From Picosynechococcus sp. PCC 7003 (lineage in GTDB: Bacteria > Cyanobacteriota > Cyanobacteriia > Cyanobacteriales > MRBY01), in assembly GCF_001693255.1 (NCBI RefSeq), contig NZ_CP016474.1:762661-826660 (forward strand): 64,000 bases of DNA, written 5' to 3'. How positions within the stretch are numbered: the stretch's first letter is position 1; each line of letters begins with the position of its first letter. The notes beneath the pieces were generated by a model. It was given only the letters and a program-made list of their open reading frames with translations, was not told the DNA's origin and searched no databases. Both the position numbers and the translations under genes were made by a program. Shown piece by piece: positions 1-64,000 of this stretch.

Positions 1-1769
1 CTGGCGTATAGCCCATTTTGGGCGAGCAGTTGATCGTGGTTCCCCGTTTCAAGAATTTCCCCTTGCTTCAGGACAATGATCTTATCCACATCCCGGATGG
101 TCGAGAGACGGTGGGCAATAATAATCGCTGTGCGGTCTTCGAGGAGTTGTTCTAGGGCTGACTGGATTAAAGCCTCTGTGCCCACATCCAGACTTGCCGT
201 CGCTTCATCAAGTACCAGAATTTTCGGATCGCGGATGGCCACCCGGGCAAAGGCCAGTAGTTGTTTTTGGCCCCCAGAAAGATTTGTCCCCCGTTCCCGG
301 AGGGCTGTGCGATACCCTTGGGGCAGTTCTTCGATGAGTTGATCGACGTTGGTTAGCACTGCGGCTTGCTTTACCGCCTCAAAGGGATACTCTTCTCCCA
401 GGGTAATATTGCGTTGGACATCCCCAGCAAAAAGAAAACTTTCTTGGAGGATCACGCCAATGTGCCGCCGCAGATCTTCTTGGGGGAGGTCACGAATATC
501 AATGCCATCGACGAGAATGCGTCCTTCACTAGGGTCGTACAGGCGACAGAGTAACCGGATGATTGAACTTTTGCCGGCACCCGTTGGCCCCACAAGGGCG
601 ATTTTTTCACCGGGTTTAATCTTGAAATTTAGGTTTTTTAGGACATATTCCCCAGGTTTATAGCCAAAGGAAACGTTATCAAAAATAATTTCACCGGAGG
701 CAGAATCCGAGAGATTTAAAGAAGTCGTTAAATGTTGTTGTTTATCTTGGATTTCGATGGGCTCCGACATTAACTCTGTCACCCGTTCGATGGCCGTCAA
801 CCCCGACTGGAACATGGTGAACTTGTCGGCAAATTGACGCAGGGGATTAAATAACCGCTGGGAGTAGAGGATAAAGGCGGACAGCACCCCAAAGCTCAGG
901 GCATCCTGGAAAATCAGCCAGCCTCCCAACCAAAGCACTCCGGCGATCGCCACCAGGGAAATCCACTCCAGGGTGGCAGAAACCGCTGAGTCATGGAAGA
1001 TGGTTTTATTAACGGCCAAACGATAGCGATCATTAACGGTGCGGAATAACTCTGCATTTAGCGCTTCCCGACGGAATAATTGCACGATATTAATCCCCGC
1101 GACATTTTCCTGGAGCATCGCGTTCAGTTGGGAGAGTTCTTCCCGGGCTTGGTAGTTGGCTTTGCGGTATTGTCCCTGGAAATACACGATCAAAAAGGTG
1201 ACAGGCAACAACATCAACATGAGGAGCGTCGCTAGCTGCCATTGCAACAGGAAAATCGACACAATAATCACGGCCAGGGAAATGACATCATTCACAATGC
1301 CGATCGCCCCACTGGCAAAAACATCGCCCAGGGCTTCCACGTCATTGGTTAAACGGGTGACGAGCTTGCCGACGGGCATCCGGTCAAAGAAGCGCGAAGA
1401 AAGGGACGTGACGTGATCAAATAAATCCTGGCGTACTCCTGCGGTAATTTCTTGGCCCACTTTTTGGACAAGGTAGCCTTGGATCGAGGTAAAGGCCAGG
1501 CGAATCACAATGGTAGCTAAGAGAATCCAGATTAAACGGTTAATCCCTTCTGAAATGCTGAGATCAGCGAGGATGCCCCACACTGTTTCGCCCCGCAACA
1601 GGGAAACGGCCTGACCGACAACGAGGGGTTGCACAGCACCGGCGATCGCCAAGGGGATCAGCAAAATAATCGACACAGCGAGGGTAATTAGATTTTTCTT
1701 GGCATAGGGAAGGAGCTTCCCGGCCAGTTGCCAATCATTTTTCGGAGCAGAAGAGGATGCGATCGCCAT
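1..1769 (-). CDS. ABC transporter ATP-binding/permease protein (partial, C-terminal end outside window)
   Basis: An ABC exporter half-transporter with both modules in one chain. About 589 residues are visible from the ATG at 1769, and the last few residues lie beyond base 1. The N-terminal half holds hydrophobic segments of an ABC transmembrane type-1 domain. The C-terminal half has Walker A GPTGAGKSS, signature LSGGQKQ, Walker B ILVLDEATASLD and the H-loop IIAHRLS. The family works as a dimer that exports lipids, peptides or drugs; the substrate cannot be read from the sequence. It is the last gene of a minus-strand run after the hydrolase and the PhnC-like ATPase, with a 26-base gap. Other exporters (MsbA-like, multidrug) look the same at this level. 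Confidence 0.9.
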   Translation of the reverse strand, partial: MAIASSSAPKNDWQLAGKLLPYAKKNLITLAVSIILLIPLAIAGAVQPLVVGQAVSLLRGETVWGILADLSISEGINRLIWILLATIVIRLAFTSIQGYLVQKVGQEITAGVRQDLFDHVTSLSSRFFDRMPVGKLVTRLTNDVEALGDVFASGAIGIVNDVISLAVIIVSIFLLQWQLATLLMLMLLPVTFLIVYFQGQYRKANYQAREELSQLNAMLQENVAGINIVQLFRREALNAELFRTVNDRYRLAVNKTIFHDSAVSATLEWISLVAIAGVLWLGGWLIFQDALSFGVLSAFILYSQRLFNPLRQFADKFTMFQSGLTAIERVTELMSEPIEIQDKQQHLTTSLNLSDSASGEIIFDNVSFGYKPGEYVLKNLNFKIKPGEKIALVGPTGAGKSSIIRLLCRLYDPSEGRILVDGIDIRDLPQEDLRRHIGVILQESFLFAGDVQRNITLGEEYPFEAVKQAAVLTNVDQLIEELPQGYRTALRERGTNLSGGQKQLLAFARVAIRDPKILVLDEATASLDVGTEALIQSALEQLLEDRTAIIIAHRLSTIRDVDKIIVLKQGEILETGNHDQLLAQNGLYA

Positions 1770-1795
1770 GGAGATTTTTCAAGAAATGCAGACAT

Positions 1796-2551
1796 CTAGT
1801 ATATCGATTGATCACCGTAGAGGTGGGCGATTTGGGCGTCACTGACCGTTGTGGTGGGCTGATCGAACAGAATTTGGCCGGCTTTGAGACCAATTAGGCG
1901 ATCGCAATGGCTCCGGGCAAACTCCAAGGAGTGGAGGCTAACAACGAGGGTTTTTCCCTGGGTTTCACAAAGCTGCACCAGTAAATCCATCATTTCCCGA
2001 CTCAGTTGGGGATCAAGGCTGGCAATGGGTTCGTCTGCGAGGATCACCGCCGGATTTTGCACCAAGACCCGCGCCAAGGCGACCCGTTGTTTTTGTCCCC
2101 CCGATAGGTCGCTGGTTCTAGCAAAAAGTTTTTCGGGGATGCCCACCTGTTTTAAGACGGTTTCGGCTAGGGGACGCTCACGGGGAAAGACCAGGGAAAA
2201 CAGCGCTTTTAGAAACGACCAACGTCCCAGATGACCCGCATTGACATTGTGAATGACGGCTAGACTTTCGACTAAGTGGAGTTGTTGATAAATGGTGCCG
2301 AGCTGCCGTTGGATGCGCCGCCGTCGCCTTGGGGAGAGGGTTGCGATCGCTTCCCCCCAGATGAGCAATTCCCCCTGGGTAGGCTGCCGTTGCCCATTGA
2401 GGAGACTGAGGAGGGTGCTTTTGCCTGCGCCACTGGCCCCAATTAGCCCCACCTTTTCGCCGGGATAAATTTCAAAATTGAGTTCCGTCAGGGCAGCAAC
2501 GCCCCGGAAATGACACGAGAGCGATCGCCCCACAAAAATTGGTTCTGTCAT
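1796..2551 (-). CDS. phnC: PhnC-type phosphonate/phosphite ABC transporter ATPase
   Basis: A 251-residue nucleotide-binding subunit of an import ABC transporter. Walker A GASGAGKST is at residues 38-46, signature LSGGQ at 149-153, Walker B VILADEP at 169-175 and the H-loop His near 207. The overall pattern, including the LSPRRRRRIQRQLG region, is that of the PhnC family, which powers uptake of phosphonates or phosphite. It has no permease or binding-protein gene beside it; a doubled PhnE-type permease sits about 44 kb away at 46276-47901. It starts 9 bases after the upstream hydrolase stop, so the two are probably cotranscribed. The family is fairly sure; the substrate is inferred. Confidence 0.82.
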   Translation of the reverse strand: MTEPIFVGRSLSCHFRGVAALTELNFEIYPGEKVGLIGASGAGKSTLLSLLNGQRQPTQGELLIWGEAIATLSPRRRRRIQRQLGTIYQQLHLVESLAVIHNVNAGHLGRWSFLKALFSLVFPRERPLAETVLKQVGIPEKLFARTSDLSGGQKQRVALARVLVQNPAVILADEPIASLDPQLSREMMDLLVQLCETQGKTLVVSLHSLEFARSHCDRLIGLKAGQILFDQPTTTVSDAQIAHLYGDQSIY

Positions 2552-2560
2552 CTGTTTTAA

Positions 2561-3409
2561 TCACCCGTGGCAGAGGGAACGGTGAGCTGCGAGCCAGGTA
2601 ATCCCTTGCTGGATGGTGGCTGGGCTCACGGCGGCTAGATTATGGTGGTCGGCCCCAGGCACCGCTTGGAATTGCTTGGGTTCGTTGGCGATCGCCCATA
2701 GTTGCCCCCCCATCGTATAGGGGACTGTTTCATCCAGTTCCCCGTGGCAAAAGAAAATCGGTAGCTGGAGTTGGGTGATTTTGGCCGCCGAGTCAAATCG
2801 TTGGTGCAGGAGAAACGAAACAGGAAAAATCCGATAGAGGGGTTTGGTGGTGGACATTGCCAACATTGAGGTAAAGGTGCCTTCTAAAAATAAGCCGCCG
2901 ACCGGGTACTGCTGGGCCAATTCAATGGCGATCGCCCCACCGAGGGAATGGCCGTGGATCATCAACTGCTGGGCTGGAATTTTCTTCGTTTGGGTGAGAA
3001 ATGTATAGGCTGCTGCCGCATCTGCGTACACCTGGGATTCTTGGGGGAAGCCGGGACTGCTATGGCCGAAACCCCGATAGTTAAAGGCCAAAACCGAATA
3101 GCCCGCTTGATACCACAGGGCGATCGCCTGGAAATTGTAGGCCGTTAACCCACCATTCCCATGGAGAAACAGTAACGTTTTATCGCCATTGCCCTGGGGC
3201 AGCCACCAACCCGTCAATTGTTGCGCTGGGGCGACGGGGATGGTGACCGTTTCGTAAGGCAAAGCAAAATCCGGCGGCACAGGATGCGGTGGTTGGGCTT
3301 GGGGTTCAAAAATAATCCGCCGCTGCCCAAAAAAAAGATAACCACAGCCCCCCAGATAGAGCAACACCAGTCCAATCAATAACCAGCCCAACATGATTTT
3401 CCTTGCCAT
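2561..3409 (-). CDS. Membrane-anchored alpha/beta hydrolase
   Basis: A 282-residue serine hydrolase of the alpha/beta fold. An N-terminal hydrophobic segment (residues 5-27) should anchor it in a membrane. The nucleophile elbow GHSLGG puts the catalytic Ser at 155; Asp226 (HGELDE) and His255/256 (GADHHN) complete the likely triad, and LFLHGNGG near 80-87 is the oxyanion-hole loop. This resembles the BEM46/FrsA-like group with unknown substrates. The ATG start is backed by the ribosome-binding sequence GAGGTGG five bases upstream. It is the first gene of the three-gene minus-strand run. Confidence 0.85.
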   Translation of the reverse strand: MARKIMLGWLLIGLVLLYLGGCGYLFFGQRRIIFEPQAQPPHPVPPDFALPYETVTIPVAPAQQLTGWWLPQGNGDKTLLFLHGNGGLTAYNFQAIALWYQAGYSVLAFNYRGFGHSSPGFPQESQVYADAAAAYTFLTQTKKIPAQQLMIHGHSLGGAIAIELAQQYPVGGLFLEGTFTSMLAMSTTKPLYRIFPVSFLLHQRFDSAAKITQLQLPIFFCHGELDETVPYTMGGQLWAIANEPKQFQAVPGADHHNLAAVSPATIQQGITWLAAHRSLCHG

Positions 3410-3474
3410 ACACCACCTCTAAATCATAGGCAGATTCCCTGGGGGAGCCAAGAATTTCAGGACAGTTTTTTGAT

Positions 3475-3484
3475 TGTCCGGACA
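3475..3484. promoter_or_regulatory. Perfect 10-bp palindrome TGTCCGGACA between divergent genes
   Basis: TGTCCGGACA is a perfect palindrome in the 178-base gap between the divergent hydrolase operon and rlmN. Another GGACA lies 15 bases to the left. Its place between two outward-facing genes would suit an operator, but no regulator is known and chance cannot be excluded. Confidence 0.25.
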
Positions 3485-3587
3485 CCCCACCAGGAAGCAG
3501 TAGCCCCTATGCCACAATGGAAGAGGAATTTTTTTTACTTAATCCCTTAACCCAATCACAGGCGATCGCCCCTTTCCCTTGCAACCC

Positions 3588-4628
3588 ATGCCCCAAGACG
3601 TACTCCTCGGCAAAAGTCTCCCGGAACTGACCCACTGGATCGAAACCACCGGCCAACCCGCCTACCGTGGCAAGCAACTTTACAATTGGCTCTACCAAAA
3701 AGGAATCCACGACCTGGATGAGATCACTGTCTTTCCGAAGGCTTGGCGCGAACAAATGGGGACTTATCCCGTGGGGCGATCGCAGATCCACCACCAACGC
3801 ACCGCCCCCGATGGTACCCGCAAATATCTCCTCCAACTCCACGACGGCTTAATTATTGAGACCGTTGGTATCCCCACCGAAAAACGCCTCACTGTCTGTG
3901 TTTCTTCTCAGGTGGGCTGTGCCATGGCCTGTGATTTTTGTGCCACCGGCAAAAGTGGCTTTACCCGGCACCTCCAGGCCCACGAAATTATTGATCAAGT
4001 GCTCACTGTCCAAGCAGACTTCCAGCAACGGGTCAGCCATGTGGTGTTTATGGGCATGGGAGAACCCCTCGCCAACCTCGAACAAGTGCTGAAATCGGTC
4101 CAGAGCCTGAACCAAGACATCGGCATTGGCCAGCGATCGCTGACAGTTTCTACCGTGGGGGTACCCGATCAGATCCGCGCCCTGGCCCAGCAGAATTTAC
4201 AAATCACCCTAGCGGTAAGCCTCCACGCCCCAAACCAAGCTCTCCGAGAATCCATTATCCCCACCGCTGTCCATTATCCCATTGAGGATCTGTTAGACGA
4301 ATGCCGCGAGTATGTCGCCATTACCCGTCGCCGTCTCAGTTTTGAATACATTTTGTTGGCGGGGGTGAATGATTTGCCCGACCATGCCGCCGAATTAGCC
4401 AAAAAACTGAAGGGGTTCCAAAGCCATGTAAATTTGATTCCCTACAATCCCATTACCGAGGTTCCTTTCCAGCGACCAGGGAAAAAACGAATTAATGTCT
4501 TTAAGCAAATACTCCAGGATCACAAGATTGCGGTGAGTGTGCGTTATTCTAAGGGCTTGGAAGCAGACGCGGCCTGCGGTCAACTGCGGTCAAACCTCCG
4601 ACGATCGGCCCCGGCAACGGTAAAATAA
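3588..4628 (+). CDS. rlmN: Dual-specificity RNA methyltransferase RlmN
   Basis: A radical SAM enzyme that methylates C2 of A2503 in 23S rRNA and A37 in some tRNAs. The radical SAM cluster motif is C111-AMA-C115-DF-C118, followed by ATG. A second essential cysteine is present near the C-terminus in DAACGQL. At 346 residues it has the family's normal length. I chose ATG at 3588; an in-frame TTG at 3579 gives only three more residues. It diverges from the hydrolase operon, and tatA follows 35 bases downstream on the same strand. Confidence 0.95.
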
Positions 4629-4663
4629 AACAGCAAAAACCCACCCTTAACCCCAAAGAATCT

Positions 4664-4960
4664 ATGAATATTTTCGGGATTGGCCTGCCAGAAATGGCCC
4701 TTATTTTTATTATTGCTCTATTAATTTTTGGCCCAAAAAAGTTGCCGGAGATTGGTCGGAGCCTAGGGAAAACGATCCGCAGTTTCCAGGATGCCTCCAG
4801 CGAATTCCAGGAGGAATTCAAGAAAGAAGCTGAAAAAATTGAAAAAACCGTTTCGATGCAGGCCCGCCTAGAGGAAGGGAACGGCGAAAAAGTCGAGGCT
4901 TCAGAAGCTAAACCGGAAACCTCTGATCAGGAAACAAAGGCTGATACCCCATCTAGTTAG
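4664..4960 (+). CDS. tatA: Twin-arginine translocase subunit TatA/TatE family
   Basis: A 98-residue subunit of the Tat pathway, which moves folded proteins across thylakoid and plasma membranes. It shows the TatA/B/E layout: a short N-terminal membrane helix (about residues 6-21), the FGPKKLPE hinge and an amphipathic helix (IGRSLGKTIRSF). A charged, disordered Glu/Lys-rich tail runs from about residue 45 to the end. The single hinge glycine and short length point to TatA/E rather than TatB. It follows rlmN closely and may share its transcript. Confidence 0.93.
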   Translation: MNIFGIGLPEMALIFIIALLIFGPKKLPEIGRSLGKTIRSFQDASSEFQEEFKKEAEKIEKTVSMQARLEEGNGEKVEASEAKPETSDQETKADTPSS

Positions 4961-4992
4961 AGCGCAACTGGGTTTGTCTTTGGTGTCTTGCT

Positions 4993-5460
4993 TCAAGCCC
5001 ATTGACTGCCTGGGGTTTGACGGGGGCGATCGCCTAATAATTGTTGTTGAACGGCCTGTTGTAGATCCTGGCGGCGAATTTCAACGCTACCCTGGGCCTC
5101 GGTGATAATCAAACTATCGACGGCGGCCATCGAAAACAGTTGAAATAACAGGTGGGTGACGGGCAGTGGCACAGCAATTAGGGACGGATCCGCATTGCTG
5201 CTACCCTGATGCTGCTGGGCGAGGGCGAGGGTGGAGAAGCCATAAATCACGGTTTTGGTCCGCTGGGGATCGCTCTGGTGGGCAAGGGTCGTGATCAGCC
5301 AGTCTCCCCCTAAGGATTGGCAGACATAGTATTCAAGGGATTGTAATTTTTGGGCGAAAGCTTTGAGCACTGGGGCGATCGCCTGGGCCATCACCTGGGG
5401 CATGGTGCCATCCTGGGGGGCTTGGTCAATGAGGATTTGCAGTTGTTGGTCTAAATCCAT
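4993..5460 (-). CDS. Conserved cyanobacterial protein of unknown function
   Basis: A 155-residue soluble protein with no catalytic motif that I recognise. It starts MDLDQQLQILIDQAPQ and is mainly helical at the N-terminus, with a central stretch that looks like beta strands (DWLITTLAH, TKTVIYGFSTL). The reading frame stays open upstream to a TTG at 5523, but the ATG at 5460 is preferred because the extension is short and unlike the rest. It lies just downstream of the glycosyltransferase on the same strand (74-base gap). Function unknown. Confidence 0.7.
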   Translation of the reverse strand: MDLDQQLQILIDQAPQDGTMPQVMAQAIAPVLKAFAQKLQSLEYYVCQSLGGDWLITTLAHQSDPQRTKTVIYGFSTLALAQQHQGSSNADPSLIAVPLPVTHLLFQLFSMAAVDSLIITEAQGSVEIRRQDLQQAVQQQLLGDRPRQTPGSQWA

Positions 5461-5534
5461 AGAAAAAATATCAAGGCGATCGCCAAAAAATAGACTGGTC
5501 TCCCCATGATAAACCCTGGCCAAAAGTAAGCCTT

Positions 5535-6698
5535 TTAGGGAAAACTTTGTACTGGCGTCGGATGGTGGGCAGATGCCGCCGTGGGACAGAGCTCTTGGTA
5601 CGTTTGTTCGAGCTGACTAATATTGTTCTGCAAAGTGTAACGTTCTAACACGCGCTGCCTCGCCTTGTGACCCAGGATTGTGACTAATTCTGGCTGCTCA
5701 CGGAACAAGGGTAAAAGGGTTTTCAGTTGTCCGGTGACTCCCTGGGTATCGAGGACGACTCCGGCTCCCTGATTGAGCACTTCCCCATCGGCGCCGGCAT
5801 CCGTGGCAATGCAGGCTAAACCGCAGGCCATCGCTTCAAGCAATGATAAAGATAATCCTTCCACCAAGGACGGCAACACAAATACATCCGCCGCCCGGAG
5901 GAGATCGATCCGCTGCACTTCATCCCCGATGAATCCAAGCCACCGCACCCCTTGATCCTCGGTATAGAGCAACTCTAAGGAAGCCTTGAGGGGGCCATCA
6001 CCGACCATTAACAGCACGCAATCTTCCCCCATATTGGCCAGTCGCCAGGCTTTGAGGAGAGCTTCTACATTTTTTTCGGGGGCAATGCGGCCCTGGTAAA
6101 TAAACACCCGTTTCGCTTTGAAGGTATGGCGGTAGGCACTGAGGGCCGGGGCATATTTTTGTTCATCGACGCCATTGGGAATAATGCGCACCGTATCCCG
6201 TGGCACCCCCAGTTTGACGAGCATTTCTTTTTGAATTTCTGAAAAGACAATTACCCGGTCGTAGTTGGCTAGGCAAGGGGCATAGAGCTGGTAGGTGAGG
6301 TATTGGGTACTGGATTTGAGGTTCCGTAGCTTGCTGTCAAAGGGAGGGTGAAAGGTGGCCACTAGGGGCAAATCTAATTCGCGGCAAATGTCGGGCAGGC
6401 GAAAATCTAGGGGCGAGAGGGTCAGGGAGGCATGGACGAGGTCTGGCTGGAATTGCTGGAGCGATCGCATCAGCACATGACTCGATTTGGGACTGGGGAT
6501 CGTATAAATTTGCGACTTGTAGAGGAACGGTAAAAAAACCTCTGGGCAGTCCCGCCATTTTTGATCACATTCTTCTTGCTGGGCAAAGTGGAGAAAGCTT
6601 ACTTGATAGCCCCGATCAAGGAGGTGATTGGTCACTTCACGGCCATAGGTGACATTGCCACAAAAAGGAGATTTTTTACCGAGCCAAGCAACATGCAT
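5535..6698 (-). CDS. Glycosyltransferase family 4 protein
   Basis: A 387-residue retaining glycosyltransferase of the GT-B fold. The C-terminal nucleotide-sugar domain has PNGVDEQKY, the strand YQGRIAPEKN, VGDGPLK and the E-x7-E motif in EGLSLSLLEAMACG. The N-terminal acceptor domain opens with HVAWLGKKSP and a glycine-rich loop. These enzymes move a sugar from a nucleotide donor to lipids or polysaccharides at the inner face of the membrane; donor and acceptor cannot be told here. It sits 23 bases after the MFS transporter on the same strand, so the pair may be an operon. Confidence 0.9.
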   Translation of the reverse strand: MHVAWLGKKSPFCGNVTYGREVTNHLLDRGYQVSFLHFAQQEECDQKWRDCPEVFLPFLYKSQIYTIPSPKSSHVLMRSLQQFQPDLVHASLTLSPLDFRLPDICRELDLPLVATFHPPFDSKLRNLKSSTQYLTYQLYAPCLANYDRVIVFSEIQKEMLVKLGVPRDTVRIIPNGVDEQKYAPALSAYRHTFKAKRVFIYQGRIAPEKNVEALLKAWRLANMGEDCVLLMVGDGPLKASLELLYTEDQGVRWLGFIGDEVQRIDLLRAADVFVLPSLVEGLSLSLLEAMACGLACIATDAGADGEVLNQGAGVVLDTQGVTGQLKTLLPLFREQPELVTILGHKARQRVLERYTLQNNISQLEQTYQELCPTAASAHHPTPVQSFP

Positions 6699-6721
6699 TG
6701 AGGGGGATCCTGTGGTGTGCG

Positions 6722-8080
6722 TTAGGATTTGATTGAAATATACCAGTTCAATACCCCACCGGCGATCGCCAATCCCGAAAGGCCCAGAAGTACCGGTTGC
6801 AGGCCAAAAAAGGTTTCTGCCACCCCAGCCAGGGCTAGAGGTAAAGATAGAGCAATATTAACAGCATTATTCTGTAAACCGAAAACCTTCCCCCGGAGGA
6901 TCGCCGGGGTTTCGCGCTGGATCGTTGTCTGCATCGGCACTCCTACTAGGGCCGCAAAAAAGCCCAGACAGGTGGTACTCGCAAGGGCAAAAACCAAATT
7001 GTGGATCGAAAAAGAGAGAGCAATTAAGGCGATCGCCGTCCCAATGGAACCCCAAAGGCTGAGGGTACGGTAGGGCAACTGATTACCCCAGTGACCCAAA
7101 AAGAAAGCACCGATCCCTAAACCAACGCCCCCCGCTGCCAACAAAAAGCCAAACTGCTCCGCCTTTAACCCAGGGATTTGGGCTGCCAGACTCACCGCCA
7201 ACACCGCCAGGGCTGCAAACACAGAAAATAAAATCACCAATTGAATGAGAGCATTACGAACCCGGTGGTTTTCATTTAGATAGCGCAATCCGTCTTTGAT
7301 ATCCTCCCAGACGTGGGGCTGTTCTCGTTGGCGATCCGTTTCCGTTTCATTGGTCTTCAGGGCCAACAAGATCAGACCGGCGATCGCATAACCTCCCCCA
7401 ACCACGAATTCTTTGCCCCAAGCGCCCGTAATGCCGAAGGACTCAACCAGTTGATCCGCTAGGCCCAATAACGGTTCTCCCACCGCAAACCCCACAATTA
7501 ACAAAGCCATCATCGTGGTGGTGTAGAGAGAATTGGCCGCCAATAGATGTTTGTTCTTCACAATGAGCGGTAAAGTCGCCTGTTCCGCTGGCGCAAAAAA
7601 TTGTGTCAAGGTAGAAACAGCAAAGGTGATCCCCAACAAAAAGACAAATCCAGGGGGAAGCTCCCACCAATTGGGCTGATCCCGCACTAGCCAGAGTAGG
7701 AGCGGGATACAAAAGACAAAGATGCCCCGCAACAAATTCGAAATAATTAGAGTTCCTTTTTTAGACCAGCGATCCACATAGACCCCTGCAACGGAACCAA
7801 ACAAAATAGCAGGCACCGTAAAAGCAATCATGATCGCCGAGACCCAAGCACTAATGCTCTGATCCGCCGTTTTAAAGTGACTGGCAATCAAAGCAATCAT
7901 CAGCACGAGATAAATCTTATCGGCTAGCTGTGAAAAGATTTGGCCAAGCCAAAGGACGAGAAATTTGGGGTTGCGCAATACAGGCCCAAAACCATCTACG
8001 CTTTCGGACGGGGCCGTACCCATCTCGGTTGGGGGAGTATCTTTGGGGGAGAGGGTCGGTAGATCCGTTTCCGTTGACAT
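6722..8080 (-). CDS. MFS transporter
   Basis: A 452-residue membrane protein with about 12 hydrophobic segments. The first is preceded by a polar N-terminal tail of about 30 residues rich in Pro, Ser and Thr. The loop after helices 2-3, VYVDRWSKKGTLI, matches the conserved D-R-x-x-R/K loop of the major facilitator superfamily. It resembles the MFS_3/EntS-like branch, often annotated as an exporter; the substrate is unknown. It lies immediately upstream of the GT4 gene, which hints at a shared envelope role, but that is only context. Confidence 0.88.
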   Translation of the reverse strand: MSTETDLPTLSPKDTPPTEMGTAPSESVDGFGPVLRNPKFLVLWLGQIFSQLADKIYLVLMIALIASHFKTADQSISAWVSAIMIAFTVPAILFGSVAGVYVDRWSKKGTLIISNLLRGIFVFCIPLLLWLVRDQPNWWELPPGFVFLLGITFAVSTLTQFFAPAEQATLPLIVKNKHLLAANSLYTTTMMALLIVGFAVGEPLLGLADQLVESFGITGAWGKEFVVGGGYAIAGLILLALKTNETETDRQREQPHVWEDIKDGLRYLNENHRVRNALIQLVILFSVFAALAVLAVSLAAQIPGLKAEQFGFLLAAGGVGLGIGAFFLGHWGNQLPYRTLSLWGSIGTAIALIALSFSIHNLVFALASTTCLGFFAALVGVPMQTTIQRETPAILRGKVFGLQNNAVNIALSLPLALAGVAETFFGLQPVLLGLSGLAIAGGVLNWYISIKS

Positions 8081-8199
8081 GCGTGCTCGGCAACCAAAAA
8101 GTTGATAAAGAAATCACTTTTAAGTATAAATCCTGCGATCGCCTTATGTTGGGGAGTTACCGCCCAGGATTTACCCGGATTGTGTGCCTAGTAACGAAG

Positions 8200-8649
8200 T
8201 TAGTGGTGATGGCCATAGGCCCCATCTTCCGGGAAAAAAGGCATCATTTCTTGTTTAAGTTGTAACCCCAGCCCAGTGAGCATATCTTCGAGTACATGGT
8301 CTGGGGACAGGCGAAGATATTGGGGATGAACTTCTAAGGGCACATGGCGGTTGCCAAGATGGTAAGCGGCCCTGAGCAGTTCAAAGGGAGTCGAGGCCGT
8401 TACGGTGACCACAGGTTCAGGTTTTGCCTTAACCTGCACGAGGGTAGAGCCAGTGGCGGTTTGGAAGTAGTCGTCGGGATGGATATGGCTGCCCCGGGGC
8501 AAGTTGAAGTGAATCGCTTGGCCATTGTCTAACTCCAAGCGTTGGCGGCTCTTTTGACGTTCGGCAGCAGTGAGAAATAGTTCTAGATCTACTTGGATCG
8601 GTGCCTGGGGTTGGTATTTTTGAGTCAGGATCAAGTCAGCGTTAGTCAT
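8200..8649 (-). CDS. ureE: Urease accessory protein UreE
   Basis: A 149-residue nickel metallochaperone that hands Ni to the urease maturation complex UreD-UreF-UreG. It has the two-domain family pattern: an N-terminal peptide-binding domain with RGSHIHPDDYF near the middle, then the metal-binding part with YHLGNRHVPLEV and LRLSPDHVLEDML. It ends in a short His tail (YGHHH) like many UreE proteins. No other urease gene is present in the window. The 119-base gap to the MFS gene suggests a separate transcript. Confidence 0.93.
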   Translation of the reverse strand: MTNADLILTQKYQPQAPIQVDLELFLTAAERQKSRQRLELDNGQAIHFNLPRGSHIHPDDYFQTATGSTLVQVKAKPEPVVTVTASTPFELLRAAYHLGNRHVPLEVHPQYLRLSPDHVLEDMLTGLGLQLKQEMMPFFPEDGAYGHHH

Positions 8650-9112
8650 CGGCTCTAGCGATATGAAAGTGAAAGAAAACCGGCAATCCTAAAGGAATGA
8701 ACATTAGTTTAGCCTAGACCACTCTATAACTCGACTTTGTGCCACAGGAATAATGTTTAAGCAAAAAACATTTTACAGGAAAATAACAGGGAGAATATTG
8801 TGAGAAAAGTATTCGTATCATCTATAGTTAATGCACAAAAAAGTATTTATAGAGAATGGGCCTTCGAGCTTATTTATAAAGCTTCCTTACCCTCACTCTG
8901 GGGGAGATTTTTTGGGAATGAATAGGATAAAATCCCCCATTTTGCTGGAGCTTTGATGAGGAGATTTAGGGAACAACTTAAGAGATTCATTTACTTTATA
9001 AGTAGCCTCTTAACGATTAATTACAAAAACTTTGAGATTTTTGGCGGTTTTTAGCGATCGCCGACCAGGGAAGCTAGCCTGGAAGTGTCTAGTCGTAAAC
9101 CCAATCAAACCG
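8650..9112. other. 463-base AT-rich intergenic region with repeat-like hairpin and one candidate short ORF
   Basis: Between ureE and the 70-residue Cys/His protein there is no clear gene. The stretch is AT-rich. It holds a candidate 41-codon reading frame (8800-8925), an imperfect inverted repeat GGGGGAGATTTT / AAAATCCCCC (about 8901-8938) and a 7-bp inverted repeat TTAAGAG / CTCTTAA (8978-8984 and 9007-9013). The G/C runs resemble the G5/C5 hairpin repeat at 12671-12689. It probably carries the divergent promoters, but I see no convincing -35/-10 pair. Confidence 0.4.
8800..8925 (+). CDS. Candidate small ORF (41 aa), unrecognised
   Basis: A GTG-initiated frame encoding 41 residues that begins MRKVFVSS and ends RFFGNE. 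Its main support is a good ribosome-binding site: AGGGAG at 8788-8793, six bases before the GTG. The product has mixed charge, no membrane segment and no motif I know. The 3' part overlaps the G-run inverted repeat, so it may be a chance frame over a repeat. Low confidence. Confidence 0.25.
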   Translation: MRKVFVSSIVNAQKSIYREWAFELIYKASLPSLWGRFFGNE

Positions 9113-9325
9113 ATGAATACTAAGACACTTACACCAGTCGCTCAACCGACAAAAAATGTAAGACTTTCATGGGGGCTGGTTCCTCGGAAAGATATTTCCC
9201 CAAGTCACCCCGTCAGCGGCAAAGGAAAATGCACCCATAGTGGCTGTAGTTGTCCTTCGTTTGTTGATCCGCCCGGAGGATTTAATTGCGCCCGCTGCGG
9301 TCACCCCATGTCGGACCATTGGTAA
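9113..9325 (+). CDS. Small Cys/His-rich protein, possible zinc-binding
   Basis: A 70-residue protein starting at ATG 9113; an upstream in-frame TTG at 9032 exists but the extension looks non-coding. The C-terminal half carries C40-x4-C45-x-C47 and C59-x2-C62-x-H64, with His69 near the end. Such paired knuckles usually bind Zn. The N-terminal 30 residues look flexible. I recognise no named family; similar short proteins occur in cyanobacteria, but I cannot name one. The function is unknown, and a nucleic-acid or protein-binding role is only a guess. Confidence 0.6.
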   Translation: MNTKTLTPVAQPTKNVRLSWGLVPRKDISPSHPVSGKGKCTHSGCSCPSFVDPPGGFNCARCGHPMSDHW

Positions 9326-9540
9326 AACTCTGATCGTTTACAAAAATTCGAGTTTCCAAAAACGACAAGGCTGATTTTGAGCAGTGCATTATATTCGCAA
9401 CACCCAATTCCTGGGGGCTGTGGGAATTATGGCGTCAATTAACTGATTGTCTTCCCTGGGATCCTGAAGCCTGCATAAAGATTAGAGTGTTGCCAAATCG
9501 AGGACGCAATAATGGGATCAGTATTAAGGGAGTCTCAAGA

Positions 9541-10392
9541 ATGCGCAAGCGATTCAAGCTATGGCAGCCAAAAAAACAAATCAAGAAAGGATGGGCAGTT
9601 GGGGCGATCGCCACACCAGTTGTGCTCTGGATGATGTGCTGGTTATGGTTGCTCCCTAGTCAAAGACAGCAGGCAGATTATCCTCGCCCATCCCAGAACG
9701 AAAGTGTCACTCTAGTTGATCCCCATCGCGAAATTTTAGTTAGCGACCTGAGGGCGATCGCCGCAATTATTGGTGGTGCTCTCCTATTATTCAGCGTCCG
9801 CCGAGCTACAAAAAAGACAGAGACAACTGACTTCTGCGGTACCGATCTGAATGACGCTAATTTCTCTGGTGCTGACCTCAATGGCAAAGATTTTTCCGGA
9901 GCGAGCTTGATCAATGCCAACTTTAGTGGTGCCAATCTCAGCGGGGCAAATTTTAACGGGGCGAACCTCAGCAGCGCCAATCTCAACGGAGCCAACCTCA
10001 GCGGGGCGGCGCTCCAGTATGCCAACCTCAGCGGCGTGAATCTGAGATATGCCAACCTCAGCGGCGCTGACCTCAGATATGCCAATCTCAGTGATGCCGA
10101 CCTTAACTGTACCCTCCTGAGTGATGCGAACCTCAGCGAAGCCATCCTCAGCGGGGCTCTACTCTTTTTTGTCAATTCACGGGAAGTGCTCAACCTTGAA
10201 CCGATTCAACTCGAAACAGACCCTTCGCCGTTTCTCTGCAATGTTGCTCTACCCACCTATGCTCAGCAACCAAAGATGAACCCCAACCGTGACTGTCGTC
10301 GCCTGCCTCGATTATTGAGCGATCGCTATGATATTTCCCTCGAAGAAGCCCAGGGGATCGTCGAAGAGGCGCGGCAACATCGATGGGACTAA
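9541..10392 (+). CDS. Membrane-anchored pentapeptide-repeat protein
   Basis: A 283-residue protein. An N-terminal basic stretch is followed by hydrophobic segments (residues 19-38 and about 73-85). From about residue 100 to 215 there are roughly twenty A(N/D)LSGA-type pentapeptides that should fold as a right-handed four-sided beta helix. The C-terminal domain (about 220-283) has two Cys and ends in a helical segment, LEEAQGIVEEA. Such proteins are abundant in cyanobacteria and mostly of unknown function. ATG 9541 is chosen because AAGGGAG lies just upstream; an in-frame GTG at 9487 would add 18 residues. Its stop abuts the stop of the convergent GMC oxidoreductase. Confidence 0.85.
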   Translation: MRKRFKLWQPKKQIKKGWAVGAIATPVVLWMMCWLWLLPSQRQQADYPRPSQNESVTLVDPHREILVSDLRAIAAIIGGALLLFSVRRATKKTETTDFCGTDLNDANFSGADLNGKDFSGASLINANFSGANLSGANFNGANLSSANLNGANLSGAALQYANLSGVNLRYANLSGADLRYANLSDADLNCTLLSDANLSEAILSGALLFFVNSREVLNLEPIQLETDPSPFLCNVALPTYAQQPKMNPNRDCRRLPRLLSDRYDISLEEAQGIVEEARQHRWD

Positions 10393-11883
10393 TTATTTAA
10401 GGATTTCTAACAGGCGATCGCCGACCCGGAGGGCATTGGCAATAACGGTCAACATCGGGCTAGTGGCGCTACTGGAGGGGAAAAAACTACTGTCCACCAC
10501 ATAGAGATTTTCGAGGTCATGGAGCCGACAATCGAGGTTGAGAACCGATGCCGTGGGATCCGTGCCAAAGCGACAGGTTCCGCACTGGTGGGCAACCACA
10601 GAGATGGGCATCCGGGCGTAGGGATGGGTTCCTTTAAATTCTTGATCCACCGCCTTGAGCACCTGTTGCCAACGGTATAGCAGGCGATCGTGGGCTTCGA
10701 GGTTATTCTCGGTGTAGCTGAGGTGAACTTTATTATTTTTGAGCCACACCCGATTTTCCGGATTCGGTAAATCCTCCGTTTGCAACCACCAACCGAGGGA
10801 GCGGGTCGCCAATTGTTTTAGCCCAAATTTCGGTAAAAATTTCGCCGCAACGGACAGCAATGGCGGCGATTCCGAGAAAATTACGTCCTGCAAAATGCCG
10901 CCGGAATCCTGCACATGACCCATGGGATAGGGAAAATCCTTGTCCCCCCAATAGAAATCATTCACATAGAGCGATCGCTGAAAAAGACCATCGTTGAGGG
11001 TGGGTTCCTGCTCGACAATGACGGTCATCAGTTGCTTCATGAGATTGCGACCGACCAGCCCGGAACTGTTCCCCAGACCGTTTTCGTGTTTGGCGTTGGC
11101 GGATTTGAGGAGTAAGACCGCTGAATTCACCGCCCCACAGGCGAGCACCACAATATCCGCCCCAAATAAAAATGCCTGATTTTGGATTACTGCCTGTACC
11201 CCCTTCACGAGTTTGCCGGAGGGATCGGTGTGGATGGAGGTGACCCGCGCCCCCGTTTTCAGCGTGAGGCGATCGCCCGCCCGGATCGCAGGACTAACCC
11301 CCGTATCTTCCGAGTCCGTGCGTCCCTCCTGACCAATGCCGATGGGGAGATAATTCGGGTGCAACCCATAGCCCTGAAACCGCCCGTGAATCGCCTCCAG
11401 TTGGGGCAAGCGTTCGACAGGAGGAAAATCATAATCCCCACTCCGGCGGGGTTCTGTCGCATCATCACCGACCTGCCCATGCACCTGGTAGAGTTTTTCT
11501 GCTTCGGTGTAATAGGGTTCAAAATCGTCGTACTTTAGCCCCCACTCCGGAGAAATGCCGTCCTTATGTTCGACCGCCTCAAAATCCTTTTCCCGGAGCC
11601 GCATCAACGCCCCGCTATAGATTTTTGTGTTGCCCCCAACGCAATAGCTGGTTTGGGGATGGAACGGCTCACCATGCTGGTCGTACCACTGTTCCGGGGC
11701 GTGGTATTGCTCTTTTTTGAAAACCTCTACTTCCGTCAATTCAGAGCTTTCCTTCTCCGCAAAATCTCCCTGTTCTAGCACCAAGACTTTTTTGCCTGCA
11801 TCCGCCAGCTTCCGGGCGATTGTGCCACCGCCAGCCCCCGTCCCAACCACGATTACGTCATAAATTTGGTCATCAATAATCAT
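10393..11883 (-). CDS. GMC family oxidoreductase (FAD-dependent)
   Basis: A 496-residue flavoprotein of the glucose-methanol-choline family. The N-terminal Rossmann motif GTGAGGGTIARKLADAGK binds FAD, followed by LVLEQGDF. Near the C-terminus are the catalytic-region His in VVAHQCGTCRFG and the family signature SSATSPMLTVIANALRVGD. These enzymes oxidise alcohols or sugars and pass electrons to oxygen, quinone or an acceptor protein; the substrate is unknown. It lies 98 bases downstream of ctaE on the same strand as the alternative oxidase genes, so cotranscription is possible though not shown. Confidence 0.9.
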   Translation of the reverse strand: MIIDDQIYDVIVVGTGAGGGTIARKLADAGKKVLVLEQGDFAEKESSELTEVEVFKKEQYHAPEQWYDQHGEPFHPQTSYCVGGNTKIYSGALMRLREKDFEAVEHKDGISPEWGLKYDDFEPYYTEAEKLYQVHGQVGDDATEPRRSGDYDFPPVERLPQLEAIHGRFQGYGLHPNYLPIGIGQEGRTDSEDTGVSPAIRAGDRLTLKTGARVTSIHTDPSGKLVKGVQAVIQNQAFLFGADIVVLACGAVNSAVLLLKSANAKHENGLGNSSGLVGRNLMKQLMTVIVEQEPTLNDGLFQRSLYVNDFYWGDKDFPYPMGHVQDSGGILQDVIFSESPPLLSVAAKFLPKFGLKQLATRSLGWWLQTEDLPNPENRVWLKNNKVHLSYTENNLEAHDRLLYRWQQVLKAVDQEFKGTHPYARMPISVVAHQCGTCRFGTDPTASVLNLDCRLHDLENLYVVDSSFFPSSSATSPMLTVIANALRVGDRLLEILK

Positions 11884-11981
11884 TACTTACACACCACTCT
11901 GTCTATAAATTTTTGTCGGGAGAGAAGATTAAAAGAAAAATCGGCGATCGCCCCCATAATTTTCCGAATTATTTACATCAA

Positions 11982-12575
11982 CTACTGCCAGAGATAAATC
12001 AGTCCAAACAAAACAATCCAAATCACATCCACAAAGTGCCAAAACCAGGACGTTGCCTCCACACCATACTGTCCGCCCGCATAATTATTCGGCAGAAAAG
12101 AGCGCCCCAACATTACCCCTTGTAGCAAAACTCCCGTGAATACATGCAGTCCGTGAAACCCGGTCAGAAGATAGAAAATCCCCCCATAGACCCCCGACGT
12201 AAACCCAAATTCGAGACTCTGCCATTCCACCGCCTGACCATAGAGAAAATAGCTCCCCATTGCCATCGTGAGCAGCCAGAAAAAACGGAACCCCCAGAGA
12301 TTTTCTTTGTGCAAAAAACGTTCTGCCAAATAAATCACCCCGCTACTAGAAACCAGCACCACCGTATTCATCGCCGGATCATGAATCTCTAAACCCTCTA
12401 CCCCAGGGGGTAACCAATTCGTTGCCGAGAGTTTATAGACGATATAGCCCACAAAAAAGCTGATAAAAATCACACTTTCCGAGAACAAAAAGACAACAAA
12501 GCCGAACAGACGATGATCCTCTTCCTCTTGTCCGTGACTCGGTGCCGATACTGGGGTTTCATTAATAGCAGTCAT
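11982..12575 (-). CDS. ctaE: Alternative respiratory terminal oxidase subunit III (CtaEII)
   Basis: A 197-residue membrane protein of the cytochrome c oxidase subunit III family with five hydrophobic segments. Conserved family stretches include FLFSESVIFISFF near residue 30, TGFHGLHVFTG near 140 and SWFWHFVDVIWIVLFGLIYLW at the C-terminus (quoted in part). The acidic residue in the first helix (SE) is the conserved subunit III Glu. It follows ctaD on the same strand, but a 216-base spacer containing a repeat separates them. Length matches cyanobacterial CtaE. The ARTO assignment rests on the neighbouring subunit II. Confidence 0.93.
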   Translation of the reverse strand: MTAINETPVSAPSHGQEEEDHRLFGFVVFLFSESVIFISFFVGYIVYKLSATNWLPPGVEGLEIHDPAMNTVVLVSSSGVIYLAERFLHKENLWGFRFFWLLTMAMGSYFLYGQAVEWQSLEFGFTSGVYGGIFYLLTGFHGLHVFTGVLLQGVMLGRSFLPNNYAGGQYGVEATSWFWHFVDVIWIVLFGLIYLWQ

Positions 12576-12670
12576 AACAATAATTGGCAGTAAATTGCAG
12601 TCTAAAAAAGTGATGGTGATTTCAATTTATCGTCATTTCAAGTAGTGATGAAACGATTGAGAAGATCAAG

Positions 12671-12700
12671 TCCCCCTTATTAAGGGGGATTTAGGGGGAT
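12671..12700. repeat. G5/C5 hairpin repeat of a type dispersed in cyanobacteria
   Basis: TCCCCCTTATTAAGGGGGA (12671-12689) has perfect 9-base arms around one base and is followed by TTTAGGGGGAT. Hairpins of this form are a recurring interspersed repeat in many cyanobacterial genomes, often as ends of non-autonomous elements; that is recalled knowledge. Here it sits between ctaD and ctaE. Confidence 0.6.
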
Positions 12701-12702
12701 CC

Positions 12703-12744
12703 AAACTCTCAGACTCAATTGATATAACGATAATTTGAGAGTTT
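12703..12744. repeat. Inverted repeat AAACTCTCA / TGAGAGTTT in ctaD-ctaE spacer
   Basis: Perfect 9-base arms at 12703-12711 and 12736-12744 with a 24-base loop, directly next to the G5/C5 hairpin. A T run follows on the plus strand, so it could end plus-strand transcription, but no plus-strand gene reads into it. It may be part of the same repeat unit. Confidence 0.45.
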
Positions 12745-12791
12745 TTAAATACCCTAATCCCCTGAGTTTGGGGGACTTTCGTAACAGCCCA

Positions 12792-14447
12792 TTAACCCCC
12801 TAGGTTTTCCGTGAGTGGTTCCGATTTCCCATAGCCATAGGGTTCCGCGATAACGATGGGCAACTCCTCGAAATTCTCATGTTCCGGGGGAGAAGGTACA
12901 AGCCATTCCAACCCAATCGCCCGCCAAGGATTACTCGGAGCGCGATCGCCGTTGATCCAGGAGGCGATCATATTCAGGAGAAACGGAATCGTGGACATCC
13001 CGAGGATAAAACCACCAATACTCGCGATCACATTCCAAAAGGCAAACTCCGGATCATAGGAAGCCACCCGACGCGGCATCCCCATCAACCCCACCGGGTG
13101 CATCGGCAGAAAATTTAACGTCGTGCCGATCATCGTCAACCAAAAGTGGAGCTTCCCTAACCCCTCGTAATACATCTTGCCCGTCATTTTCGGGAACCAG
13201 TGGTACACCGCCCCATAGATCCCAAAGACGATCGCCCCGTAGATCACATAGTGAAAATGCCCCACCACAAAATAGGTATTGTTCACATGGATATCCACCG
13301 GAACCGATGCCAACATAATCCCTGTGATCCCCGCAAAAACGAAGTTAATTAAACCCCCCATCGCGAAGAGCATCGGCGTATCCAGGCGCAACTTACCCCC
13401 CCAGAGGGTCGCCACCCACGCAAACACCTTAATCCCCGTCGGCACAGAGATCAGCATCGTCGAGAACATAAACAACATCCGCATCCAGGGGGGCGTACCA
13501 CTCGCGAACATATGGTGCACCCAGACCACCCCACTGAGCGCCACGATGATCATTGAAGAAACAACGACAACTTTGTAACCAAACAACGGTTTGCGGGCAT
13601 AGACCGGGAACAGTTCCGAGAAAAAGCCAAACACGGGCAAAATCATCACATACACCGCCGGGTGGGAATAGAACCAGAAAAAATGCTGGTACAGTACCGG
13701 ACTGCCCCCCTGGGATGCATCGAAAAAGGTTGTGCCCACGGTGAGATCGAAGAGTAACATCACAGCCCCCGCCGTTAAAGCGGGTAACCCAAAAAGCTGA
13801 ATAATCTGGGCAGCCAGCACCGTCCAAACAAATGCCGGGGTCTTAAACCAGCCCATTCCCGGACAACGCATCCGCACAATGGTAGTGACAATATTCACCG
13901 CCCCCAGGATCGAGGAAATGCCAGAGAGGGCAACAGCAACCAACCAGAGAAATTCGCCATTGAGCAACACTCCCGCCGGATTCTGGATACTCACCGGGGG
14001 ATAAGACCACCACCCCGATTGGGCAGGTCCCCCCGGAGCCAGGAAGCTCAGGATTAACAGCGACCCAAACACCGGAACCATCCAAAAGGCGATCGCATTG
14101 ATGCGGGGGAATGCCGTATCCCGCGCCCCGATCATCAGGGGAACGAGATAATTCGCGAAGCCCGCCAACACCGGAAACGTCCAGCCAAACAGCATGATGC
14201 TGCCGTGCATGGTGAAGAGGGCATTGTAAACGGTGCGATCTACGAGATCCGGCTCTGGGGTAATCAATTCCCCCCGCATGATCATCGCGAAAATTCCGGC
14301 GACGAGGAAAAAGAAAAAAGACGTGACGATGTATTGCAGCCCGATCACTTTGTGGTCGGTGCTGAAGGAAAAGAAGGTGCGCCAATTGGGCAGATGGGTG
14401 AGGGATTGTCCCTCGTTGGTTAGGGCTTCTGGGGGAGCTTGGGTCAT
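12792..14447 (-). CDS. ctaD: Alternative respiratory terminal oxidase subunit I (CtaDII)
   Basis: A 551-residue catalytic subunit of a heme-copper oxidase with twelve hydrophobic segments. Metal ligands are visible: His81 and His399 for the low-spin heme, His262 and His311-His312 for CuB, and His397 for the high-spin heme. Helix VI reads Y260-S-H-P-A-V-Y instead of the common GHPEVY, so the D-channel glutamate is absent and a YS pair is present, as in A2-type oxidases. The K-channel TGIK (Lys340) is kept. It follows ctaC by 50 bases. The enzyme reduces O2 to water in the plasma or thylakoid membrane. Confidence 0.96.
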   Translation of the reverse strand: MTQAPPEALTNEGQSLTHLPNWRTFFSFSTDHKVIGLQYIVTSFFFFLVAGIFAMIMRGELITPEPDLVDRTVYNALFTMHGSIMLFGWTFPVLAGFANYLVPLMIGARDTAFPRINAIAFWMVPVFGSLLILSFLAPGGPAQSGWWSYPPVSIQNPAGVLLNGEFLWLVAVALSGISSILGAVNIVTTIVRMRCPGMGWFKTPAFVWTVLAAQIIQLFGLPALTAGAVMLLFDLTVGTTFFDASQGGSPVLYQHFFWFYSHPAVYVMILPVFGFFSELFPVYARKPLFGYKVVVVSSMIIVALSGVVWVHHMFASGTPPWMRMLFMFSTMLISVPTGIKVFAWVATLWGGKLRLDTPMLFAMGGLINFVFAGITGIMLASVPVDIHVNNTYFVVGHFHYVIYGAIVFGIYGAVYHWFPKMTGKMYYEGLGKLHFWLTMIGTTLNFLPMHPVGLMGMPRRVASYDPEFAFWNVIASIGGFILGMSTIPFLLNMIASWINGDRAPSNPWRAIGLEWLVPSPPEHENFEELPIVIAEPYGYGKSEPLTENLGG

Positions 14448-14497
14448 GGTTGCAGAGGAAAGATTACGAAAAAATTTAGGGGCGGAATCACAAAAAT

Positions 14498-15391
14498 TTA
14501 GGGATGGTAATTCACCATGGGCGGTGGGGCGGGGGGGACAGTCTTCCAGGCGGCGCGGTCTTCTTTCTGTTGACGGCGGGCGTATTCACTGGCGGCTTGG
14601 TTGGGGGCGGGGGTCGGGGTTTGGCGGGCGGCGTGGTTTAGCCAGGCTTGGTAGTCTTCCTGGGATTCCACCACCACATCAGCTTCCATGGCGGCAAAAT
14701 AGGTTCCGCTAAATTGGGAATCGCGAATCCGATATTTACCTTCCTTGATGGGGGTAAATTCAAAGTCGGTATCTTCAAAGGGGATCACGTCCTGTTTGAC
14801 CCGGAAGGCGGGGATAAAAAAGCCGTGGATCACGTCGGGCGATCGCAGGATAAAGTGGGCGCGTTGGTTCACCGGGAGATGGAGTTCGGTGCTGGTGACA
14901 TTTTTTTCGGGGTAGTGAAAAACCCATGCCCATTGCTTGGCGAGGACTTCCACATTGGTGATGGGCATCTCCATAGGGGGCATCCCGCTGGCAACATTTT
15001 TCGTGGGGGCTGCCTGGTGGACGTGACCGGGGGCTTGGATATTCATCTCGCGGTAGGTCTGGTAACTGAAATACGCCAGATAAATCACGATCAGAAAAGG
15101 AATCGTTGTCCAGATAATTTCGAGTTTGATGTTGCCTTCGATGGGGGGACCATCACTGGTGTCGTACCGTCCTGCCCGGTGGAACAGGATCGAGTAGGTC
15201 ATGGTTCCGGTAACGCCAAACAGGATAAAGGTGCCGATCGCCACCATGGTGCTAAAGAGCTGATCCACCAGTTGGGATTCCATGGAAGCCTGGGGCGGCA
15301 ACCAACTGTAAGACCATTGCCCGACCACGTAACTAAATACCCCCAGGAGCAGGGCGATCGCCGAAAGTGAGAGAACCGTTTTTAATTTCAT
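14498..15391 (-). CDS. ctaC: Alternative respiratory terminal oxidase subunit II lacking CuA ligands (CtaCII)
   Basis: A 297-residue subunit II with two N-terminal membrane helices (about residues 5-25 and 48-70 or 93-112) and a cupredoxin domain. The usual CuA site needs two Cys, two His and Met. Here the first His (H189 in DVIHGF) and the Met (M235) remain, but the two Cys are D224 and S228 and the second His is F232 (RDSQFSGTYFAAM). It therefore cannot bind the binuclear copper that accepts electrons from cytochrome c. In cyanobacteria this marks ARTO, thought to take electrons from quinol. It is the third gene of a tight minus-strand cluster. Confidence 0.95.
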   Translation of the reverse strand: MKLKTVLSLSAIALLLGVFSYVVGQWSYSWLPPQASMESQLVDQLFSTMVAIGTFILFGVTGTMTYSILFHRAGRYDTSDGPPIEGNIKLEIIWTTIPFLIVIYLAYFSYQTYREMNIQAPGHVHQAAPTKNVASGMPPMEMPITNVEVLAKQWAWVFHYPEKNVTSTELHLPVNQRAHFILRSPDVIHGFFIPAFRVKQDVIPFEDTDFEFTPIKEGKYRIRDSQFSGTYFAAMEADVVVESQEDYQAWLNHAARQTPTPAPNQAASEYARRQQKEDRAAWKTVPPAPPPMVNYHP

Positions 15392-15409
15392 AGCCTAATT
15401 TTTTCCCCC

Positions 15410-16009
15410 TTACCGCAACAACACATTGGGATCTTCACCGAGACGGAGCAGATGACCCGCCGTATTGTGCGCCCCAAACTCCGCCGCCAACTGAGCGCCC
15501 AGGGTTCCGTGGATATACATCACAAACATAATCACCAGCCCCGCCAACAAATACCACCACTGCACCTGACGACTGCGATCGCTGCGCCACACATAGCGCT
15601 GAAACCCTCGCCAAACCGTCATCCCCACGATTAACGCCAGGAGTAGAACACCGCCCACCCCATGCCAGATCATCGTGTCGATGGCATTAAAATTCCAGGC
15701 ACTTTTCACATCAGTGGGCGCATCCATCAACAAAATTTCGTAGAAGCCCGCCGCCACCGTAAAGAAGGTGATCACCGATGCCGCCACCATGTTGTACCAG
15801 CCCACATCAAAAAAATTAGAGCGGGTGGCAGGGATCGCCAAATACTTAAAAATGGGACGCTCGAAGGTAAAAAACACCCCGACAATATCGAAGGCAATGC
15901 CAATGATAAATAGCCCCAGGGTCAAATGCACCAGATTCGGGTGGATGGGAATGCTGTAGGGCAAACCATTAGCGCCCAGATTGAGTTGATTAATCAGATC
16001 AGAATACAT
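15410..16009 (-). CDS. DUF2231 membrane protein of the ARTO cluster
   Basis: A 199-residue protein with four predicted membrane segments, matching the DUF2231 family. Conserved His residues sit near membrane edges (IPIHPNLVHLTLG, MIWHGVGG, MYIHGTLG), a pattern that could bind heme, though no biochemical role is known to me. It lies 18 bases upstream of ctaC, and three bases separate its start from the stop of a second DUF2231 gene. In cyanobacteria such pairs travel with the CuA-less oxidase genes, so an electron-donor or assembly role for ARTO is a reasonable inference. Confidence 0.85.
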   Translation of the reverse strand: MYSDLINQLNLGANGLPYSIPIHPNLVHLTLGLFIIGIAFDIVGVFFTFERPIFKYLAIPATRSNFFDVGWYNMVAASVITFFTVAAGFYEILLMDAPTDVKSAWNFNAIDTMIWHGVGGVLLLALIVGMTVWRGFQRYVWRSDRSRQVQWWYLLAGLVIMFVMYIHGTLGAQLAAEFGAHNTAGHLLRLGEDPNVLLR

Positions 16010-16012
16010 GGA

Positions 16013-16513
16013 TTACAGAAGCCCTTCCTTTGCTGCTTGGACAATCTCTGTGGTGTGGAGTCCGTAAACCCAGACCAATTTATCCCCGAGATACACCTGG
16101 AAAAAAACGATCCCCGTCAAAATTACCCCCATCCCCAGATAGGACATCGGCAGCACTTCGGGATCTTTGGAGCGGATCACGTAGCGCCATCCGGTCAAGG
16201 CGGCAACAATACCCGATAAAGACCAACCGATGATCGTGTGGAGATTGAGCACAGGTTCGACGGCATCGTAGGCGATCGCCAAACCCGCCTCTATTTGCCC
16301 GAAGATAATGGCGATAAAGATCGAGACCGTGGCGACGAACATATTCCACCAGCTCACTTCATAGAGCTTGCTATTGCGCGTGAAATAGCCCACTACATCG
16401 CAGAAAAACGCAAACAACACCATCGCAATCACGAAATGCACCACAATCGGGTGAATCGTATCGGGATAGGGGAGATTATGCTCGTTGAGGGGGGGAAGAA
16501 GATTATCAAACAT
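16013..16513 (-). CDS. DUF2231 membrane protein, first gene of the ARTO cluster
   Basis: A 166-residue paralogue of the next gene, with four membrane segments and the same edge His pattern (DTIHPIVVHFVIAM, NLHTIIGW, VYGLHTTEI). I chose the ATG at 16513; the frame continues up to a TTG at 16549 but the extra 12 residues look non-coding. No strong ribosome-binding site is seen. It is the promoter-proximal gene of a five-gene minus-strand cluster ending with ctaE. The two paralogues are diverged, suggesting a heterodimer rather than a recent duplication. Confidence 0.82.
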   Translation of the reverse strand: MFDNLLPPLNEHNLPYPDTIHPIVVHFVIAMVLFAFFCDVVGYFTRNSKLYEVSWWNMFVATVSIFIAIIFGQIEAGLAIAYDAVEPVLNLHTIIGWSLSGIVAALTGWRYVIRSKDPEVLPMSYLGMGVILTGIVFFQVYLGDKLVWVYGLHTTEIVQAAKEGLL

Positions 16514-16853
16514 GAAAATTGAGTGGAGAGGATACGACCCAATCCCCAAAAATACTGAATCTTTAGGAACTTTTAAGTCACTAATTGTCTCAAGAGGGAG
16601 CCTCTTGATTGTGGGTCATAGTAGATAAACCCCAGAACCAGAAAATAGACTAAAAATCTGAGTTGAGTTAGCCCGGCAACTAGAACAAGAGACGGCAATG
16701 AAGAACACTGATACCCAAAATTTTCTAGGTATTTTGACTTGCAAACCATACTAGCTCAGATCAAAAAAGGCGGGGTGGCGATCGCCCGCAAATGTCAAAT
16801 CTCCCGCATCAAAGGATTAGCCAAAAATCTACCCTATTTCCCTAGGCTGATGG
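16514..16853. other. 340-base intergenic region upstream of ARTO cluster
   Basis: It holds no plausible gene. It should contain the promoter of the ARTO cluster (minus strand) and the 3' end of the cimA transcript, which is read towards it. The one clear structure is the 8-bp inverted repeat at 16590-16608. A HIP1 octamer lies near 16778-16785. Confidence 0.5.
16590..16608. promoter_or_regulatory. Perfect hairpin TCAAGAGG-GAG-CCTCTTGA upstream of ARTO genes
   Basis: Eight-base perfect arms separated by GAG, about 77 bases upstream of the first DUF2231 start. No T run follows on either strand, so it is unlikely to be a terminator. Operator or leader hairpin are both possible. Confidence 0.4.
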
Positions 16854-18470
16854 TTATAGGGTGACCACAGGTAAAGGTACAGACGGATAAGGCGATCGCC
16901 GCAACAAACCATACTCAATGCCCTCGACCACGGCGCGATAGGAGGCCTCAAGGATATTGGCTGAGACGCCTACCGTTGTCCACCGTTCTAAGCCATCGCT
17001 CGATTCCACCAAAACCCTCGTTTTCGCGCCGGTGCCTGCTGCCCCATCCAAAATCCGTACCTTGTAATCCGTTAGCTGAAACTCGGCAATCTCTGGGTAA
17101 AATTTCGTCAATACCTTCCGCAGGGCCTGATCCAACGCCGAAACGGGGCCATTGCCCTCCGCTGCTTCAAGCAAATTTTTCCCGTTCACCTCTAACTTGA
17201 TCGTGGCGATCGCCGTACTTTGGGTTTCTCCCACATCACAATTCACATGGAACCCCCGCAGTTTAAAAAATTCCTGCCGATGCCCCAATGCCGAGCGGAT
17301 TAACAACTGAAAGCTCGCCTCCGCCGCTTCAAATTGATATCCCTCATGCTCCAAATCCTTTAATTTTTGCAAGATCGTTCGACTGGCCAGATCCGTTTTC
17401 TCCAACGCAATCCCGAAGCTTTTCGCCTTGGCCAAAATATTGCTTAAGCCCGCCTGTTCCGACACCACAATCCGCCGCTCATTACCCACCGTTTGCGGGT
17501 CAATATGTTCATAGGTGAGGGCATTTTTTTGTACCGCCGACACATGAATTCCTCCCTTATGGGCAAAGGCCGAACGACCCACATAGGGCGCATGGTCATC
17601 GGGGGCCAAATTAACAATTTCACTGATTAAGCGGCTCGTACCGGTGAGTTGTTGTAGTTTTTCCGGAGCTAAACAAGGCTGATTTAACTTCAGTTGCAAG
17701 GTGGGAATCAACGTACATAAATTGGCATTGCCACAGCGTTCTCCGTAGCCATTGACAGTGCCCTGTACCATGGTGGCCCCGGCCTGTACTGCCATCACTG
17801 CATTAGCCACAGCCATCCCCGAATCATTGTGGGTGTGGATGCCGAGGGGAATCTGGAGATCCGGAAATGCTTGTTGAATATCCTGGAAACTAGTCGTAAT
17901 CCCTTGGGGCAATGTGCCGCCGTTAGTGTCACACAAAACTAAATATTCGGCTCCTCCTTGGATCGCTGCTTCAAGGGTTTTGAGGGCATATTCGGGGTTT
18001 TGTTGATAGCCATCAAACCAATGTTCCGCATCATAAATTACCCGCCGATTTTGAGATTTTAGATAGGCGATACTCTCCCGAATCATCGCGCAATTTTCCG
18101 CCAAGGTGGTACCTAAACCGAGGGTGACATGGAGATCCCAAGATTTGCCAAATAAGGTAATCCAGTGAGTTTGGGCTAGGAGGGACGCTTGGAGTAAAGG
18201 ATCGGTTTCGACGGCAGAATGGGGACGTCGTGTTGAACAAAAGGCGACAATTTTAGCTTGCTGGAGTGGGTATTCCCGGAGATGTAGAAAAAATTGTTCA
18301 TCCTTTGGATTCGCCCCTGGCCAGCCCCCTTCAATAAAAGGAATGCCGAGGCGGTCGAGGTGCTGGGCGATGCGGACTTTATCTTCGAGGGAGAGGGCAA
18401 GGCCTTCTCGCTGACAACCATCGCGGAGGGTGGTGTCATAGATCTGAACTGGGTTTTGGGGAGAAACCAT
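16854..18470 (-). CDS. cimA: Citramalate synthase
   Basis: A 538-residue enzyme of the isopropylmalate synthase family that condenses pyruvate with acetyl-CoA to (R)-citramalate, the first step of the threonine-independent isoleucine route. The N-terminal TIM barrel has the metal/catalytic motif YDTTLRDGCQREG and the HTHNDSGMAVAN metal-binding motif. The C-terminal third (from about residue 400) is a LeuA-type regulatory domain, where isoleucine or leucine feedback acts in relatives. ATG 18470 is preferred; the frame runs upstream to a TTG at 18563 but that part is unlike the family. It stands alone. Confidence 0.92.
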   Translation of the reverse strand: MVSPQNPVQIYDTTLRDGCQREGLALSLEDKVRIAQHLDRLGIPFIEGGWPGANPKDEQFFLHLREYPLQQAKIVAFCSTRRPHSAVETDPLLQASLLAQTHWITLFGKSWDLHVTLGLGTTLAENCAMIRESIAYLKSQNRRVIYDAEHWFDGYQQNPEYALKTLEAAIQGGAEYLVLCDTNGGTLPQGITTSFQDIQQAFPDLQIPLGIHTHNDSGMAVANAVMAVQAGATMVQGTVNGYGERCGNANLCTLIPTLQLKLNQPCLAPEKLQQLTGTSRLISEIVNLAPDDHAPYVGRSAFAHKGGIHVSAVQKNALTYEHIDPQTVGNERRIVVSEQAGLSNILAKAKSFGIALEKTDLASRTILQKLKDLEHEGYQFEAAEASFQLLIRSALGHRQEFFKLRGFHVNCDVGETQSTAIATIKLEVNGKNLLEAAEGNGPVSALDQALRKVLTKFYPEIAEFQLTDYKVRILDGAAGTGAKTRVLVESSDGLERWTTVGVSANILEASYRAVVEGIEYGLLRRSPYPSVPLPVVTL

Positions 18471-18610
18471 AGGGGAACCGTCGGCTAGAAATGCTGCCTT
18501 TGATCCTAGCAAGGGAGTTTCTGGGCAAGACGGGCCTCGATACGATTCCACAAACTTAGACAATCTTGTTGATATTTCAGGGGCAGTGCATCACAAGATG
18601 ATCTAGAAAT

Positions 18611-18627
18611 TTTTTCTGAGAAAATCA
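18611..18627. promoter_or_regulatory. 17-base repeat with palindrome TTTTCTGAGAAAA, copy 1
   Basis: TTTTTCTGAGAAAATCA contains a perfect 13-base palindrome and recurs exactly at 28236-28252. This copy lies about 97 bases upstream of the lipoprotein start at 18724. A shared operator is possible. Confidence 0.35.
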
Positions 18628-18723
18628 CTGCTAGCTCCAGGACTTTTTGCAGCTTCCAGGGAATCGAGTACACTGGAAATACTTTTTTGATCTTAATGAT
18701 GCGTTTATAAGCTTGTGTTGTCT

Positions 18724-19197
18724 ATGGCGATCGCCTTCAAAGTTAGTCGGTGGTGTCTTAGCGGCTTCATCGCTGTAAATTTAATCGGCTGTACTCCCTG
18801 GACAGTTTTATCTCAACAGGAAAACCTCGGCACGACCAGGCAGCCCATTGTCAGTCTTGGGGCTGTGTCACCGGGGGTTGAGGTGTATGTCCAAGGCACT
18901 GTCACCCAGCGGGTGCCTCTCCTCAACCAGGGCGCTTACGAATTGCAGGACAGCACCGGGCGCATTTGGGTGATTACGGAAACTCCGCTGCCAGAGCCTG
19001 GGGCAGAATTGGCGATCGCCGGACAACTACAATTCCACGAGTTGCAACTCCAGCAGCAAGATTTCGGAGAATTTTTTATCCAAGAACAGGCGATTATCGA
19101 CACCGTAGAAGAAGGGACGATTTCACCGCCACAATTGCCCATTAAAGAACACCTCGATCTGCAGTTTTTGCCCCACAAGGGTCATCAAAAATCCTGA
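18724..19197 (+). CDS. Putative lipoprotein with OB-fold-like domain
   Basis: A 157-residue protein with an N-terminal signal sequence and a lipobox-like LIGC, so Cys23 would be lipidated and the protein exported. The body (about residues 45-115) has alternating strands (EVYVQGTVTQRV, GAYELQDSTGRIWVIT, ELAIAGQLQF) typical of a small OB-fold, as in bacterial nucleic-acid-binding-like or YgiW-type domains. I do not recognise a named family. ATG 18724 is chosen over GTG 18715 because the signal peptide is then of normal length. Function unknown. Confidence 0.7.
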   Translation: MAIAFKVSRWCLSGFIAVNLIGCTPWTVLSQQENLGTTRQPIVSLGAVSPGVEVYVQGTVTQRVPLLNQGAYELQDSTGRIWVITETPLPEPGAELAIAGQLQFHELQLQQQDFGEFFIQEQAIIDTVEEGTISPPQLPIKEHLDLQFLPHKGHQKS

Positions 19198-19251
19198 GGA
19201 TCAAGGTGTTAATCAATAACATTTAAGAATCAAGGTTTCGCACGGGCAATC

Positions 19252-20007
19252 CTAAGCATCGGAGCCGGATTCGCTGGTTTCTTTTGGTTCGTCGCTGGTT
19301 TCAGTCGTCGCCGTAGCTTCTGCTGCTTTGGCCTTGGCCTCTGCTTCTGCCTTTTCCCGACGTTGCCGTTCTACGGCGAGGGCATCTTCTAAAACCTCTA
19401 GGACTTGGTTCATTTTTTCGAGGTTGCTGCGATACAGATCCAAGTCTTTTTTCATTTTCTCCTCAGGGAGATTCAGACCTGCGGTGACCGTGGTCAGCAT
19501 TTCGTCGCGCTTCTCGGTGTCTTCTAGGAGTTGCGGCTCCGATTCACCGAGAAAAGTATAAATACCAATGGCAAATAAACGACTATATTTGAAGTGATCA
19601 TTTCTGGCGATCGCCTCAATTTTTTCCCACAATTCTTGGGCACCTTCGGGGGGCACATCTTGCCGGAAACACTCAATGAGTTGTGTGCCAGAACAGCGTT
19701 TTGCTAGTTCAACCAGGGCCATTGCATCTTCTTTATAACGGTTGGCATCGCCCCCAATTGCTTGGCACATGCTTTGGAAAATAGAAACTTTATCTGCCTC
19801 TGGGCGATAGCCTTGCATGAAGCGCTCAAAGGACGTGACAACACCCAATGCATAGAAAGGATCGTAGCGAAAATCGGCATTCACCGACAGTAAATGCATT
19901 TCGACCAAAAGTTCTTCGACGACGCGCCGAAAAATCGAATTAATTGGCCGGGTATGGTGTGTATAAAAATCACGCTTCGTATCGGAAACGGTGCGAACTT
20001 GACTCAC
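19252..20007 (-). CDS. thf1: Thylakoid biogenesis / PSII protein Thf1 (Psb29)
   Basis: A protein of about 251 residues of the Thf1/Psb29 family, needed for normal PSII assembly and FtsH-linked turnover. The conserved N-terminus RTVSDTKRDFYTHHTRPINSI is present, followed by EELLVEMHLLSVN. The C-terminus has a coiled coil (about residues 180-225) and an Ala/Glu/Thr-rich tail. The family starts at the RTVSD motif, so I place the start at GTG 20007 (MSQVRTVSD). The frame stays open upstream to ATG 20223, which would add 72 Cys/Phe-rich residues not typical of Thf1. It is convergent with the lipoprotein gene and downstream of the ATP synthase gamma gene. Confidence 0.88.
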   Translation of the reverse strand: MSQVRTVSDTKRDFYTHHTRPINSIFRRVVEELLVEMHLLSVNADFRYDPFYALGVVTSFERFMQGYRPEADKVSIFQSMCQAIGGDANRYKEDAMALVELAKRCSGTQLIECFRQDVPPEGAQELWEKIEAIARNDHFKYSRLFAIGIYTFLGESEPQLLEDTEKRDEMLTTVTAGLNLPEEKMKKDLDLYRSNLEKMNQVLEVLEDALAVERQRREKAEAEAKAKAAEATATTETSDEPKETSESGSDA

Positions 20008-20310
20008 AAATGGAACCCACAATTGACATTTCAATATTCTATTTTGACGTTTCCAGAGGCGTTTGCCAAGGTAATGGGTCTGGGACGGATTATCTAATGC
20101 GAGATATTTCAATTGAAATTCACAAAAAAAATCTCCCTTGGTCAGTAAATTGATCCCCTCTAAAAATCCATTGAAACTCTTTGGCGATCGCTTCCCCAAA
20201 CCACGACAAAAAAAGAGTGACATGGTTATGCCACCCTTTCTATATTATTAGAACTGCCTTCAAGTAACTGTTGGAGTTAGTGACGATAATAGAAATGACT
20301 TGTTCGTCTT

Positions 20311-21255
20311 TTAGAGTGCATTTGCACCGGCTACTACCTCTGACAGCTCCTGGGTAATGGCAGCCTGACGGGCCTTGTTATAGGACAACGTCAGGGTTTT
20401 CATCAGATCAGAAGCGTTGTCACTGGCATTGTTCATCGCTGTCATCCGGGCTGCCAACTCACTGGCTGCCCCTTCCTGGAGCGCCCGTAGTAGTTGGTTA
20501 CTGAGATATAGCGGTAACAACGCATTAAGAATGTCCTTCGGATCCTGCTCGAAGATCATATCTGCGGGCAGTTCCTTAACTTCTGTCGCTACCTTTTCCC
20601 GTTCAACTTGGAACTTACCACCCCGGGTAATCAGGTTGAAAGTTTCGTCGTCAGGGTTGGTTAGTGCTTCAGGCACCAAAGGCAATAGAGTTTGAACGAC
20701 AGGTTGAGAACTGATCAAAGACACAAAACGTGTGTAAATCAGTTCAATTTTGTCCACTTCTTCTGAGAGGAACAAAGAGAGCAGTTCATCGGCAATGTCC
20801 GACGCTTCTGCTGCCGAAGGAATTTGTTCTAAACCGGCATAGGTTTTAGCAACGGGGGCTTGGCGATTCTGGAAATATTGCACCGCTTTACGGCCCACCA
20901 GCACAAACTTGTAGTTGATGCCGGCTGCTGCTAATTCTTTTGCTCTTTGTTCGGCTTTACGGATGATGTTGGCGTTGTAGCCACCGCAAAGGCCGCGATC
21001 GCCAGTGATGACTAACAGACCGACGCACTTTACTTCCCGTTGCTTGAGGAGGGGCAAATCTGCTTCTTCAAGGCGGAGACGACTCTTGAGGCTATAGAGC
21101 ACCTGTAAGAGCGTGTTAGCAAAGGGACGGGTGGAAGTCACCTGTTCTTGGGCGCGACGTACTTTTGCCGCGGCCACCAGACGCATCGCTTCGGTAATTT
21201 TCTTGGTATTTTTGACGGATTGAATCCGGTCGCGAATCCCCTTTAGGTTTGGCAT
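20311..21255 (-). CDS. atpG: ATP synthase F1 subunit gamma
   Basis: The central shaft of F1, 314 residues (called atpC in cyanobacterial naming). The N-terminal helix [29 protein letters not shown] and the C-terminal helix [12 protein letters not shown] form the coiled coil that turns in the alpha/beta ring. It is longer than the E. coli subunit because of the cyanobacterial insertion (around residues 195-235). The two regulatory Cys found in plant chloroplast gamma are absent there. It is the last gene of the eight-gene minus-strand operon and follows atpA by 84 bases that hold a strong hairpin. Confidence 0.97.
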
Positions 21256-21282
21256 GAGTAATATCCCTTAGTTCGATTCTGG

Positions 21283-21327
21283 GTCGCCTGCAACCGCTGG
21301 TGATGCTGGCCATGGGCTACAGGCGAC
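21283..21327 (-). promoter_or_regulatory. Hairpin GTCGCCTG / CAGGCGAC between alpha and gamma genes
   Basis: Perfect 8-base arms at 21283-21290 and 21320-21327 in the 84-base gap between the alpha and gamma genes. No T run follows in the minus direction, so it is more likely an RNA-processing or stability element, or a partial attenuator, than a full terminator. Confidence 0.5.
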
Positions 21328-21339
21328 ATGATCATCTGC

Positions 21340-22857
21340 TTAGGCCGCAGCGGCGAAACTTTGCTTGTGCTCGGCGATCGCCTCTTTCAGGAGGGTTTCT
21401 GCCTCATCGGTCAACGCTTTGTCGTTGGCAATGATTTCACCGTACCGGGCTTTGCTGGTGGCAAGGTACTGACGCAGGCCAGTGGTGAACTCAACCACGC
21501 GATCGACAGGGATTTCATCAAGGTAGCCATTCAAGCCAGCATATACAATCGCCACCTGTTCAGCGACAGAAAGAGGCGAATTTTGGGCTTGCTTGAGGAT
21601 CTGACGGAGACGCTGACCCCGGGCTAACTGGTTTTGAGTTGCTGCATCCAGGTCAGAAGCAAACTGAGCAAAGGCTTCGAGTTCAGCGAACTGGGCCAAT
21701 TCCAGCTTGAGTTTACCAGCAACTTTCTTCATCGCTTTGGTTTGCGCCGCAGAACCAACCCGGGATACAGAAATACCCGCGTTAATTGCCGGACGGAAGC
21801 CCGCATTGAATAGGTCAGAGGACAAGAAGATCTGACCGTCGGTAATCGAAATAACGTTGGTGGGAATGTAAGCGGAAACGTCACCGGCTTGAGTTTCAAT
21901 GATTGGCAGGGCTGTCATGCTACCGCCACCGAGTTCATCGCTGAGTTTTGCCGCCCGTTCTAACAAACGAGAGTGCAAGTAGAAAACGTCACCGGGATAG
22001 GCTTCACGTCCGGGGGGACGACGGAGCAGCAAGGACATTTGGCGATAGGCTTGGGCTTGCTTGGTAAGGTCATCGTACACAACGAGGGTCGCCTTACCTT
22101 GGTACATGAAGTGCTCGGCGATCGCTGCACCAGTGTAGGGAGCAAGGTATTGCAGAGTTGCCGGGTCGTTGGCATTTGCTGCCACAACGACGGTGTAGTC
22201 CATTGCCCCTTTGGATTCGAGGGTAGAGACAACCTGGGCAACGGTGGAAGCCTTTTGACCGACCGCCACGTACACACAGATTACATCTTCACCTTTCTGG
22301 TTAATGATGGTGTCAACCGCCACGGCCGTTTTCCCAGTTTGACGGTCACCAATAATTAATTCCCGCTGGCCCCGGCCGACAGGAATCATCGCGTCAATTG
22401 CCGTAATCCCAGTCTGCATCGGTTCATGGACAGAACGACGGGCAATAATCCCAGGGGCCATGAATTCGATGAGGCGGGTATCGGTAGAGGCAATATCACC
22501 TTTCCCATCAAGGGGGCGGGCGAGGGCGTCAACGACACGGCCAACGATGGCTTCACCAACGGGAATTTCTGCGATCCGGCCAGTGGATTTAACGCTACTC
22601 CCTTCTTGAATGTCACGACCGTCGCCCATCAATACGGCACCGACGTTATCTTCTTCAAGGTTGAGGGCGATCCCTACGGTGCCATCTTCAAACTCAAGTA
22701 ATTCACCGGCCATGGCCTGCTCAAGACCATAGATCCGAGCAATCCCATCACCGACTTGAAGCACGGTGCCGACGTTATCGACTTGAACTTTTTGGTCGTA
22801 GGACTCAATTTGTTGACGAATAATGCTACTAATTTCGTCGGGTCTGATACTAATCAT
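21340..22857 (-). CDS. atpA: ATP synthase F1 subunit alpha
   Basis: A 505-residue non-catalytic nucleotide-binding subunit of F1. Walker [10 protein letters not shown] is near residue 170, and the family signature [14 protein letters not shown] near 363. Length matches the family. It alternates with beta in the hexamer on the cytoplasmic face of the thylakoid or plasma membrane. It lies between the delta and gamma genes in the standard cyanobacterial order. Confidence 0.98.
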
Positions 22858-22958
22858 GTCTGTACTGTTAAATAAGGTTAATTCTAGGGACAGTCTATTG
22901 AGACACTTTTAAAGTTAAGTGGCCGGTGTTAAAACAGGTCCAAAAAATTGGCACCAGC

Positions 22959-23516
22959 TTAGTTTGAGCCTAATAGATCCATGCTGATCCGACGGAGTTG
23001 GCCCCGCAAGCTAGCGTCGAAGACTTTGGAACCGACCTTGATCACGACACCACCAATCAAATCGGCATCGGTGGCAATGTTCAGTTCAACGGCATTGGCC
23101 CCAGTCATTTGTTTAACTTGATCGGCGATCGCCGCTTCTTGATCAGTGGTCAATGGCTGCGCACTCGTGACATCAGCGAGAACAATATTGTTCAATTTCC
23201 GCTGGAGAGCAACGAATTCCTGACAAATGCCTTCGAGGAAAACAATGCGCCGACGATCCACGAGCAGAAACAAGAAGTTGAGGAAGTAGGTATCTACATC
23301 CTGGCCACAAACCCCTTGTAGGACACCTTTTTTATCCTCTGCTTTGACCAAAGGATTCATCACAAAAGACCGGAACTCTGCAGACTCTTGGAGGAGCGAC
23401 AGTAAGGCCCGGCAATTTTCTGCAAATGCCTCGACTTTATTGGTCTCCTGCGCAAGGTTCATCAGGGCACCAGCATAGGGCTCAACGACTTGAGCAATCA
23501 TTGTGTTGCCTTTCAT
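22959..23516 (-). CDS. atpH: ATP synthase F1 subunit delta
   Basis: A 185-residue subunit that links the top of F1 to the b/b' stator (atpD in cyanobacterial naming). The N-terminal helical domain (EPYAGALMNLAQ) and the conserved C-terminal strand region (DLIGGVVIKVGSKVFDASLRG, in part) are visible. Its ATG overlaps the atpF stop (ATGA), which argues for translational coupling. A second Met at residue 6 (MIAQVVEPY) is an equally good start. Confidence 0.96.
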   Translation of the reverse strand: MKGNTMIAQVVEPYAGALMNLAQETNKVEAFAENCRALLSLLQESAEFRSFVMNPLVKAEDKKGVLQGVCGQDVDTYFLNFLFLLVDRRRIVFLEGICQEFVALQRKLNNIVLADVTSAQPLTTDQEAAIADQVKQMTGANAVELNIATDADLIGGVVIKVGSKVFDASLRGQLRRISMDLLGSN

Positions 23517-24040
23517 GCGCCACCTCCCAGTTGTGCAATGCTGCGATCTACTAACTTGGCTTGAGCAGACTCATCCAAATCAGACCGCAATTGAGCTTCC
23601 ACTTTTGCCAGAGCAAGTTCTGCAACCCGTCGCTTCAGCTCGGTGATTACTTTTGCTTGTTCTGTACTTAATTCTTTCACCGCAGAAGCCTTGAGTTTTT
23701 CAACTTCATCGCGACCTTTAGCCAAAATATCTTGCTTGGTTTTTTCTGCGGCAACCTTGGCGTCTTCACGAATCTTGGCGGCCTGGGCCTGGGCCTGTTC
23801 GAGATCTTTTTGGGCTTTTGTCAGCGCTTCTTGGGCTTTTTTCGCGCGGTTTTCAGCATCTTCTAGATCCGCAACAATTTTGCTTTTGCGCGTCTCTAAA
23901 ATGTTGCCAATAAACTTGCTCCCATAGACGTACAGAACCCCAATGATGATCGCAAGGTTGATAATGTTTGTTTCTAAAATGTCGAAGTTTAAATGAAAAC
24001 CACCCTCCGATGCGGTGGCAAGGTAGGAAATAATTCCCAT
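23513..24040 (-). CDS. atpF: ATP synthase F0 subunit b
   Basis: A 175-residue stator subunit: one N-terminal membrane helix (about residues 24-42, NIINLAIIIGVLYVYG) followed by a long charged coiled coil rich in Ala, Lys and Glu that reaches up F1. The SKFIGNILETRKSKI hinge after the membrane helix is typical of cyanobacterial b. It overlaps the delta gene by four bases. Confidence 0.96.
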   Translation of the reverse strand: MGIISYLATASEGGFHLNFDILETNIINLAIIIGVLYVYGSKFIGNILETRKSKIVADLEDAENRAKKAQEALTKAQKDLEQAQAQAAKIREDAKVAAEKTKQDILAKGRDEVEKLKASAVKELSTEQAKVITELKRRVAELALAKVEAQLRSDLDESAQAKLVDRSIAQLGGGA

Positions 24041-24169
24041 GATATCGATCTACCCCAGCGCTATTTGCTTATGGTGTATACATCTAAAAATGGATAACTC
24101 TTTTTCTTAAAGATATAAAAGCTTGAAATCTTCAAGAGTTCCCATCTAGGCAGCGAAAACCGCACTACC

Positions 24170-24655
24170 CTAAAGCTTTGCCCCAACTAATTTAGAGGCG
24201 ATCGCCTGGCTCAGAGAATCAACTTGCTGTTCAAGGGATTTGAACGCAGATTCCCGTTGTGCCTCGATTTCCAGGGCTGCTTTTTCCCGCTCCGCCAAAG
24301 CCTCAGCCTGGGCAGACTTCACTTCAGCCGCCACAACCTTTTGAGCTTCAGCCTGAGCTTTTGCAATCACATCCTGGGCTTCACGACGCACATCACGGAG
24401 TTCTTGCTCATATTGAACGGCTAAGTCCTCCGCCTTTTGCTGACGTTCTTTCGCGTCTACTAAGTTGGTGCGAATATAATCGGAACGGTCGTCAATCGCT
24501 TGACCAATAGGCTTATAAAAAAGCTTATTTAACAACGCCGCTAAGACCAAAAACTGAATGGCCATCACGGGGAGCGTTGCGTCAAAATCAAAAAGACCAC
24601 CCTCAGCGGTTTTCTCGACTGCTTCAGTTGCTAAAACAATTGTCCAGTGTGTCAT
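24170..24655 (-). CDS. atpF2: ATP synthase F0 subunit b'
   Basis: A 161-residue second stator subunit found in photosynthetic bacteria (atpG in cyanobacterial naming). It has an N-terminal membrane helix ([19 protein letters not shown], in part) with the b' signature [16 protein letters not shown] after it, then a coiled coil. It pairs with b to make a heterodimeric stalk. The gene follows the c-subunit gene after a 149-base gap that contains an inverted repeat. Confidence 0.95.
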
Positions 24656-24740
24656 TTATCAATTGACCCCACCGTGTTTGGGTCTTATAGAGTTTATACA
24701 TCTAGGGGGTTACCCCATTGTCCCAGGGAAAAACGGGGCC

Positions 24741-24785
24741 TAGGTCATCCAGGACGCTGCCTTTAAATCAGCATCGAATGACCTA
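24741..24785 (-). promoter_or_regulatory. Hairpin TAGGTCAT / ATGACCTA between c and b' genes
   Basis: Perfect 8-base arms at 24741-24748 and 24778-24785 within the 149-base c-b' gap. No T run follows in the minus direction. Its arms share AGGTCA/TGACCT with the hairpin between the beta and epsilon genes. A role in uneven expression of the multi-copy c subunit, by RNA processing or protection, is plausible but inferred. Confidence 0.5.
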
Positions 24786-24804
24786 AACCCAGTTCGGTTT
24801 CTTT

Positions 24805-25068
<264 letters not shown>

Positions 25069-25211
25069 TTATTGAAGTGGGTATAAACAGGTCTCTAAAA
25101 CAGATCCCCGTCAAAAAAATTAACAGAAAAAGTGACCAGAAACACAAATAGACTTGAAATTTCTAGCTAGCCTTCGGGCTTTTATCAATAATCCTGAAGT
25201 AAAACCTTCCC

Positions 25212-25952
25212 TTAGTGATGGCCTTCCATCGCCTCAGCAATATAGGCTGCTGCGAGGGTGGCAAAAATCAACGCTTGGATCGCACTGGCGAATAAACCGA
25301 GTGCCATCAAGGGTAAAGGAATAATCAGGGGAACCAAAAAAACCAGTACACCAACCACCAGTTCATCCGCGAGGATGTTTCCGAAAAGACGGAAGCTCAG
25401 GGAGAGGGGCTTGGTGAAATCTTCCAGAATGTTAATTGGAAGCAGGATAGGGGTCGGTTCCAAATATTTTTTCAGGTAACCAATTCCACGCTTTTTGAAC
25501 CCAGCATAAAAATATGCCAAGGAAGTCAACAGAGCTAGGGCTACGGTGGTATTAATGTCGTTGGTGGGAGCCGCCAATTCACCTTCGGGTAAACCAATGA
25601 TTTTCCAAGGCACAAGGGCACCGGACCAGTTGGCAATGAAGATGAAGAGGAACAATGTTCCAATGAAAGGCACCCAAGGACGATATTCTTTTTCGCCTAG
25701 CTGGTTTTTAGCCAGATCCCGAATAAATTCGAGGGCGTATTCCATGAAGTTTTGGAAACCACCAGGGACACGCTGAACATTGCGGGTTGCTAGGATCGAA
25801 GCAAGCACGAGCACAGCAATAACGAACCAAGAGGTCATTAATACCTGTCCGTGAACTTTTAAGCCACCGAGTTCCCAATAAAAATGTTTGCCGACTTCGA
25901 GTTCAGCAAGGGGAAATAAACTAAATGTAGTTAAACTATTAAGCATTTCCAT
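25212..25952 (-). CDS. atpB: ATP synthase F0 subunit a
   Basis: A 246-residue membrane subunit that forms the proton half-channels (atpI in cyanobacterial naming). The essential Arg lies in [15 protein letters not shown], and the last helix region has [17 protein letters not shown]. Five or six membrane segments are visible. A gap of 161 bases precedes the c-subunit gene. Confidence 0.97.
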
Positions 25953-26005
25953 TTGATGATCTTTCCCCGGTTCTTTCTCTCGACAATCAAGGGCTAGGGC
26001 GGAAT

Positions 26006-26458
26006 CTAATTTGTTTTGTCTGCGGCAAGTAAACTATTCGGCAGGACATAAACAATGATGGCAAGTTTATAGGTAATGAACCCTAAAAAAGCGGGTAGGA
26101 TTTCCAGTTGCTCCAGTTGGGTTGCGATGACGATCAAGCCAATAAAGAGGGCTAAGCGACCGGAACCTGTTCTGGGATTGTTGCTACTGATTTTTTCTAC
26201 GCTTTTTGCCAACTGTCTCAAATAAATTATTCCAACGCCAGCACCAATGAGATAACTCACCGCTGCTTGGGCAGAATAAAAGTACCAGACCAATAGGGCG
26301 ATCGCCCCACTGATGGCAAGAGTCACAAAAAAAATGGACTGTTTGAGCTGATAGTACTCGTCCATTGGGGTGTTACTTGCCGAATCCCCATTATTTTCTA
26401 AGGTTGAGTTAGAAGAGTTGGGAATGTCTGATTGGCTTTGAGACTCAGATGAATTCAC
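26006..26458 (-). CDS. atp1: ATP synthase assembly protein Atp1 (AtpI/UncI family)
   Basis: First gene of the ATP synthase operon: a small membrane protein with four hydrophobic segments that helps c-ring assembly in relatives. The conserved core starts at MDEYYQLKQ. The start is uncertain. ATG 26365 gives 119 residues, close to the family's usual size; GTG 26458 gives 150 residues with a Ser/Asn-rich lead; a TTG at 26551 gives 181. None has a clear ribosome-binding site. I list the middle one. A gap of 53 bases precedes subunit a. Confidence 0.75.
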
Positions 26459-26719
26459 GCTCAGCAGGTTTAGAAGATCAAGGGTTTTGATCAGATTTAT
26501 TTGACTGTCTATATTGCTTTGTACAAGGGAAACAGTACAAACCACGTGCAATCATATCACGCCATTGTCACAATCCTTAAAAAGTTCCTCACGACCCAGG
26601 GCAAGGGCCGTAAAAGGTCTCAAGATGGGAGAACTGTCGGTTGCGCCTGGGGAGATTCAAGGTATTTTTATAGGGCGCAAACCTGCTTTGGTGAGAGGAT
26701 CAATCGTCCCAGGAAGATT

Positions 26720-26815
26720 ATGGTGATGGATACTGCGGTGTTAGATTGGGTGGCGATCGCCGGCTATTTTGGCGTCACCCTACTGGTCTGTTGGCAAATT
26801 TTCAGTCGGCGCTAA
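26720..26815 (+). CDS. 31-residue single-pass membrane peptide, SSF N-terminus-like
   Basis: A short frame beginning MVMDTAVLDW, with one hydrophobic segment and a basic end (FSRR). AGGAAG just upstream is a fair ribosome-binding site; ATG 26726 is an alternative start. The pattern LDWxxIxxYF...SRR resembles the first helix of sodium:solute symporters, yet no symporter follows, as the next gene starts 50 bases on. It could be a gene remnant or a true small membrane protein. It does not match any PSII, PSI or b6f small subunit that I know. Confidence 0.45.
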   Translation: MVMDTAVLDWVAIAGYFGVTLLVCWQIFSRR

Positions 26816-26865
26816 TCAGCTTTTCCTGACTTTTATCCACATTTCACTCCATTCAAACCGATGTT

Positions 26866-27840
26866 ATGCGAGAGCAACTCATTCTCCCCACCATGGGCTG
26901 TGGCACTTGGGCCTGGGGCAATCGCCTCCTGTGGGGCTACCAACCCAGCATGGATCAAGAATTACAACAGGTGTTTAATTTCTGTGTGACTAGCGGCATT
27001 ACCCTTTTTGATACGGGGGATTCCTATGGTACCGGGCGTTTAAGCGGTCGTAGCGAAAGCCTGCTGGGGCAATTTTCCCAAGCCTACGCTGGTCGTCACC
27101 AACAGGAAATCGTTCTAGCGACTAAACTGGCTCCCTACCCTTGGCGGCTCACCGCTGGCTCGATGAAACGGGCTGGAGCTGCCTCCGCGAAACGTTTACA
27201 GCGGCCAATTGATTTAGTGCAAATGCATTGGTCAACGGCAAATTATGCCCCTTGGCAAGAAAAACGATTATTGCGCGGTTTGGCAGAACTTTACGAAGCG
27301 GGCCAGGTAAAAGGCGTCGGATTATCCAATTATGGTGGTCAGCGACTAAGGGAGGTGCACCGTTGGTTTCAGGATTGGGGCGTACCCATTCGGACATTAC
27401 AGGTGCAGTATTCTCTGCTTTCAACGGATCCGGTGCTGAAATACGATGTCAAAGCAGTCTGCGACGAATTGGGGATTCAGCTAATCGCCTACAGTCCCCT
27501 GGCCCTTGGTCTGTTGACCGGAAAATACAGCTTAGATAAACCGCTGCCCAAAGGTCTACGACGACGCGTTTTCAGGCAAGTCCTGCCAAATATGGCTCCA
27601 TTACAGAGTTGTTTACAGGAACTGATGGCGCTGCACCAAAAAACCATGGCCCAGGTCGCTTTAAACTGGTGTATTTGTAAAGGGACAATGCCGATTCCGG
27701 GGGCAAAAAATCTGACCCAAGCCCAGGAAAATGCTGGGGCATTAGGGTGGCACCTAAGCGCCGCTGAAGTAGAAGCTCTCGATCAAGCGGCAGCCCAAGT
27801 CACAAAAACCATGGTGCAAAATCCGTTCCAATCCCGTTAA
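26866..27840 (+). CDS. Aldo/keto reductase
   Basis: A 324-residue NAD(P)H-dependent oxidoreductase of the aldo/keto reductase superfamily (TIM barrel). Visible are the N-terminal GCGTWAWGN, the active-site region LFDTGDSYGTGRLSGRSE (Asp, Tyr), the Lys in VLATKLAPYP, MHWS for the catalytic His, and the cofactor region ending PIPGAKNLTQAQEN. The natural substrate is unknown; plant-type relatives act on pyridoxal or aldehydes. It is followed after 15 bases by a conserved unknown gene on the same strand. Confidence 0.92.
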   Translation: MREQLILPTMGCGTWAWGNRLLWGYQPSMDQELQQVFNFCVTSGITLFDTGDSYGTGRLSGRSESLLGQFSQAYAGRHQQEIVLATKLAPYPWRLTAGSMKRAGAASAKRLQRPIDLVQMHWSTANYAPWQEKRLLRGLAELYEAGQVKGVGLSNYGGQRLREVHRWFQDWGVPIRTLQVQYSLLSTDPVLKYDVKAVCDELGIQLIAYSPLALGLLTGKYSLDKPLPKGLRRRVFRQVLPNMAPLQSCLQELMALHQKTMAQVALNWCICKGTMPIPGAKNLTQAQENAGALGWHLSAAEVEALDQAAAQVTKTMVQNPFQSR

Positions 27841-27855
27841 ATTTTGAAGCTTGTC

Positions 27856-28224
27856 ATGACTACCGTTCCTCATTCTGTCCCTGTGCTTGAATCCCCCGAA
27901 CAATTGGCGGAATGTCTCACCCAAGCCCAGACTTGGGCGGAAATTGAAATGCTCACCCAAGCCTACCCCGAGTTTAAGGCGATCGCCTGGAAACAATTAT
28001 CGGCAGATCAGCAAGGCCGCATTCTCAAGCTCAGGGATTTAAAAGATAAGGCGATCGCCCAAGAATTTCCCCTCGGTTGCCTCGTACAACGCCGGGCAGA
28101 TCCAGAGCAAAAACAGGGCAAAGTAGTGGACTACTGGGACGCCTACGGAGTCGATTATGTGGTGTTTACCGTTGATGGCTTTACCGATTGGTGCCCCAGT
28201 TCTATGCTCGAACGACTCGATTGA
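27856..28224 (+). CDS. Conserved cyanobacterial protein of unknown function
   Basis: A 122-residue soluble protein. The N-terminal half is helical and acidic (ESPEQLAECLTQAQTWAEIEML). The C-terminal half looks like a small beta domain (VQRRADPEQKQGKVVDYWDAYGVDYVVFTVDG, in part), perhaps KOW/SH3-like. ATG 27856 is chosen over an in-frame TTG at 27844. I recognise no named family. It may be cotranscribed with the aldo/keto reductase. Confidence 0.65.
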   Translation: MTTVPHSVPVLESPEQLAECLTQAQTWAEIEMLTQAYPEFKAIAWKQLSADQQGRILKLRDLKDKAIAQEFPLGCLVQRRADPEQKQGKVVDYWDAYGVDYVVFTVDGFTDWCPSSMLERLD

Positions 28225-28235
28225 AGTCCCGAAAA

Positions 28236-28252
28236 TTTTTCTGAGAAAATCA
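28236..28252. promoter_or_regulatory. 17-base repeat with palindrome TTTTCTGAGAAAA, copy 2
   Basis: Exact second copy of the 17-base sequence found at 18611-18627, again with the 13-base palindrome. It lies about 86 bases upstream of the ATG at 28338 and 12 bases after the stop of the preceding gene. Confidence 0.35.
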
Positions 28253-28337
28253 ACATATATTGCCGTGCTTTAACTCCGAGAAGGGAGCATGCTATGAAAA
28301 AGTATGTGCCCTTTTAGATTCGATAAATCCTTGGCCC

Positions 28338-28559
28338 ATGCGTGATACTTCCGAAATTCGGTTTCAGCTCCACCACGAACTCAACCAGTGTTACCAAAAA
28401 CTCTTTGATTCCCTCGCTACCATGCAAATCAAAGAAGGGGATGCAGCCACCGTTGCCCAACTCCTGCTTAATTCCCGTCTGGATGCCCTAAAACACCTCG
28501 TCAGTGAAGCAGAACGCCCTGCCTACGACGCCCGTTACCCTGAGGACGCTGAAGATTAG
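28338..28559 (+). CDS. Small conserved hypothetical protein
   Basis: A 73-residue, probably helical protein starting MRDTSEIRFQLHHELNQCYQ and ending in an acidic tail (PEDAED). The frame continues upstream to a TTG at 28260, but ATG 28338 gives a more regular product. No motif is recognised. It stands between an unknown gene and the convergent ispG. Confidence 0.55.
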   Translation: MRDTSEIRFQLHHELNQCYQKLFDSLATMQIKEGDAATVAQLLLNSRLDALKHLVSEAERPAYDARYPEDAED

Positions 28560-28649
28560 TCGGCGATCGCCATAGAAAATCCCTGCCATTAACAGTTTGA
28601 ATATTCAGGGTTTCACTGCTGCATTAATTGGTTCATTGATCAGATACGA

Positions 28650-28685
28650 CAAAAAACCCAGGGGATGAAGTTATATCGCCTGGGT
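28650..28685 (-). terminator. Rho-independent terminator of ispG
   Basis: Read on the minus strand, ACCCAGG ... CCTGGGT forms a 7-bp stem (28656-28685) followed at once by TTTTTT. It lies 35 bases after the ispG stop. Confidence 0.75.
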
Positions 28686-28719
28686 AACTCAATGATTGAG
28701 AAAAAATTTCTGTCAAAAA

Positions 28720-29940
28720 CTATTGGGGGGGATCAACCCAGCGACCGTCAGCTTTAATGAGGTTAATCAGTTCTTCAACCCCCTGGGCTTCCGGGACTTT
28801 ACGAATTTCTTCGCGGCCACGGTATAGGGAAATAACACCGGGCGTTTTCCCCACATAGCCATAATCTGCGTCAGCCATTTCACCGGGGCCATTGACGATA
28901 CAACCCATCACGGCAATATCTAAGCCCGTAAGGTGATTTGTTGCTTCGCGCACCTTATGGAGTACTTCTTCGAGGTTAAAAAGCGTCCGGCCACAGGAGG
29001 GACAGGCGACGTATTCCACCATGGTTTTACGCAGTCCCAGGGCTTGGAGGATGCTATAACAGACGGGAATTTCTTTTTCAGGAGCTTCCGTCAGGGAAAC
29101 GCGGATGGTGTCCCCAATGCCTTCAGCCAGGAGTGTGCCAATGCCAGCGGTGGATTTGATCCGACCATATTCCCCATCTCCGGCTTCGGTTACGCCCAGG
29201 TGGAGGGGATAGTCCATGCCCAGTTCATCCATCCGTTTCGCCATGAGGCGATAGGCGGCCAACATCACCGGGACACGGGACGCCTTCATGGAAATGATCA
29301 AGTTATGGAAATCGAGGGACTGACAAATTCGAATAAATTCTAAGGCTGATTCCACCATGCCTTCGGGGGTATCCCCATAGGTGAAAAGCATCCGTTCCGC
29401 GAGGGAGCCATGGTTCACGCCAATGCGCATTGCTTTCCCTTGATCCCGCAGGGAAACCACCAGGGGTTCGAGGGTTTCGCGAATTTTCTCGCCAATGGCC
29501 GCAAATTCTGCTTCGGTATAACCGGTGCGATCGCCACTGGCCTGTTCAAAAACATAAAGACCAGGGTTGATACGGACTTTGTCAACATGTTTGGCGACTT
29601 CCAGAGCAATTTTCATGCCGTTATGGTGGACATCCGCCACAATTGGCACTGCCTGGTAGGTTTCAGCGAGCTTGGCTTTGATTTGAGCCAGGGAGCGGGC
29701 GTGGGCCATACTCGGAACAGTGACCCGGACAATTTCGCAGCCAATTTCATGGAGTCGGCGGATTGCCGCGACAGAGCCCTCCACGTCAAGGGTATCTTCG
29801 TTGATCATCGACTGGACAACCACAGGATAATCACTGCCGATGGTGACATTACCCACCTTGACAGCTCTGGTTTTCCGGCGATGGATAGTAGTATCCACAA
29901 GGGAATCGGTCGTTGGCACGGGACGCTCTAAAGCTTGCAT
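28720..29940 (-). CDS. ispG: 4-hydroxy-3-methylbut-2-en-1-yl diphosphate synthase (ferredoxin)
   Basis: A 406-residue iron-sulfur enzyme of the MEP isoprenoid pathway. It turns methylerythritol cyclodiphosphate into HMBPP, taking electrons from ferredoxin in cyanobacteria. The 4Fe-4S ligands are Cys in [10 protein letters not shown] and in [10 protein letters not shown]. The N-terminal barrel has [11 protein letters not shown] and [14 protein letters not shown]. It is the compact bacterial/cyanobacterial form without the plant insertion. A terminator follows. Confidence 0.96.
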
Positions 29941-30007
29941 GGGACTTGAGGATAAGAAATTACAAAAAGTCGCTGGTAGGATCTAAGCATAAGCGTTGGC
30001 AAAGGTC

Positions 30008-31096
30008 CTAGGCAACGGGAAAGGGCATCTGGGCCAAGAAACGCTCGAAGTCAAAATGCTTTTGGAATAGGGTCTGGGCCACTTCTACCTTAATCGGCTC
30101 CTGGAGGCGCACATGGTTAAAGGCTTGGTCGATGATTTCAACAGTGGTCAGGGTGTCATAGTCCACCGATAGAATGGGAATTTCTAGATCTTCAGCGCGG
30201 TTGAGAATAATTTCTTGGGGAGCCACATGGCCTGTCAGGATCAGACATTGGGTTGAGGTTTCTAGGGCAGCCAGTTGAAGATCCGTGCGATCGCCCCCAG
30301 TGACCACCGCCATATTTTGCCGTTGCCGGAAATATTTCAAGGCAGAATTGACGTTCATCGCACCAATGGTGAGACTCTCGACCATCAGATCTAGACGATT
30401 GGCCCGACAGAGTACTTCAGCATTGAGACGCTTGACCAATTCCCGAACCGTCACACTACGGAGGATACGGTCAGCGGGGACAAGCCCATAGACATCGATC
30501 CCACGCTGGGATAAGAAGGGCTTAATTTGGGTTTCGGCGGTTTCGAGGGCTTCGGGGGGAATTTTGTTAATCACCACTCCCATAAGGCGATCGCCCAGGA
30601 AACGATAAATTGTCAACAAACTATCAACTAAAAGTTTGTGATGGTAGGGAATTACTAACAGAATTTTTGCCCCTAGGGTCGTGGCAATCTCCCCAGCGGA
30701 GAGGTTGAATAGGCTACCCTCCCAGAGACTTTTGGGGGCTTCGATAAAGGTGATGTCACTGGCGATCGCCCCTAGATCATCCTTGAGTTTTTGGGGATAA
30801 TCGGTTTGATCTTGACCCGTGAGTCGCTGGGCCACCGTTGCTTCATCCAGAAAAAGTACCGGCGATCGCACTTCCGTTTCCTTGAGACCAAAGGCTTCTC
30901 CGAGGAACCGGAGATCATCTTCGATGCGGGTGAACCGCCCATTCTGCTCGTCATGCCAGACCGTACCGATGGGTTTACTGTAGGCCACAGAAATGCCTTT
31001 TTGCTTGAGGCTCTGTACCAACCCAAGTAGCACAGCGGATTTCCCACTGTAGGGTTCGGTAGAAGCAACGACGATATGTTGGGTTGAATTGGTCAC
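30008..31096 (-). CDS. P-loop / DRTGG-domain protein (phosphotransacetylase N-terminal-like)
   Basis: A protein of about 362 residues. The N-terminal half is a BioD-like P-loop NTPase (VASTEPYSGKSAVLLGL, with GKS). The C-terminal third is a DRTGG domain (TGGDRTDLQLAAL, near residue 265). This is the regulatory half of long phosphate acetyltransferases without the catalytic domain, so it should not make acetyl phosphate itself. The start is set at GTG 31096 because AAAGGAG lies eight bases upstream; the GTG two codons earlier is too close to it. Function unknown; a nucleotide- or CoA-sensing role is a guess. Confidence 0.8.
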   Translation of the reverse strand: MTNSTQHIVVASTEPYSGKSAVLLGLVQSLKQKGISVAYSKPIGTVWHDEQNGRFTRIEDDLRFLGEAFGLKETEVRSPVLFLDEATVAQRLTGQDQTDYPQKLKDDLGAIASDITFIEAPKSLWEGSLFNLSAGEIATTLGAKILLVIPYHHKLLVDSLLTIYRFLGDRLMGVVINKIPPEALETAETQIKPFLSQRGIDVYGLVPADRILRSVTVRELVKRLNAEVLCRANRLDLMVESLTIGAMNVNSALKYFRQRQNMAVVTGGDRTDLQLAALETSTQCLILTGHVAPQEIILNRAEDLEIPILSVDYDTLTTVEIIDQAFNHVRLQEPIKVEVAQTLFQKHFDFERFLAQMPFPVA

Positions 31097-31172
31097 ACCC
31101 ACTACTCCTTTAGAAGCTCACATTCTTTAGCCTCCACAATAACGGAATTTCGCGACTGAGCAAACCATGACG

Positions 31173-31553
31173 CTATTCTTTTTTCAGGCCCAGGAGCTCC
31201 CGATAAAAATCCTTAGGAAAGTCAATGGCCCCGTCACGGCTGAAGCCAATTAAAAGATCAATGAGGTAGTCCACAAACTGGTGGTTCGGTAATGTCACGC
31301 TGTAACTGAGCTCCGCCTGGGCCGCAAATTGCAGGCGACAACTGGTCATTTCAGACGGTAATTTAGAGACATACCAACTGGCCACAAAGGGGATATTTTC
31401 TCCCTTTTCGATCACACGTTTTCCCTCAACGGCGCCGATCTGGTATAGTCCGAGGGCTTTTGGCAGTGTTTTTTGTTTATTTTTTGGGTAATAGGGAGCA
31501 TAAACCATCACTTCTCCCTTTCCTGCAGCTTGGATATCGTCAAAAACGGCCAT
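31173..31553 (-). CDS. Conserved cyanobacterial protein, probably EbsA (type IV pilus-associated)
   Basis: A 126-residue soluble protein with the conserved core FVASWYVSKLPSEMTSCRLQ followed by a strand-rich segment ELSYSVTLPN. From memory, this core fits the cyanobacterial EbsA family, which takes part in type IV pilus assembly and biofilm control in Synechococcus elongatus. I cannot check that match. No other pilus gene is in the window. It is divergent from dusA and lies 76 bases upstream of the DRTGG protein start on the same strand. Confidence 0.6.
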   Translation of the reverse strand: MAVFDDIQAAGKGEVMVYAPYYPKNKQKTLPKALGLYQIGAVEGKRVIEKGENIPFVASWYVSKLPSEMTSCRLQFAAQAELSYSVTLPNHQFVDYLIDLLIGFSRDGAIDFPKDFYRELLGLKKE

Positions 31554-31686
31554 GGGGCATTGCTCTAGAAAAATCAGTTAGCGTTGAGAATACATCGCAT
31601 TGTAGCCTGTTGGCTGGTTTCTATTTTGTTCTAGGGTTGGCTGAAATTTCCGTCGAATATTTCTTCATCTGTTTTGCTTTTGGTTT

Positions 31687-32697
31687 ATGTCGAAGAGGAT
31701 CAATACCGTGGTTTGTCCCCATTTGTTAAGTGTAGCCCCGATGATGGATCGCACCGACCGTCATTTCCGCTATCTAATGCGCCAAATCAGCCGACGGACA
31801 TTGCTCTACACGGAGATGATTACCACCCAGGCGATTATCCATGGCGATCGCCCCAAACTTTTAGATTTCGATGCCGCAGAGCATCCCATTTCCCTCCAGT
31901 TGGGAGGCGATAACCCGAAGGAATTGGCCGAATGCGCCAAGGTGGGCGAAGACTGGGGTTACGACGAAATCAACCTCAATGTAGGCTGTCCCAGTCCCCG
32001 AGTGCAACAGGGCAATTTTGGTGCTTGTTTAATGACCCAGCCGGAATTGGTGGCCGATTGTGTGGCGGCGATGCAGGCTGCGGTCAGCATTCCCGTTACG
32101 GTCAAACATCGCATCGGCGTCGATGACCAAGATAGTTACGCAGACCTCTGCCGTTTTATCGAGATTGTCTCCCAAACTGGGTGTGATCGCTTCTCTGTCC
32201 ATGCCCGCAAAGCTTGGTTACAGGGTTTAAGCCCCAAGGAAAATCGCACGGTCCCTCCCCTCCGGTACGAAGATGTTTATCGCCTCAAACAGGATTTCCC
32301 TCACCTCTGGATTGAAATTAATGGCGGTATTACAGAGTTAGCGCAAATCAAAGCACATCTCACCCAAGTGGACGCAGTCATGGTGGGGCGGGCGGCCTAT
32401 GACAATCCCTATCTGTTTGCGACGGTGGATCGCGATATCTACGGGGAAGCGGTTCAGCCTAAGAGCCGCCATGAAATTGTTGAGAGCATGTTGCCCTATA
32501 TTGAACGTTCCACAAAAGCTGGGGTAAAACTCCACAGCATTAGCCGTCATATGTTGTCGCTATTTTTAGGACAACCCGGCACCAAAGCATGGAAGCGGTT
32601 TATCACCGAGGAAGGCCGGGGAACAACGGTGGGCCGGGAAATCATTGAGCAGGCCTTGGCCCTAGTGCCCCAGACAAATGCGATCGCCATGATTTAG
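31687..32697 (+). CDS. dusA: tRNA-dihydrouridine(20/20a) synthase DusA
   Basis: A 336-residue FMN enzyme that reduces uridines in the tRNA D-loop. The N-terminal LSVAPMMDRTDRHFR is the DusA signature. The catalytic Cys is in NVGCPSPRVQQGNFGACLM (last Cys), and the FMN phosphate site in EINGGITELAQ and VMVGRAAYDNP. Length is typical. It is followed after five bases by the four-carbon acid sugar kinase gene, so they are probably cotranscribed. Confidence 0.95.
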   Translation: MSKRINTVVCPHLLSVAPMMDRTDRHFRYLMRQISRRTLLYTEMITTQAIIHGDRPKLLDFDAAEHPISLQLGGDNPKELAECAKVGEDWGYDEINLNVGCPSPRVQQGNFGACLMTQPELVADCVAAMQAAVSIPVTVKHRIGVDDQDSYADLCRFIEIVSQTGCDRFSVHARKAWLQGLSPKENRTVPPLRYEDVYRLKQDFPHLWIEINGGITELAQIKAHLTQVDAVMVGRAAYDNPYLFATVDRDIYGEAVQPKSRHEIVESMLPYIERSTKAGVKLHSISRHMLSLFLGQPGTKAWKRFITEEGRGTTVGREIIEQALALVPQTNAIAMI

Positions 32698-32702
32698 GAA
32701 AA

Positions 32703-34028
32703 ATGCCAATAGTGAAGCCAAAAATTATTGTGATTGATGATGACCCGACAGGCTCCCAAACGGTACATAGTTGTCCCTTGCTACTACGTTGGGATGTGAA
32801 GACACTGCGGCTTGGTTTGCGAGATGCTGCACCCATTCTGTTCATCTTGGCGAATACCCGTGCGTTGACGGAACCGGAGGCGATCGCCACCACCACAGAA
32901 GTTTGTCAGAATCTCAAAATCGCCCTTGAGCAGGAAAATATTCAGGAATATCTCATCGTCAGCCGTTCAGACTCCACCTTGAGGGGCCATTTCCCCGCCG
33001 AAACCGAGGCGATCGCCAAAGTGTTGGGGCCATTTGATGCCTGTTTTTTTGCCCCAGCATTTTTTGAGGGGGGGCGCATTACTCGCAACGGCATTCACTA
33101 CGTCCGGGAAAATGAACGCTTGATCCCCGTGGCTGAGACAGAATTTGCAGGCGATCGCCTCTTTGGTTTTCAGGACAGTTTTTTGCCTGATTTTATTGCG
33201 ACGAAAACCCAGGACGCAGTGACAGCGGCCCAAGTGGATTGCCTCAGTCCAGGGAATTTACCCGACGACAATCTCCAAGATTATTTTTGTCGTCTGCGGG
33301 ATGGCAAATACGTTGTCCTCGACGGCGAACAACAGGCTGATTTTGATCGTCTAGTTCCGGCGCTATTCCAAGCGATTCACCAGGGCAAAAAGTTTCTCTT
33401 TCGCAGTGCCGCCAGTTTGCTCACTTCCCTCGCCGATCTTGGCCCCCAACCGATTCCGCCGGAAGAAAGTTTTACCGTGCGGCGATCGCCAAAACCAGGC
33501 CTAATTATTGTCGGCTCCCATACCCAAAAAACAACCGTCCAACTCGCAGAATTACTGCAATTGAAAAGCATTGTCGGCATTGAAATTGACGTAGAACTGT
33601 GCCAAACATCCCAGGGCCGTGATCAGCTAGAAGCGGTGATTCTGGAGCAGATCCCCAAAATTCGCCAAGCCGGACAAACCCCAGTGCTTTTTACCAGTCG
33701 TCAGGCGATCGCCAGCGACCAAGCTCAGTACAACCTCGAATTTGGTCAAAATATCACGACTCTATTCCTTGAACTTCTTGCCCAGTTGCCCGCGGATCTC
33801 GGCTTTATGATCAGCAAAGGGGGCAACACTACCAACGCCTTGCTCCAAAAAGGGTTACGGGTTCCCGTGATCCAATTGCTCGGCCAAATCATTCCTGGTT
33901 GTTGCCTCGTGCAAACGGAGCATGAGCACCCGCAATTTCCCCAGTTACCCGTGGTACTGTTTCCTGGCAATGTAGGCGATCGCCACAGTCTCGTCACCGC
34001 TTACCAACGCCTCCAAATTCCCAGTTGA
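32703..34028 (+). CDS. Four-carbon acid sugar kinase family protein
   Basis: A 441-residue protein of the family once called DUF1537. It has the N-terminal IIVIDDDPTGSQTVHS (DDPTG signature), SRSDSTLRGHFPAE and a C-terminal nucleotide-binding part with FMISKGGNTTNALLQKG and FPGNVGDRHSLV. Characterised members phosphorylate four-carbon acids such as erythronate or threonate. No partner dehydrogenase or aldolase is nearby, so its substrate here is unknown. It sits between dusA and rsmG. Confidence 0.88.
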   Translation: MPIVKPKIIVIDDDPTGSQTVHSCPLLLRWDVKTLRLGLRDAAPILFILANTRALTEPEAIATTTEVCQNLKIALEQENIQEYLIVSRSDSTLRGHFPAETEAIAKVLGPFDACFFAPAFFEGGRITRNGIHYVRENERLIPVAETEFAGDRLFGFQDSFLPDFIATKTQDAVTAAQVDCLSPGNLPDDNLQDYFCRLRDGKYVVLDGEQQADFDRLVPALFQAIHQGKKFLFRSAASLLTSLADLGPQPIPPEESFTVRRSPKPGLIIVGSHTQKTTVQLAELLQLKSIVGIEIDVELCQTSQGRDQLEAVILEQIPKIRQAGQTPVLFTSRQAIASDQAQYNLEFGQNITTLFLELLAQLPADLGFMISKGGNTTNALLQKGLRVPVIQLLGQIIPGCCLVQTEHEHPQFPQLPVVLFPGNVGDRHSLVTAYQRLQIPS

Positions 34029-34059
34029 TCACAATCCAGGCTCTATTTTTCCTGAAACC

Positions 34060-34809
34060 ATGAACGACATCGAAGCCCAATTTCGTAACCTATTCCAGCG
34101 CTATGCCGATCCTCACCTCTGGCAGCCCACTCCCTCCTACTTCCCAGCCCTTGCCGCCCTTTACCACGGCATTTGTGACGGCAACCAACGACTAAACCTC
34201 ACTCGGATCACGTCTCCAGAAGACTTTTGGGAAAAGCACTTGTGGGATTCCTACGCCGCTTTGAAACTGGATCTACTGGGGGAACGTTTAACCCAACCCC
34301 AAAACGTGATTGATGTGGGCACCGGGGGCGGTTTCCCTGGGATTCCCCTGGCGATCGCCTTTCCTCAGTGGCAAATTACCTTGCTCGATTCCACCCGCAA
34401 AAAAATTAATTTTCTCGTTGAACTGAGCCAAACCCTCCAACTGAATACCCTTGGCATCGCTGACCGAGCTGAAACTCTAGGTCAAGACCCGAATCACCGT
34501 GAACGCTACGACATTGCGACGATCCGCGCCGTGGGCAAAGCTTCCCTTTGTGTGGAATATCTTTTACCCCTCTTGAAAATTGGTGGCCTCGCAATTCTCT
34601 ATCGGGGTCAATGGTCTGAAACGGAAACAGAACAACTGCAAAAGGCGATCACCCAATGTGGCGGCCAACTCCTCGCCGTACAGCAATTTACAACCCCCAT
34701 TACCCAGGGCCAGCGCACCTGTCTCTACATCGAAAAAAGCGCCCCAACCCCAGACCAATTCCCCAGGACGATCGGCCTGCCGAAACAATCCCCCCTCGCT
34801 CCGGTTTAA
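34060..34809 (+). CDS. rsmG: 16S rRNA (guanine527-N7)-methyltransferase RsmG
   Basis: A 249-residue SAM-dependent methyltransferase (GidB) that makes m7G527 in 16S rRNA. The SAM site is VIDVGTGGGFPGIPLAI near residues 87-103. RITSPEDFWEKHLWDS upstream and IATIRAVGKA downstream are family hallmarks. The C-terminal 20 residues are a Pro-rich tail not needed for catalysis. It lies 31 bases after the kinase gene and is the last gene before the beta-epsilon operon. Confidence 0.95.
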   Translation: MNDIEAQFRNLFQRYADPHLWQPTPSYFPALAALYHGICDGNQRLNLTRITSPEDFWEKHLWDSYAALKLDLLGERLTQPQNVIDVGTGGGFPGIPLAIAFPQWQITLLDSTRKKINFLVELSQTLQLNTLGIADRAETLGQDPNHRERYDIATIRAVGKASLCVEYLLPLLKIGGLAILYRGQWSETETEQLQKAITQCGGQLLAVQQFTTPITQGQRTCLYIEKSAPTPDQFPRTIGLPKQSPLAPV

Positions 34810-34959
34810 GCCTTACACATCAAGCTCCCTAGCCCCATGCCGAATCTTGTTTACTTGATCCCAAGAGATGGTACCCTGAGTATGGCAAATTTTTACATTT
34901 GGTTAAAACTTTAGGAACAAAGCCAGCATTTGGCCTAGAGCGAAACCAATCGATAATAG

Positions 34960-36417
<1,458 letters not shown>

Positions 36418-36439
36418 ACCCGACCTCACCTAAGACATC

Positions 36440-36473
36440 AGGTCAGTGCTGCCGTTAAACGGGGTACTGACCT
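36440..36473 (+). promoter_or_regulatory. Hairpin AGGTCAGT / ACTGACCT between beta and epsilon genes
   Basis: Perfect 8-base arms (36440-36447 and 36466-36473), with an inner CCGT/ACGG stem that makes a longer interrupted helix. No T run follows, so it probably acts in RNA processing or partial attenuation rather than as a full stop. It shares AGGTCA/TGACCT with the c-b' hairpin. Confidence 0.55.
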
Positions 36474-36517
36474 TGAGCGTCAGAATTTTCTTTATTTTTT
36501 GAATTAGATTTAAGCAA

Positions 36518-36922
36518 ATGGCTTTAAAAGTACGAGTGATCACCCCAGACCGGACGGTGCTGGATGACAATGTCGAAGAAGTCATCCTTCCCAGTAGCTC
36601 TGGTCAAATCGGTATTTTATCGGGCCACGCGCCCCTCCTCACGGCCCTTGAATCCGGCGTTATCCGCGTCCGGACTAATGGCTGGGAGAATATCGCAATT
36701 ACCGATGGCTTTGCTGAAGTAGAAGCCAATGAAGTTAAGGTGCTGGTTAACACTGCCGCAAAGGGTCAAGACATCGATCTCGAAGAAGCTCGCAAAGCTT
36801 TTGAAAGTGCGAAGGCACAACTGGATCAAGTCAATGCGGCTGATCGCAAAGCAATCCTCGATGCCCGCAAAGAACTTAAGCGGACCCGGGCCCGGTACAT
36901 GGCGGCTGGTGGTATGGCCTAG
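36518..36922 (+). CDS. atpC: ATP synthase F1 subunit epsilon
   Basis: A 134-residue subunit (atpE in cyanobacterial naming). An N-terminal beta sandwich ([21 protein letters not shown], in part; [16 protein letters not shown]) is followed by a C-terminal helical hairpin that can inhibit ATP hydrolysis. It ends the beta-epsilon operon and is followed by a terminator. Confidence 0.97.
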
Positions 36923-36968
36923 ACCGATGTCTCGCCCTAGGGCCAAAACAGAAATTTTGCAATAAAAA

Positions 36969-36995
36969 GGCAGCCTTAGAGCTGCCCATTTTTTT
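36969..36995 (+). terminator. Rho-independent terminator after epsilon gene
   Basis: GGCAGC-CTTAGA-GCTGCC forms a perfect 6-bp stem (36969-36986), followed by CATTTTTTT. An A run before the stem means it could also stop the convergent PSRP-3 transcript. Confidence 0.8.
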
Positions 36996-37074
36996 ATAGA
37001 AATTAATTACAAAATAACAATCGTAAAAACTTAGATAGTGATTACATTTAAGACAAGCACATGGGCAATTAACT

Positions 37075-37377
37075 TTAGTTACTGCCGCTAAAGGCCACTT
37101 CAGGGAATTTTGCCTGGGCTTCAGCCATGCTGGTCTTTTTGCCATGTTCTTGCCAGTAGTTAATAACTTCTGTGGCTTGGTTAAGCACTTCGATGCGCTC
37201 TGCCTCAGAAATCCAATGCTTTGCTTCCATCTCATCTTTGAGTTGTTGCCAAGCGTCGTTACGGGGCCAAAAGAAATAGGCGGTCAAAGGACTGGTGCCT
37301 TTACCAACAACTTGATCCACGGCGATCGCCACGTCTTTATCTAACCAAAGTACCTTTAAAAGAAATCTTTCTACCAA
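37075..37377 (-). CDS. 30S ribosomal protein PSRP-3 (Ycf65 family)
   Basis: A 100-residue protein of the plastid-specific ribosomal protein 3 family, present in cyanobacterial and chloroplast small subunits. The conserved core is [32 protein letters not shown] and [21 protein letters not shown] (in part). No ATG exists near the family's usual start. TTG 37377 is the best choice because GGAGG lies five bases upstream; two other TTG codons lie earlier (37395, 37389). Convergent with the epsilon gene. Confidence 0.88.
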
Positions 37378-37579
37378 AGAAGCCTCCAAACCCAAATTTA
37401 CACAAGTGGTTTCAAAAATTTACAGTCTATTATTTTACATTGAAGCGGGAGATTTGGATGCCCCCTAGAAAATCTCCTCCTGAATTGAGTCAATAAATCC
37501 AGAGAAATAAACGCTGTTTATCCGGGGCGATCGCCGCAAGCTATGTCATTGTGACGGGCGAATGTTAGACTGTTTGAAG

Positions 37580-37603
37580 ATAGATAAAAATTTTTTTATC
37601 TAT
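37580..37603 (+). promoter_or_regulatory. 11-bp AT-rich inverted repeat in rimP leader
   Basis: ATAGATAAAAA and TTTTTATCTAT are perfect arms with two bases between them. It lies about 65 bases before the rimP ATG and just upstream of a terminator-like hairpin. It may be a leader hairpin of the rimP-nusA-ylxR-infB operon. Confidence 0.4.
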
Positions 37604-37625
37604 ACCACCCCGATCAAGAAATCCT

Positions 37626-37650
37626 GAAGTGGGCCTGACCCGCTTTTTTT
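37626..37650 (+). terminator. Terminator-like hairpin in the rimP leader (possible attenuator)
   Basis: AGTGGG-CCTGA-CCCGCT forms a 6-bp stem, with one G-T pair, followed by TTTTTTTG, only about 18 bases before the rimP ATG. A terminator inside the leader of an operon that encodes NusA suggests attenuation, possibly by NusA itself. This is inferred. Confidence 0.55.
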
Positions 37651-37667
37651 GTTGTCTAGATTTCCCC

Positions 37668-38129
37668 ATGGCTCATCCCCTCGTACCCCGAATCGTAACC
37701 TGTGCCGAACCCATTGCTGCAGAGTTGGGTTTAGAAGTGGTGGATGTGGTGTTCCAGACGAATAAAAAACCACCAGTCCTCAGAATTGATGTGCGGAATC
37801 TCTCCCAAGACACTGGCCTGGAAGATTGTGAGCGCTTCAGTCGCCTGCTCGACCCCCAACTGGAAGCCCAAAATATTATCCCCGGGGCCTACGTGTTGGA
37901 AGTTTCTAGCCCTGGCACCGACCGTAACCTCACCACGGATCGGGAATTTATTGCCTTCCGGGGCTTTCCTGTTCGGGTGAAAACCTATGCTCCCTACAAG
38001 GATCAAAAAGAATGGTCTGGCACCCTCAAAGAACGGGATGAAACCGCCATTCACCTCAATCTCAAAGGTAAGGCGATCGCCATTCCCCGGGAACTGGTCG
38101 CCAAAGTACAACTAGATGACCAACCCTAG
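37668..38129 (+). CDS. rimP: Ribosome maturation factor RimP
   Basis: A 153-residue factor for 30S subunit assembly. The N-terminal alpha/beta domain (ELGLEVVDVVFQ, VLRIDVRN, GLEDCERFSRLLDPQL) and the SPGTDRNL turn are family hallmarks. A C-terminal SH3-like domain follows. ATG 37668 is chosen; an upstream in-frame GTG at 37629 falls inside the terminator-like hairpin. It is the first gene of the rimP-nusA-ylxR-infB operon. Confidence 0.93.
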   Translation: MAHPLVPRIVTCAEPIAAELGLEVVDVVFQTNKKPPVLRIDVRNLSQDTGLEDCERFSRLLDPQLEAQNIIPGAYVLEVSSPGTDRNLTTDREFIAFRGFPVRVKTYAPYKDQKEWSGTLKERDETAIHLNLKGKAIAIPRELVAKVQLDDQP

Positions 38130-38188
38130 TTGCCCCAATTTTTCATTAGCTTTGTTCATTTATCGACTCTTTCTATTCGTAAATCTCT

Positions 38189-39445
38189 ATGTCCCTTGTT
38201 AGTCTCACTGGTTTAAGCGCCCTCGTTGAAGAAATCAGCGATCGCCACAATTTACCCCAAAGTGCCGTCCATGAAGCCCTCCGGGAAGCCCTGCTGAAGG
38301 GTTATGAGCGCTATCGCCGTTCCCTAACGCTCAACCAAGCCACCCCCTTTGCCGAAGATTACTTTGATAACTTCGAAGTAGAACTAGACCTCGAAGACGA
38401 AGGCTTTCGGGTATTGGCCACAAAGGTAATTGTTGAAGACGTCGAAAATACCGACCATCAAATTGCCCTACAGGAAGTCCAAGAAGTCGCCAACGAAGCC
38501 CAACTCGGCGATTCTGTGATTCTCGACGTCACGCCCGAACAAAATGATTTTGGGCGGATGGCCGCGATCCAAACCAAACAAGTGCTGCTCCAAAAATTAC
38601 GGGATCAGCAGCGGAAGCTCGTCCAAGAAGAGTTCCAAGAACTAGAAGGAGAAGTCCTCCAAGCCCGTGTCCTCCGTTTTGAACGGAACTTTGTCGTGAT
38701 GGCCGTCACCAGCGCCTTTGGTCAGCCGGAAACCGAAGCCGAGTTACCCAGACGGGAGCAGCTTCCCAACGACAACTATCGGGCCAATACCACTTATAAA
38801 GTCTATTTAAAGCACGTCAAAGAAGGCTCCCACCGAGGCCCCCAGTTGGTCGTTTCCCGCGCCGCCGCAGATTTAGTGGTTTATTTGTTCGCCAACGAAG
38901 TCCCAGAAATTGAAGAAGAAATCGTGCGGATTGTGGCCGTGGCCCGGGAGGCGAATCCCCCCAGCCGTTACGTTGGCCCCCGTACAAAAATTGCCGTGGA
39001 TACCCTAGAGCGGGACGTTGACCCTGTAGGTGCTTGTATCGGGGCACGGGGATCGCGCATCCAAGCCGTTGTTAATGAACTGCGGGGCGAAAAAATTGAT
39101 GTGATCCGTTGGTCGCCAGATCCGGCGACCTACATTGCCAATGCCCTGAGCCCAGCACGGGTCGATGGGGTAATCTTGGTTGATGCTGAGGAGCGACAGG
39201 CCACGGTATTAGTCCCCGAAAATCAACTAAGCCTTGCCATTGGTAAAGAAGGACAAAATGTGCGTTTGGCCGCACGCTTGACGGGCTGGAAAATTGATAT
39301 TAAAGATAGTGCTAAGTACGAGGCAGAGCAGGCCGCCCTTGCCGAAGAACAGACAGCCCCCCCCAGTGAAATGGACTCGGAAACGCCTTTGATGCCGGAG
39401 CAAACGGAACCCCTAGAAGAAGAGGTCATGCCAACGGACGCTTAG
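38189..39445 (+). CDS. nusA: Transcription termination/antitermination factor NusA
   Basis: A 418-residue RNA polymerase-binding factor. It has an N-terminal polymerase-binding domain, an S1 domain (about residues 140-215) and two KH domains (ACIGARGSRIQAVVNEL and LAIGKEGQNVRLAARLTGW are the GxxG loops). The C-terminus is an acidic Glu/Pro/Thr-rich tail, and the E. coli-type acidic repeats are absent. It lies 59 bases after rimP. Confidence 0.96.
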   Translation: MSLVSLTGLSALVEEISDRHNLPQSAVHEALREALLKGYERYRRSLTLNQATPFAEDYFDNFEVELDLEDEGFRVLATKVIVEDVENTDHQIALQEVQEVANEAQLGDSVILDVTPEQNDFGRMAAIQTKQVLLQKLRDQQRKLVQEEFQELEGEVLQARVLRFERNFVVMAVTSAFGQPETEAELPRREQLPNDNYRANTTYKVYLKHVKEGSHRGPQLVVSRAAADLVVYLFANEVPEIEEEIVRIVAVAREANPPSRYVGPRTKIAVDTLERDVDPVGACIGARGSRIQAVVNELRGEKIDVIRWSPDPATYIANALSPARVDGVILVDAEERQATVLVPENQLSLAIGKEGQNVRLAARLTGWKIDIKDSAKYEAEQAALAEEQTAPPSEMDSETPLMPEQTEPLEEEVMPTDA

Positions 39446-39497
39446 AAGCTGGGGAGAATTTTGTTGTAAAAAGGCGATCGCCTTTTCAACCATTGCC

Positions 39498-39752
39498 ATG
39501 GAGCCAAATCTACGCCGCTGTGTTGCCTGTCGCAAACTTGCCCCAAAACAATCTCTTTGGCGGGTGGTTCGAGTCTATCCATCCCAGCAGGTACAATTAG
39601 ATCGGGGCATGGGGCGTTCCGCCTATCTCTGTCAATGTCATCATTGTCTAGAAATGGCCCAGCGCAAAGATCGGCTTGGGCGATCGCTCAGAAAGAACGT
39701 CTCCCCCGATATTTATCAAACCCTAAAAGAACGCTTAAATTCTCTAGACTAA
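39498..39752 (+). CDS. ylxR: YlxR family RNA-binding protein
   Basis: An 84-residue protein of the YlxR/DUF448 family, always found between nusA and infB. It has RRCVACRKLAPKQSLWRVVR and the signature GMGRSAYLC. A role in RNA binding or as a transcription factor has been suggested in other bacteria. It starts 52 bases after nusA. Confidence 0.92.
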   Translation: MEPNLRRCVACRKLAPKQSLWRVVRVYPSQQVQLDRGMGRSAYLCQCHHCLEMAQRKDRLGRSLRKNVSPDIYQTLKERLNSLD

Positions 39753-40002
39753 GGCTCCTTTGAGGGCCATTTACAATCGCCACTCCACAAGCCATTACGG
39801 ACGCGCGATGCTATTTAAAATCATTCCTGAAATTACTCAGATTAAACCTTCTTTTTATTGTTGAACTCTAGCAAGCCCGGAGGCCTTTCCATTCATCATT
39901 GCCGCTAATCCCCGTTGGATTTAGATCCCACAATCCACGCCAAACCCACCTATCCCCAACCAACCCTAAATTTGTACGACTAGTAGTTAAGGACATTATT
40001 GG
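39753..40002. other. 250-base ylxR-infB spacer
   Basis: No gene or clear hairpin is seen here. The spacer is long for this operon and may hold an internal infB promoter. TTAAGGACATTATTGG just before the infB ATG supplies a ribosome-binding site (AAGGA). Confidence 0.4.
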
Positions 40003-42939
40003 ATGAATAACGAAAAAGTTAGAATTTACGAACTTTCAAAGGAACTAGATCTCGAAAACAAAGACATTTTAGAATTCTGTGGCCAGCTCTCCATTGATGT
40101 GAAGAGCCACAGTAGCACCATTACGACAGAAGAAGCTGATAAAATCCGGGCGATCGCCACACAAAAGCGCCCCCAAGCCCCCAAGGCCCAGCGGCCCCAG
40201 AGAAAGAAAAAACAAGAAATTCTCGCCGTCCAGCACCAGCCCCAGGGTACAAAATCCCAGGCTAGTAAGTCAGAATCCGCTGACGCCAATCAGCAAACCT
40301 CAACATCAAAAAAACTCGAACGTCCTAAACTACAGTCTCCTCCGAGTCGGGGCACAGAGACGCCGGCGCAAACAGAAGAGTCTCCGGCCAACAATGGGGC
40401 CAAGGCTGAACCAGTGGCACAGACAACTCCCCCCAAAGCAGAACCAGCAGCCCCCGTTGCGCCCAAACCCAAACTCATGGGGCCTCCCCCGCGGCCAACC
40501 CCCAAATCATCGGCCCCCAAGACCCCAGACACCAGCACCGCAACGGCAGAAACAAGCAGTGGGGCAACCCAAGCCGATGTGAGGGCCAAATCCCTCTCGA
40601 AAAATACCGCCGAAGCTCCAGCAAAAGCACCAAAATTGCGGCCCAAACCCCAAATCGTTGGCACCGTCAGCAAAAAGCCCGCTCCCGTTCAAGCAATTGA
40701 GCCCGAGCTTGATGAAGAACCGGACACCAACAATGTCGAAGGGGATGACGATGCGACCCCAGAAGTCCTGCTCGCTCCCCCCAAACGCCCCACCGCAAAA
40801 CCCAAAAAAGCCATTGGTCCGAAACCCAGCAAGCGTAAAGTTTGGGAAGATGAAGAAGAGGACGAATCTGAAACTAAGAAGACAAAAACCAGCAAATTAA
40901 AGCGTCGTCCCGTTGTCATTGATGACGATGATGATGACTTTGGCACCACCACAAACAACAATGCAGAAGTGCCTTCTGTCAGCTTGTCCATTGCCCGTCC
41001 CCCCAAACCGAAGAGTGCCTCCTCCTCCCCTTCGCCGAGCAAGCCATCACCTTCGCGGCCGAAGAAACCAGCAGCGAAAAAACCCGGTAGCGGGAGTGGT
41101 CAATCCCAGAGGGAACAACGGCGCGATCGCCCTGACGTTAAAGCACCGCCAGCGGAGATCACCCTCACAGAAACCATGACCCTCCGGGAAATGGCAGATA
41201 TCCTTTGCATCGCAGAAACAGACATCATCCGTCGTCTCTTCAGCAAGGGGATCGCCATCAACATTACCCAGACCCTAGACTATGACACCGCCCAGATGGT
41301 CGCCGAGGAATTTGACGTCAAAGTCATTGCCCCAGAGGTGAAATCGGCGGCTGAAAAATCCACCGAAATGCTGGATGTAGCTGACCTCGAACACCTCCAA
41401 CATCGTCCTCCGGTCGTCACAATCATGGGTCACGTAGACCACGGTAAAACCACTCTCCTGGACTCTATTCGTGAGACCAAGGTTGCCCAAGGAGAAGCCG
41501 GGGGGATCACCCAGCACATCGGTGCCTACCATGTGGACATCGAACATAACGGGAAACCCGGTCAAATTGTTTTCCTCGATACGCCTGGCCACGAAGCCTT
41601 TACGGCGATGCGGGCCCGGGGGGCAAAGGTGACAGACATTGCGATTCTCGTTGTGGCCGCCGATGACGGTGTCCGTCCCCAGACCCTAGAAGCGATCCGC
41701 CACGCCCAAGCGGCCAAAGTGCCCATTGTGGTGGCGATCAACAAAATGGATAAACTCGGCGCAGAACCCGATCGCGTCAAGCAGGAACTCTCAGAACAGG
41801 GCTTAGTGCCAGAGGAGTGGGGTGGCGAAACCATTATGGTGCCTGTTAGTGCCCTGAAGGGAGAAAACCTAGATACCCTCCTGGAAATGATCTTGCTCGT
41901 GTCTGAGATTGAAGAACTCTCAGCAAACCCGGATCGTTTGGCGAGAGGAACGATCATTGAAGCCCACTTAGATCGAGCCCGTGGCCCTGTGGCAACGCTT
42001 TTGGTACAAAATGGCACCTTGCGGGTCGGCGACATTATTGTGGCGGGATCTGTGATGGGTAAGATCCGGGCGATGATCAGCGATCGCGGCGAAAAGGTTA
42101 CAGACGCAACACCCTCCTTTGCGGTGGAAATTCTCGGTTTAAGTGAAGTACCGGCGGCTGGAGATGAATTTGAAGTCTATTCCAGTGAAAAAGAAGCCCG
42201 GGCGATCGCCGATGAGCGGGCCGAAGGGAAACGTCAATCCCGCCTCCAACAGGCCATGTCTTCCCGACGGGTCAGCCTCAGCAGTCTCTCTGCCCAAGCC
42301 CAAGAAGGGGAACTCAAAGAACTCAACTTGGTGCTTAAGGCCGATGTCCAGGGTTCCGTCGAAGCGATTCTCGGCTCCCTCCAACAACTGCCCCAGGACG
42401 AAGTACAAATTCGTGTCCTGTTGTCTGCCCCCGGTGAAATCAGCGAAACAGATGTTGATCTTGCCGCCGCTAGTGGCGCGGTCATTATCGGCTTTAACAC
42501 CACCTTGGCCCCCGGTGCGCGACAGGCTGCCGAACGGGAAGGGGTTGATATCCGCGAATACAACGTGATCTACCGTTTCCTTGAAGAAATCCAAGGGGCG
42601 ATGGAAGGTTTGCTGGATCCGGAGGAAGTCGAAGAACCCTTGGGTCGAGCCGAAGTGCGGGCCGTCTTCCCCGTGGGCCGTGGCTCCGTTGCGGGCTGTT
42701 ATGTCCAGTCGGGCAAAGTCGTCCGTAACCGCATGATCCGCGTGCGTCGGGGTGATGTCATCGTCTACGACGGTTCCCTCGATTCCCTCAAGCGTGTCCG
42801 CGAGGATGTCCGGGAAGTCAATTCTGGCTATGAATGCGGGATTGGCGTCGATAAATTTAGCACCTGGAAAGAAGGGGACATTATCGAAGCCTACGAAATG
42901 GTCTTCAAACGCCGTACCTTGGCAGGCCGCACCAGTTAA
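40003..42939 (+). CDS. infB: Translation initiation factor IF-2
   Basis: A 978-residue GTPase that places initiator tRNA on the 30S subunit. The first 50 residues are an IF2_N module. Residues 60-380 form a long Pro/Lys/Ala-rich linker with an acidic Asp run (VIDDDDDD), as in other cyanobacteria. A second IF2_N lies near 390-440. The G domain follows with G1 GHVDHGKTT near residue 475, DTPGHEAF (G3) and NKMD (G4). Domains II-IV complete the protein. A terminator lies just after the stop. Confidence 0.97.
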
Positions 42940-42970
42940 AGGTAACTTGCGACAATTCTTTTAATCAAAA

Positions 42971-42999
42971 ACCCCCTGGACAACTGGGGGGATTTTTTT
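42971..42999 (+). terminator. Rho-independent terminator after infB
   Basis: CCCCC ... GGGGG stem (42972-42990) with loop TGGACAACT, followed by GATTTTTTT. It lies 32 bases after the infB stop and ends the rimP-infB operon. Confidence 0.8.
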
Positions 43000-43122
43000 G
43001 GCGATCGCCCATGGAGACTTCCATTTCGCCCTAGGGATTCAGGAGGTTACGTTTCGGTCGGTTTCAAGACAAGATAAGATATGGGATGATCACTCTTTAG
43101 TAATTTCAAGGCGTTATTAAAA

Positions 43123-43212
43123 ATGGATGTTCTTTCTTTAGGTTGGGGCGCGCTATTGGCCCTGTTCACTTGGTCGATTGCCATGGTTGTTTGGGCACGT
43201 AACGGTTTCTAG
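43123..43212 (+). CDS. petN: Cytochrome b6f complex subunit PetN
   Basis: A 29-residue single-pass membrane subunit of the cytochrome b6f complex, essential for its stability. It begins [15 protein letters not shown] and ends MVVWARNGF, the near-invariant PetN C-terminus. The length of 29 matches the family exactly. It lies in the thylakoid membrane. A 45-residue frame follows after four bases, and the pair shares a terminator. Confidence 0.96.
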
Positions 43213-43216
43213 GATC

Positions 43217-43354
43217 GTGGAAACAATTTTTTTAAATTCTCTTTTTTTGGGAGCCCTTGCTTTGCTGCTACTGGTCAGCGGCGGGATCTCCTATCTCACC
43301 TTTGTAGAATGGCGCGATCGCCGTCGTCAAGACCGAGACAAACGGGGCAAGTAA
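43217..43354 (+). CDS. 45-residue single-pass membrane protein downstream of petN
   Basis: A GTG-initiated frame: METIFLNSLFLG, one hydrophobic segment to about residue 29, then FVEWRDRRRQDRDKRGK, a strongly basic tail. AGGATC overlaps the petN stop and can serve as ribosome-binding site, so translation is probably coupled to petN. The layout (one helix, then a charged tail) suits a small thylakoid complex subunit such as those of NDH-1 or b6f, but I cannot match it to a named one. Confidence 0.7.
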   Translation: METIFLNSLFLGALALLLLVSGGISYLTFVEWRDRRRQDRDKRGK

Positions 43355-43409
43355 CCCTAAAACGAACTGGCTCGGCCCTAGAGCCTTTCCCGAAATATCT
43401 TGCTTGATT

Positions 43410-43438
43410 AATCTCCTGTTATATCAGGGGATTTTTTT
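43410..43438 (+). terminator. Rho-independent terminator after petN pair
   Basis: AATCTCCTG-TTATAT-CAGGGGATT forms a 9-bp stem with one G-T pair, followed by a T run. It ends directly before a GTG that is in frame with deoC, which argues that deoC starts further down. Confidence 0.85.
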
Positions 43439-43528
43439 GTGGCTTTTGTGCCCAGACAATTTCTGAAGGAAACACCAGAAGACGAACAATTTCTGCCACA
43501 ATCAAAGGAAGTACACTTCCCAAAAACC

Positions 43529-44215
43529 ATGGCGATTCCCGCAAACGAAATTGATTTAGCCCGGTATCTCGAACATTCCCTGTTGCACCCAGCGGCCACC
43601 GAAGCCCAGGTCAAAGAATGCTGTGAGGCGGCAGTCCAATTTGATTTTCCGGCGGTCTGTCTCTACCCAACGGCGATGAAAACAGCCCGGAATTTCTTGC
43701 ACCAGCGGCCCATTCAAATTTGTTCTGTGGTGGGTTTTCCCGCCGGGGCCCATACGACTGCAACCAAACTCTACGAAGCCCAAGAAGCCGTAGAAAATGG
43801 GGCAACAGAATTAGACGTCATGCTGAACTTAGCCTTTGTGAAAATGGGGGAATCGGAGAAGCTCTATCAGGAAGTGGCGCAAATCGTCGAGCTGACGAAA
43901 GTTCCCATCAAAGGCATTTTAGAAACGGCCCTTTTAACAGACACCGAAAAACGACTCGCCGCAGAGATTTGCCTCGATGCAGGGGTGAGCTATCTCAAAA
44001 CCTCGACGGGCTGGTTTGGCGGTGCAACGGTGGCCGATGTGAAATTGCTCCATGGGATCACCAAAGGCCGCATTGGCATCAAAGCAGCGGGAGGGATCAA
44101 AACTGTTGACCAGGCGATCGCCTTAATTCAGGCTGGGGCAACCCGCCTTGGCACGTCCCGGAGTATCAAGATTATGCAGGAAAGGGAACAAGTGAGCGAT
44201 AACCCAACTTGGTAA
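43529..44215 (+). CDS. deoC: Deoxyribose-phosphate aldolase
   Basis: A 228-residue class I aldolase that cleaves 2-deoxyribose 5-phosphate to glyceraldehyde 3-phosphate and acetaldehyde in nucleoside breakdown. The Schiff-base Lys lies in YLKTSTGW. Other active-site residues are in DVMLNLAF and GIKAAGGIKT. ATG 43529 gives the family's usual length; an earlier in-frame GTG at 43439 directly follows a terminator. recO starts eight bases after its stop. Confidence 0.94.
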   Translation: MAIPANEIDLARYLEHSLLHPAATEAQVKECCEAAVQFDFPAVCLYPTAMKTARNFLHQRPIQICSVVGFPAGAHTTATKLYEAQEAVENGATELDVMLNLAFVKMGESEKLYQEVAQIVELTKVPIKGILETALLTDTEKRLAAEICLDAGVSYLKTSTGWFGGATVADVKLLHGITKGRIGIKAAGGIKTVDQAIALIQAGATRLGTSRSIKIMQEREQVSDNPTW

Positions 44216-44222
44216 ACACGGC

Positions 44223-45035
44223 ATGTCCTTTAAAGTCACAGGTATCATCCTCAAAGGCAGTCCCCTGGGCGAAGCGGATCGACTGGTGACGATCCTGTCG
44301 CCGGAACAGGGATTGGTAAAGGCCGTGGCCCCTGGAGCTCGTCAGCACCGCTCTGCCCTACGGGGGCGCACCGAATTACTGGTAGTCAATGAGTTTGTCT
44401 TGACCCGGGGGCGATCGCTGGATCGGATTCAGCAGGCAGATATTCTCACCTCTCACCCAGGTCTCAGGTATGACTTTGCTAAATTAGCCGTAGGCCAATA
44501 CCTGGCGGAAGTGACCCATTACCTCGCAGTGAGCCAAACCCCCCAGCCGGAATTATATGAGCTACTCCGGGAACATCTACGCCGCATCGAAGCCGTAGAA
44601 TTTCAACCCAGCACCAGGGTGACTCAGATTATTGCCCATCTGACCCAGGCTTTATTTCATTTGTTGGCGATCGCCGGTTTCGCCCCCCAAGTCCAACATT
44701 GTCAGGGTAGCCAAACTCTTGTTGCTCCCAACTTTGCTGATCCCCGTTGGCGCGTTGGTTTTAGTCACGATCTGGGGGGGATTATGGTGCTGGGCCAGGG
44801 AACTATCCGCCCCGATCAACGGCTAACGGCTTTGGAACTAGATATTTTACAAATGCTTCCCAACCGCACCCTGCCGGAGTTACAACGGTGGCCCCAAGCC
44901 CAGGAAACAGTATTTTCCCTAGAAACAGCCTGGCTCCGGGTCGAACATTTATTGCGGCAGTACCTTGAACATCAAATTGGCAAAACCCTCAAGGCTGCTC
45001 CTCTCATTGATACCCTCGCCCCCCTGGATTTTTAG
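44223..45035 (+). CDS. recO: DNA repair protein RecO
   Basis: A 270-residue recombination mediator that helps RecA load on single-stranded DNA with RecR. The N-terminal OB-fold (KVTGIILKGSPLGEADRLVTIL, in part) is typical, with GARQHRSALRGRTELL following. The C-terminal half is helical. The zinc Cys cluster of some RecO proteins is missing. It probably shares a transcript with deoC and is convergent with the next gene. Confidence 0.92.
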   Translation: MSFKVTGIILKGSPLGEADRLVTILSPEQGLVKAVAPGARQHRSALRGRTELLVVNEFVLTRGRSLDRIQQADILTSHPGLRYDFAKLAVGQYLAEVTHYLAVSQTPQPELYELLREHLRRIEAVEFQPSTRVTQIIAHLTQALFHLLAIAGFAPQVQHCQGSQTLVAPNFADPRWRVGFSHDLGGIMVLGQGTIRPDQRLTALELDILQMLPNRTLPELQRWPQAQETVFSLETAWLRVEHLLRQYLEHQIGKTLKAAPLIDTLAPLDF

Positions 45036-45045
45036 GAAAACACCG

Positions 45046-46176
45046 CTAATTGCCAGCAGCATCCGGGGTTGGGTCTTCCTGGGTCTGGAGTTGTTGCACC
45101 CGTCGTTCCACAGCCGCTAAATTTTGTTGGTAACTGGCCCGTTTCGTTTGGGCAAAATCGTAGTAAAAATCCTCTGGTGGAATTGCTTCTAGGGTGGCGA
45201 TCGCCGTTTGCCATTGCTCGATAATTTCCTGCCATTGGGCCACAGAAGCAGGGGGAGTTTCAGCCATCTGGGCGGCTGTTGCCCCCTGGGATAAGCCTGC
45301 GATTAGGTTACCGAGACTGCCATTGAGGGATTGGTAATCGGCGAGTTGAGCCTGCACTTCCCCATACCGGGGCGACCAACGGGGCACGGTTTCTAAGGCG
45401 GCGATCGCCTCTTGTAAATTGGCCTGGGCCTGGAGAATCGCTTGACCAGAGGGATTTTCGCCAGCGCCAAACAGTGATCGGGCCGGATCAGCCAGTTGCG
45501 TGGCGTTCGCTAGGGGCGCACAGGAACCCACTACACAGGGACGACTCAAGGCATAGCCTGCGGCCCCCAGAAGGACGAACAACAAACCCGCACCGAGGAT
45601 TAGGGGGCCTTTTTTGCCGGGGCGATCGCCTTTCCGGGGGGAGGCTTCAGTAAATTCTTCCAGACCGCCATCGGCAGTGGTAAACCCTTCAAAATCTCCG
45701 GTAGGGCCTGTAAATTCTTCTTCTGGGGCGACGTTATCAAACGAGTCTTCTTCTAACTCATTGCCCACAGGTGGAAAGGGATCATCCGTGGCTTCGAGGT
45801 CAATATCTTCTGGGAATTCAGCTTGTTCAAGGGAATCTGTATCACTTTCTGGGGGCTGCCCATCGGAAACCGGCTCAACTTCAGACTGGGTAAGGGCGTG
45901 GAAGGCATAGGGTTCATTGGCCCCGGTGATCCGTAGATAAATGAGAGTTTGATGACCTTGGGCGCGGGGATCACCCTGGAGGCGATCGCGGATCAGCCGA
46001 AAAATAGGCGGGAGTTCTGCTGGGGCCGGAGTTTGATGTTGCACCAGGACGAGCAACAGGCCTTCCTTAAAGAGACAACGCACCTGAACCGGATCTGTCG
46101 GGAAATATTCTGCTTCAAGTTGAGTTTGGAGATCCGCTTGCAGATCCTGGAGATTTAACGGGGCAACATCGGACAT
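45046..46176 (-). CDS. Single-pass membrane protein of unknown function
   Basis: A 376-residue protein conserved in style with cyanobacterial proteins. A cytoplasmic N-terminal domain (residues 1-95; FKEGLLLVLVQHQ, HQTLIYLRITG) is followed by an acidic disordered linker (about 100-185) and a membrane helix (about 190-210, LILGAGLLFVLLGAAGYAL). The outer C-terminal helical domain has two or three repeats with W/P (LEAIPPEDFYYDFAQTKR). Two Cys lie just after the helix. The topology hints at an envelope tether. No family name recognised. Confidence 0.65.
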   Translation of the reverse strand: MSDVAPLNLQDLQADLQTQLEAEYFPTDPVQVRCLFKEGLLLVLVQHQTPAPAELPPIFRLIRDRLQGDPRAQGHQTLIYLRITGANEPYAFHALTQSEVEPVSDGQPPESDTDSLEQAEFPEDIDLEATDDPFPPVGNELEEDSFDNVAPEEEFTGPTGDFEGFTTADGGLEEFTEASPRKGDRPGKKGPLILGAGLLFVLLGAAGYALSRPCVVGSCAPLANATQLADPARSLFGAGENPSGQAILQAQANLQEAIAALETVPRWSPRYGEVQAQLADYQSLNGSLGNLIAGLSQGATAAQMAETPPASVAQWQEIIEQWQTAIATLEAIPPEDFYYDFAQTKRASYQQNLAAVERRVQQLQTQEDPTPDAAGN

Positions 46177-46275
46177 AACCGCAAGAACAGCCTATGGACT
46201 TGAAATGTCATTGTAAGTAAAGCTCAAAAAAATAGTCTTGTCAAAAGACCCTGGCGATCGCCAAAGCCAGTTTAT

Positions 46276-47901
46276 TTAACGGGGCTGTTGTCGCAAAAAG
46301 CCACTAAAACTATCGACCCCCCAGGTGAGTAAAAGGAAACAAATCAAGGTAAGACTAACGCCGCCATAATTAAAACTGCTCAATTGTTCCATCAAAAGCC
46401 GTCCGAGGCCGCCCGCCCCCACGAGGCCGACAATGACCGTTTCTCGCAGACAGACTTCCCAGCGATAAAAACTGTAGGCAATAAAATTAGGTAAGGTCAA
46501 AGGAACCGTGCCATAGAGCCAAACATTGGCTTCGCTACTGCCTAAATTTCGGAGAGCATTGAGGGGGGCAGGGGGAACATTCTCAATCACTTCGCCCATT
46601 AATCTGCCTAAAATTCCCAGGTTATGGATCCCTAGGGCAATCGCCCCCGGCAAAATCCCCGGAAACATCACAAAAACCACTACCAACGCCCAGATGGGAG
46701 CTGGGATACTCCGACAAACCAAAAGCACTAGATGACTCAGGAGCCGTTGTCCCCAGAAAATGGGCCGCTGATTTTTCGCTGTCAAAAAGGCCAGCAGAAA
46801 GCCGCCCACCCCAGCTAAGGCGATCGCCAAAATAGACATTTCTAAAGTCTGTAAACTCAAGATCGCTAATTGTTTTCCCTGGGCAAAACCAAAACTGACG
46901 GTTTGAAGTTGGGCCATGACTTCTGCCAAAAAGTTTTGGCCCCGGTCAGACCAGAGGCGCGACCAATCGGGCTGAATGTACCAAAATCCCCAAGCGACTA
47001 GGCCACTACCGAAGACCATCGTTCCCAATAACCAATCCCGTCGCTGTCCCCCCAATTTATAACGGTGACTGTTGAGGTCAAACCGACTAGTGCAATCCAG
47101 CCGTTGCCGCAAAAAATGGCTCCCCCAATCCACCACACCATTTAACGCAATCAGAGCATAAAACAACGTCCAAAGCTGTTCATAGCGGAGGGATTGCAGA
47201 CTTAAATAAATCTCGTAGCCCAGGCCCCCAGCGCCAATAATGCCCAATACAGCCGCCGAACGCAGGGAACATTCAAAGCGATAAAAACTATAGGACAACA
47301 AATTAAACAAAGCCTGGGGCAAAATCCCATAGAGAAAGGCCTGGGCCGTGGGAACACCGCTATAAATCAAGGCTGCAAAAGCGGCACGGGGGGTTTCATC
47401 AATAATTTCGGCAAAGATTTTCGCCACAATGGCCCCAAAGGGAATGGCGATCGCCCCCAAGGCCACCACCGGATCTAGACCCCAAATATTAATCAAAATC
47501 AGACCCCACACCACCTCATGGATCGAACGGGGTACAGCCAAAAGCAAGCGAATGCTGCTTCCTAGCCTTTTTCCCTGGGGAAACATCGTCTCCCAGAGCA
47601 ACTTGGCACTGAGCAGTCCGCCCACTGTGCCCAGCACCAAACTCAAAAATGTGCCGCAGATCGCATAGGCAAAGGTGGTCAGTGTCGCCTGGCTGGTCAA
47701 CAAGAGAAAATCCGCCGTTAGATTTGGCTGGAAAGCGGCCCTCACAAATCGCCCAAGGGTGCCCAAACCCTGGCCGTTAAATAAGGCTCCACCCCGAACG
47801 GTGACGTCGATCAAACTGAGGGCGATCACCAGGCCAAACAGACTAAACCCCCAAGCCTTGGGCTGAACATTTCGAGGCAGCGGCAGGGAGATTCTAAACA
47901 T
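46276..47901 (-). CDS. phnE: Doubled PhnE-type ABC transporter permease
   Basis: A 541-residue integral membrane protein made of two PhnE-like permease halves in one chain, against about 260-280 residues for normal PhnE. Each half has the coupling motif: ELFxEII-type FAEIIDETPRAAFAALI in the first half and GEVIENVPPAPLNALR in the second, each followed by a PxxxPNFxxYSFYRWE or PQALFNLLSYSFYRFE segment. Phosphonate/phosphite uptake is the family role. No ATPase or binding protein is adjacent; the only candidate ATPase is at 1796-2551. ATG 47901 is used. Confidence 0.85.
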   Translation of the reverse strand: MFRISLPLPRNVQPKAWGFSLFGLVIALSLIDVTVRGGALFNGQGLGTLGRFVRAAFQPNLTADFLLLTSQATLTTFAYAICGTFLSLVLGTVGGLLSAKLLWETMFPQGKRLGSSIRLLLAVPRSIHEVVWGLILINIWGLDPVVALGAIAIPFGAIVAKIFAEIIDETPRAAFAALIYSGVPTAQAFLYGILPQALFNLLSYSFYRFECSLRSAAVLGIIGAGGLGYEIYLSLQSLRYEQLWTLFYALIALNGVVDWGSHFLRQRLDCTSRFDLNSHRYKLGGQRRDWLLGTMVFGSGLVAWGFWYIQPDWSRLWSDRGQNFLAEVMAQLQTVSFGFAQGKQLAILSLQTLEMSILAIALAGVGGFLLAFLTAKNQRPIFWGQRLLSHLVLLVCRSIPAPIWALVVVFVMFPGILPGAIALGIHNLGILGRLMGEVIENVPPAPLNALRNLGSSEANVWLYGTVPLTLPNFIAYSFYRWEVCLRETVIVGLVGAGGLGRLLMEQLSSFNYGGVSLTLICFLLLTWGVDSFSGFLRQQPR

Positions 47902-47977
47902 CAATGGCAAGATTCGGCGGAGAGTATGGCAAAATTATCAACAAATAATTATTAAACACATTAAGGAAACCCTCATT

Positions 47978-48094
47978 ATGACTCCCTCTTTGGCAAACTT
48001 TTTCTATAGCCTCTTGGCTGGCACCTTAGTTGTGGTCATTCCTGCCACCGCATTTTTGATTTTCATCAGTCAGCAGGACAAAATTAAGCGCTAG
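47978..48094 (+). CDS. psbX: Photosystem II protein PsbX
   Basis: A 38-residue single-pass PSII subunit near cytochrome b559. It begins MTPSLANFFYSLLAG and ends FISQQDKIKR, the conserved PsbX end. TTAAGGAAA upstream is a good ribosome-binding site. It is followed by a terminator-like hairpin and then ycf66, a pairing also known from other cyanobacteria. Confidence 0.95.
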   Translation: MTPSLANFFYSLLAGTLVVVIPATAFLIFISQQDKIKR

Positions 48095-48121
48095 ATATTC
48101 CCTTCCAAAACACGAAATTGC

Positions 48122-48157
48122 GAGGTGGGCATTCTGTAACATTGTCCACCTCTGTTT
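48122..48157 (+). terminator. Hairpin terminator after psbX
   Basis: GAGGTGGGCA and TGTCCACCTC form a 10-bp stem with one G-T pair, followed by TGTTTTC. It is probably a terminator, although the T run is short. Confidence 0.6.
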
Positions 48158-48228
48158 TCATCTGAGATATCTTATAGTCTGGAAACGGAAGCCGCTAGTA
48201 TAGAAGATAGAGTCAAGGGAGATCAACA

Positions 48229-49146
48229 ATGGTTAATTTTGGGCTAAATTCCGCCAGTATTTTGGGGATTGCGTTGGCCGCAGCGGGTGCATCCCTCTAT
48301 TTCTTACGGTCGGTACGCCCAGAACTTTCCCGCGACCACGATATTTTCTTTGCGGCGGTTGGATTATTGTGTGGCTTTATCCTCCTGTTTCAAGGTTGGC
48401 GTTTAGACCCGATTTTGCAATTTGGCCAATTTCTCCTGTCTGGCTCGGCGGTATTTTTCGCCATTGAATCGATTCGTCTCCGGGGTTTGGCCACAGAGCA
48501 GGCCCGCCGCAATACGCCCATTGTGGACGATGAACGGCCCGTCAGTCGGGTTTATCGGGCGGAATTGGATCAAATTGAGCCTTACCAAGGGGAAGAGCGC
48601 TATGAACGTCGGCTCCGGGGCTACCCTGAACCCCGCTCGAATCGAAGCCGGGGCTATGAAGATGAAGCCCCCCGGGGAACGAGTACCCGCCCCAGTAGCC
48701 GTCCGACCAATCGTCCCCCCACGGATTATGGCGATCGCTCCAGTGGCCGCCCAACTAGTCGTCGTCCCAGTCGTCCTACACCTCCCAATCGACGTCCCCG
48801 TCCGGATCGCTATGACAATGGTGGCTATGATGCCTATGGCCCCAGCGGCAATGTCACCGATGTCTGGTCCGAAGATGCCTGGGATCAAGGCGATCGCCCC
48901 GTCGATGAAACGCCCCGTCGGCCCCGCCGCCCCCGACCCGATGATGAGCCTCCAGCCCCCCGTCGTCCCCGTCGGCCTCGCCCCGACAACTATGGTGCCC
49001 CCGACGAAGAAGTGGCCACTGTTGACTATCAACCCATTGATGGGGCTTCCTTTGGTGAGGATCAAGATTGGGATGATCCGGCCCCCGACAATCCAGAAAT
49101 GCCAGAAGGCGATCGCCCCAATAACCCCGTCAATTTCGATTACTAA
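48229..49146 (+). CDS. ycf66: Ycf66 family protein
   Basis: A 305-residue protein. The N-terminal 85 residues form the conserved Ycf66 membrane part with three hydrophobic segments (SILGIALAAAGASLYFL, AAVGLLCGFILLFQGW, FLLSGSAVFFAIESIRLRG). The rest is a long disordered tail rich in Arg, Pro, Asp and Tyr with repeated RRPRRPRP. Ycf66 occurs in cyanobacteria and some plastids and its function is unknown. The C-terminal base composition is skewed by proline and arginine codons. Confidence 0.9.
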   Translation: MVNFGLNSASILGIALAAAGASLYFLRSVRPELSRDHDIFFAAVGLLCGFILLFQGWRLDPILQFGQFLLSGSAVFFAIESIRLRGLATEQARRNTPIVDDERPVSRVYRAELDQIEPYQGEERYERRLRGYPEPRSNRSRGYEDEAPRGTSTRPSSRPTNRPPTDYGDRSSGRPTSRRPSRPTPPNRRPRPDRYDNGGYDAYGPSGNVTDVWSEDAWDQGDRPVDETPRRPRRPRPDDEPPAPRRPRRPRPDNYGAPDEEVATVDYQPIDGASFGEDQDWDDPAPDNPEMPEGDRPNNPVNFDY

Positions 49147-49175
49147 TTGCCCGAATTTTCTGCCCATTAACGAAC

Positions 49176-49712
49176 GTGCTTAGGCAAACCCCTCGCTTTC
49201 TCTGGTTGTTGACGATACTGGTGGGACTAGGAGGCTGCTCCTTTGGTAACACCCCCTTAACCCCCGTTTCCCTCAATAGCCGCTTCCATGATGAACAGCC
49301 TGCATTGAGTGGGGATGGCCGCTGGTTGGCCCTAATTTCTAATCGCCATGGCACCAGTGAACTGCTTTTTTATGATTTAAACCAGAAGCAGTTTGTGGAG
49401 TTGCCTAATCTCAATCAAAAAAATGCGATCTATGAAAGCCCAAGCCTGAGCCGTACTGGGCGCTACCTCGTTTATCTTTCGAGTCCCCTGGGGAAGCCAG
49501 ACATTATTCTCTATGACCGAGCGACCAAGCAGTCTGATATTTTGACCCAGGGCTATCGTCATTGGGTGCGCAATCCCCAAATCAGTCCCGATGGCCGCTA
49601 TGTGGTGTTTGAATCAGCCCGGCGGGGTCAGTGGGATATCGAAGTGTTAGACCGTGGCCCGAATATTGAATTTGATTTGCCCCAGGAAGTGATTGTGAAT
49701 CCGTCGGGTTAA
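49176..49712 (+). CDS. TolB-like beta-propeller lipoprotein
   Basis: A 178-residue protein with an N-terminal signal and lipobox LGGC, so it is probably lipid-anchored. It contains three WD40-like/TolB repeats with the pattern PALSGDGRWLALISNR, PSLSRTGRYLVYLSS and PQISPDGRYVVFES. That is half of a six-bladed propeller, so it may pair or be a short form. GTG 49176 is the best start, since no ATG precedes the signal. A peptidoglycan- or Tol-related role is only suggested by the fold. Confidence 0.82.
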   Translation: MLRQTPRFLWLLTILVGLGGCSFGNTPLTPVSLNSRFHDEQPALSGDGRWLALISNRHGTSELLFYDLNQKQFVELPNLNQKNAIYESPSLSRTGRYLVYLSSPLGKPDIILYDRATKQSDILTQGYRHWVRNPQISPDGRYVVFESARRGQWDIEVLDRGPNIEFDLPQEVIVNPSG

Positions 49713-49777
49713 AGCTGCAGACGCAGAAAAATTAGCCTTATTTGAAGCAGTAATAGAGAGCGTTATTGCTGTGGGCA

Positions 49778-49789
49778 ATTGTTAACAAT
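49778..49789. promoter_or_regulatory. Perfect palindrome ATTGTTAACAAT
   Basis: A 12-base perfect palindrome 26 bases before the -35 box of the promoter at 49816. It is a candidate operator for the downstream transcript. Confidence 0.4.
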
Positions 49790-49791
49790 AT

Positions 49792-49812
49792 GAAAAAAAG
49801 ACGCCTTTTTTC
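49792..49812 (+). terminator. Possible A/T-rich terminator after the TolB-like gene
   Basis: GAAAAAA ... TTTTTTC forms a 7-bp stem around AGACGCC, with a T run inside the 3' arm. It is weak as a terminator. Confidence 0.35.
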
Positions 49813-49815
49813 ACC

Positions 49816-49843
49816 TTGACAGATGAGGAGATCGGAGTATCAT
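49816..49843 (+). promoter_or_regulatory. Near-consensus sigma-70 promoter
   Basis: TTGACA at 49816-49821, a 16-base spacer and TATCAT at 49838-49843. Transcription would start near 49850. This is the best housekeeping promoter I noticed in the window and faces the 71-residue membrane protein at 49969. Confidence 0.6.
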
Positions 49844-49867
49844 GTCATATATCTTAACCTTTAGCGA

Positions 49868-49923
49868 CTGTGCGCTCCCTAACCGCCTCACCATGACAGC
49901 TAGGGAAGTGAGAATCCGCACCA
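49868..49923 (+). ncRNA. Possible structured leader or small RNA, pseudoknot-capable
   Basis: Three helices can form. GTGCG (49870-49874) with CGCAC (49917-49921) encloses TCCCTA (49876-49881) with TAGGGA (49901-49906) and CTCAC (49887-49891) with GTGAG (49908-49912). The two inner helices interleave in the order 1-2-1'-2', which is pseudoknot topology. It starts about 20 bases after the predicted transcription start. It matches no riboswitch consensus that I can recall. A 35-codon frame also crosses it, so both readings stay open. Confidence 0.35.
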
Positions 49924-49968
49924 ACGCCATTCGGGCGATCGCCTTTTGAAGCAGAATTCGTATTGAAT

Positions 49969-50184
49969 ATGATTAACCCATCGATTTTGAGCCTCGGGGT
50001 TGCTGCCTGTGCAACCTGCTTGAGTGTCACCACAAAAGAAGAAATTGTGAAAGTCGCGACGGGATGTGTTGCCATTCTCGCCGGGTTTCTCGCCTTATGT
50101 TATGCGCCCTGGGTCATTAAGGTACTTGTTATTGCAATGCCGATTATCATCGAACGTCTCAAGGCCCGTTCTTCCAAGCTTTAA
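49969..50184 (+). CDS. 71-residue membrane protein of unknown function
   Basis: A small protein starting MINPSILSLGVAACATCLS. It has a first hydrophobic segment, a short polar loop (TTKEEIVKVATG) and a second long hydrophobic stretch (VAILAGFLALCYAPWVIKVLVIAMPIII, in part), then a basic tail (ERLKARSSKL). Two or three helices are likely. ATG 49969 is chosen; a TTG lies two codons upstream. It follows the structured leader and near-consensus promoter. No family recognised. Confidence 0.7.
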   Translation: MINPSILSLGVAACATCLSVTTKEEIVKVATGCVAILAGFLALCYAPWVIKVLVIAMPIIIERLKARSSKL

Positions 50185-50214
50185 ACTGCCGACATTTTCG
50201 TTTGCCCGTCTCAA

Positions 50215-51297
50215 TTATTGTTGCGCTGTAGTGACGGGAGAAGTTTGGTAGTTCTGACTGAGTTGTTGGTCAAACCATGGAAGAATTCTTTGCCAGGCCC
50301 ACCAAGGATCACTATCGCCCCAATGGTTTTGGCATTGGCGATCGCTAATGTAACCCACATGGCCCCCAAACTGCGTGATTTGGGTATTTAGGTAAATGTT
50401 CCGCTGATCAACATAGTGGAGATCCTCGACGAGATCTGGCGCAAAGAGGGGATCATCCGCTGCATATAGAATAAAAGTCGGCCTGTGTAAATCCTGGAGA
50501 AAATAAAGGGGACTACTGGCCTCGTAATAGGCTTGGGTCGTTGTGAAACCCAGTTTGGGAATCACGAGATACTGATCAAATTCCCGAATTGTCATCGCCT
50601 TTTCAATGGTTTCGGTCTGGAAAGCGTGGGGATGATAGCTTTGTAACTGCCAAGCCAATTTCTGTAAATTTTTGGCGATCGCCTGCTCAAAATAGCATTT
50701 AAACGGATGTTTTTCGAGGTAGCTGAGGGAACGGTGGGATTCTAAACTGGGACAAATGACAGCGCCCGCGAGAATATCCGCTGCCTGTAACCCTAAAGTC
50801 TTTAAATCTAATTCCTGGGCTTTTTTCAAGCCCCATAAAGCCAATTGTCCCCCTAGGGAATAACCAGTAAACAGAAAAGGAGCTTTTAACCCCAATTGCT
50901 GTTTACCCTGGGCCGCCAGACGCACAAAATCTTCCCCTTCTAGTAGCCCATCACTGGTCAAATCCGGAGAAAGGGCTGCTGTTTTGCCATGGGCACGCCA
51001 ATCGAACAACAAAACTCCATAACCAGCCTGGAACGCTTTATGGGCGAGGATTTCTAAAAACCATTGGTCTGTCAAACTGCCGGTAATGCCGTAGGTGGCC
51101 ACAATTGTCCCTTTCGACTGACTGGGTTGCGCGTATTGGCAAAAAATAGGGGTTTGGTTCGCCCCTGTCAGGATCACTTCCCGATATTCTAAAGGAGAGA
51201 TTTTCGGTTGATTGTGCCATTGTTTCGCAGCACCAAAAGCGGCATAGATAGTCATAGCAATGCCAGACCGTAACCAGAGGGGCGGTTGATAAAACAT
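50215..51297 (-). CDS. YheT-type alpha/beta fold hydrolase
   Basis: A 360-residue hydrolase resembling the YheT/ABHD1-3 group of esterases. The nucleophile elbow GYSLGGQ holds the catalytic Ser. ILYAADDPLFAPD supplies the Asp and TQFGGHVGYISD the His. QYAQPSQSKGTIVATYGITGS covers the oxyanion region (in part). ATG 51297 is used; a TTG lies three codons upstream. It is followed at a short distance on the other strand by unrelated genes, and upstream lies the ABC-F gene on the same strand. Confidence 0.87.
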   Translation of the reverse strand: MFYQPPLWLRSGIAMTIYAAFGAAKQWHNQPKISPLEYREVILTGANQTPIFCQYAQPSQSKGTIVATYGITGSLTDQWFLEILAHKAFQAGYGVLLFDWRAHGKTAALSPDLTSDGLLEGEDFVRLAAQGKQQLGLKAPFLFTGYSLGGQLALWGLKKAQELDLKTLGLQAADILAGAVICPSLESHRSLSYLEKHPFKCYFEQAIAKNLQKLAWQLQSYHPHAFQTETIEKAMTIREFDQYLVIPKLGFTTTQAYYEASSPLYFLQDLHRPTFILYAADDPLFAPDLVEDLHYVDQRNIYLNTQITQFGGHVGYISDRQCQNHWGDSDPWWAWQRILPWFDQQLSQNYQTSPVTTAQQ

Positions 51298-51314
51298 AAA
51301 ATTCAATTTTGTGA

Positions 51315-53015
51315 TTATTTTTTTGTCCCTTTCTTTGCCAGTTGTTTGGCCTTTTTGGCTGCTTTTTTCGCTGCTTCTTGTTCTGCTTTTAGACGTCGCC
51401 GCGCTGCTTCTTTTTCTTGTTCAATTTTCTCAAGATAGTAATGGTAATCGCCGTTGTAAACAATAAATTCTCCATCGCGAATTTCGACGATTTTATTGGC
51501 GACTTGGGAAATAAAGAAACGGTCATGGGAAACAATCGCTACGGTGCCATCATATTCCTTGAGGGCGTTTTCTAGCATTTCCTTCGCTGGAATATCAAGG
51601 TGATTAGTCGGCTCATCGAGGATCAAAAAATTCGCTGGCCGCAGTAGCATTTTTGCTAGGGCTAAACGGGCTTTTTCGCCCCCACTCAGGGCCCCTACTT
51701 TCTTGAAAACGGTGTCGCCGCTAAAGAGGAATTGACCTAGGAGCGTCCGGACTTCACCGTTTTTCCAGTCGGGCACCTCATCGTGGATGGTATCCATGAC
51801 GGTTTTTTCGAGGTCGAGGGCTTCGGCTTGGTTCTGCTCGAAGTACCCAGGGATGATGTTGTGAGTGCCGATTTTAACATTGCCTTCATCGTAGCTTTCC
51901 ATGCCCATGATCATGCGCAGGGTCGTGGATTTACCACAGCCATTCGGCCCTAAAAAAGCAATGCGATCGCCGCGCTCGATGGTCAGATTCGCGCCGAGAA
52001 ACAGAATTTTATCGTCGTAGGTGTGGGTCAGATCTTGGATGGTGACTACCTCTTGGCCGCCCCGAGGCGCTGGGGGAAATTGAAACTTGAGGGTACGTAC
52101 ATCACTAATGGGCGCTTCGATGCGTTCTACTTTGTCCAACAGTTTTTCGCGGCTCTTGGCTTGGGTACTGCGGGTGGCACTTGCCCGGAATTTTTCGATA
52201 AATTCTTGTTGTTTAGCTAGGTCTTTTTGTTGGCGCTCGAAGGCAGATTGTTGGGCGTCTTTATTTTCTGCTTTTTGTTGTAAATACTGGGAATAGTTAC
52301 CAAGGTAAGTGGTAGAAATCCCCCGCTCTGTTTCGACAATTTTTGTACAAAGGCGATCTAAAAATTCTCGGTCATGGGAAATAATTACCATCGGCGTTTT
52401 CAAACCCCGGAGATAATTTTCTAGCCATTCAATGGTTTCTAGATCTAAATGGTTTGTTGGCTCGTCTAGGAGGAGAATATCGGGTTCCTGGAGGAGGATT
52501 TTGCCTAAACTGATGCGCATCTGCCAGCCACCACTAAAGGAACTCACCAGGCGATCGCCGTCTTCGATCTCAAAGCCCACTTCCGGGAGGATTTTTTCAA
52601 TTTGAGACTCTAAACGATAACCATCGAGGGCTTCAAATTTCCGTTGGGCTCGGTCAAGCTGGTGAATCAGATCATCTAAATCTGCATTAGGTTCTGCCAT
52701 CTCATGCTGAATGCGGTGAATTTCATCCTGCACAGCGTTGGCTTCTGTAAAAACCGTCCATAGTTCTTCCCGGACAGTGCGCGTCGGTACCACATCAAAT
52801 TCTTGGGTTAAATGGGCGATGCGGAGATCTGCCGGACGAATAATTTCACCATCCGTTGGCTCCACTTCCCCCATAATGATCTTCATCTGGGTAGATTTTC
52901 CCGCACCATTGACCCCCACAAGGCCAACCCGTTCACCCGTCTTAACTTCCCAGTTAATGTCCTTGAGAACTTCGCCAGTGGGATAAATTTTGCGGATGTG
53001 CTCAAGTCTTAACAT
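51315..53015 (-). CDS. ABC-F family ATP-binding protein
   Basis: A 566-residue soluble protein with two ABC domains and no membrane part. Walker A motifs are GVNGAGKST near residue 35 and GPNGCGKST near 353. Signatures are SSFSGGWQMR and GALSGGEKARL. A charged linker (about 235-305) joins the domains, and the C-terminus is a Lys/Ala/Glu-rich arm (EAAKKAAKKAKQLAKK). ABC-F proteins act on the ribosome to resolve stalls or protect it. The subtype cannot be settled by eye. Confidence 0.93.
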   Translation of the reverse strand: MLRLEHIRKIYPTGEVLKDINWEVKTGERVGLVGVNGAGKSTQMKIIMGEVEPTDGEIIRPADLRIAHLTQEFDVVPTRTVREELWTVFTEANAVQDEIHRIQHEMAEPNADLDDLIHQLDRAQRKFEALDGYRLESQIEKILPEVGFEIEDGDRLVSSFSGGWQMRISLGKILLQEPDILLLDEPTNHLDLETIEWLENYLRGLKTPMVIISHDREFLDRLCTKIVETERGISTTYLGNYSQYLQQKAENKDAQQSAFERQQKDLAKQQEFIEKFRASATRSTQAKSREKLLDKVERIEAPISDVRTLKFQFPPAPRGGQEVVTIQDLTHTYDDKILFLGANLTIERGDRIAFLGPNGCGKSTTLRMIMGMESYDEGNVKIGTHNIIPGYFEQNQAEALDLEKTVMDTIHDEVPDWKNGEVRTLLGQFLFSGDTVFKKVGALSGGEKARLALAKMLLRPANFLILDEPTNHLDIPAKEMLENALKEYDGTVAIVSHDRFFISQVANKIVEIRDGEFIVYNGDYHYYLEKIEQEKEAARRRLKAEQEAAKKAAKKAKQLAKKGTKK

Positions 53016-53088
53016 CGGGAAAAACTCCTAGTTTGGATCAGCATCAGTCTATAACAAATTGTAAACTTTTTTGGTTCACTCCTTTGCC

Positions 53089-53751
53089 ATGACCCGTAGT
53101 AGCCTGTCCCTCGACGCCCCTCTATACGATTATCTCCTCCGCATTTCCCTCAAAGAGCATCCCGTTCTCCAAGAATTGCGGGAAATCACCGCCCAACACC
53201 CAGCGGCCCGGATGCAGATCGCCCCGGAACAAGGTCAGTTGATGGCCTGGCTCGTGCAACTGATGGGGGCAAAAAAGACTTTAGATATCGGCGTTTTCAC
53301 AGGCTATAGTGCCCTAGTTGTTGCCCTAGCGCTGCCGGAAGACGGGAAAGTAATTGCTTGCGATCGCGATCCAAGACCCACGGCGATCGCCCAAACCTAT
53401 TGGGAAAAAGCAGGGGTCGCCGAAAAAATTGAACTCCGCCTTGCCCCGGCCCTCGAAACCCTAGATTCTCTGCTGGCAGATGACCAAGCGGGTACCTTTG
53501 ATTTTGCCTTTATTGACGCGGATAAAGGGAACTACCTGAATTATTTTGAGCGGTCTCTCAAACTATTACGGGTCGGTGGCGTCATTGCAGTGGATAATGT
53601 GTTGTGGTCGGGGCGGGTGGCCGATCCAGCGGATCAAGACAAACGTACAGAAAAAATTCGCGCCTTTAATGAAGCTTTGTATAACGACCCACGTATTTGT
53701 TTAACGGTATTGCCCGTGGCCGATGGTCTGACCCTCGCCTGCAAACTCTAA
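53089..53751 (+). CDS. SAM-dependent O-methyltransferase
   Basis: A 220-residue class I methyltransferase of the caffeoyl-CoA/catechol O-methyltransferase family. The SAM motif I is TLDIGVFTGYSALVVALAL; the metal-binding acidic residues are in FIDADKGNYLNYFE and VIAVDNVLW. Synechocystis has a related broad-specificity enzyme acting on hydroxycinnamates; the substrate here is not known. ATG 53089 is chosen over a TTG at 53071. It converges with the GT2 gene, with only 11 bases between stops. Confidence 0.9.
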   Translation: MTRSSLSLDAPLYDYLLRISLKEHPVLQELREITAQHPAARMQIAPEQGQLMAWLVQLMGAKKTLDIGVFTGYSALVVALALPEDGKVIACDRDPRPTAIAQTYWEKAGVAEKIELRLAPALETLDSLLADDQAGTFDFAFIDADKGNYLNYFERSLKLLRVGGVIAVDNVLWSGRVADPADQDKRTEKIRAFNEALYNDPRICLTVLPVADGLTLACKL

Positions 53752-53762
53752 AAACATCTGCC

Positions 53763-54710
53763 TTAGGATTGGGATATCTCGTCAAAGCCCGCCGCTTTTT
53801 TAATGGTGTAGAGAGGGCGTTGTTTCACCTCGTCGTAAATGCGGCCAATGTATTCACCGAGGATGCCAAGACAAATGAGTTGCACGGCTCCCAAAAAGAA
53901 AATGGCAATGGTGATCAGGGTATAGCCAATTAATTGGGCCGGAGCATTGTAGATCCGCCAAAACAGCACCAGAATGATCATGGCGATCGCCACTAGGGCT
54001 GTAATCAAACCTAAATAGGTCGCAATTTTTAAGGGTTTACGGGACAGAGAAATAATCCCGTCAATAGCAAGGTTAAGGGACTTTCGAAAAGTGTATTTGA
54101 CATCGCCAGCAAAACGCGGATCCCGTTTGAACTGCACTGCTGTTTGCGGAAACCCTACCCAGGCCCGGAGACCCCGAATATAACGATGTTTTTCGGGCAT
54201 GCTGTTGAGAATATCCACTACCTGACGGGACATCAAACAAAAATCCCCCGTATCCGTGGGAATGGTGACATCGGTGAATCGATTTAAAATCCGGTAAAAG
54301 CCATAGGCCATTAGCTTCTTAAACCAGCTTTCTTTGGCCCGACTCACCCGCTGAGCGTAAACCACATGATAACCAGCCCGCCATTTTTCAATCAATTGGG
54401 GAAGCAGCTCAGGCGGATCCTGGAGATCGGCATCCATAATAACCACAGCTTCTCCTTGGGCATATTGCAAACCTGCAGTGACCGCGATTTGATGCCCAAA
54501 ATTTCTCGCCAAGCTCAAGTAGTGAACCCGAGGATCCCTTTGGTGCAATTCATCCAGAATGGCTAGGGAACGATCCTGGCTGCCATCGTCAATTAAAACT
54601 AATTCTGCAGGGCCATCTAACCCTTCAATGACCTGGACAACGCGCCGATACATTTCGGGAAGATTCGCTTCTTCGTTATACACCGGGATGATAATGGAAT
54701 AGGTAATCAT
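53763..54710 (-). CDS. Family 2 glycosyltransferase with two membrane helices (DPM1/GtrB-like)
   Basis: A 315-residue inverting transferase. The GT-A domain has [25 protein letters not shown] and the DXD-type [10 protein letters not shown]. Two C-terminal membrane helices (about 228-255 and 262-290) are followed by the amphipathic [16 protein letters not shown]. Such enzymes move glucose or mannose onto undecaprenyl or dolichyl phosphate at the cytoplasmic face. The lepB gene lies 31 bases upstream on the same strand. Confidence 0.92.
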
Positions 54711-54741
54711 CGGAGGTAGGGGGCGGGTTGGGAGAATTGTT

Positions 54742-55314
54742 TTAAATAATTTTACCGAGGTGATTCAGGGGCCAAAATTTCAAAATCGCATGGCCAATAA
54801 TGTTATCGGCAGGGACAAAGCCCCAAATGTGAGAATCATTGCTGTTATTGCGATTATCACCGAGGACGAAAAAGCTGTGGGGTGGCACCGTTAAAGTGGG
54901 TAATTCATAGTCTGGCGGCGCAGCAATAAAAGGTTCTGTTAAGGCTACTTGATCGACATAAACCAGGCCATCATGAACGGATACAGTTTCGCCAGGGGTG
55001 GCAATAACTCGTTTAATAAAAGCTTGTTGGGGATCGTAACCGAGGAGTTCTAATTGGGGGGGCGTCCGGAAAACCACCACATCACCCCGATGAACGGGCT
55101 GGACTCGATAGGAGAGTTTCTCGACAACAATGCGATCGCCTAAATCGAGGGTCGGCAGCATCGAACCAGAGGGAATATACCGGGGTTCAGCGATTACCCA
55201 GCGCACCACCAAGGCGATCGCCAAGGCAATGACTAGGATGCGGATATTTTCCCAGAGGGCGGCCCATGGTTTCGTTTGTTGGTTCGTGCTGAGGTGTTCG
55301 CCCTGATCGCCCAT
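54742..55314 (-). CDS. lepB: Signal peptidase I
   Basis: A 190-residue membrane protease that removes signal peptides. It has one N-terminal membrane helix (about residues 23-40), then the catalytic Ser in PSGSMLPTL and the catalytic Lys in [12 protein letters not shown]. The conserved box [17 protein letters not shown] is present. ATG 55314 gives the normal cyanobacterial length; the frame is open upstream to 55392, overlapping the next gene. It acts on the outer (periplasmic or lumenal) side. Confidence 0.95.
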
Positions 55315-55343
55315 GGGTCTCCGTGAAATTTGATACGACGGCT

Positions 55344-55721
55344 CTATATTGTGGCACGTTCGCTTCGTTTCAGTACAGTTTCCCACAGCCAAAACAGGAA
55401 ACGACGCAGGGACTCGGGTGCTTGGGTTCCCCAGAGATTAATCGCGACACAAACCGCCCCAAAAACAGGCAAGATGAAAGTGGGCACCATCACAACCCCC
55501 ACCAAGAACCAAGTGCTGACATGGAGTACCATCAGGGTCACGCCCCCATAAACGGCGATCGCATTTCTTTGGATCAAACTCGGAGAGGCCTGACGCACCA
55601 CATAAACTAAGGTCAAAAAACTCAAAATCAGGTTAAAGGGAACCAAGCCACCACAGATGGCAATGCAATGGCACCGGGAAAATTCACACAACTGCTCAAA
55701 AACGCTACTCAATTCGGACAC
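55344..55721 (-). CDS. Small conserved membrane protein
   Basis: A protein of about 125 residues with three hydrophobic segments (GGLVPFNLILSFLTLVYVV, YGGVTLMVLHVSTWFLVGVV, FILPVFGAVCVAINLWG) and a Cys/His cluster near the start (CEFSRCHCIAICGG). No ATG is available. GTG 55721 (MSELSSVFEQL) is listed and TTG 55733 is four codons earlier. The Cys pattern could bind metal. It lies 29 bases upstream of the lepB start on the same strand. No named family. Confidence 0.6.
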   Translation of the reverse strand: MSELSSVFEQLCEFSRCHCIAICGGLVPFNLILSFLTLVYVVRQASPSLIQRNAIAVYGGVTLMVLHVSTWFLVGVVMVPTFILPVFGAVCVAINLWGTQAPESLRRFLFWLWETVLKRSERATI

Positions 55722-55861
55722 GGCAATATTCAAAGGCTTGTAAAAAAAGAGGGTGTTATTGCTCTGAGCCTAACGAATTCTTAGGAACTTTTACCTAACG
55801 TTTTATGAAGTCTCAGCCCGTAAAAACCTGGCCCATTGGCGATCGCCCCGCAACCCTGGCA

Positions 55862-56605
55862 CTAGAAATATTTCACATTGCGCTCAAAATTTTCCCCAAG
55901 GTAATACTGCCGCACCAGGGGATTGCTATAAAGCTCTTCTGTGGTTCCCGCTGCGAGGATTTCTCCGTCTCGCATGATGTAGGCCCGGTCAGTAATGGCG
56001 AGGGTTTCGCGAACGTTGTGATCAGTGATCAAAATGCCCATGTCCCGTTCCCGCAGTTGGGCCACAATTTGTTGAATTTCAGCAACGGCAATGGGATCAA
56101 CCCCCGCAAAGGGCTCATCAAGCAGGAGAAATTTCGGCCCTTGACCGCCAACGGCCAAAGCACGTGCCAATTCGGTACGTCGTCGTTCTCCCCCTGATAC
56201 CAGACGACCGCGGGTATTCACAATGCGGTTCAGCCGAAATTCACTCACCAATTCCTTGAGACGGTGTTGCTGTTGCCGGTGAGACAAGGGAGATTGTTCC
56301 AGGACTAGTTGAATATTTTCCTTGACCGTTAAATTCCGAAAAATGCTGGGTTGTTGGGTGAGATAACCAATGCCCAATTTTGCTCGTTCATCCAGACTCA
56401 GGGGTGTGATGTTCTGCCGCTGGAGCCAGACGCGCCCTTCATTGGGTTTAATCAGGCCCGTCGTAATGTAAAAAGTTGTGGTTTTCCCGGCACCATTCGG
56501 CCCCAAGAGACCAACAATTTCCCCTTGATTCACTTTCAGGTTGACACGGTTAACAATGACGCGCTTGCCATAGGTTTTGCGGATATTTTCGAGAACGATG
56601 GTCAC
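55862..56605 (-). CDS. lptB: LPS export ABC transporter ATP-binding protein LptB
   Basis: A 247-residue ATPase that powers transport of lipopolysaccharide to the outer membrane, in the LptB2FG complex. Walker A GPNGAGKTTT is near residue 36, signature SGGERRRTELARAL, Walker B FLLLDEPFAGVDP and H-loop ITDHNVRE. The SGGERRR form is typical of LptB. It starts three bases after lptA; the lptF/G permeases are not in the window. Confidence 0.95.
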   Translation of the reverse strand: MTIVLENIRKTYGKRVIVNRVNLKVNQGEIVGLLGPNGAGKTTTFYITTGLIKPNEGRVWLQRQNITPLSLDERAKLGIGYLTQQPSIFRNLTVKENIQLVLEQSPLSHRQQQHRLKELVSEFRLNRIVNTRGRLVSGGERRRTELARALAVGGQGPKFLLLDEPFAGVDPIAVAEIQQIVAQLRERDMGILITDHNVRETLAITDRAYIMRDGEILAAGTTEELYSNPLVRQYYLGENFERNVKYF

Positions 56606-56608
56606 GGT

Positions 56609-57073
56609 TTATTCGTCTTCGGGGAGGGTAATGGGAGCGGGGGCGATCGCCCGGTTTGGGGCCTGTTCGGGAATGAGATAGCTAGCTTCTACTTGTTCGC
56701 TGCGGCCTGGGGTGGCGACAAAACGTCCTTCGTCAATGGAATAGGTCATTTGTTCCGCCCGGAGACTATTGCCATCCTGGAGGACATAGACGTTGCCGCT
56801 GAGCACTAGTGTACGTTCTTCTGAAAAATATTGGGCCTGGGCTGCGGTGGCCTGGAGATTGCGGGCGGGATAGTTGATCCGCACATTGCCCCGGGCTGTG
56901 ATAATCCCCGTTTCGGTATTGGCTTCTTGGATATCAGAGCGCACTGTGAGGGCATTCGCATTCTGGGCTTGGGCGGCCTGCTGGGGGGGAAGCTGACTGA
57001 TTGTAGCGGCGATCGCCAAGGAGAGACCCCCAAATCCATACATCATTCGATTACCAAAGCCCTTGACCGTCAT
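56609..57073 (-). CDS. lptA: LPS transport periplasmic protein LptA
   Basis: A 154-residue exported protein with an N-terminal signal (about residues 1-36) and one OstA/LptA beta-jellyroll domain (SDIQEANTETGIITARGNVR, LSGNVYVLQDGNSLRAEQMTY in part). It forms the bridge that carries lipopolysaccharide across the periplasm. A Pro-rich tail follows. Tight spacing with lptB supports a shared transcript. Confidence 0.92.
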   Translation of the reverse strand: MTVKGFGNRMMYGFGGLSLAIAATISQLPPQQAAQAQNANALTVRSDIQEANTETGIITARGNVRINYPARNLQATAAQAQYFSEERTLVLSGNVYVLQDGNSLRAEQMTYSIDEGRFVATPGRSEQVEASYLIPEQAPNRAIAPAPITLPEDE

Positions 57074-57208
57074 GATTGTTGTACCTGCTAAAAATACTAT
57101 GCGCGCTGGGTGCGGCTATTTACCCTAAAGACGCAACGATGGCCGATTGAGTTGCGGAATTATCTTCCTATAGTAAGCCTGGGATTTCCCTTTTCAACAA
57201 AAATTCTC

Positions 57209-58420
57209 CTAGGTTTGGAGACGCATCACCCGGAGGCGATCGCCGGCTGGGATTTCACCAGTGCCCTGGGGGACAATGGCGAGGGCGTTGGTTTGGGCAA
57301 GATTCACTAAATTAGCAGAACTGTGACCGCCCCCAGCTAAACGAAAGAGATAACCCGTTGCCGTGGTTGCCAAGGTTCCCCACAGATAGGCATCCCGTTT
57401 TCCGGCGCCCTTGAGGGGCTGATCACAGGTAGCCCAGACAAATTCCGGTTCCCAAGGCCCGACCTCGCCCGACAACTTCTTTAATGCAGGCTGCACGAAA
57501 CGCCAACACCCCACCAAGGCCGACACCGGATTGCCAGGCAGACCAAAATAGAGTTTATTCCCAGGAAATTTCGCCACCGTTAGGGGTTTACCAGGACGGA
57601 TCGCCACACTACGGATGAAAATTTCGCCTCCCAGTTCTTCGAGGAGCTTTTCGACATAGTCAAATTCCCCCACGGAAACGCCCCCCGTCGAGAGGATCAG
57701 ATCCCCGGCGGCGATCGCCTTTTGCATGGTTGCTTTCAGTTGAGCCGGATCATCGGGGACAATGCCAAAATTTTTCGGAAGCGCCCCTTGCCCCTGGACA
57801 AAGGCCGTCAAACCATAGCGATTCGAATCAACAATCTGGCCGATTTCTAACTTTTCCTGGGGCGATCGCAGTTCATCCCCTGTAGAAAAAATCGCGACCC
57901 GTGGTTGCCGATAGACCGGAAATTTGACACATTGACAGGCCGCAAGCACAGCTAAATCTGCCGCCCCCAAACGTTGCCCTGGTTGTAGGAGGGGTTCCCC
58001 GGCTCGGTAATAATCACCCCGCTGGCGCACAAATTGCCGTAATTGGGGATTTTGCAAAATTTTGACCCGATCACCCCGTTGTTCTGTGTGCTCTTGCATC
58101 ACCACCGTATCTGCTCCAATTGGCAACATTGCCCCGGTAAAAATGCGCGCGGCTTGGCCAGATGCTAAGGATTTTTGGGGCGCTTGACCCGCCGGAATCG
58201 TTTCAACAACTTCCAGTTCAACGGGCTCCTCTGTCAGATCTGCAAACCGGATTGCATAACCATCCATGGCGGAATTATCCCAGTGGGGAATGTCCAATTT
58301 TCCAGTCGCCGTCGTTGCTAAAATCCGCCCCAGGGCTGTTTCTAAGGTGCTGGCTTCAGTTTCTCCCAGGGGGGCGATCGCCTGGAGGATTAGCGCTTGG
58401 GCTTGATCAACGGAAATCAT
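57209..58420 (-). CDS. moeA: Molybdopterin molybdenumtransferase MoeA
   Basis: A 403-residue enzyme that inserts molybdate into adenylated molybdopterin. Visible motifs are DNSAMDGYAIR, FTGAMLPIGADTVV, STGDEL, STGGVSVGEFDYV and FGLPGNPVSA, which cover the four MoeA domains in order. Length is typical. In cyanobacteria the cofactor serves nitrate reductase, but no nitrate genes are here. Stands alone on the minus strand. Confidence 0.95.
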   Translation of the reverse strand: MISVDQAQALILQAIAPLGETEASTLETALGRILATTATGKLDIPHWDNSAMDGYAIRFADLTEEPVELEVVETIPAGQAPQKSLASGQAARIFTGAMLPIGADTVVMQEHTEQRGDRVKILQNPQLRQFVRQRGDYYRAGEPLLQPGQRLGAADLAVLAACQCVKFPVYRQPRVAIFSTGDELRSPQEKLEIGQIVDSNRYGLTAFVQGQGALPKNFGIVPDDPAQLKATMQKAIAAGDLILSTGGVSVGEFDYVEKLLEELGGEIFIRSVAIRPGKPLTVAKFPGNKLYFGLPGNPVSALVGCWRFVQPALKKLSGEVGPWEPEFVWATCDQPLKGAGKRDAYLWGTLATTATGYLFRLAGGGHSSANLVNLAQTNALAIVPQGTGEIPAGDRLRVMRLQT

Positions 58421-58473
58421 ACTTCGTCACACGTTTTGACACCCAAACATAGTAAGTCAGTTTGCCAAAAAAG

Positions 58474-59055
58474 TTAGTCCGGCCCTGATGCGTCACCTTG
58501 GGGTTGGCGATTTTCCTGGTAGTACCGTTTCCATTCCGTCGAACTGCGCACCGCTAACCACAGCAAAATCATCGCAATAATGCCGCCCTGTTCCGGTGAT
58601 TGAAACGCAAACAAGACCAGCACCACACATAAAAAATCTTCCGTAAAAGACCACCACAGGGGCAGGCCCCGCAACCGAAAAAACCACCCCGTCAAAGTCA
58701 GCTTCAGGACAAAAGCCACCAGTCCCCCCATTACTCCCACGAGCCAGAGGGGTTCAAATTCTAACCGGATTACCTGGGCCACAGTCAGGCTTAAAATGGC
58801 CCCCACAATCGGGCTAAAAAATAAGGCGATCGCCTGGAGAATGCGTTGACCCAGGAGTTGCTTCGAGCCGAATAGTTCAAACACGGCCCACATCGTGAAA
58901 ATGGCGATCAAAACCCGGGGGGGCAACCAACCGATTCCAGGTAAATTTGCCACTAATTCATCACTGTGGAGCAGCAAAATAATCAACAACGGTAAACCGA
59001 TGCGCATTCCCGCCGCCGCCGCCGCTGACAATACCGCCAAAAATCCGATGATCAT
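58474..59055 (-). CDS. DUF4126 family membrane protein
   Basis: A 193-residue protein with about five or six hydrophobic segments, matching the DUF4126 family: an Ala-rich first helix (LAVLSAAAAAGMRIGLPLLI) and WLPPRVLIAIFTMWAVFE. The C-terminal tail is polar. ATG 59055 is preferred over TTG 59082. The function of the family is unknown. It is divergent from gdhA and 53 bases upstream of moeA on the same strand. Confidence 0.82.
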   Translation of the reverse strand: MIIGFLAVLSAAAAAGMRIGLPLLIILLLHSDELVANLPGIGWLPPRVLIAIFTMWAVFELFGSKQLLGQRILQAIALFFSPIVGAILSLTVAQVIRLEFEPLWLVGVMGGLVAFVLKLTLTGWFFRLRGLPLWWSFTEDFLCVVLVLFAFQSPEQGGIIAMILLWLAVRSSTEWKRYYQENRQPQGDASGPD

Positions 59056-59263
59056 GTCCACATAAAAAATTCTGTGCCACAACCCCGTGGACAGAAGAGC
59101 TTACTCTTCAGTGTATCGTTCCATTTTTAGGGATGACTGCTTTCTTAAATCTTGCATTATTTCGTACCAGCAGATGTAACGATTTTCCCGCGATCTCTGC
59201 TCCCAGTCTCACAAGCCAAAGTCACCGTGATTTAATACCTCTATTCGGCTTAAACCATAAACC

Positions 59264-60559
59264 ATGACGGTAAATTCTCTCCTGAGCGATGCCAGCCTCC
59301 GCCTCGAAAAAGCGCTCCACCACGTTAACATCTCTGAAGATGCCAGCGAACGCTTAAAGTATCCCAAAATGAGCCTGAGCGTTTCCATTCCCGTGCGCCT
59401 CGATGATGGTTCTTTAAGGATTTTTCGGGGGTATCGGGTGCGGTACGACGACACCAGGGGGCCGGGCAAAGGGGGCGTGCGGTATCACCCCAACGTTTCT
59501 CTGGATGAAGTACAATCCTTAGCCTTTTGGATGACCTTCAAATGTGCCTTGCTAGATCTGCCCTTTGGGGGAGCCAAGGGGGGCATTACCGTTGATGCCA
59601 AAAGTCTTTCTAAAGCAGAACTAGAACGTTTGAGTCGGGGTTACATCGAGGCGATCGCCGATGCCATTGGCCCGGACACAGACATCCTAGCGCCAGATGC
59701 CTATACCAATGCCATGGTAATGGGCTGGATGATGGATCATTACAGCATCATTCAACGGAAAATTTTACCGGGGGTCGTAACGGGCAAACCCTTGGGCATG
59801 GGAGGGAGCCAAGGACGTAATACTGCGACGGCCAGTGGTGCCTTTGATGTGATCAAAACTATCTGCAAAAAACTAGACTATGTCCCCGAAAAAACCACCG
59901 TTGCGGTGCAAGGGTTTGGCAATGCCGGGGCGGAACTGGCCCAACAACTGGCCTGTGCTGGTTATCGTGTTGTCGCTGTTAGTGATTCTCGCGGGGGAAT
60001 TTATGCAGAACAAGGCTTAGATATTCCGAGTATTCGCCATTACAAGTCAGAAAGTCGGAATATGGCTGCTGTTTATTGTGAAAAATCCGTTTGCAATATT
60101 GTTGAACATCAAATCATTACCAATGAACAACTCTTGACCTTGGATGTGGACATTTTGATTCCGGCGGCCCTTGAAAATCAAATTACAGCGGACAATGCCC
60201 ACCAAGTAAAGGCCAAATTAATTTTTGAAGTGGCCAATGGCCCCATCACCTCTGCCGCCGACGTCATCCTAGAGGCGAAAGGGATCATGGTGGTGCCGGA
60301 TATCCTCACAAATGCTGGGGGTGTCACCGTGAGTTATTTTGAGTGGGTACAAAATCGCAGTGGCTTTTACTGGTCGGCGACGGACGTTCGGGAGCGGCTA
60401 AAGACACGCATGGTCACGGCCACAAACCAGGTATGGCACATTGCCCAGACGCGACAGATTTCGATGCGTACCGCTGCCTATGTCCAGGCCTTGATGCGCC
60501 TCGGCGAGGCCCTAGATGCGAAGGGGACACGCACTTATTTTTTAGGAAGTTCGGCCTAG
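59264..60559 (+). CDS. gdhA: Glutamate dehydrogenase (Glu/Leu/Phe/Val family)
   Basis: A 431-residue NAD(P)-linked dehydrogenase that interconverts glutamate with 2-oxoglutarate and ammonium. It has GPGKGGVRYHPNVS, the catalytic Lys in LPFGGAKGGI, the active-site DILAPDAYTNAMVMGWMMD, the Rossmann motif VAVQGFGNAGAE, and VPDILTNAGGVTVSYFEW. Size fits the hexameric short form. Coenzyme choice cannot be read safely; the loop after the last strand starts with SDSRGG. Confidence 0.94.
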   Translation: MTVNSLLSDASLRLEKALHHVNISEDASERLKYPKMSLSVSIPVRLDDGSLRIFRGYRVRYDDTRGPGKGGVRYHPNVSLDEVQSLAFWMTFKCALLDLPFGGAKGGITVDAKSLSKAELERLSRGYIEAIADAIGPDTDILAPDAYTNAMVMGWMMDHYSIIQRKILPGVVTGKPLGMGGSQGRNTATASGAFDVIKTICKKLDYVPEKTTVAVQGFGNAGAELAQQLACAGYRVVAVSDSRGGIYAEQGLDIPSIRHYKSESRNMAAVYCEKSVCNIVEHQIITNEQLLTLDVDILIPAALENQITADNAHQVKAKLIFEVANGPITSAADVILEAKGIMVVPDILTNAGGVTVSYFEWVQNRSGFYWSATDVRERLKTRMVTATNQVWHIAQTRQISMRTAAYVQALMRLGEALDAKGTRTYFLGSSA

Positions 60560-60594
60560 GGTGTGGGATTTTTTGTGGCGATCGCCTCCTTTCT

Positions 60595-61380
60595 CTACGC
60601 CCTAGAGACCGCGAAATCAGCGGGATTTAGCCAACGACAGATCTCTGTTTTTAATCCCTTTAAATCCTTGGACAGTCCTTGCTTTAACCACTGACCAAAG
60701 GTATCGAGGGGAGAAAAGCCTTCGGTAAATTGCCAGTCTAGATCCTGGCCCAAAGGGGTGAGGTGATTTCCCGTCAGGTTGAGGGTGGCTACCATATTGG
60801 GGAAACGTTCGATGAGAATGGGGGTCAGATCCGGGGTTTGGTCAATGGTGTCGTTATTAAACTGAATCAGGAGATTGCGCCGGATCTGGTAGCTGCTTTG
60901 GATAATTTCGTTGGTCTCAAGAGGAGAAGGGGTAAATTCAAAATTAATCGTGTTATCTGGGTCAAACTGCTCGAAGAAAGGAATAGATTTTTTGACGGGG
61001 AAATTATTGTAGGACATCAAAACATTGCCCGCCCGTTGCACATTAAATAAGCTGCCAATCAACAGGTGAATTTTGCAGCCCATGCTGTGACCCACACCAT
61101 AGATGGGGAGGTAACGGTAGCCCAGTTGATTTGAGTTTTGCAGTCGTTCGAGGATATTTTCAAAGCGGTTGAGCACCTGCCGGGTGATCGCCAAATGATC
61201 AAACCCATTCACAAAAGGGGTAGTGATAATCGCATACCCTTCGGCGGCAAGCTGTTCTAGGAGCCATTTATAGGTGAGTTGCGGCGCAGTGCCCACAAAA
61301 GCGCCCCCCAAAAAATGAATCACCCCCACCGGTTGTACTGGGATTAAAATCCAACTGCCACCAGACTCTTGCCAAATCAT
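60595..61380 (-). CDS. DUF1350 family protein (alpha/beta hydrolase-like)
   Basis: A 261-residue protein of the DUF1350 family, common in cyanobacteria and plastids. IHFLGGAFVGTAPQLTYKWL and GVGHSMGCKIHLLIGS mark an alpha/beta hydrolase-like fold with a Ser in GHSMG. The remainder has LTGNHLTPLGQD, which could hold the His of the triad. Its substrate and role are unknown to me. Confidence 0.85.
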   Translation of the reverse strand: MIWQESGGSWILIPVQPVGVIHFLGGAFVGTAPQLTYKWLLEQLAAEGYAIITTPFVNGFDHLAITRQVLNRFENILERLQNSNQLGYRYLPIYGVGHSMGCKIHLLIGSLFNVQRAGNVLMSYNNFPVKKSIPFFEQFDPDNTINFEFTPSPLETNEIIQSSYQIRRNLLIQFNNDTIDQTPDLTPILIERFPNMVATLNLTGNHLTPLGQDLDWQFTEGFSPLDTFGQWLKQGLSKDLKGLKTEICRWLNPADFAVSRA

Positions 61381-61414
61381 TATTTGCCCGTTTATCGCTT
61401 ACTAAAAGTGGCTC

Positions 61415-62389
61415 CTATTGTAGGAGTTTTTCGGGGTTGGTGTGGCTCATCAAGTACAGGTCAGCCTCAGAAATACCCGCCGCTGCCAACTGTTCTAAAA
61501 ATTGCTGGTAGCCGTCTATGGGAGATGGATCGAGGGCCCGTCCGAGATCGGTGCTGAGGACAAAGTGGCTTGCCCCGATGCTTTGGATCGCCGCCGCCAT
61601 TGCTTCAATGCTCACATTCTCCCAGACTTGGTGGTCGGCTTCGGTGGCATTTTCTCCCATCAACGTATTCACATAGGTTAATTCTAAGAATGCCCCTTGG
61701 TCGGCGATCGCCTGCATTTGTGCGAGGTTTAACCCTGGTACGGTGGCCATCGCATGGGTTACGAGGATTTTTTCGACGCCCAATTGTTTTGCCGCAGGTA
61801 CAACGGTGAGAATTTCTGCCGGGGAAATGTGCCCTGTGCCTAAAACCAGATCATGGGCGGCAATGTACTGCAAAATTTCCGGCATTTCTGGCACCAGATG
61901 ACCATAGCGGGCAACCCGCAATCCCCCAAAGTGGTGGTTCAGGGTTTGACGATGGTGGGCCGCATCAATGGTAGGAAGCCAAACGACTTTCCCTCGCCCT
62001 TCTCCCAGGCGATCCATCGTTTCCACGGCCCTGAGATTCAAGCCCCCGATCGTCTCATTGAGCACAACGCCCCCATACACTTCGATGTCCGGCACAACTT
62101 TATGGGCCAGCACTGCCCGATCCGCCGTTGGGGTGACGTGGTTTTTGAGTACGAGGGCTTGCATCCCTGCCTGGGCCGCTTTTTCAACCAGTTCTAAGTC
62201 ATCGTATAACCTGGCGGTGACATCCGGAGCGGAATGGACATGGAAATCGATACTGCCTTTAAAGTCTATGGCAGAATCTACGGCGATCGCCCCCAGTGTT
62301 CCGGCCCCCCAAATCCAGAGACCCAAACTGAACCCAACCAACAGCCGCAACCGTCGGGGATTTTTAAGGAAAGAAAAGGGGCGTTCCAT
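61415..62389 (-). CDS. DUF6282 family amidohydrolase-like protein with signal peptide
   Basis: A 324-residue protein with an N-terminal signal or anchor (about residues 12-36) and then a metal-dependent hydrolase-type barrel. Metal-binding candidates are DFHVHSAPD, VLKNHVTP, TIDAAHHRQ, GTGHISPAE and LVTHAM. This fits DUF6282/amidohydrolase relatives. The presence of an export signal is notable. ATG 62389 is chosen over TTG 62404. Substrate unknown. Confidence 0.8.
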   Translation of the reverse strand: MERPFSFLKNPRRLRLLVGFSLGLWIWGAGTLGAIAVDSAIDFKGSIDFHVHSAPDVTARLYDDLELVEKAAQAGMQALVLKNHVTPTADRAVLAHKVVPDIEVYGGVVLNETIGGLNLRAVETMDRLGEGRGKVVWLPTIDAAHHRQTLNHHFGGLRVARYGHLVPEMPEILQYIAAHDLVLGTGHISPAEILTVVPAAKQLGVEKILVTHAMATVPGLNLAQMQAIADQGAFLELTYVNTLMGENATEADHQVWENVSIEAMAAAIQSIGASHFVLSTDLGRALDPSPIDGYQQFLEQLAAAGISEADLYLMSHTNPEKLLQ

Positions 62390-62454
62390 GGCAGAGAATG
62401 ACAAGCTTTTATCCTAGTGAATATGGTTTAAGGATTCCTTTCGTTTACGGAAGA

Positions 62455-62498
62455 GAGGATATCAACGTATGATATGTTACGTTAATTAAAATATCCTC
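62455..62498. promoter_or_regulatory. Nested inverted repeats upstream of psbI
   Basis: Outer arms GAGGATAT (62455-62462) and ATATCCTC (62491-62498), inner arms AACGTA (62464-62469) and TACGTT (62478-62483). They sit in the divergent gap between psbI and the DUF6282 gene. A regulator-binding site or a leader hairpin is possible. Confidence 0.45.
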
Positions 62499-62548
62499 AT
62501 AAAACCAATTGCACCCGTTGGTTTTGTGTTCACAGGAGACCTATAAAT

Positions 62549-62665
62549 ATGCTTACCCTTAAGATTGCTGTTTACATCACAGTCATTTTCTTTGTATCTC
62601 TGTTTATCTTCGGTTTTCTATCTAGCGACCCAACCCGGAACCCCGGTAGAAAAGATTTCGAATAA
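62549..62665 (+). CDS. psbI: Photosystem II reaction center protein PsbI
   Basis: A 38-residue single-pass PSII subunit bound near D1 and CP43. It starts [10 protein letters not shown] and ends [14 protein letters not shown], the conserved stromal tail. ACAGGAGACC upstream is a strong ribosome-binding site. A terminator follows about 52 bases after the stop, so it is monocistronic. Confidence 0.97.
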
Positions 62666-62716
62666 AGTATTTTGGGCTGTTTATCGCCGCAAACTTGATT
62701 TACAGCATCAAAAATG

Positions 62717-62749
62717 GTGGGGATCTGTCCTAGGACAACCCCACTTTTT
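62717..62749 (+). terminator. Rho-independent terminator after psbI
   Basis: GTGGGG ... CCCCAC stem (62717-62722 and 62739-62744) with an inner TGTCCTAGGACA palindrome, followed by TTTTT. Confidence 0.85.
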
Positions 62750-62827
62750 CATGGGTACGGGTTTTTGGATTCGCTACATTGAAAAGAAACGCCATTGAGT
62801 CCCCCGAACTATCGCCCAAATGTAACC

Positions 62828-63115
62828 ATGCTAAGACCTACTTTTCCTCTCACCGCCGTTGTTCTGTTCCTGACGGCCCCCCTAGCGATCGCCTTACCTC
62901 CCCCGGAAGATTTACCCGAAGAAGTCCTGCGCCCGGAAATTATTACCGAAGGGCGATCGCCCATTGATGGCGAACCCGTCACCGCCCAAGAATATGCTGA
63001 AATTCAACAGGAACAGGCGGAACGAAATCTTCCTCCCACCGTCAATGCGGACATCCAGCAAACTATTTTTCTGCTCCGGTTGCGAAAATTACTGCAAACG
63101 ATTTCTCCCTTTTAA
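62828..63115 (+). CDS. Small secreted protein of unknown function
   Basis: A 95-residue protein with an N-terminal signal peptide (TAVVLFLTAPLAIALP). The mature part is acidic and Pro/Glu-rich (PPPEDLPEEVLRPEIITEG), then helical, ending LRLRKLLQTISPF. ATG 62828 is chosen over an in-frame TTG at 62795. I recognise no family name. It lies in the lumen or periplasm if the signal works. Confidence 0.65.
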   Translation: MLRPTFPLTAVVLFLTAPLAIALPPPEDLPEEVLRPEIITEGRSPIDGEPVTAQEYAEIQQEQAERNLPPTVNADIQQTIFLLRLRKLLQTISPF

Positions 63116-63270
63116 ACTTTTTTGTCGGCAAACTGAACTATAAATTTTTGTTGAGTGACGGCTGGGGAGGGGATGAGAGAGACAAAAGTCCGGTGCTAAA
63201 ATGCTGTCAATTCTGAGCTTTCCCCTACGGGAAACCCAGGCCCATTGTTCGTTTTGGTGATGAGGATCAG

Positions 63271-64000
63271 ATGAATATTCGCGCAGGTCTCACGGCGTTG
63301 GGGGTGACCATGGCTACCCTAGGGCCAGTTAGTTTTACACCCATGGCTCAAGCCAATAGCACTTTATTTGGCACCCAGGATCTGACTCCTGGAGATGTGG
63401 TGGCGATCGCCGTGCCCCTTGCTGGGGGTGAAGCCTATAACCTTGTGATCCTGGAACAACTTGACCAAAACCGGGCCTGCTGGCGGGAACAGGGAGGCTC
63501 CCCCACGGTCATTGATCCGCTATTGTTGCAATTTGACTTTACGGGGATTTGTGGCCGTAGCACCGACTCCAACGGCTATTCCCTCCGCCTAGGGGAAGAA
63601 GATATGGCTTGGCGCTATCGCCTCCAGTTGGTTCAAGAAAGGGGCACGGTTGTCCTCAAAGCCTTTGATGTGGAAAATTCTTGGCGATCGCCCATCGAAA
63701 TAGGACATACCGGCGGCCTAGCCCAAGGAATGCTGAAGATCAACCTTAATCCGGGTTGGCGCATGGCGAAACGCACTTACGAAGGCAAAACCCTCGGCCA
63801 CATTTACCTAGCCAATGAAAGGCCCCTCGACCAATTGGTTGCTACGGCCCCCCGACAGGAATGGGTCTCAAGTGCCACCACCTACACCAGTAGCAAGATT
63901 ACCGAAAAATCTGTCTCTGGCAGCGAAACAATTCAAATTTTCGTTCCCCCCTACCAAGAAACCACCAGACTTCCGAGCGAAACCCTCGTGGCGGCAATTA
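63271..64000 (+). CDS. DUF3747 domain protein (partial, 3' end outside window)
   Basis: About 243 residues are visible from ATG 63271. A signal peptide (about residues 1-28) is followed by a DUF3747 domain with hallmarks VILEQL, CWREQGG, DPLLLQFDFTGICGRSTDSNGYS, GWRMAKRTYEGKTLGHIYL (each in part). This family is secreted and largely cyanobacterial, often with extra C-terminal domains that here lie beyond the window. Function unknown. TGAGGAT upstream can serve as ribosome-binding site. Confidence 0.85.
   Translation, partial: MNIRAGLTALGVTMATLGPVSFTPMAQANSTLFGTQDLTPGDVVAIAVPLAGGEAYNLVILEQLDQNRACWREQGGSPTVIDPLLLQFDFTGICGRSTDSNGYSLRLGEEDMAWRYRLQLVQERGTVVLKAFDVENSWRSPIEIGHTGGLAQGMLKINLNPGWRMAKRTYEGKTLGHIYLANERPLDQLVATAPRQEWVSSATTYTSSKITEKSVSGSETIQIFVPPYQETTRLPSETLVAAI

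Follow-up and report, generated by a model that had tools for sequence, protein, structure and literature searches.

The 5′ leader (49850-49968, plus strand) of a gene encoding a small membrane protein of 71 residues (49969-50184, plus strand) appears, with a probability of about 0.68, to be a descendant of the type-1 glutamine riboswitch (glnA RNA, RF01739) whose binding core was lost in the branch formed by the genome under study (G000) and its two closest relatives, G001 and G002, of which G002 is the nearest. Coordinates are those of the window, i.e., the whole 64-kb stretch of DNA that was analysed. Six genomes, G000 to G005, which we placed in one genus (Picosynechococcus-type cyanobacterium), were compared; three leaders come from the G000-G002 branch, and G003, G004 and G005, which carry the riboswitch, are referred to below as the sisters. 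The earlier note had proposed a riboswitch-like leader in front of the membrane protein, which turned out to be a good guess at ancestry, given that many orthologs have a real riboswitch at this place. Its further remark that no matching class was known is true of the window copy, which matches no model even at E ≤ 5, and not of the locus, where the class is RF01739.

No Pfam or NCBIfam match over cut-off was obtained for the 71-residue protein. Its unnamed family has 51 matches, spread over 45 of the 100 relative genomes. A low-confidence AlphaFold model predicts two helices (mean pLDDT 70.9, pTM 0.35) and is too weak to support a search by fold. The 26-row protein alignment (A2) has a single invariant column, P47, and near-invariant columns at L9, A12, E24, E25, A35, K51 and P58.

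The consensus promoter noticed earlier is of the sigma-70 type (49816-49843, plus strand) and was borne out: TTGACA (49816-49821) and TATCAT (49838-49843), separated by 16 nt, match the consensus in 11 of 12 letters and rank at the top of the five promoter-like sites found between 48000 and 51000, where shuffled sequences lead one to expect 2.8. TTGACA and the 16-nt spacer are kept in all six genomes of the genus, with -10 boxes TATCAT, TATTAT (twice), TATGAT (twice) and TACAAT, and the distance from the -10 box to the gene is 124-130 nt in each of them. Transcription from this promoter would be predicted to start near 49850. The sequence 5′ of the promoter (49713-49777) is far less conserved in G002 than the leader, with 41 of 62 aligned letters kept, plus gaps.

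The riboswitch recurs in front of this gene family. The 51 protein matches were paired, on the same strand, with all 109 RF01739 matches of the 100 genomes, and in 19 cases a riboswitch precedes the protein match by 29-63 nt, including those of the same-genus genomes G003, G004 and G005. Eighteen of the 19 score over the RF01739 cut-off (35 bits), the exception being G033 with 30.6 bits. The other 32 family matches, among them those of G000, G001 and G002, have no upstream riboswitch match; absence is therefore common, which counts against the reading of descent. Most riboswitch matches (90 of 109) are located elsewhere, not before this protein family. When the better-scoring family matches (loci L011-L040) were analyzed by cmscan at the gathering score, RF01739 was found in 16 of the 30 loci (eight in L011-L030 and eight in L031-L040), and it is also present at L042 (same contig as G003) and L043. 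A wider survey, which was left out of this association count, detected the small membrane protein in 61 of 291 genomes of the class and RF01739 in at least 172 of them at E ≤ 0.001 (at least 167 over the cut-off).

Inspection of individual loci placed RF01739 directly 5′ of genes for membrane proteins of ~70 residues at L014-L017, L019, L023, L024, L026, L032-L037, L039, L040 and L043. At L020 and L021 (minus strand), the last 110 nt 5′ of the gene contain an intact 3′ half of the aptamer (GACGGAAGTAGG ... CCGAAGGAACGC), the 5′ half being missing or altered, and L025, the G033 locus, is like them. These half-aptamers are possibly the result of a second, independent decay. The leader in G015 (L018, ~1375-1460), which has no Rfam match, gives the visual impression of a degenerate aptamer relative (GGTTCGTCC ... 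AAGGAAAGCACC).

Thirty of the riboswitch loci located elsewhere were translated (the best match per genome, hence a biased sample), and many of the frames downstream of them resemble, as read from the translations, DUF4278 proteins or what we take to be short IF7-type proteins. The DUF4278 gene is present in all six genomes of the genus, in a single copy in each of G000-G002. The type-1 glutamine riboswitch itself is already well known: nitrogen-metabolism genes are listed for glnA RNA in PMC2864571, and, according to section 2.6 of PMC6316151, glutamine aptamers in the cyanobacterial genomes available are found mostly with DUF4278 genes (GifB-type). In the portions of the literature covered, which include portions of PMC7760959 and PMC3766115, no mention was found of these small membrane proteins as glutamine-riboswitch targets; one may appear in the primary paper (10.1093/nar/gky709) or its supplement. 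Since the family is a recurrent neighbour of glutamine riboswitches, it looks like a likely target of theirs, and a glutamine-controlled function of the small membrane protein at these RF01739 loci is possible.

In the window, this place in front of the gene is occupied by a leader from which the canonical core is missing. The search against Rfam that had been suggested as a check returned no family, either for the whole 64-kb window at the gathering score or for positions 49700-50000 at E ≤ 5, RF01739 included, and the leader stays below the RF01739 covariance-model threshold. At E ≤ 0.001 with the stricter filters of Infernal, whole-genome searches gave 0 RF01739 matches in each of G000, G001 and G002 and 3, 3 and 2 matches in G003, G004 and G005, respectively. 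The conserved core, CGUUC ... GACGGAAGUAGG ... CCGAAGGAACGC, is not found in the window, where the aligned letters differ: the core strings GACGGAAGTAGG and CCGAAGGAACGC are absent from the leader, the P1 and P3 strands are altered, and only short core pieces such as GGAAGT are left on one alignment. In contrast, the gene, the upstream flank, the promoter and the leader length are shared with the three same-genus carriers, and the P2 loop region is still recognisable in G000 and G002. At E ≤ 0.001, the leader had a single match in the genome, its own, and the further matches listed at E ≤ 1 fall in the part of the query (positions 73-122) that surrounds the HIP1 copy described below.

The type-2 glutamine riboswitch (Downstream-peptide RNA, RF01704) likewise stands before small protein genes in cyanobacteria. 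The window gave no match to its covariance model at 33 bits, nor did positions 49700-50000 at E ≤ 5; a search of 30 relatives gave no match, but neither did its controls, so that it is uninformative. In section 2.6 of PMC6316151, RF01704 is apparently confined to marine picocyanobacteria.

Similarity of the leader to the sister riboswitches is concentrated in the P2 hairpin region (49876-49906, plus strand), which is probably homologous to that of the riboswitch at least in the loop part, 49879-49900. Aligned without gaps to G003, the loop part agrees in 18 of 22 letters, a score that is reached by 3 of 1000 shuffles for G000 and by none of 1000 for G002. The similarity to G005 is moderate (15 of 1000 shuffles for G000 and 6 of 1000 for G002), and that to G004 is not above chance (867 and 417 of 1000 shuffles as good, respectively). 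A covariance model of the G003-G005 leaders, R1, was run over the 64-kb window with filters off and gave three matches at E ≤ 10, of which the best is 49876-49906 (14.4 bits, E 0.29; the next two score 9.9 bits), and it finds the same place in G002. Since a match with an E of 0.29 is weak alone, its weight comes from the expected position. In the 5′ part of the leader, no resemblance to the sisters was seen (729-1000 of 1000 shuffles scored as well), and the resemblance of the 3′ part is marginal (equalled by 2-390 of 1000). In the G001 leader, nothing significant was found against the sisters (116-760 of 1000 shuffles as good), and R1 does not recognise it either.

Outside P2, the sister P1 strand CGTTC aligns to TGTGC, which is part of GTGCG (49870-49874), and GTGCG can pair with CGCAC (49917-49921) in a possible outer helix (49870-49921, plus strand) that is unchanged in G002. 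Across the alignments tried, CGCAC did not align securely to the sister P1 strand GAACG. Homology of this outer helix to P1 of the riboswitch is possible.

The setting of the gene suggests the direction of change. The Ycf66 and PD40 genes of the upstream flank are common to G000, G001, G003, G004 and G005. The downstream gene (alpha/beta hydrolase-like) is present in G000 and G001 and could not be located in the G003-G005 stretches examined, so synteny there is one-sided. A tree built from 26 proteins of the family groups G000-G002 in a clade (0.96) within a genus clade (0.959) that also holds the riboswitch carriers; on this topology loss is simpler than gain, and loss in the G000-G002 branch is the simplest history. 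Thus read, an ancestral RF01739 would have stood before the small membrane-protein gene, as in other cyanobacteria, and its glutamine-binding core would have been lost at this locus in G000, G001 and G002, the promoter of the gene and, very nearly, the length of its 5′ UTR being retained. Glutamine would then no longer control the gene via the leader RNA, and the present leader would mostly be a vestigial 5′ UTR with no ligand.

An unlikely alternative is that the leader was remodelled and is active, P2 and the outer helix GTGCG/CGCAC having been kept or rebuilt by compensatory changes and now responding to another signal (a metabolite, a protein or an sRNA). Covariation in relatives, proposed earlier as a check, was seen on some alignments and not on others. 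On two MAFFT alignments, the P2 strands pair at six of seven positions in G000 and G002, which would mean that the structure was preserved for some time and counts against calling it vestigial. On MAFFT alignment A3, with five leaders, six of the seven P2 pairs have changed on both sides, and 94.3% of the 35 cells pair versus 42.9-60.0% when the partner strand is slid; six P2 pairs were reached in 1.5% of random-substitution trials and in 2.8% of within-strand shuffles. However, pairwise global alignments of G000 with G003, G004 and G005 at gap costs of -5/-1 and -5/-2 put a gap at the P2 3′ strand and keep GGAAGT, and the P2 strand is gapped in G003 at -10/-1 as well (at -8/-2 in three of three cases and at -10/-1 in two of three there was no real alignment, end gaps being free). 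If the P2 3′ strand is gapped, the covariation is accidental. As proof of a kept structure, P2 covariation is thus weakened by the competing alignments and by the marginal similarity of the 3′ part.

Conservation bears on the same question. Both helices are unchanged in G002, and 116 of 125 leader positions are identical between G000 and G002, as against 958 of 1325 fourfold sites of the nine surrounding genes. By a binomial test against these sites, special constraint on the leader first looked strong. However, among the intergenic stretches of the window that reach 60 nt (32 in all), the median identity to G002 is 0.93 (the leader's own stretch, 0.84), and 49% of 3854 intergenic windows of 65 nt are at least as conserved as the leader; a cruder background agreed. 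Since the intergenic background is equally conserved, leader conservation was not used as evidence. The folding of the leader is ordinary, no better than that of most shuffles, with energy z values of -0.52 (49866-49924; its G002 counterpart, -1.23), -0.80 (49870-49922) and +0.57 (49850-49968). Ordinary conservation, ordinary folding and a G001 that does not share the leader argue against a remodelled RNA, and we judge decay of the riboswitch more likely than rewiring, which is possible. Somewhat less probable again is the fuller version, in which a riboswitch changed its job, having lost its core, kept P2 by compensation and rebuilt the closing helix GTGCG/CGCAC for a new signal, and in which the two-helix membrane-protein family is glutamine-controlled in many cyanobacteria.

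It is very improbable that the leader is a structured RNA or sRNA of a new kind that has no relation to the glutamine riboswitch, in which three helices form a pseudoknot and GGCGATCGCC-TTTT resembles a terminator. The strands of three interlocking helices are indeed present in G000: GTGCG/CGCAC, TCCCTA (49876-49881)/TAGGGA (49901-49906) and CTCAC (49887-49891)/GTGAG (49908-49912). As many 5-bp stems as in 49866-49924 occur in 33 of 1000 shuffles and in 35 of 660 real stretches of 59 nt, so that their number is mildly unusual at most. In G002, the first two helices are intact, but the third reads CCCAC/GTAAA, with three of its five pairs broken by three changes, and G000 and G002 do not differ otherwise within 49866-49930. 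Because the third helix breaks in G002, the pseudoknot is unsupported, and we rejected it. The P2 region, moreover, resembles the sister riboswitches.

The terminator-like part of such an RNA is explained otherwise. GGCGATCGCC is present at 49934-49943 and is followed by TTTT, as had been noted, and the site (49934-49947) is absent from the list produced by the terminator scan. The window contains 80 copies of GGCGATCGCC and 118 of the HIP1 octamer GCGATCGC, of which ~1 would be expected in 64 kb at equal base use; the GGCGATCGCC site is therefore a copy of HIP1, a known cyanobacterial repeat (PMC4390886), an exact copy of GCGATCGC lying within 49934-49943. The repeat is found genome-wide and is uninformative on the leader. 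The 12-bp palindrome that had been noted (ATTGTTAACAAT, 49778-49789) is present too; the window holds 24 perfect palindromes of this length, against 15.6 expected at equal base use, and HIP1 is contained in 13 of the 24 listed.

Least probable of all is translation of a small frame of 35 codons (49842-49949) upstream of the membrane protein, which had been named as a finding that would speak against a structured leader: the frame is uninterrupted, with GGAG in front of it, and in G002 it is open and seven codons longer (42), its stop overlapping the ATG of the gene, but its own ATG overlaps the -10 box, so that the predicted transcript would lack it, the seven G000-G002 changes in frame and stop fall at first, second and third codon positions 0, 3 and 4 times (too few to judge codon selection), G001 has no such ATG, and the corresponding ATG in G003, G004 and G005 starts frames of 22, 14 and 22 codons, respectively, which run through the riboswitch, a different sequence. 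We rejected it as a gene for the -10 overlap and for the lack of conservation beyond G002.

Thus, the leader seems to be what is left of a known switch, eroded or rebuilt, rather than a new class, and a likely riboswitch loss takes the place of a candidate new RNA class. Close relatives with and without the aptamer, in which gene, promoter and place are equal, provide a natural experiment on the decay or rewiring of a metabolite switch. The small membrane-protein family, in turn, becomes a candidate effector of nitrogen status.
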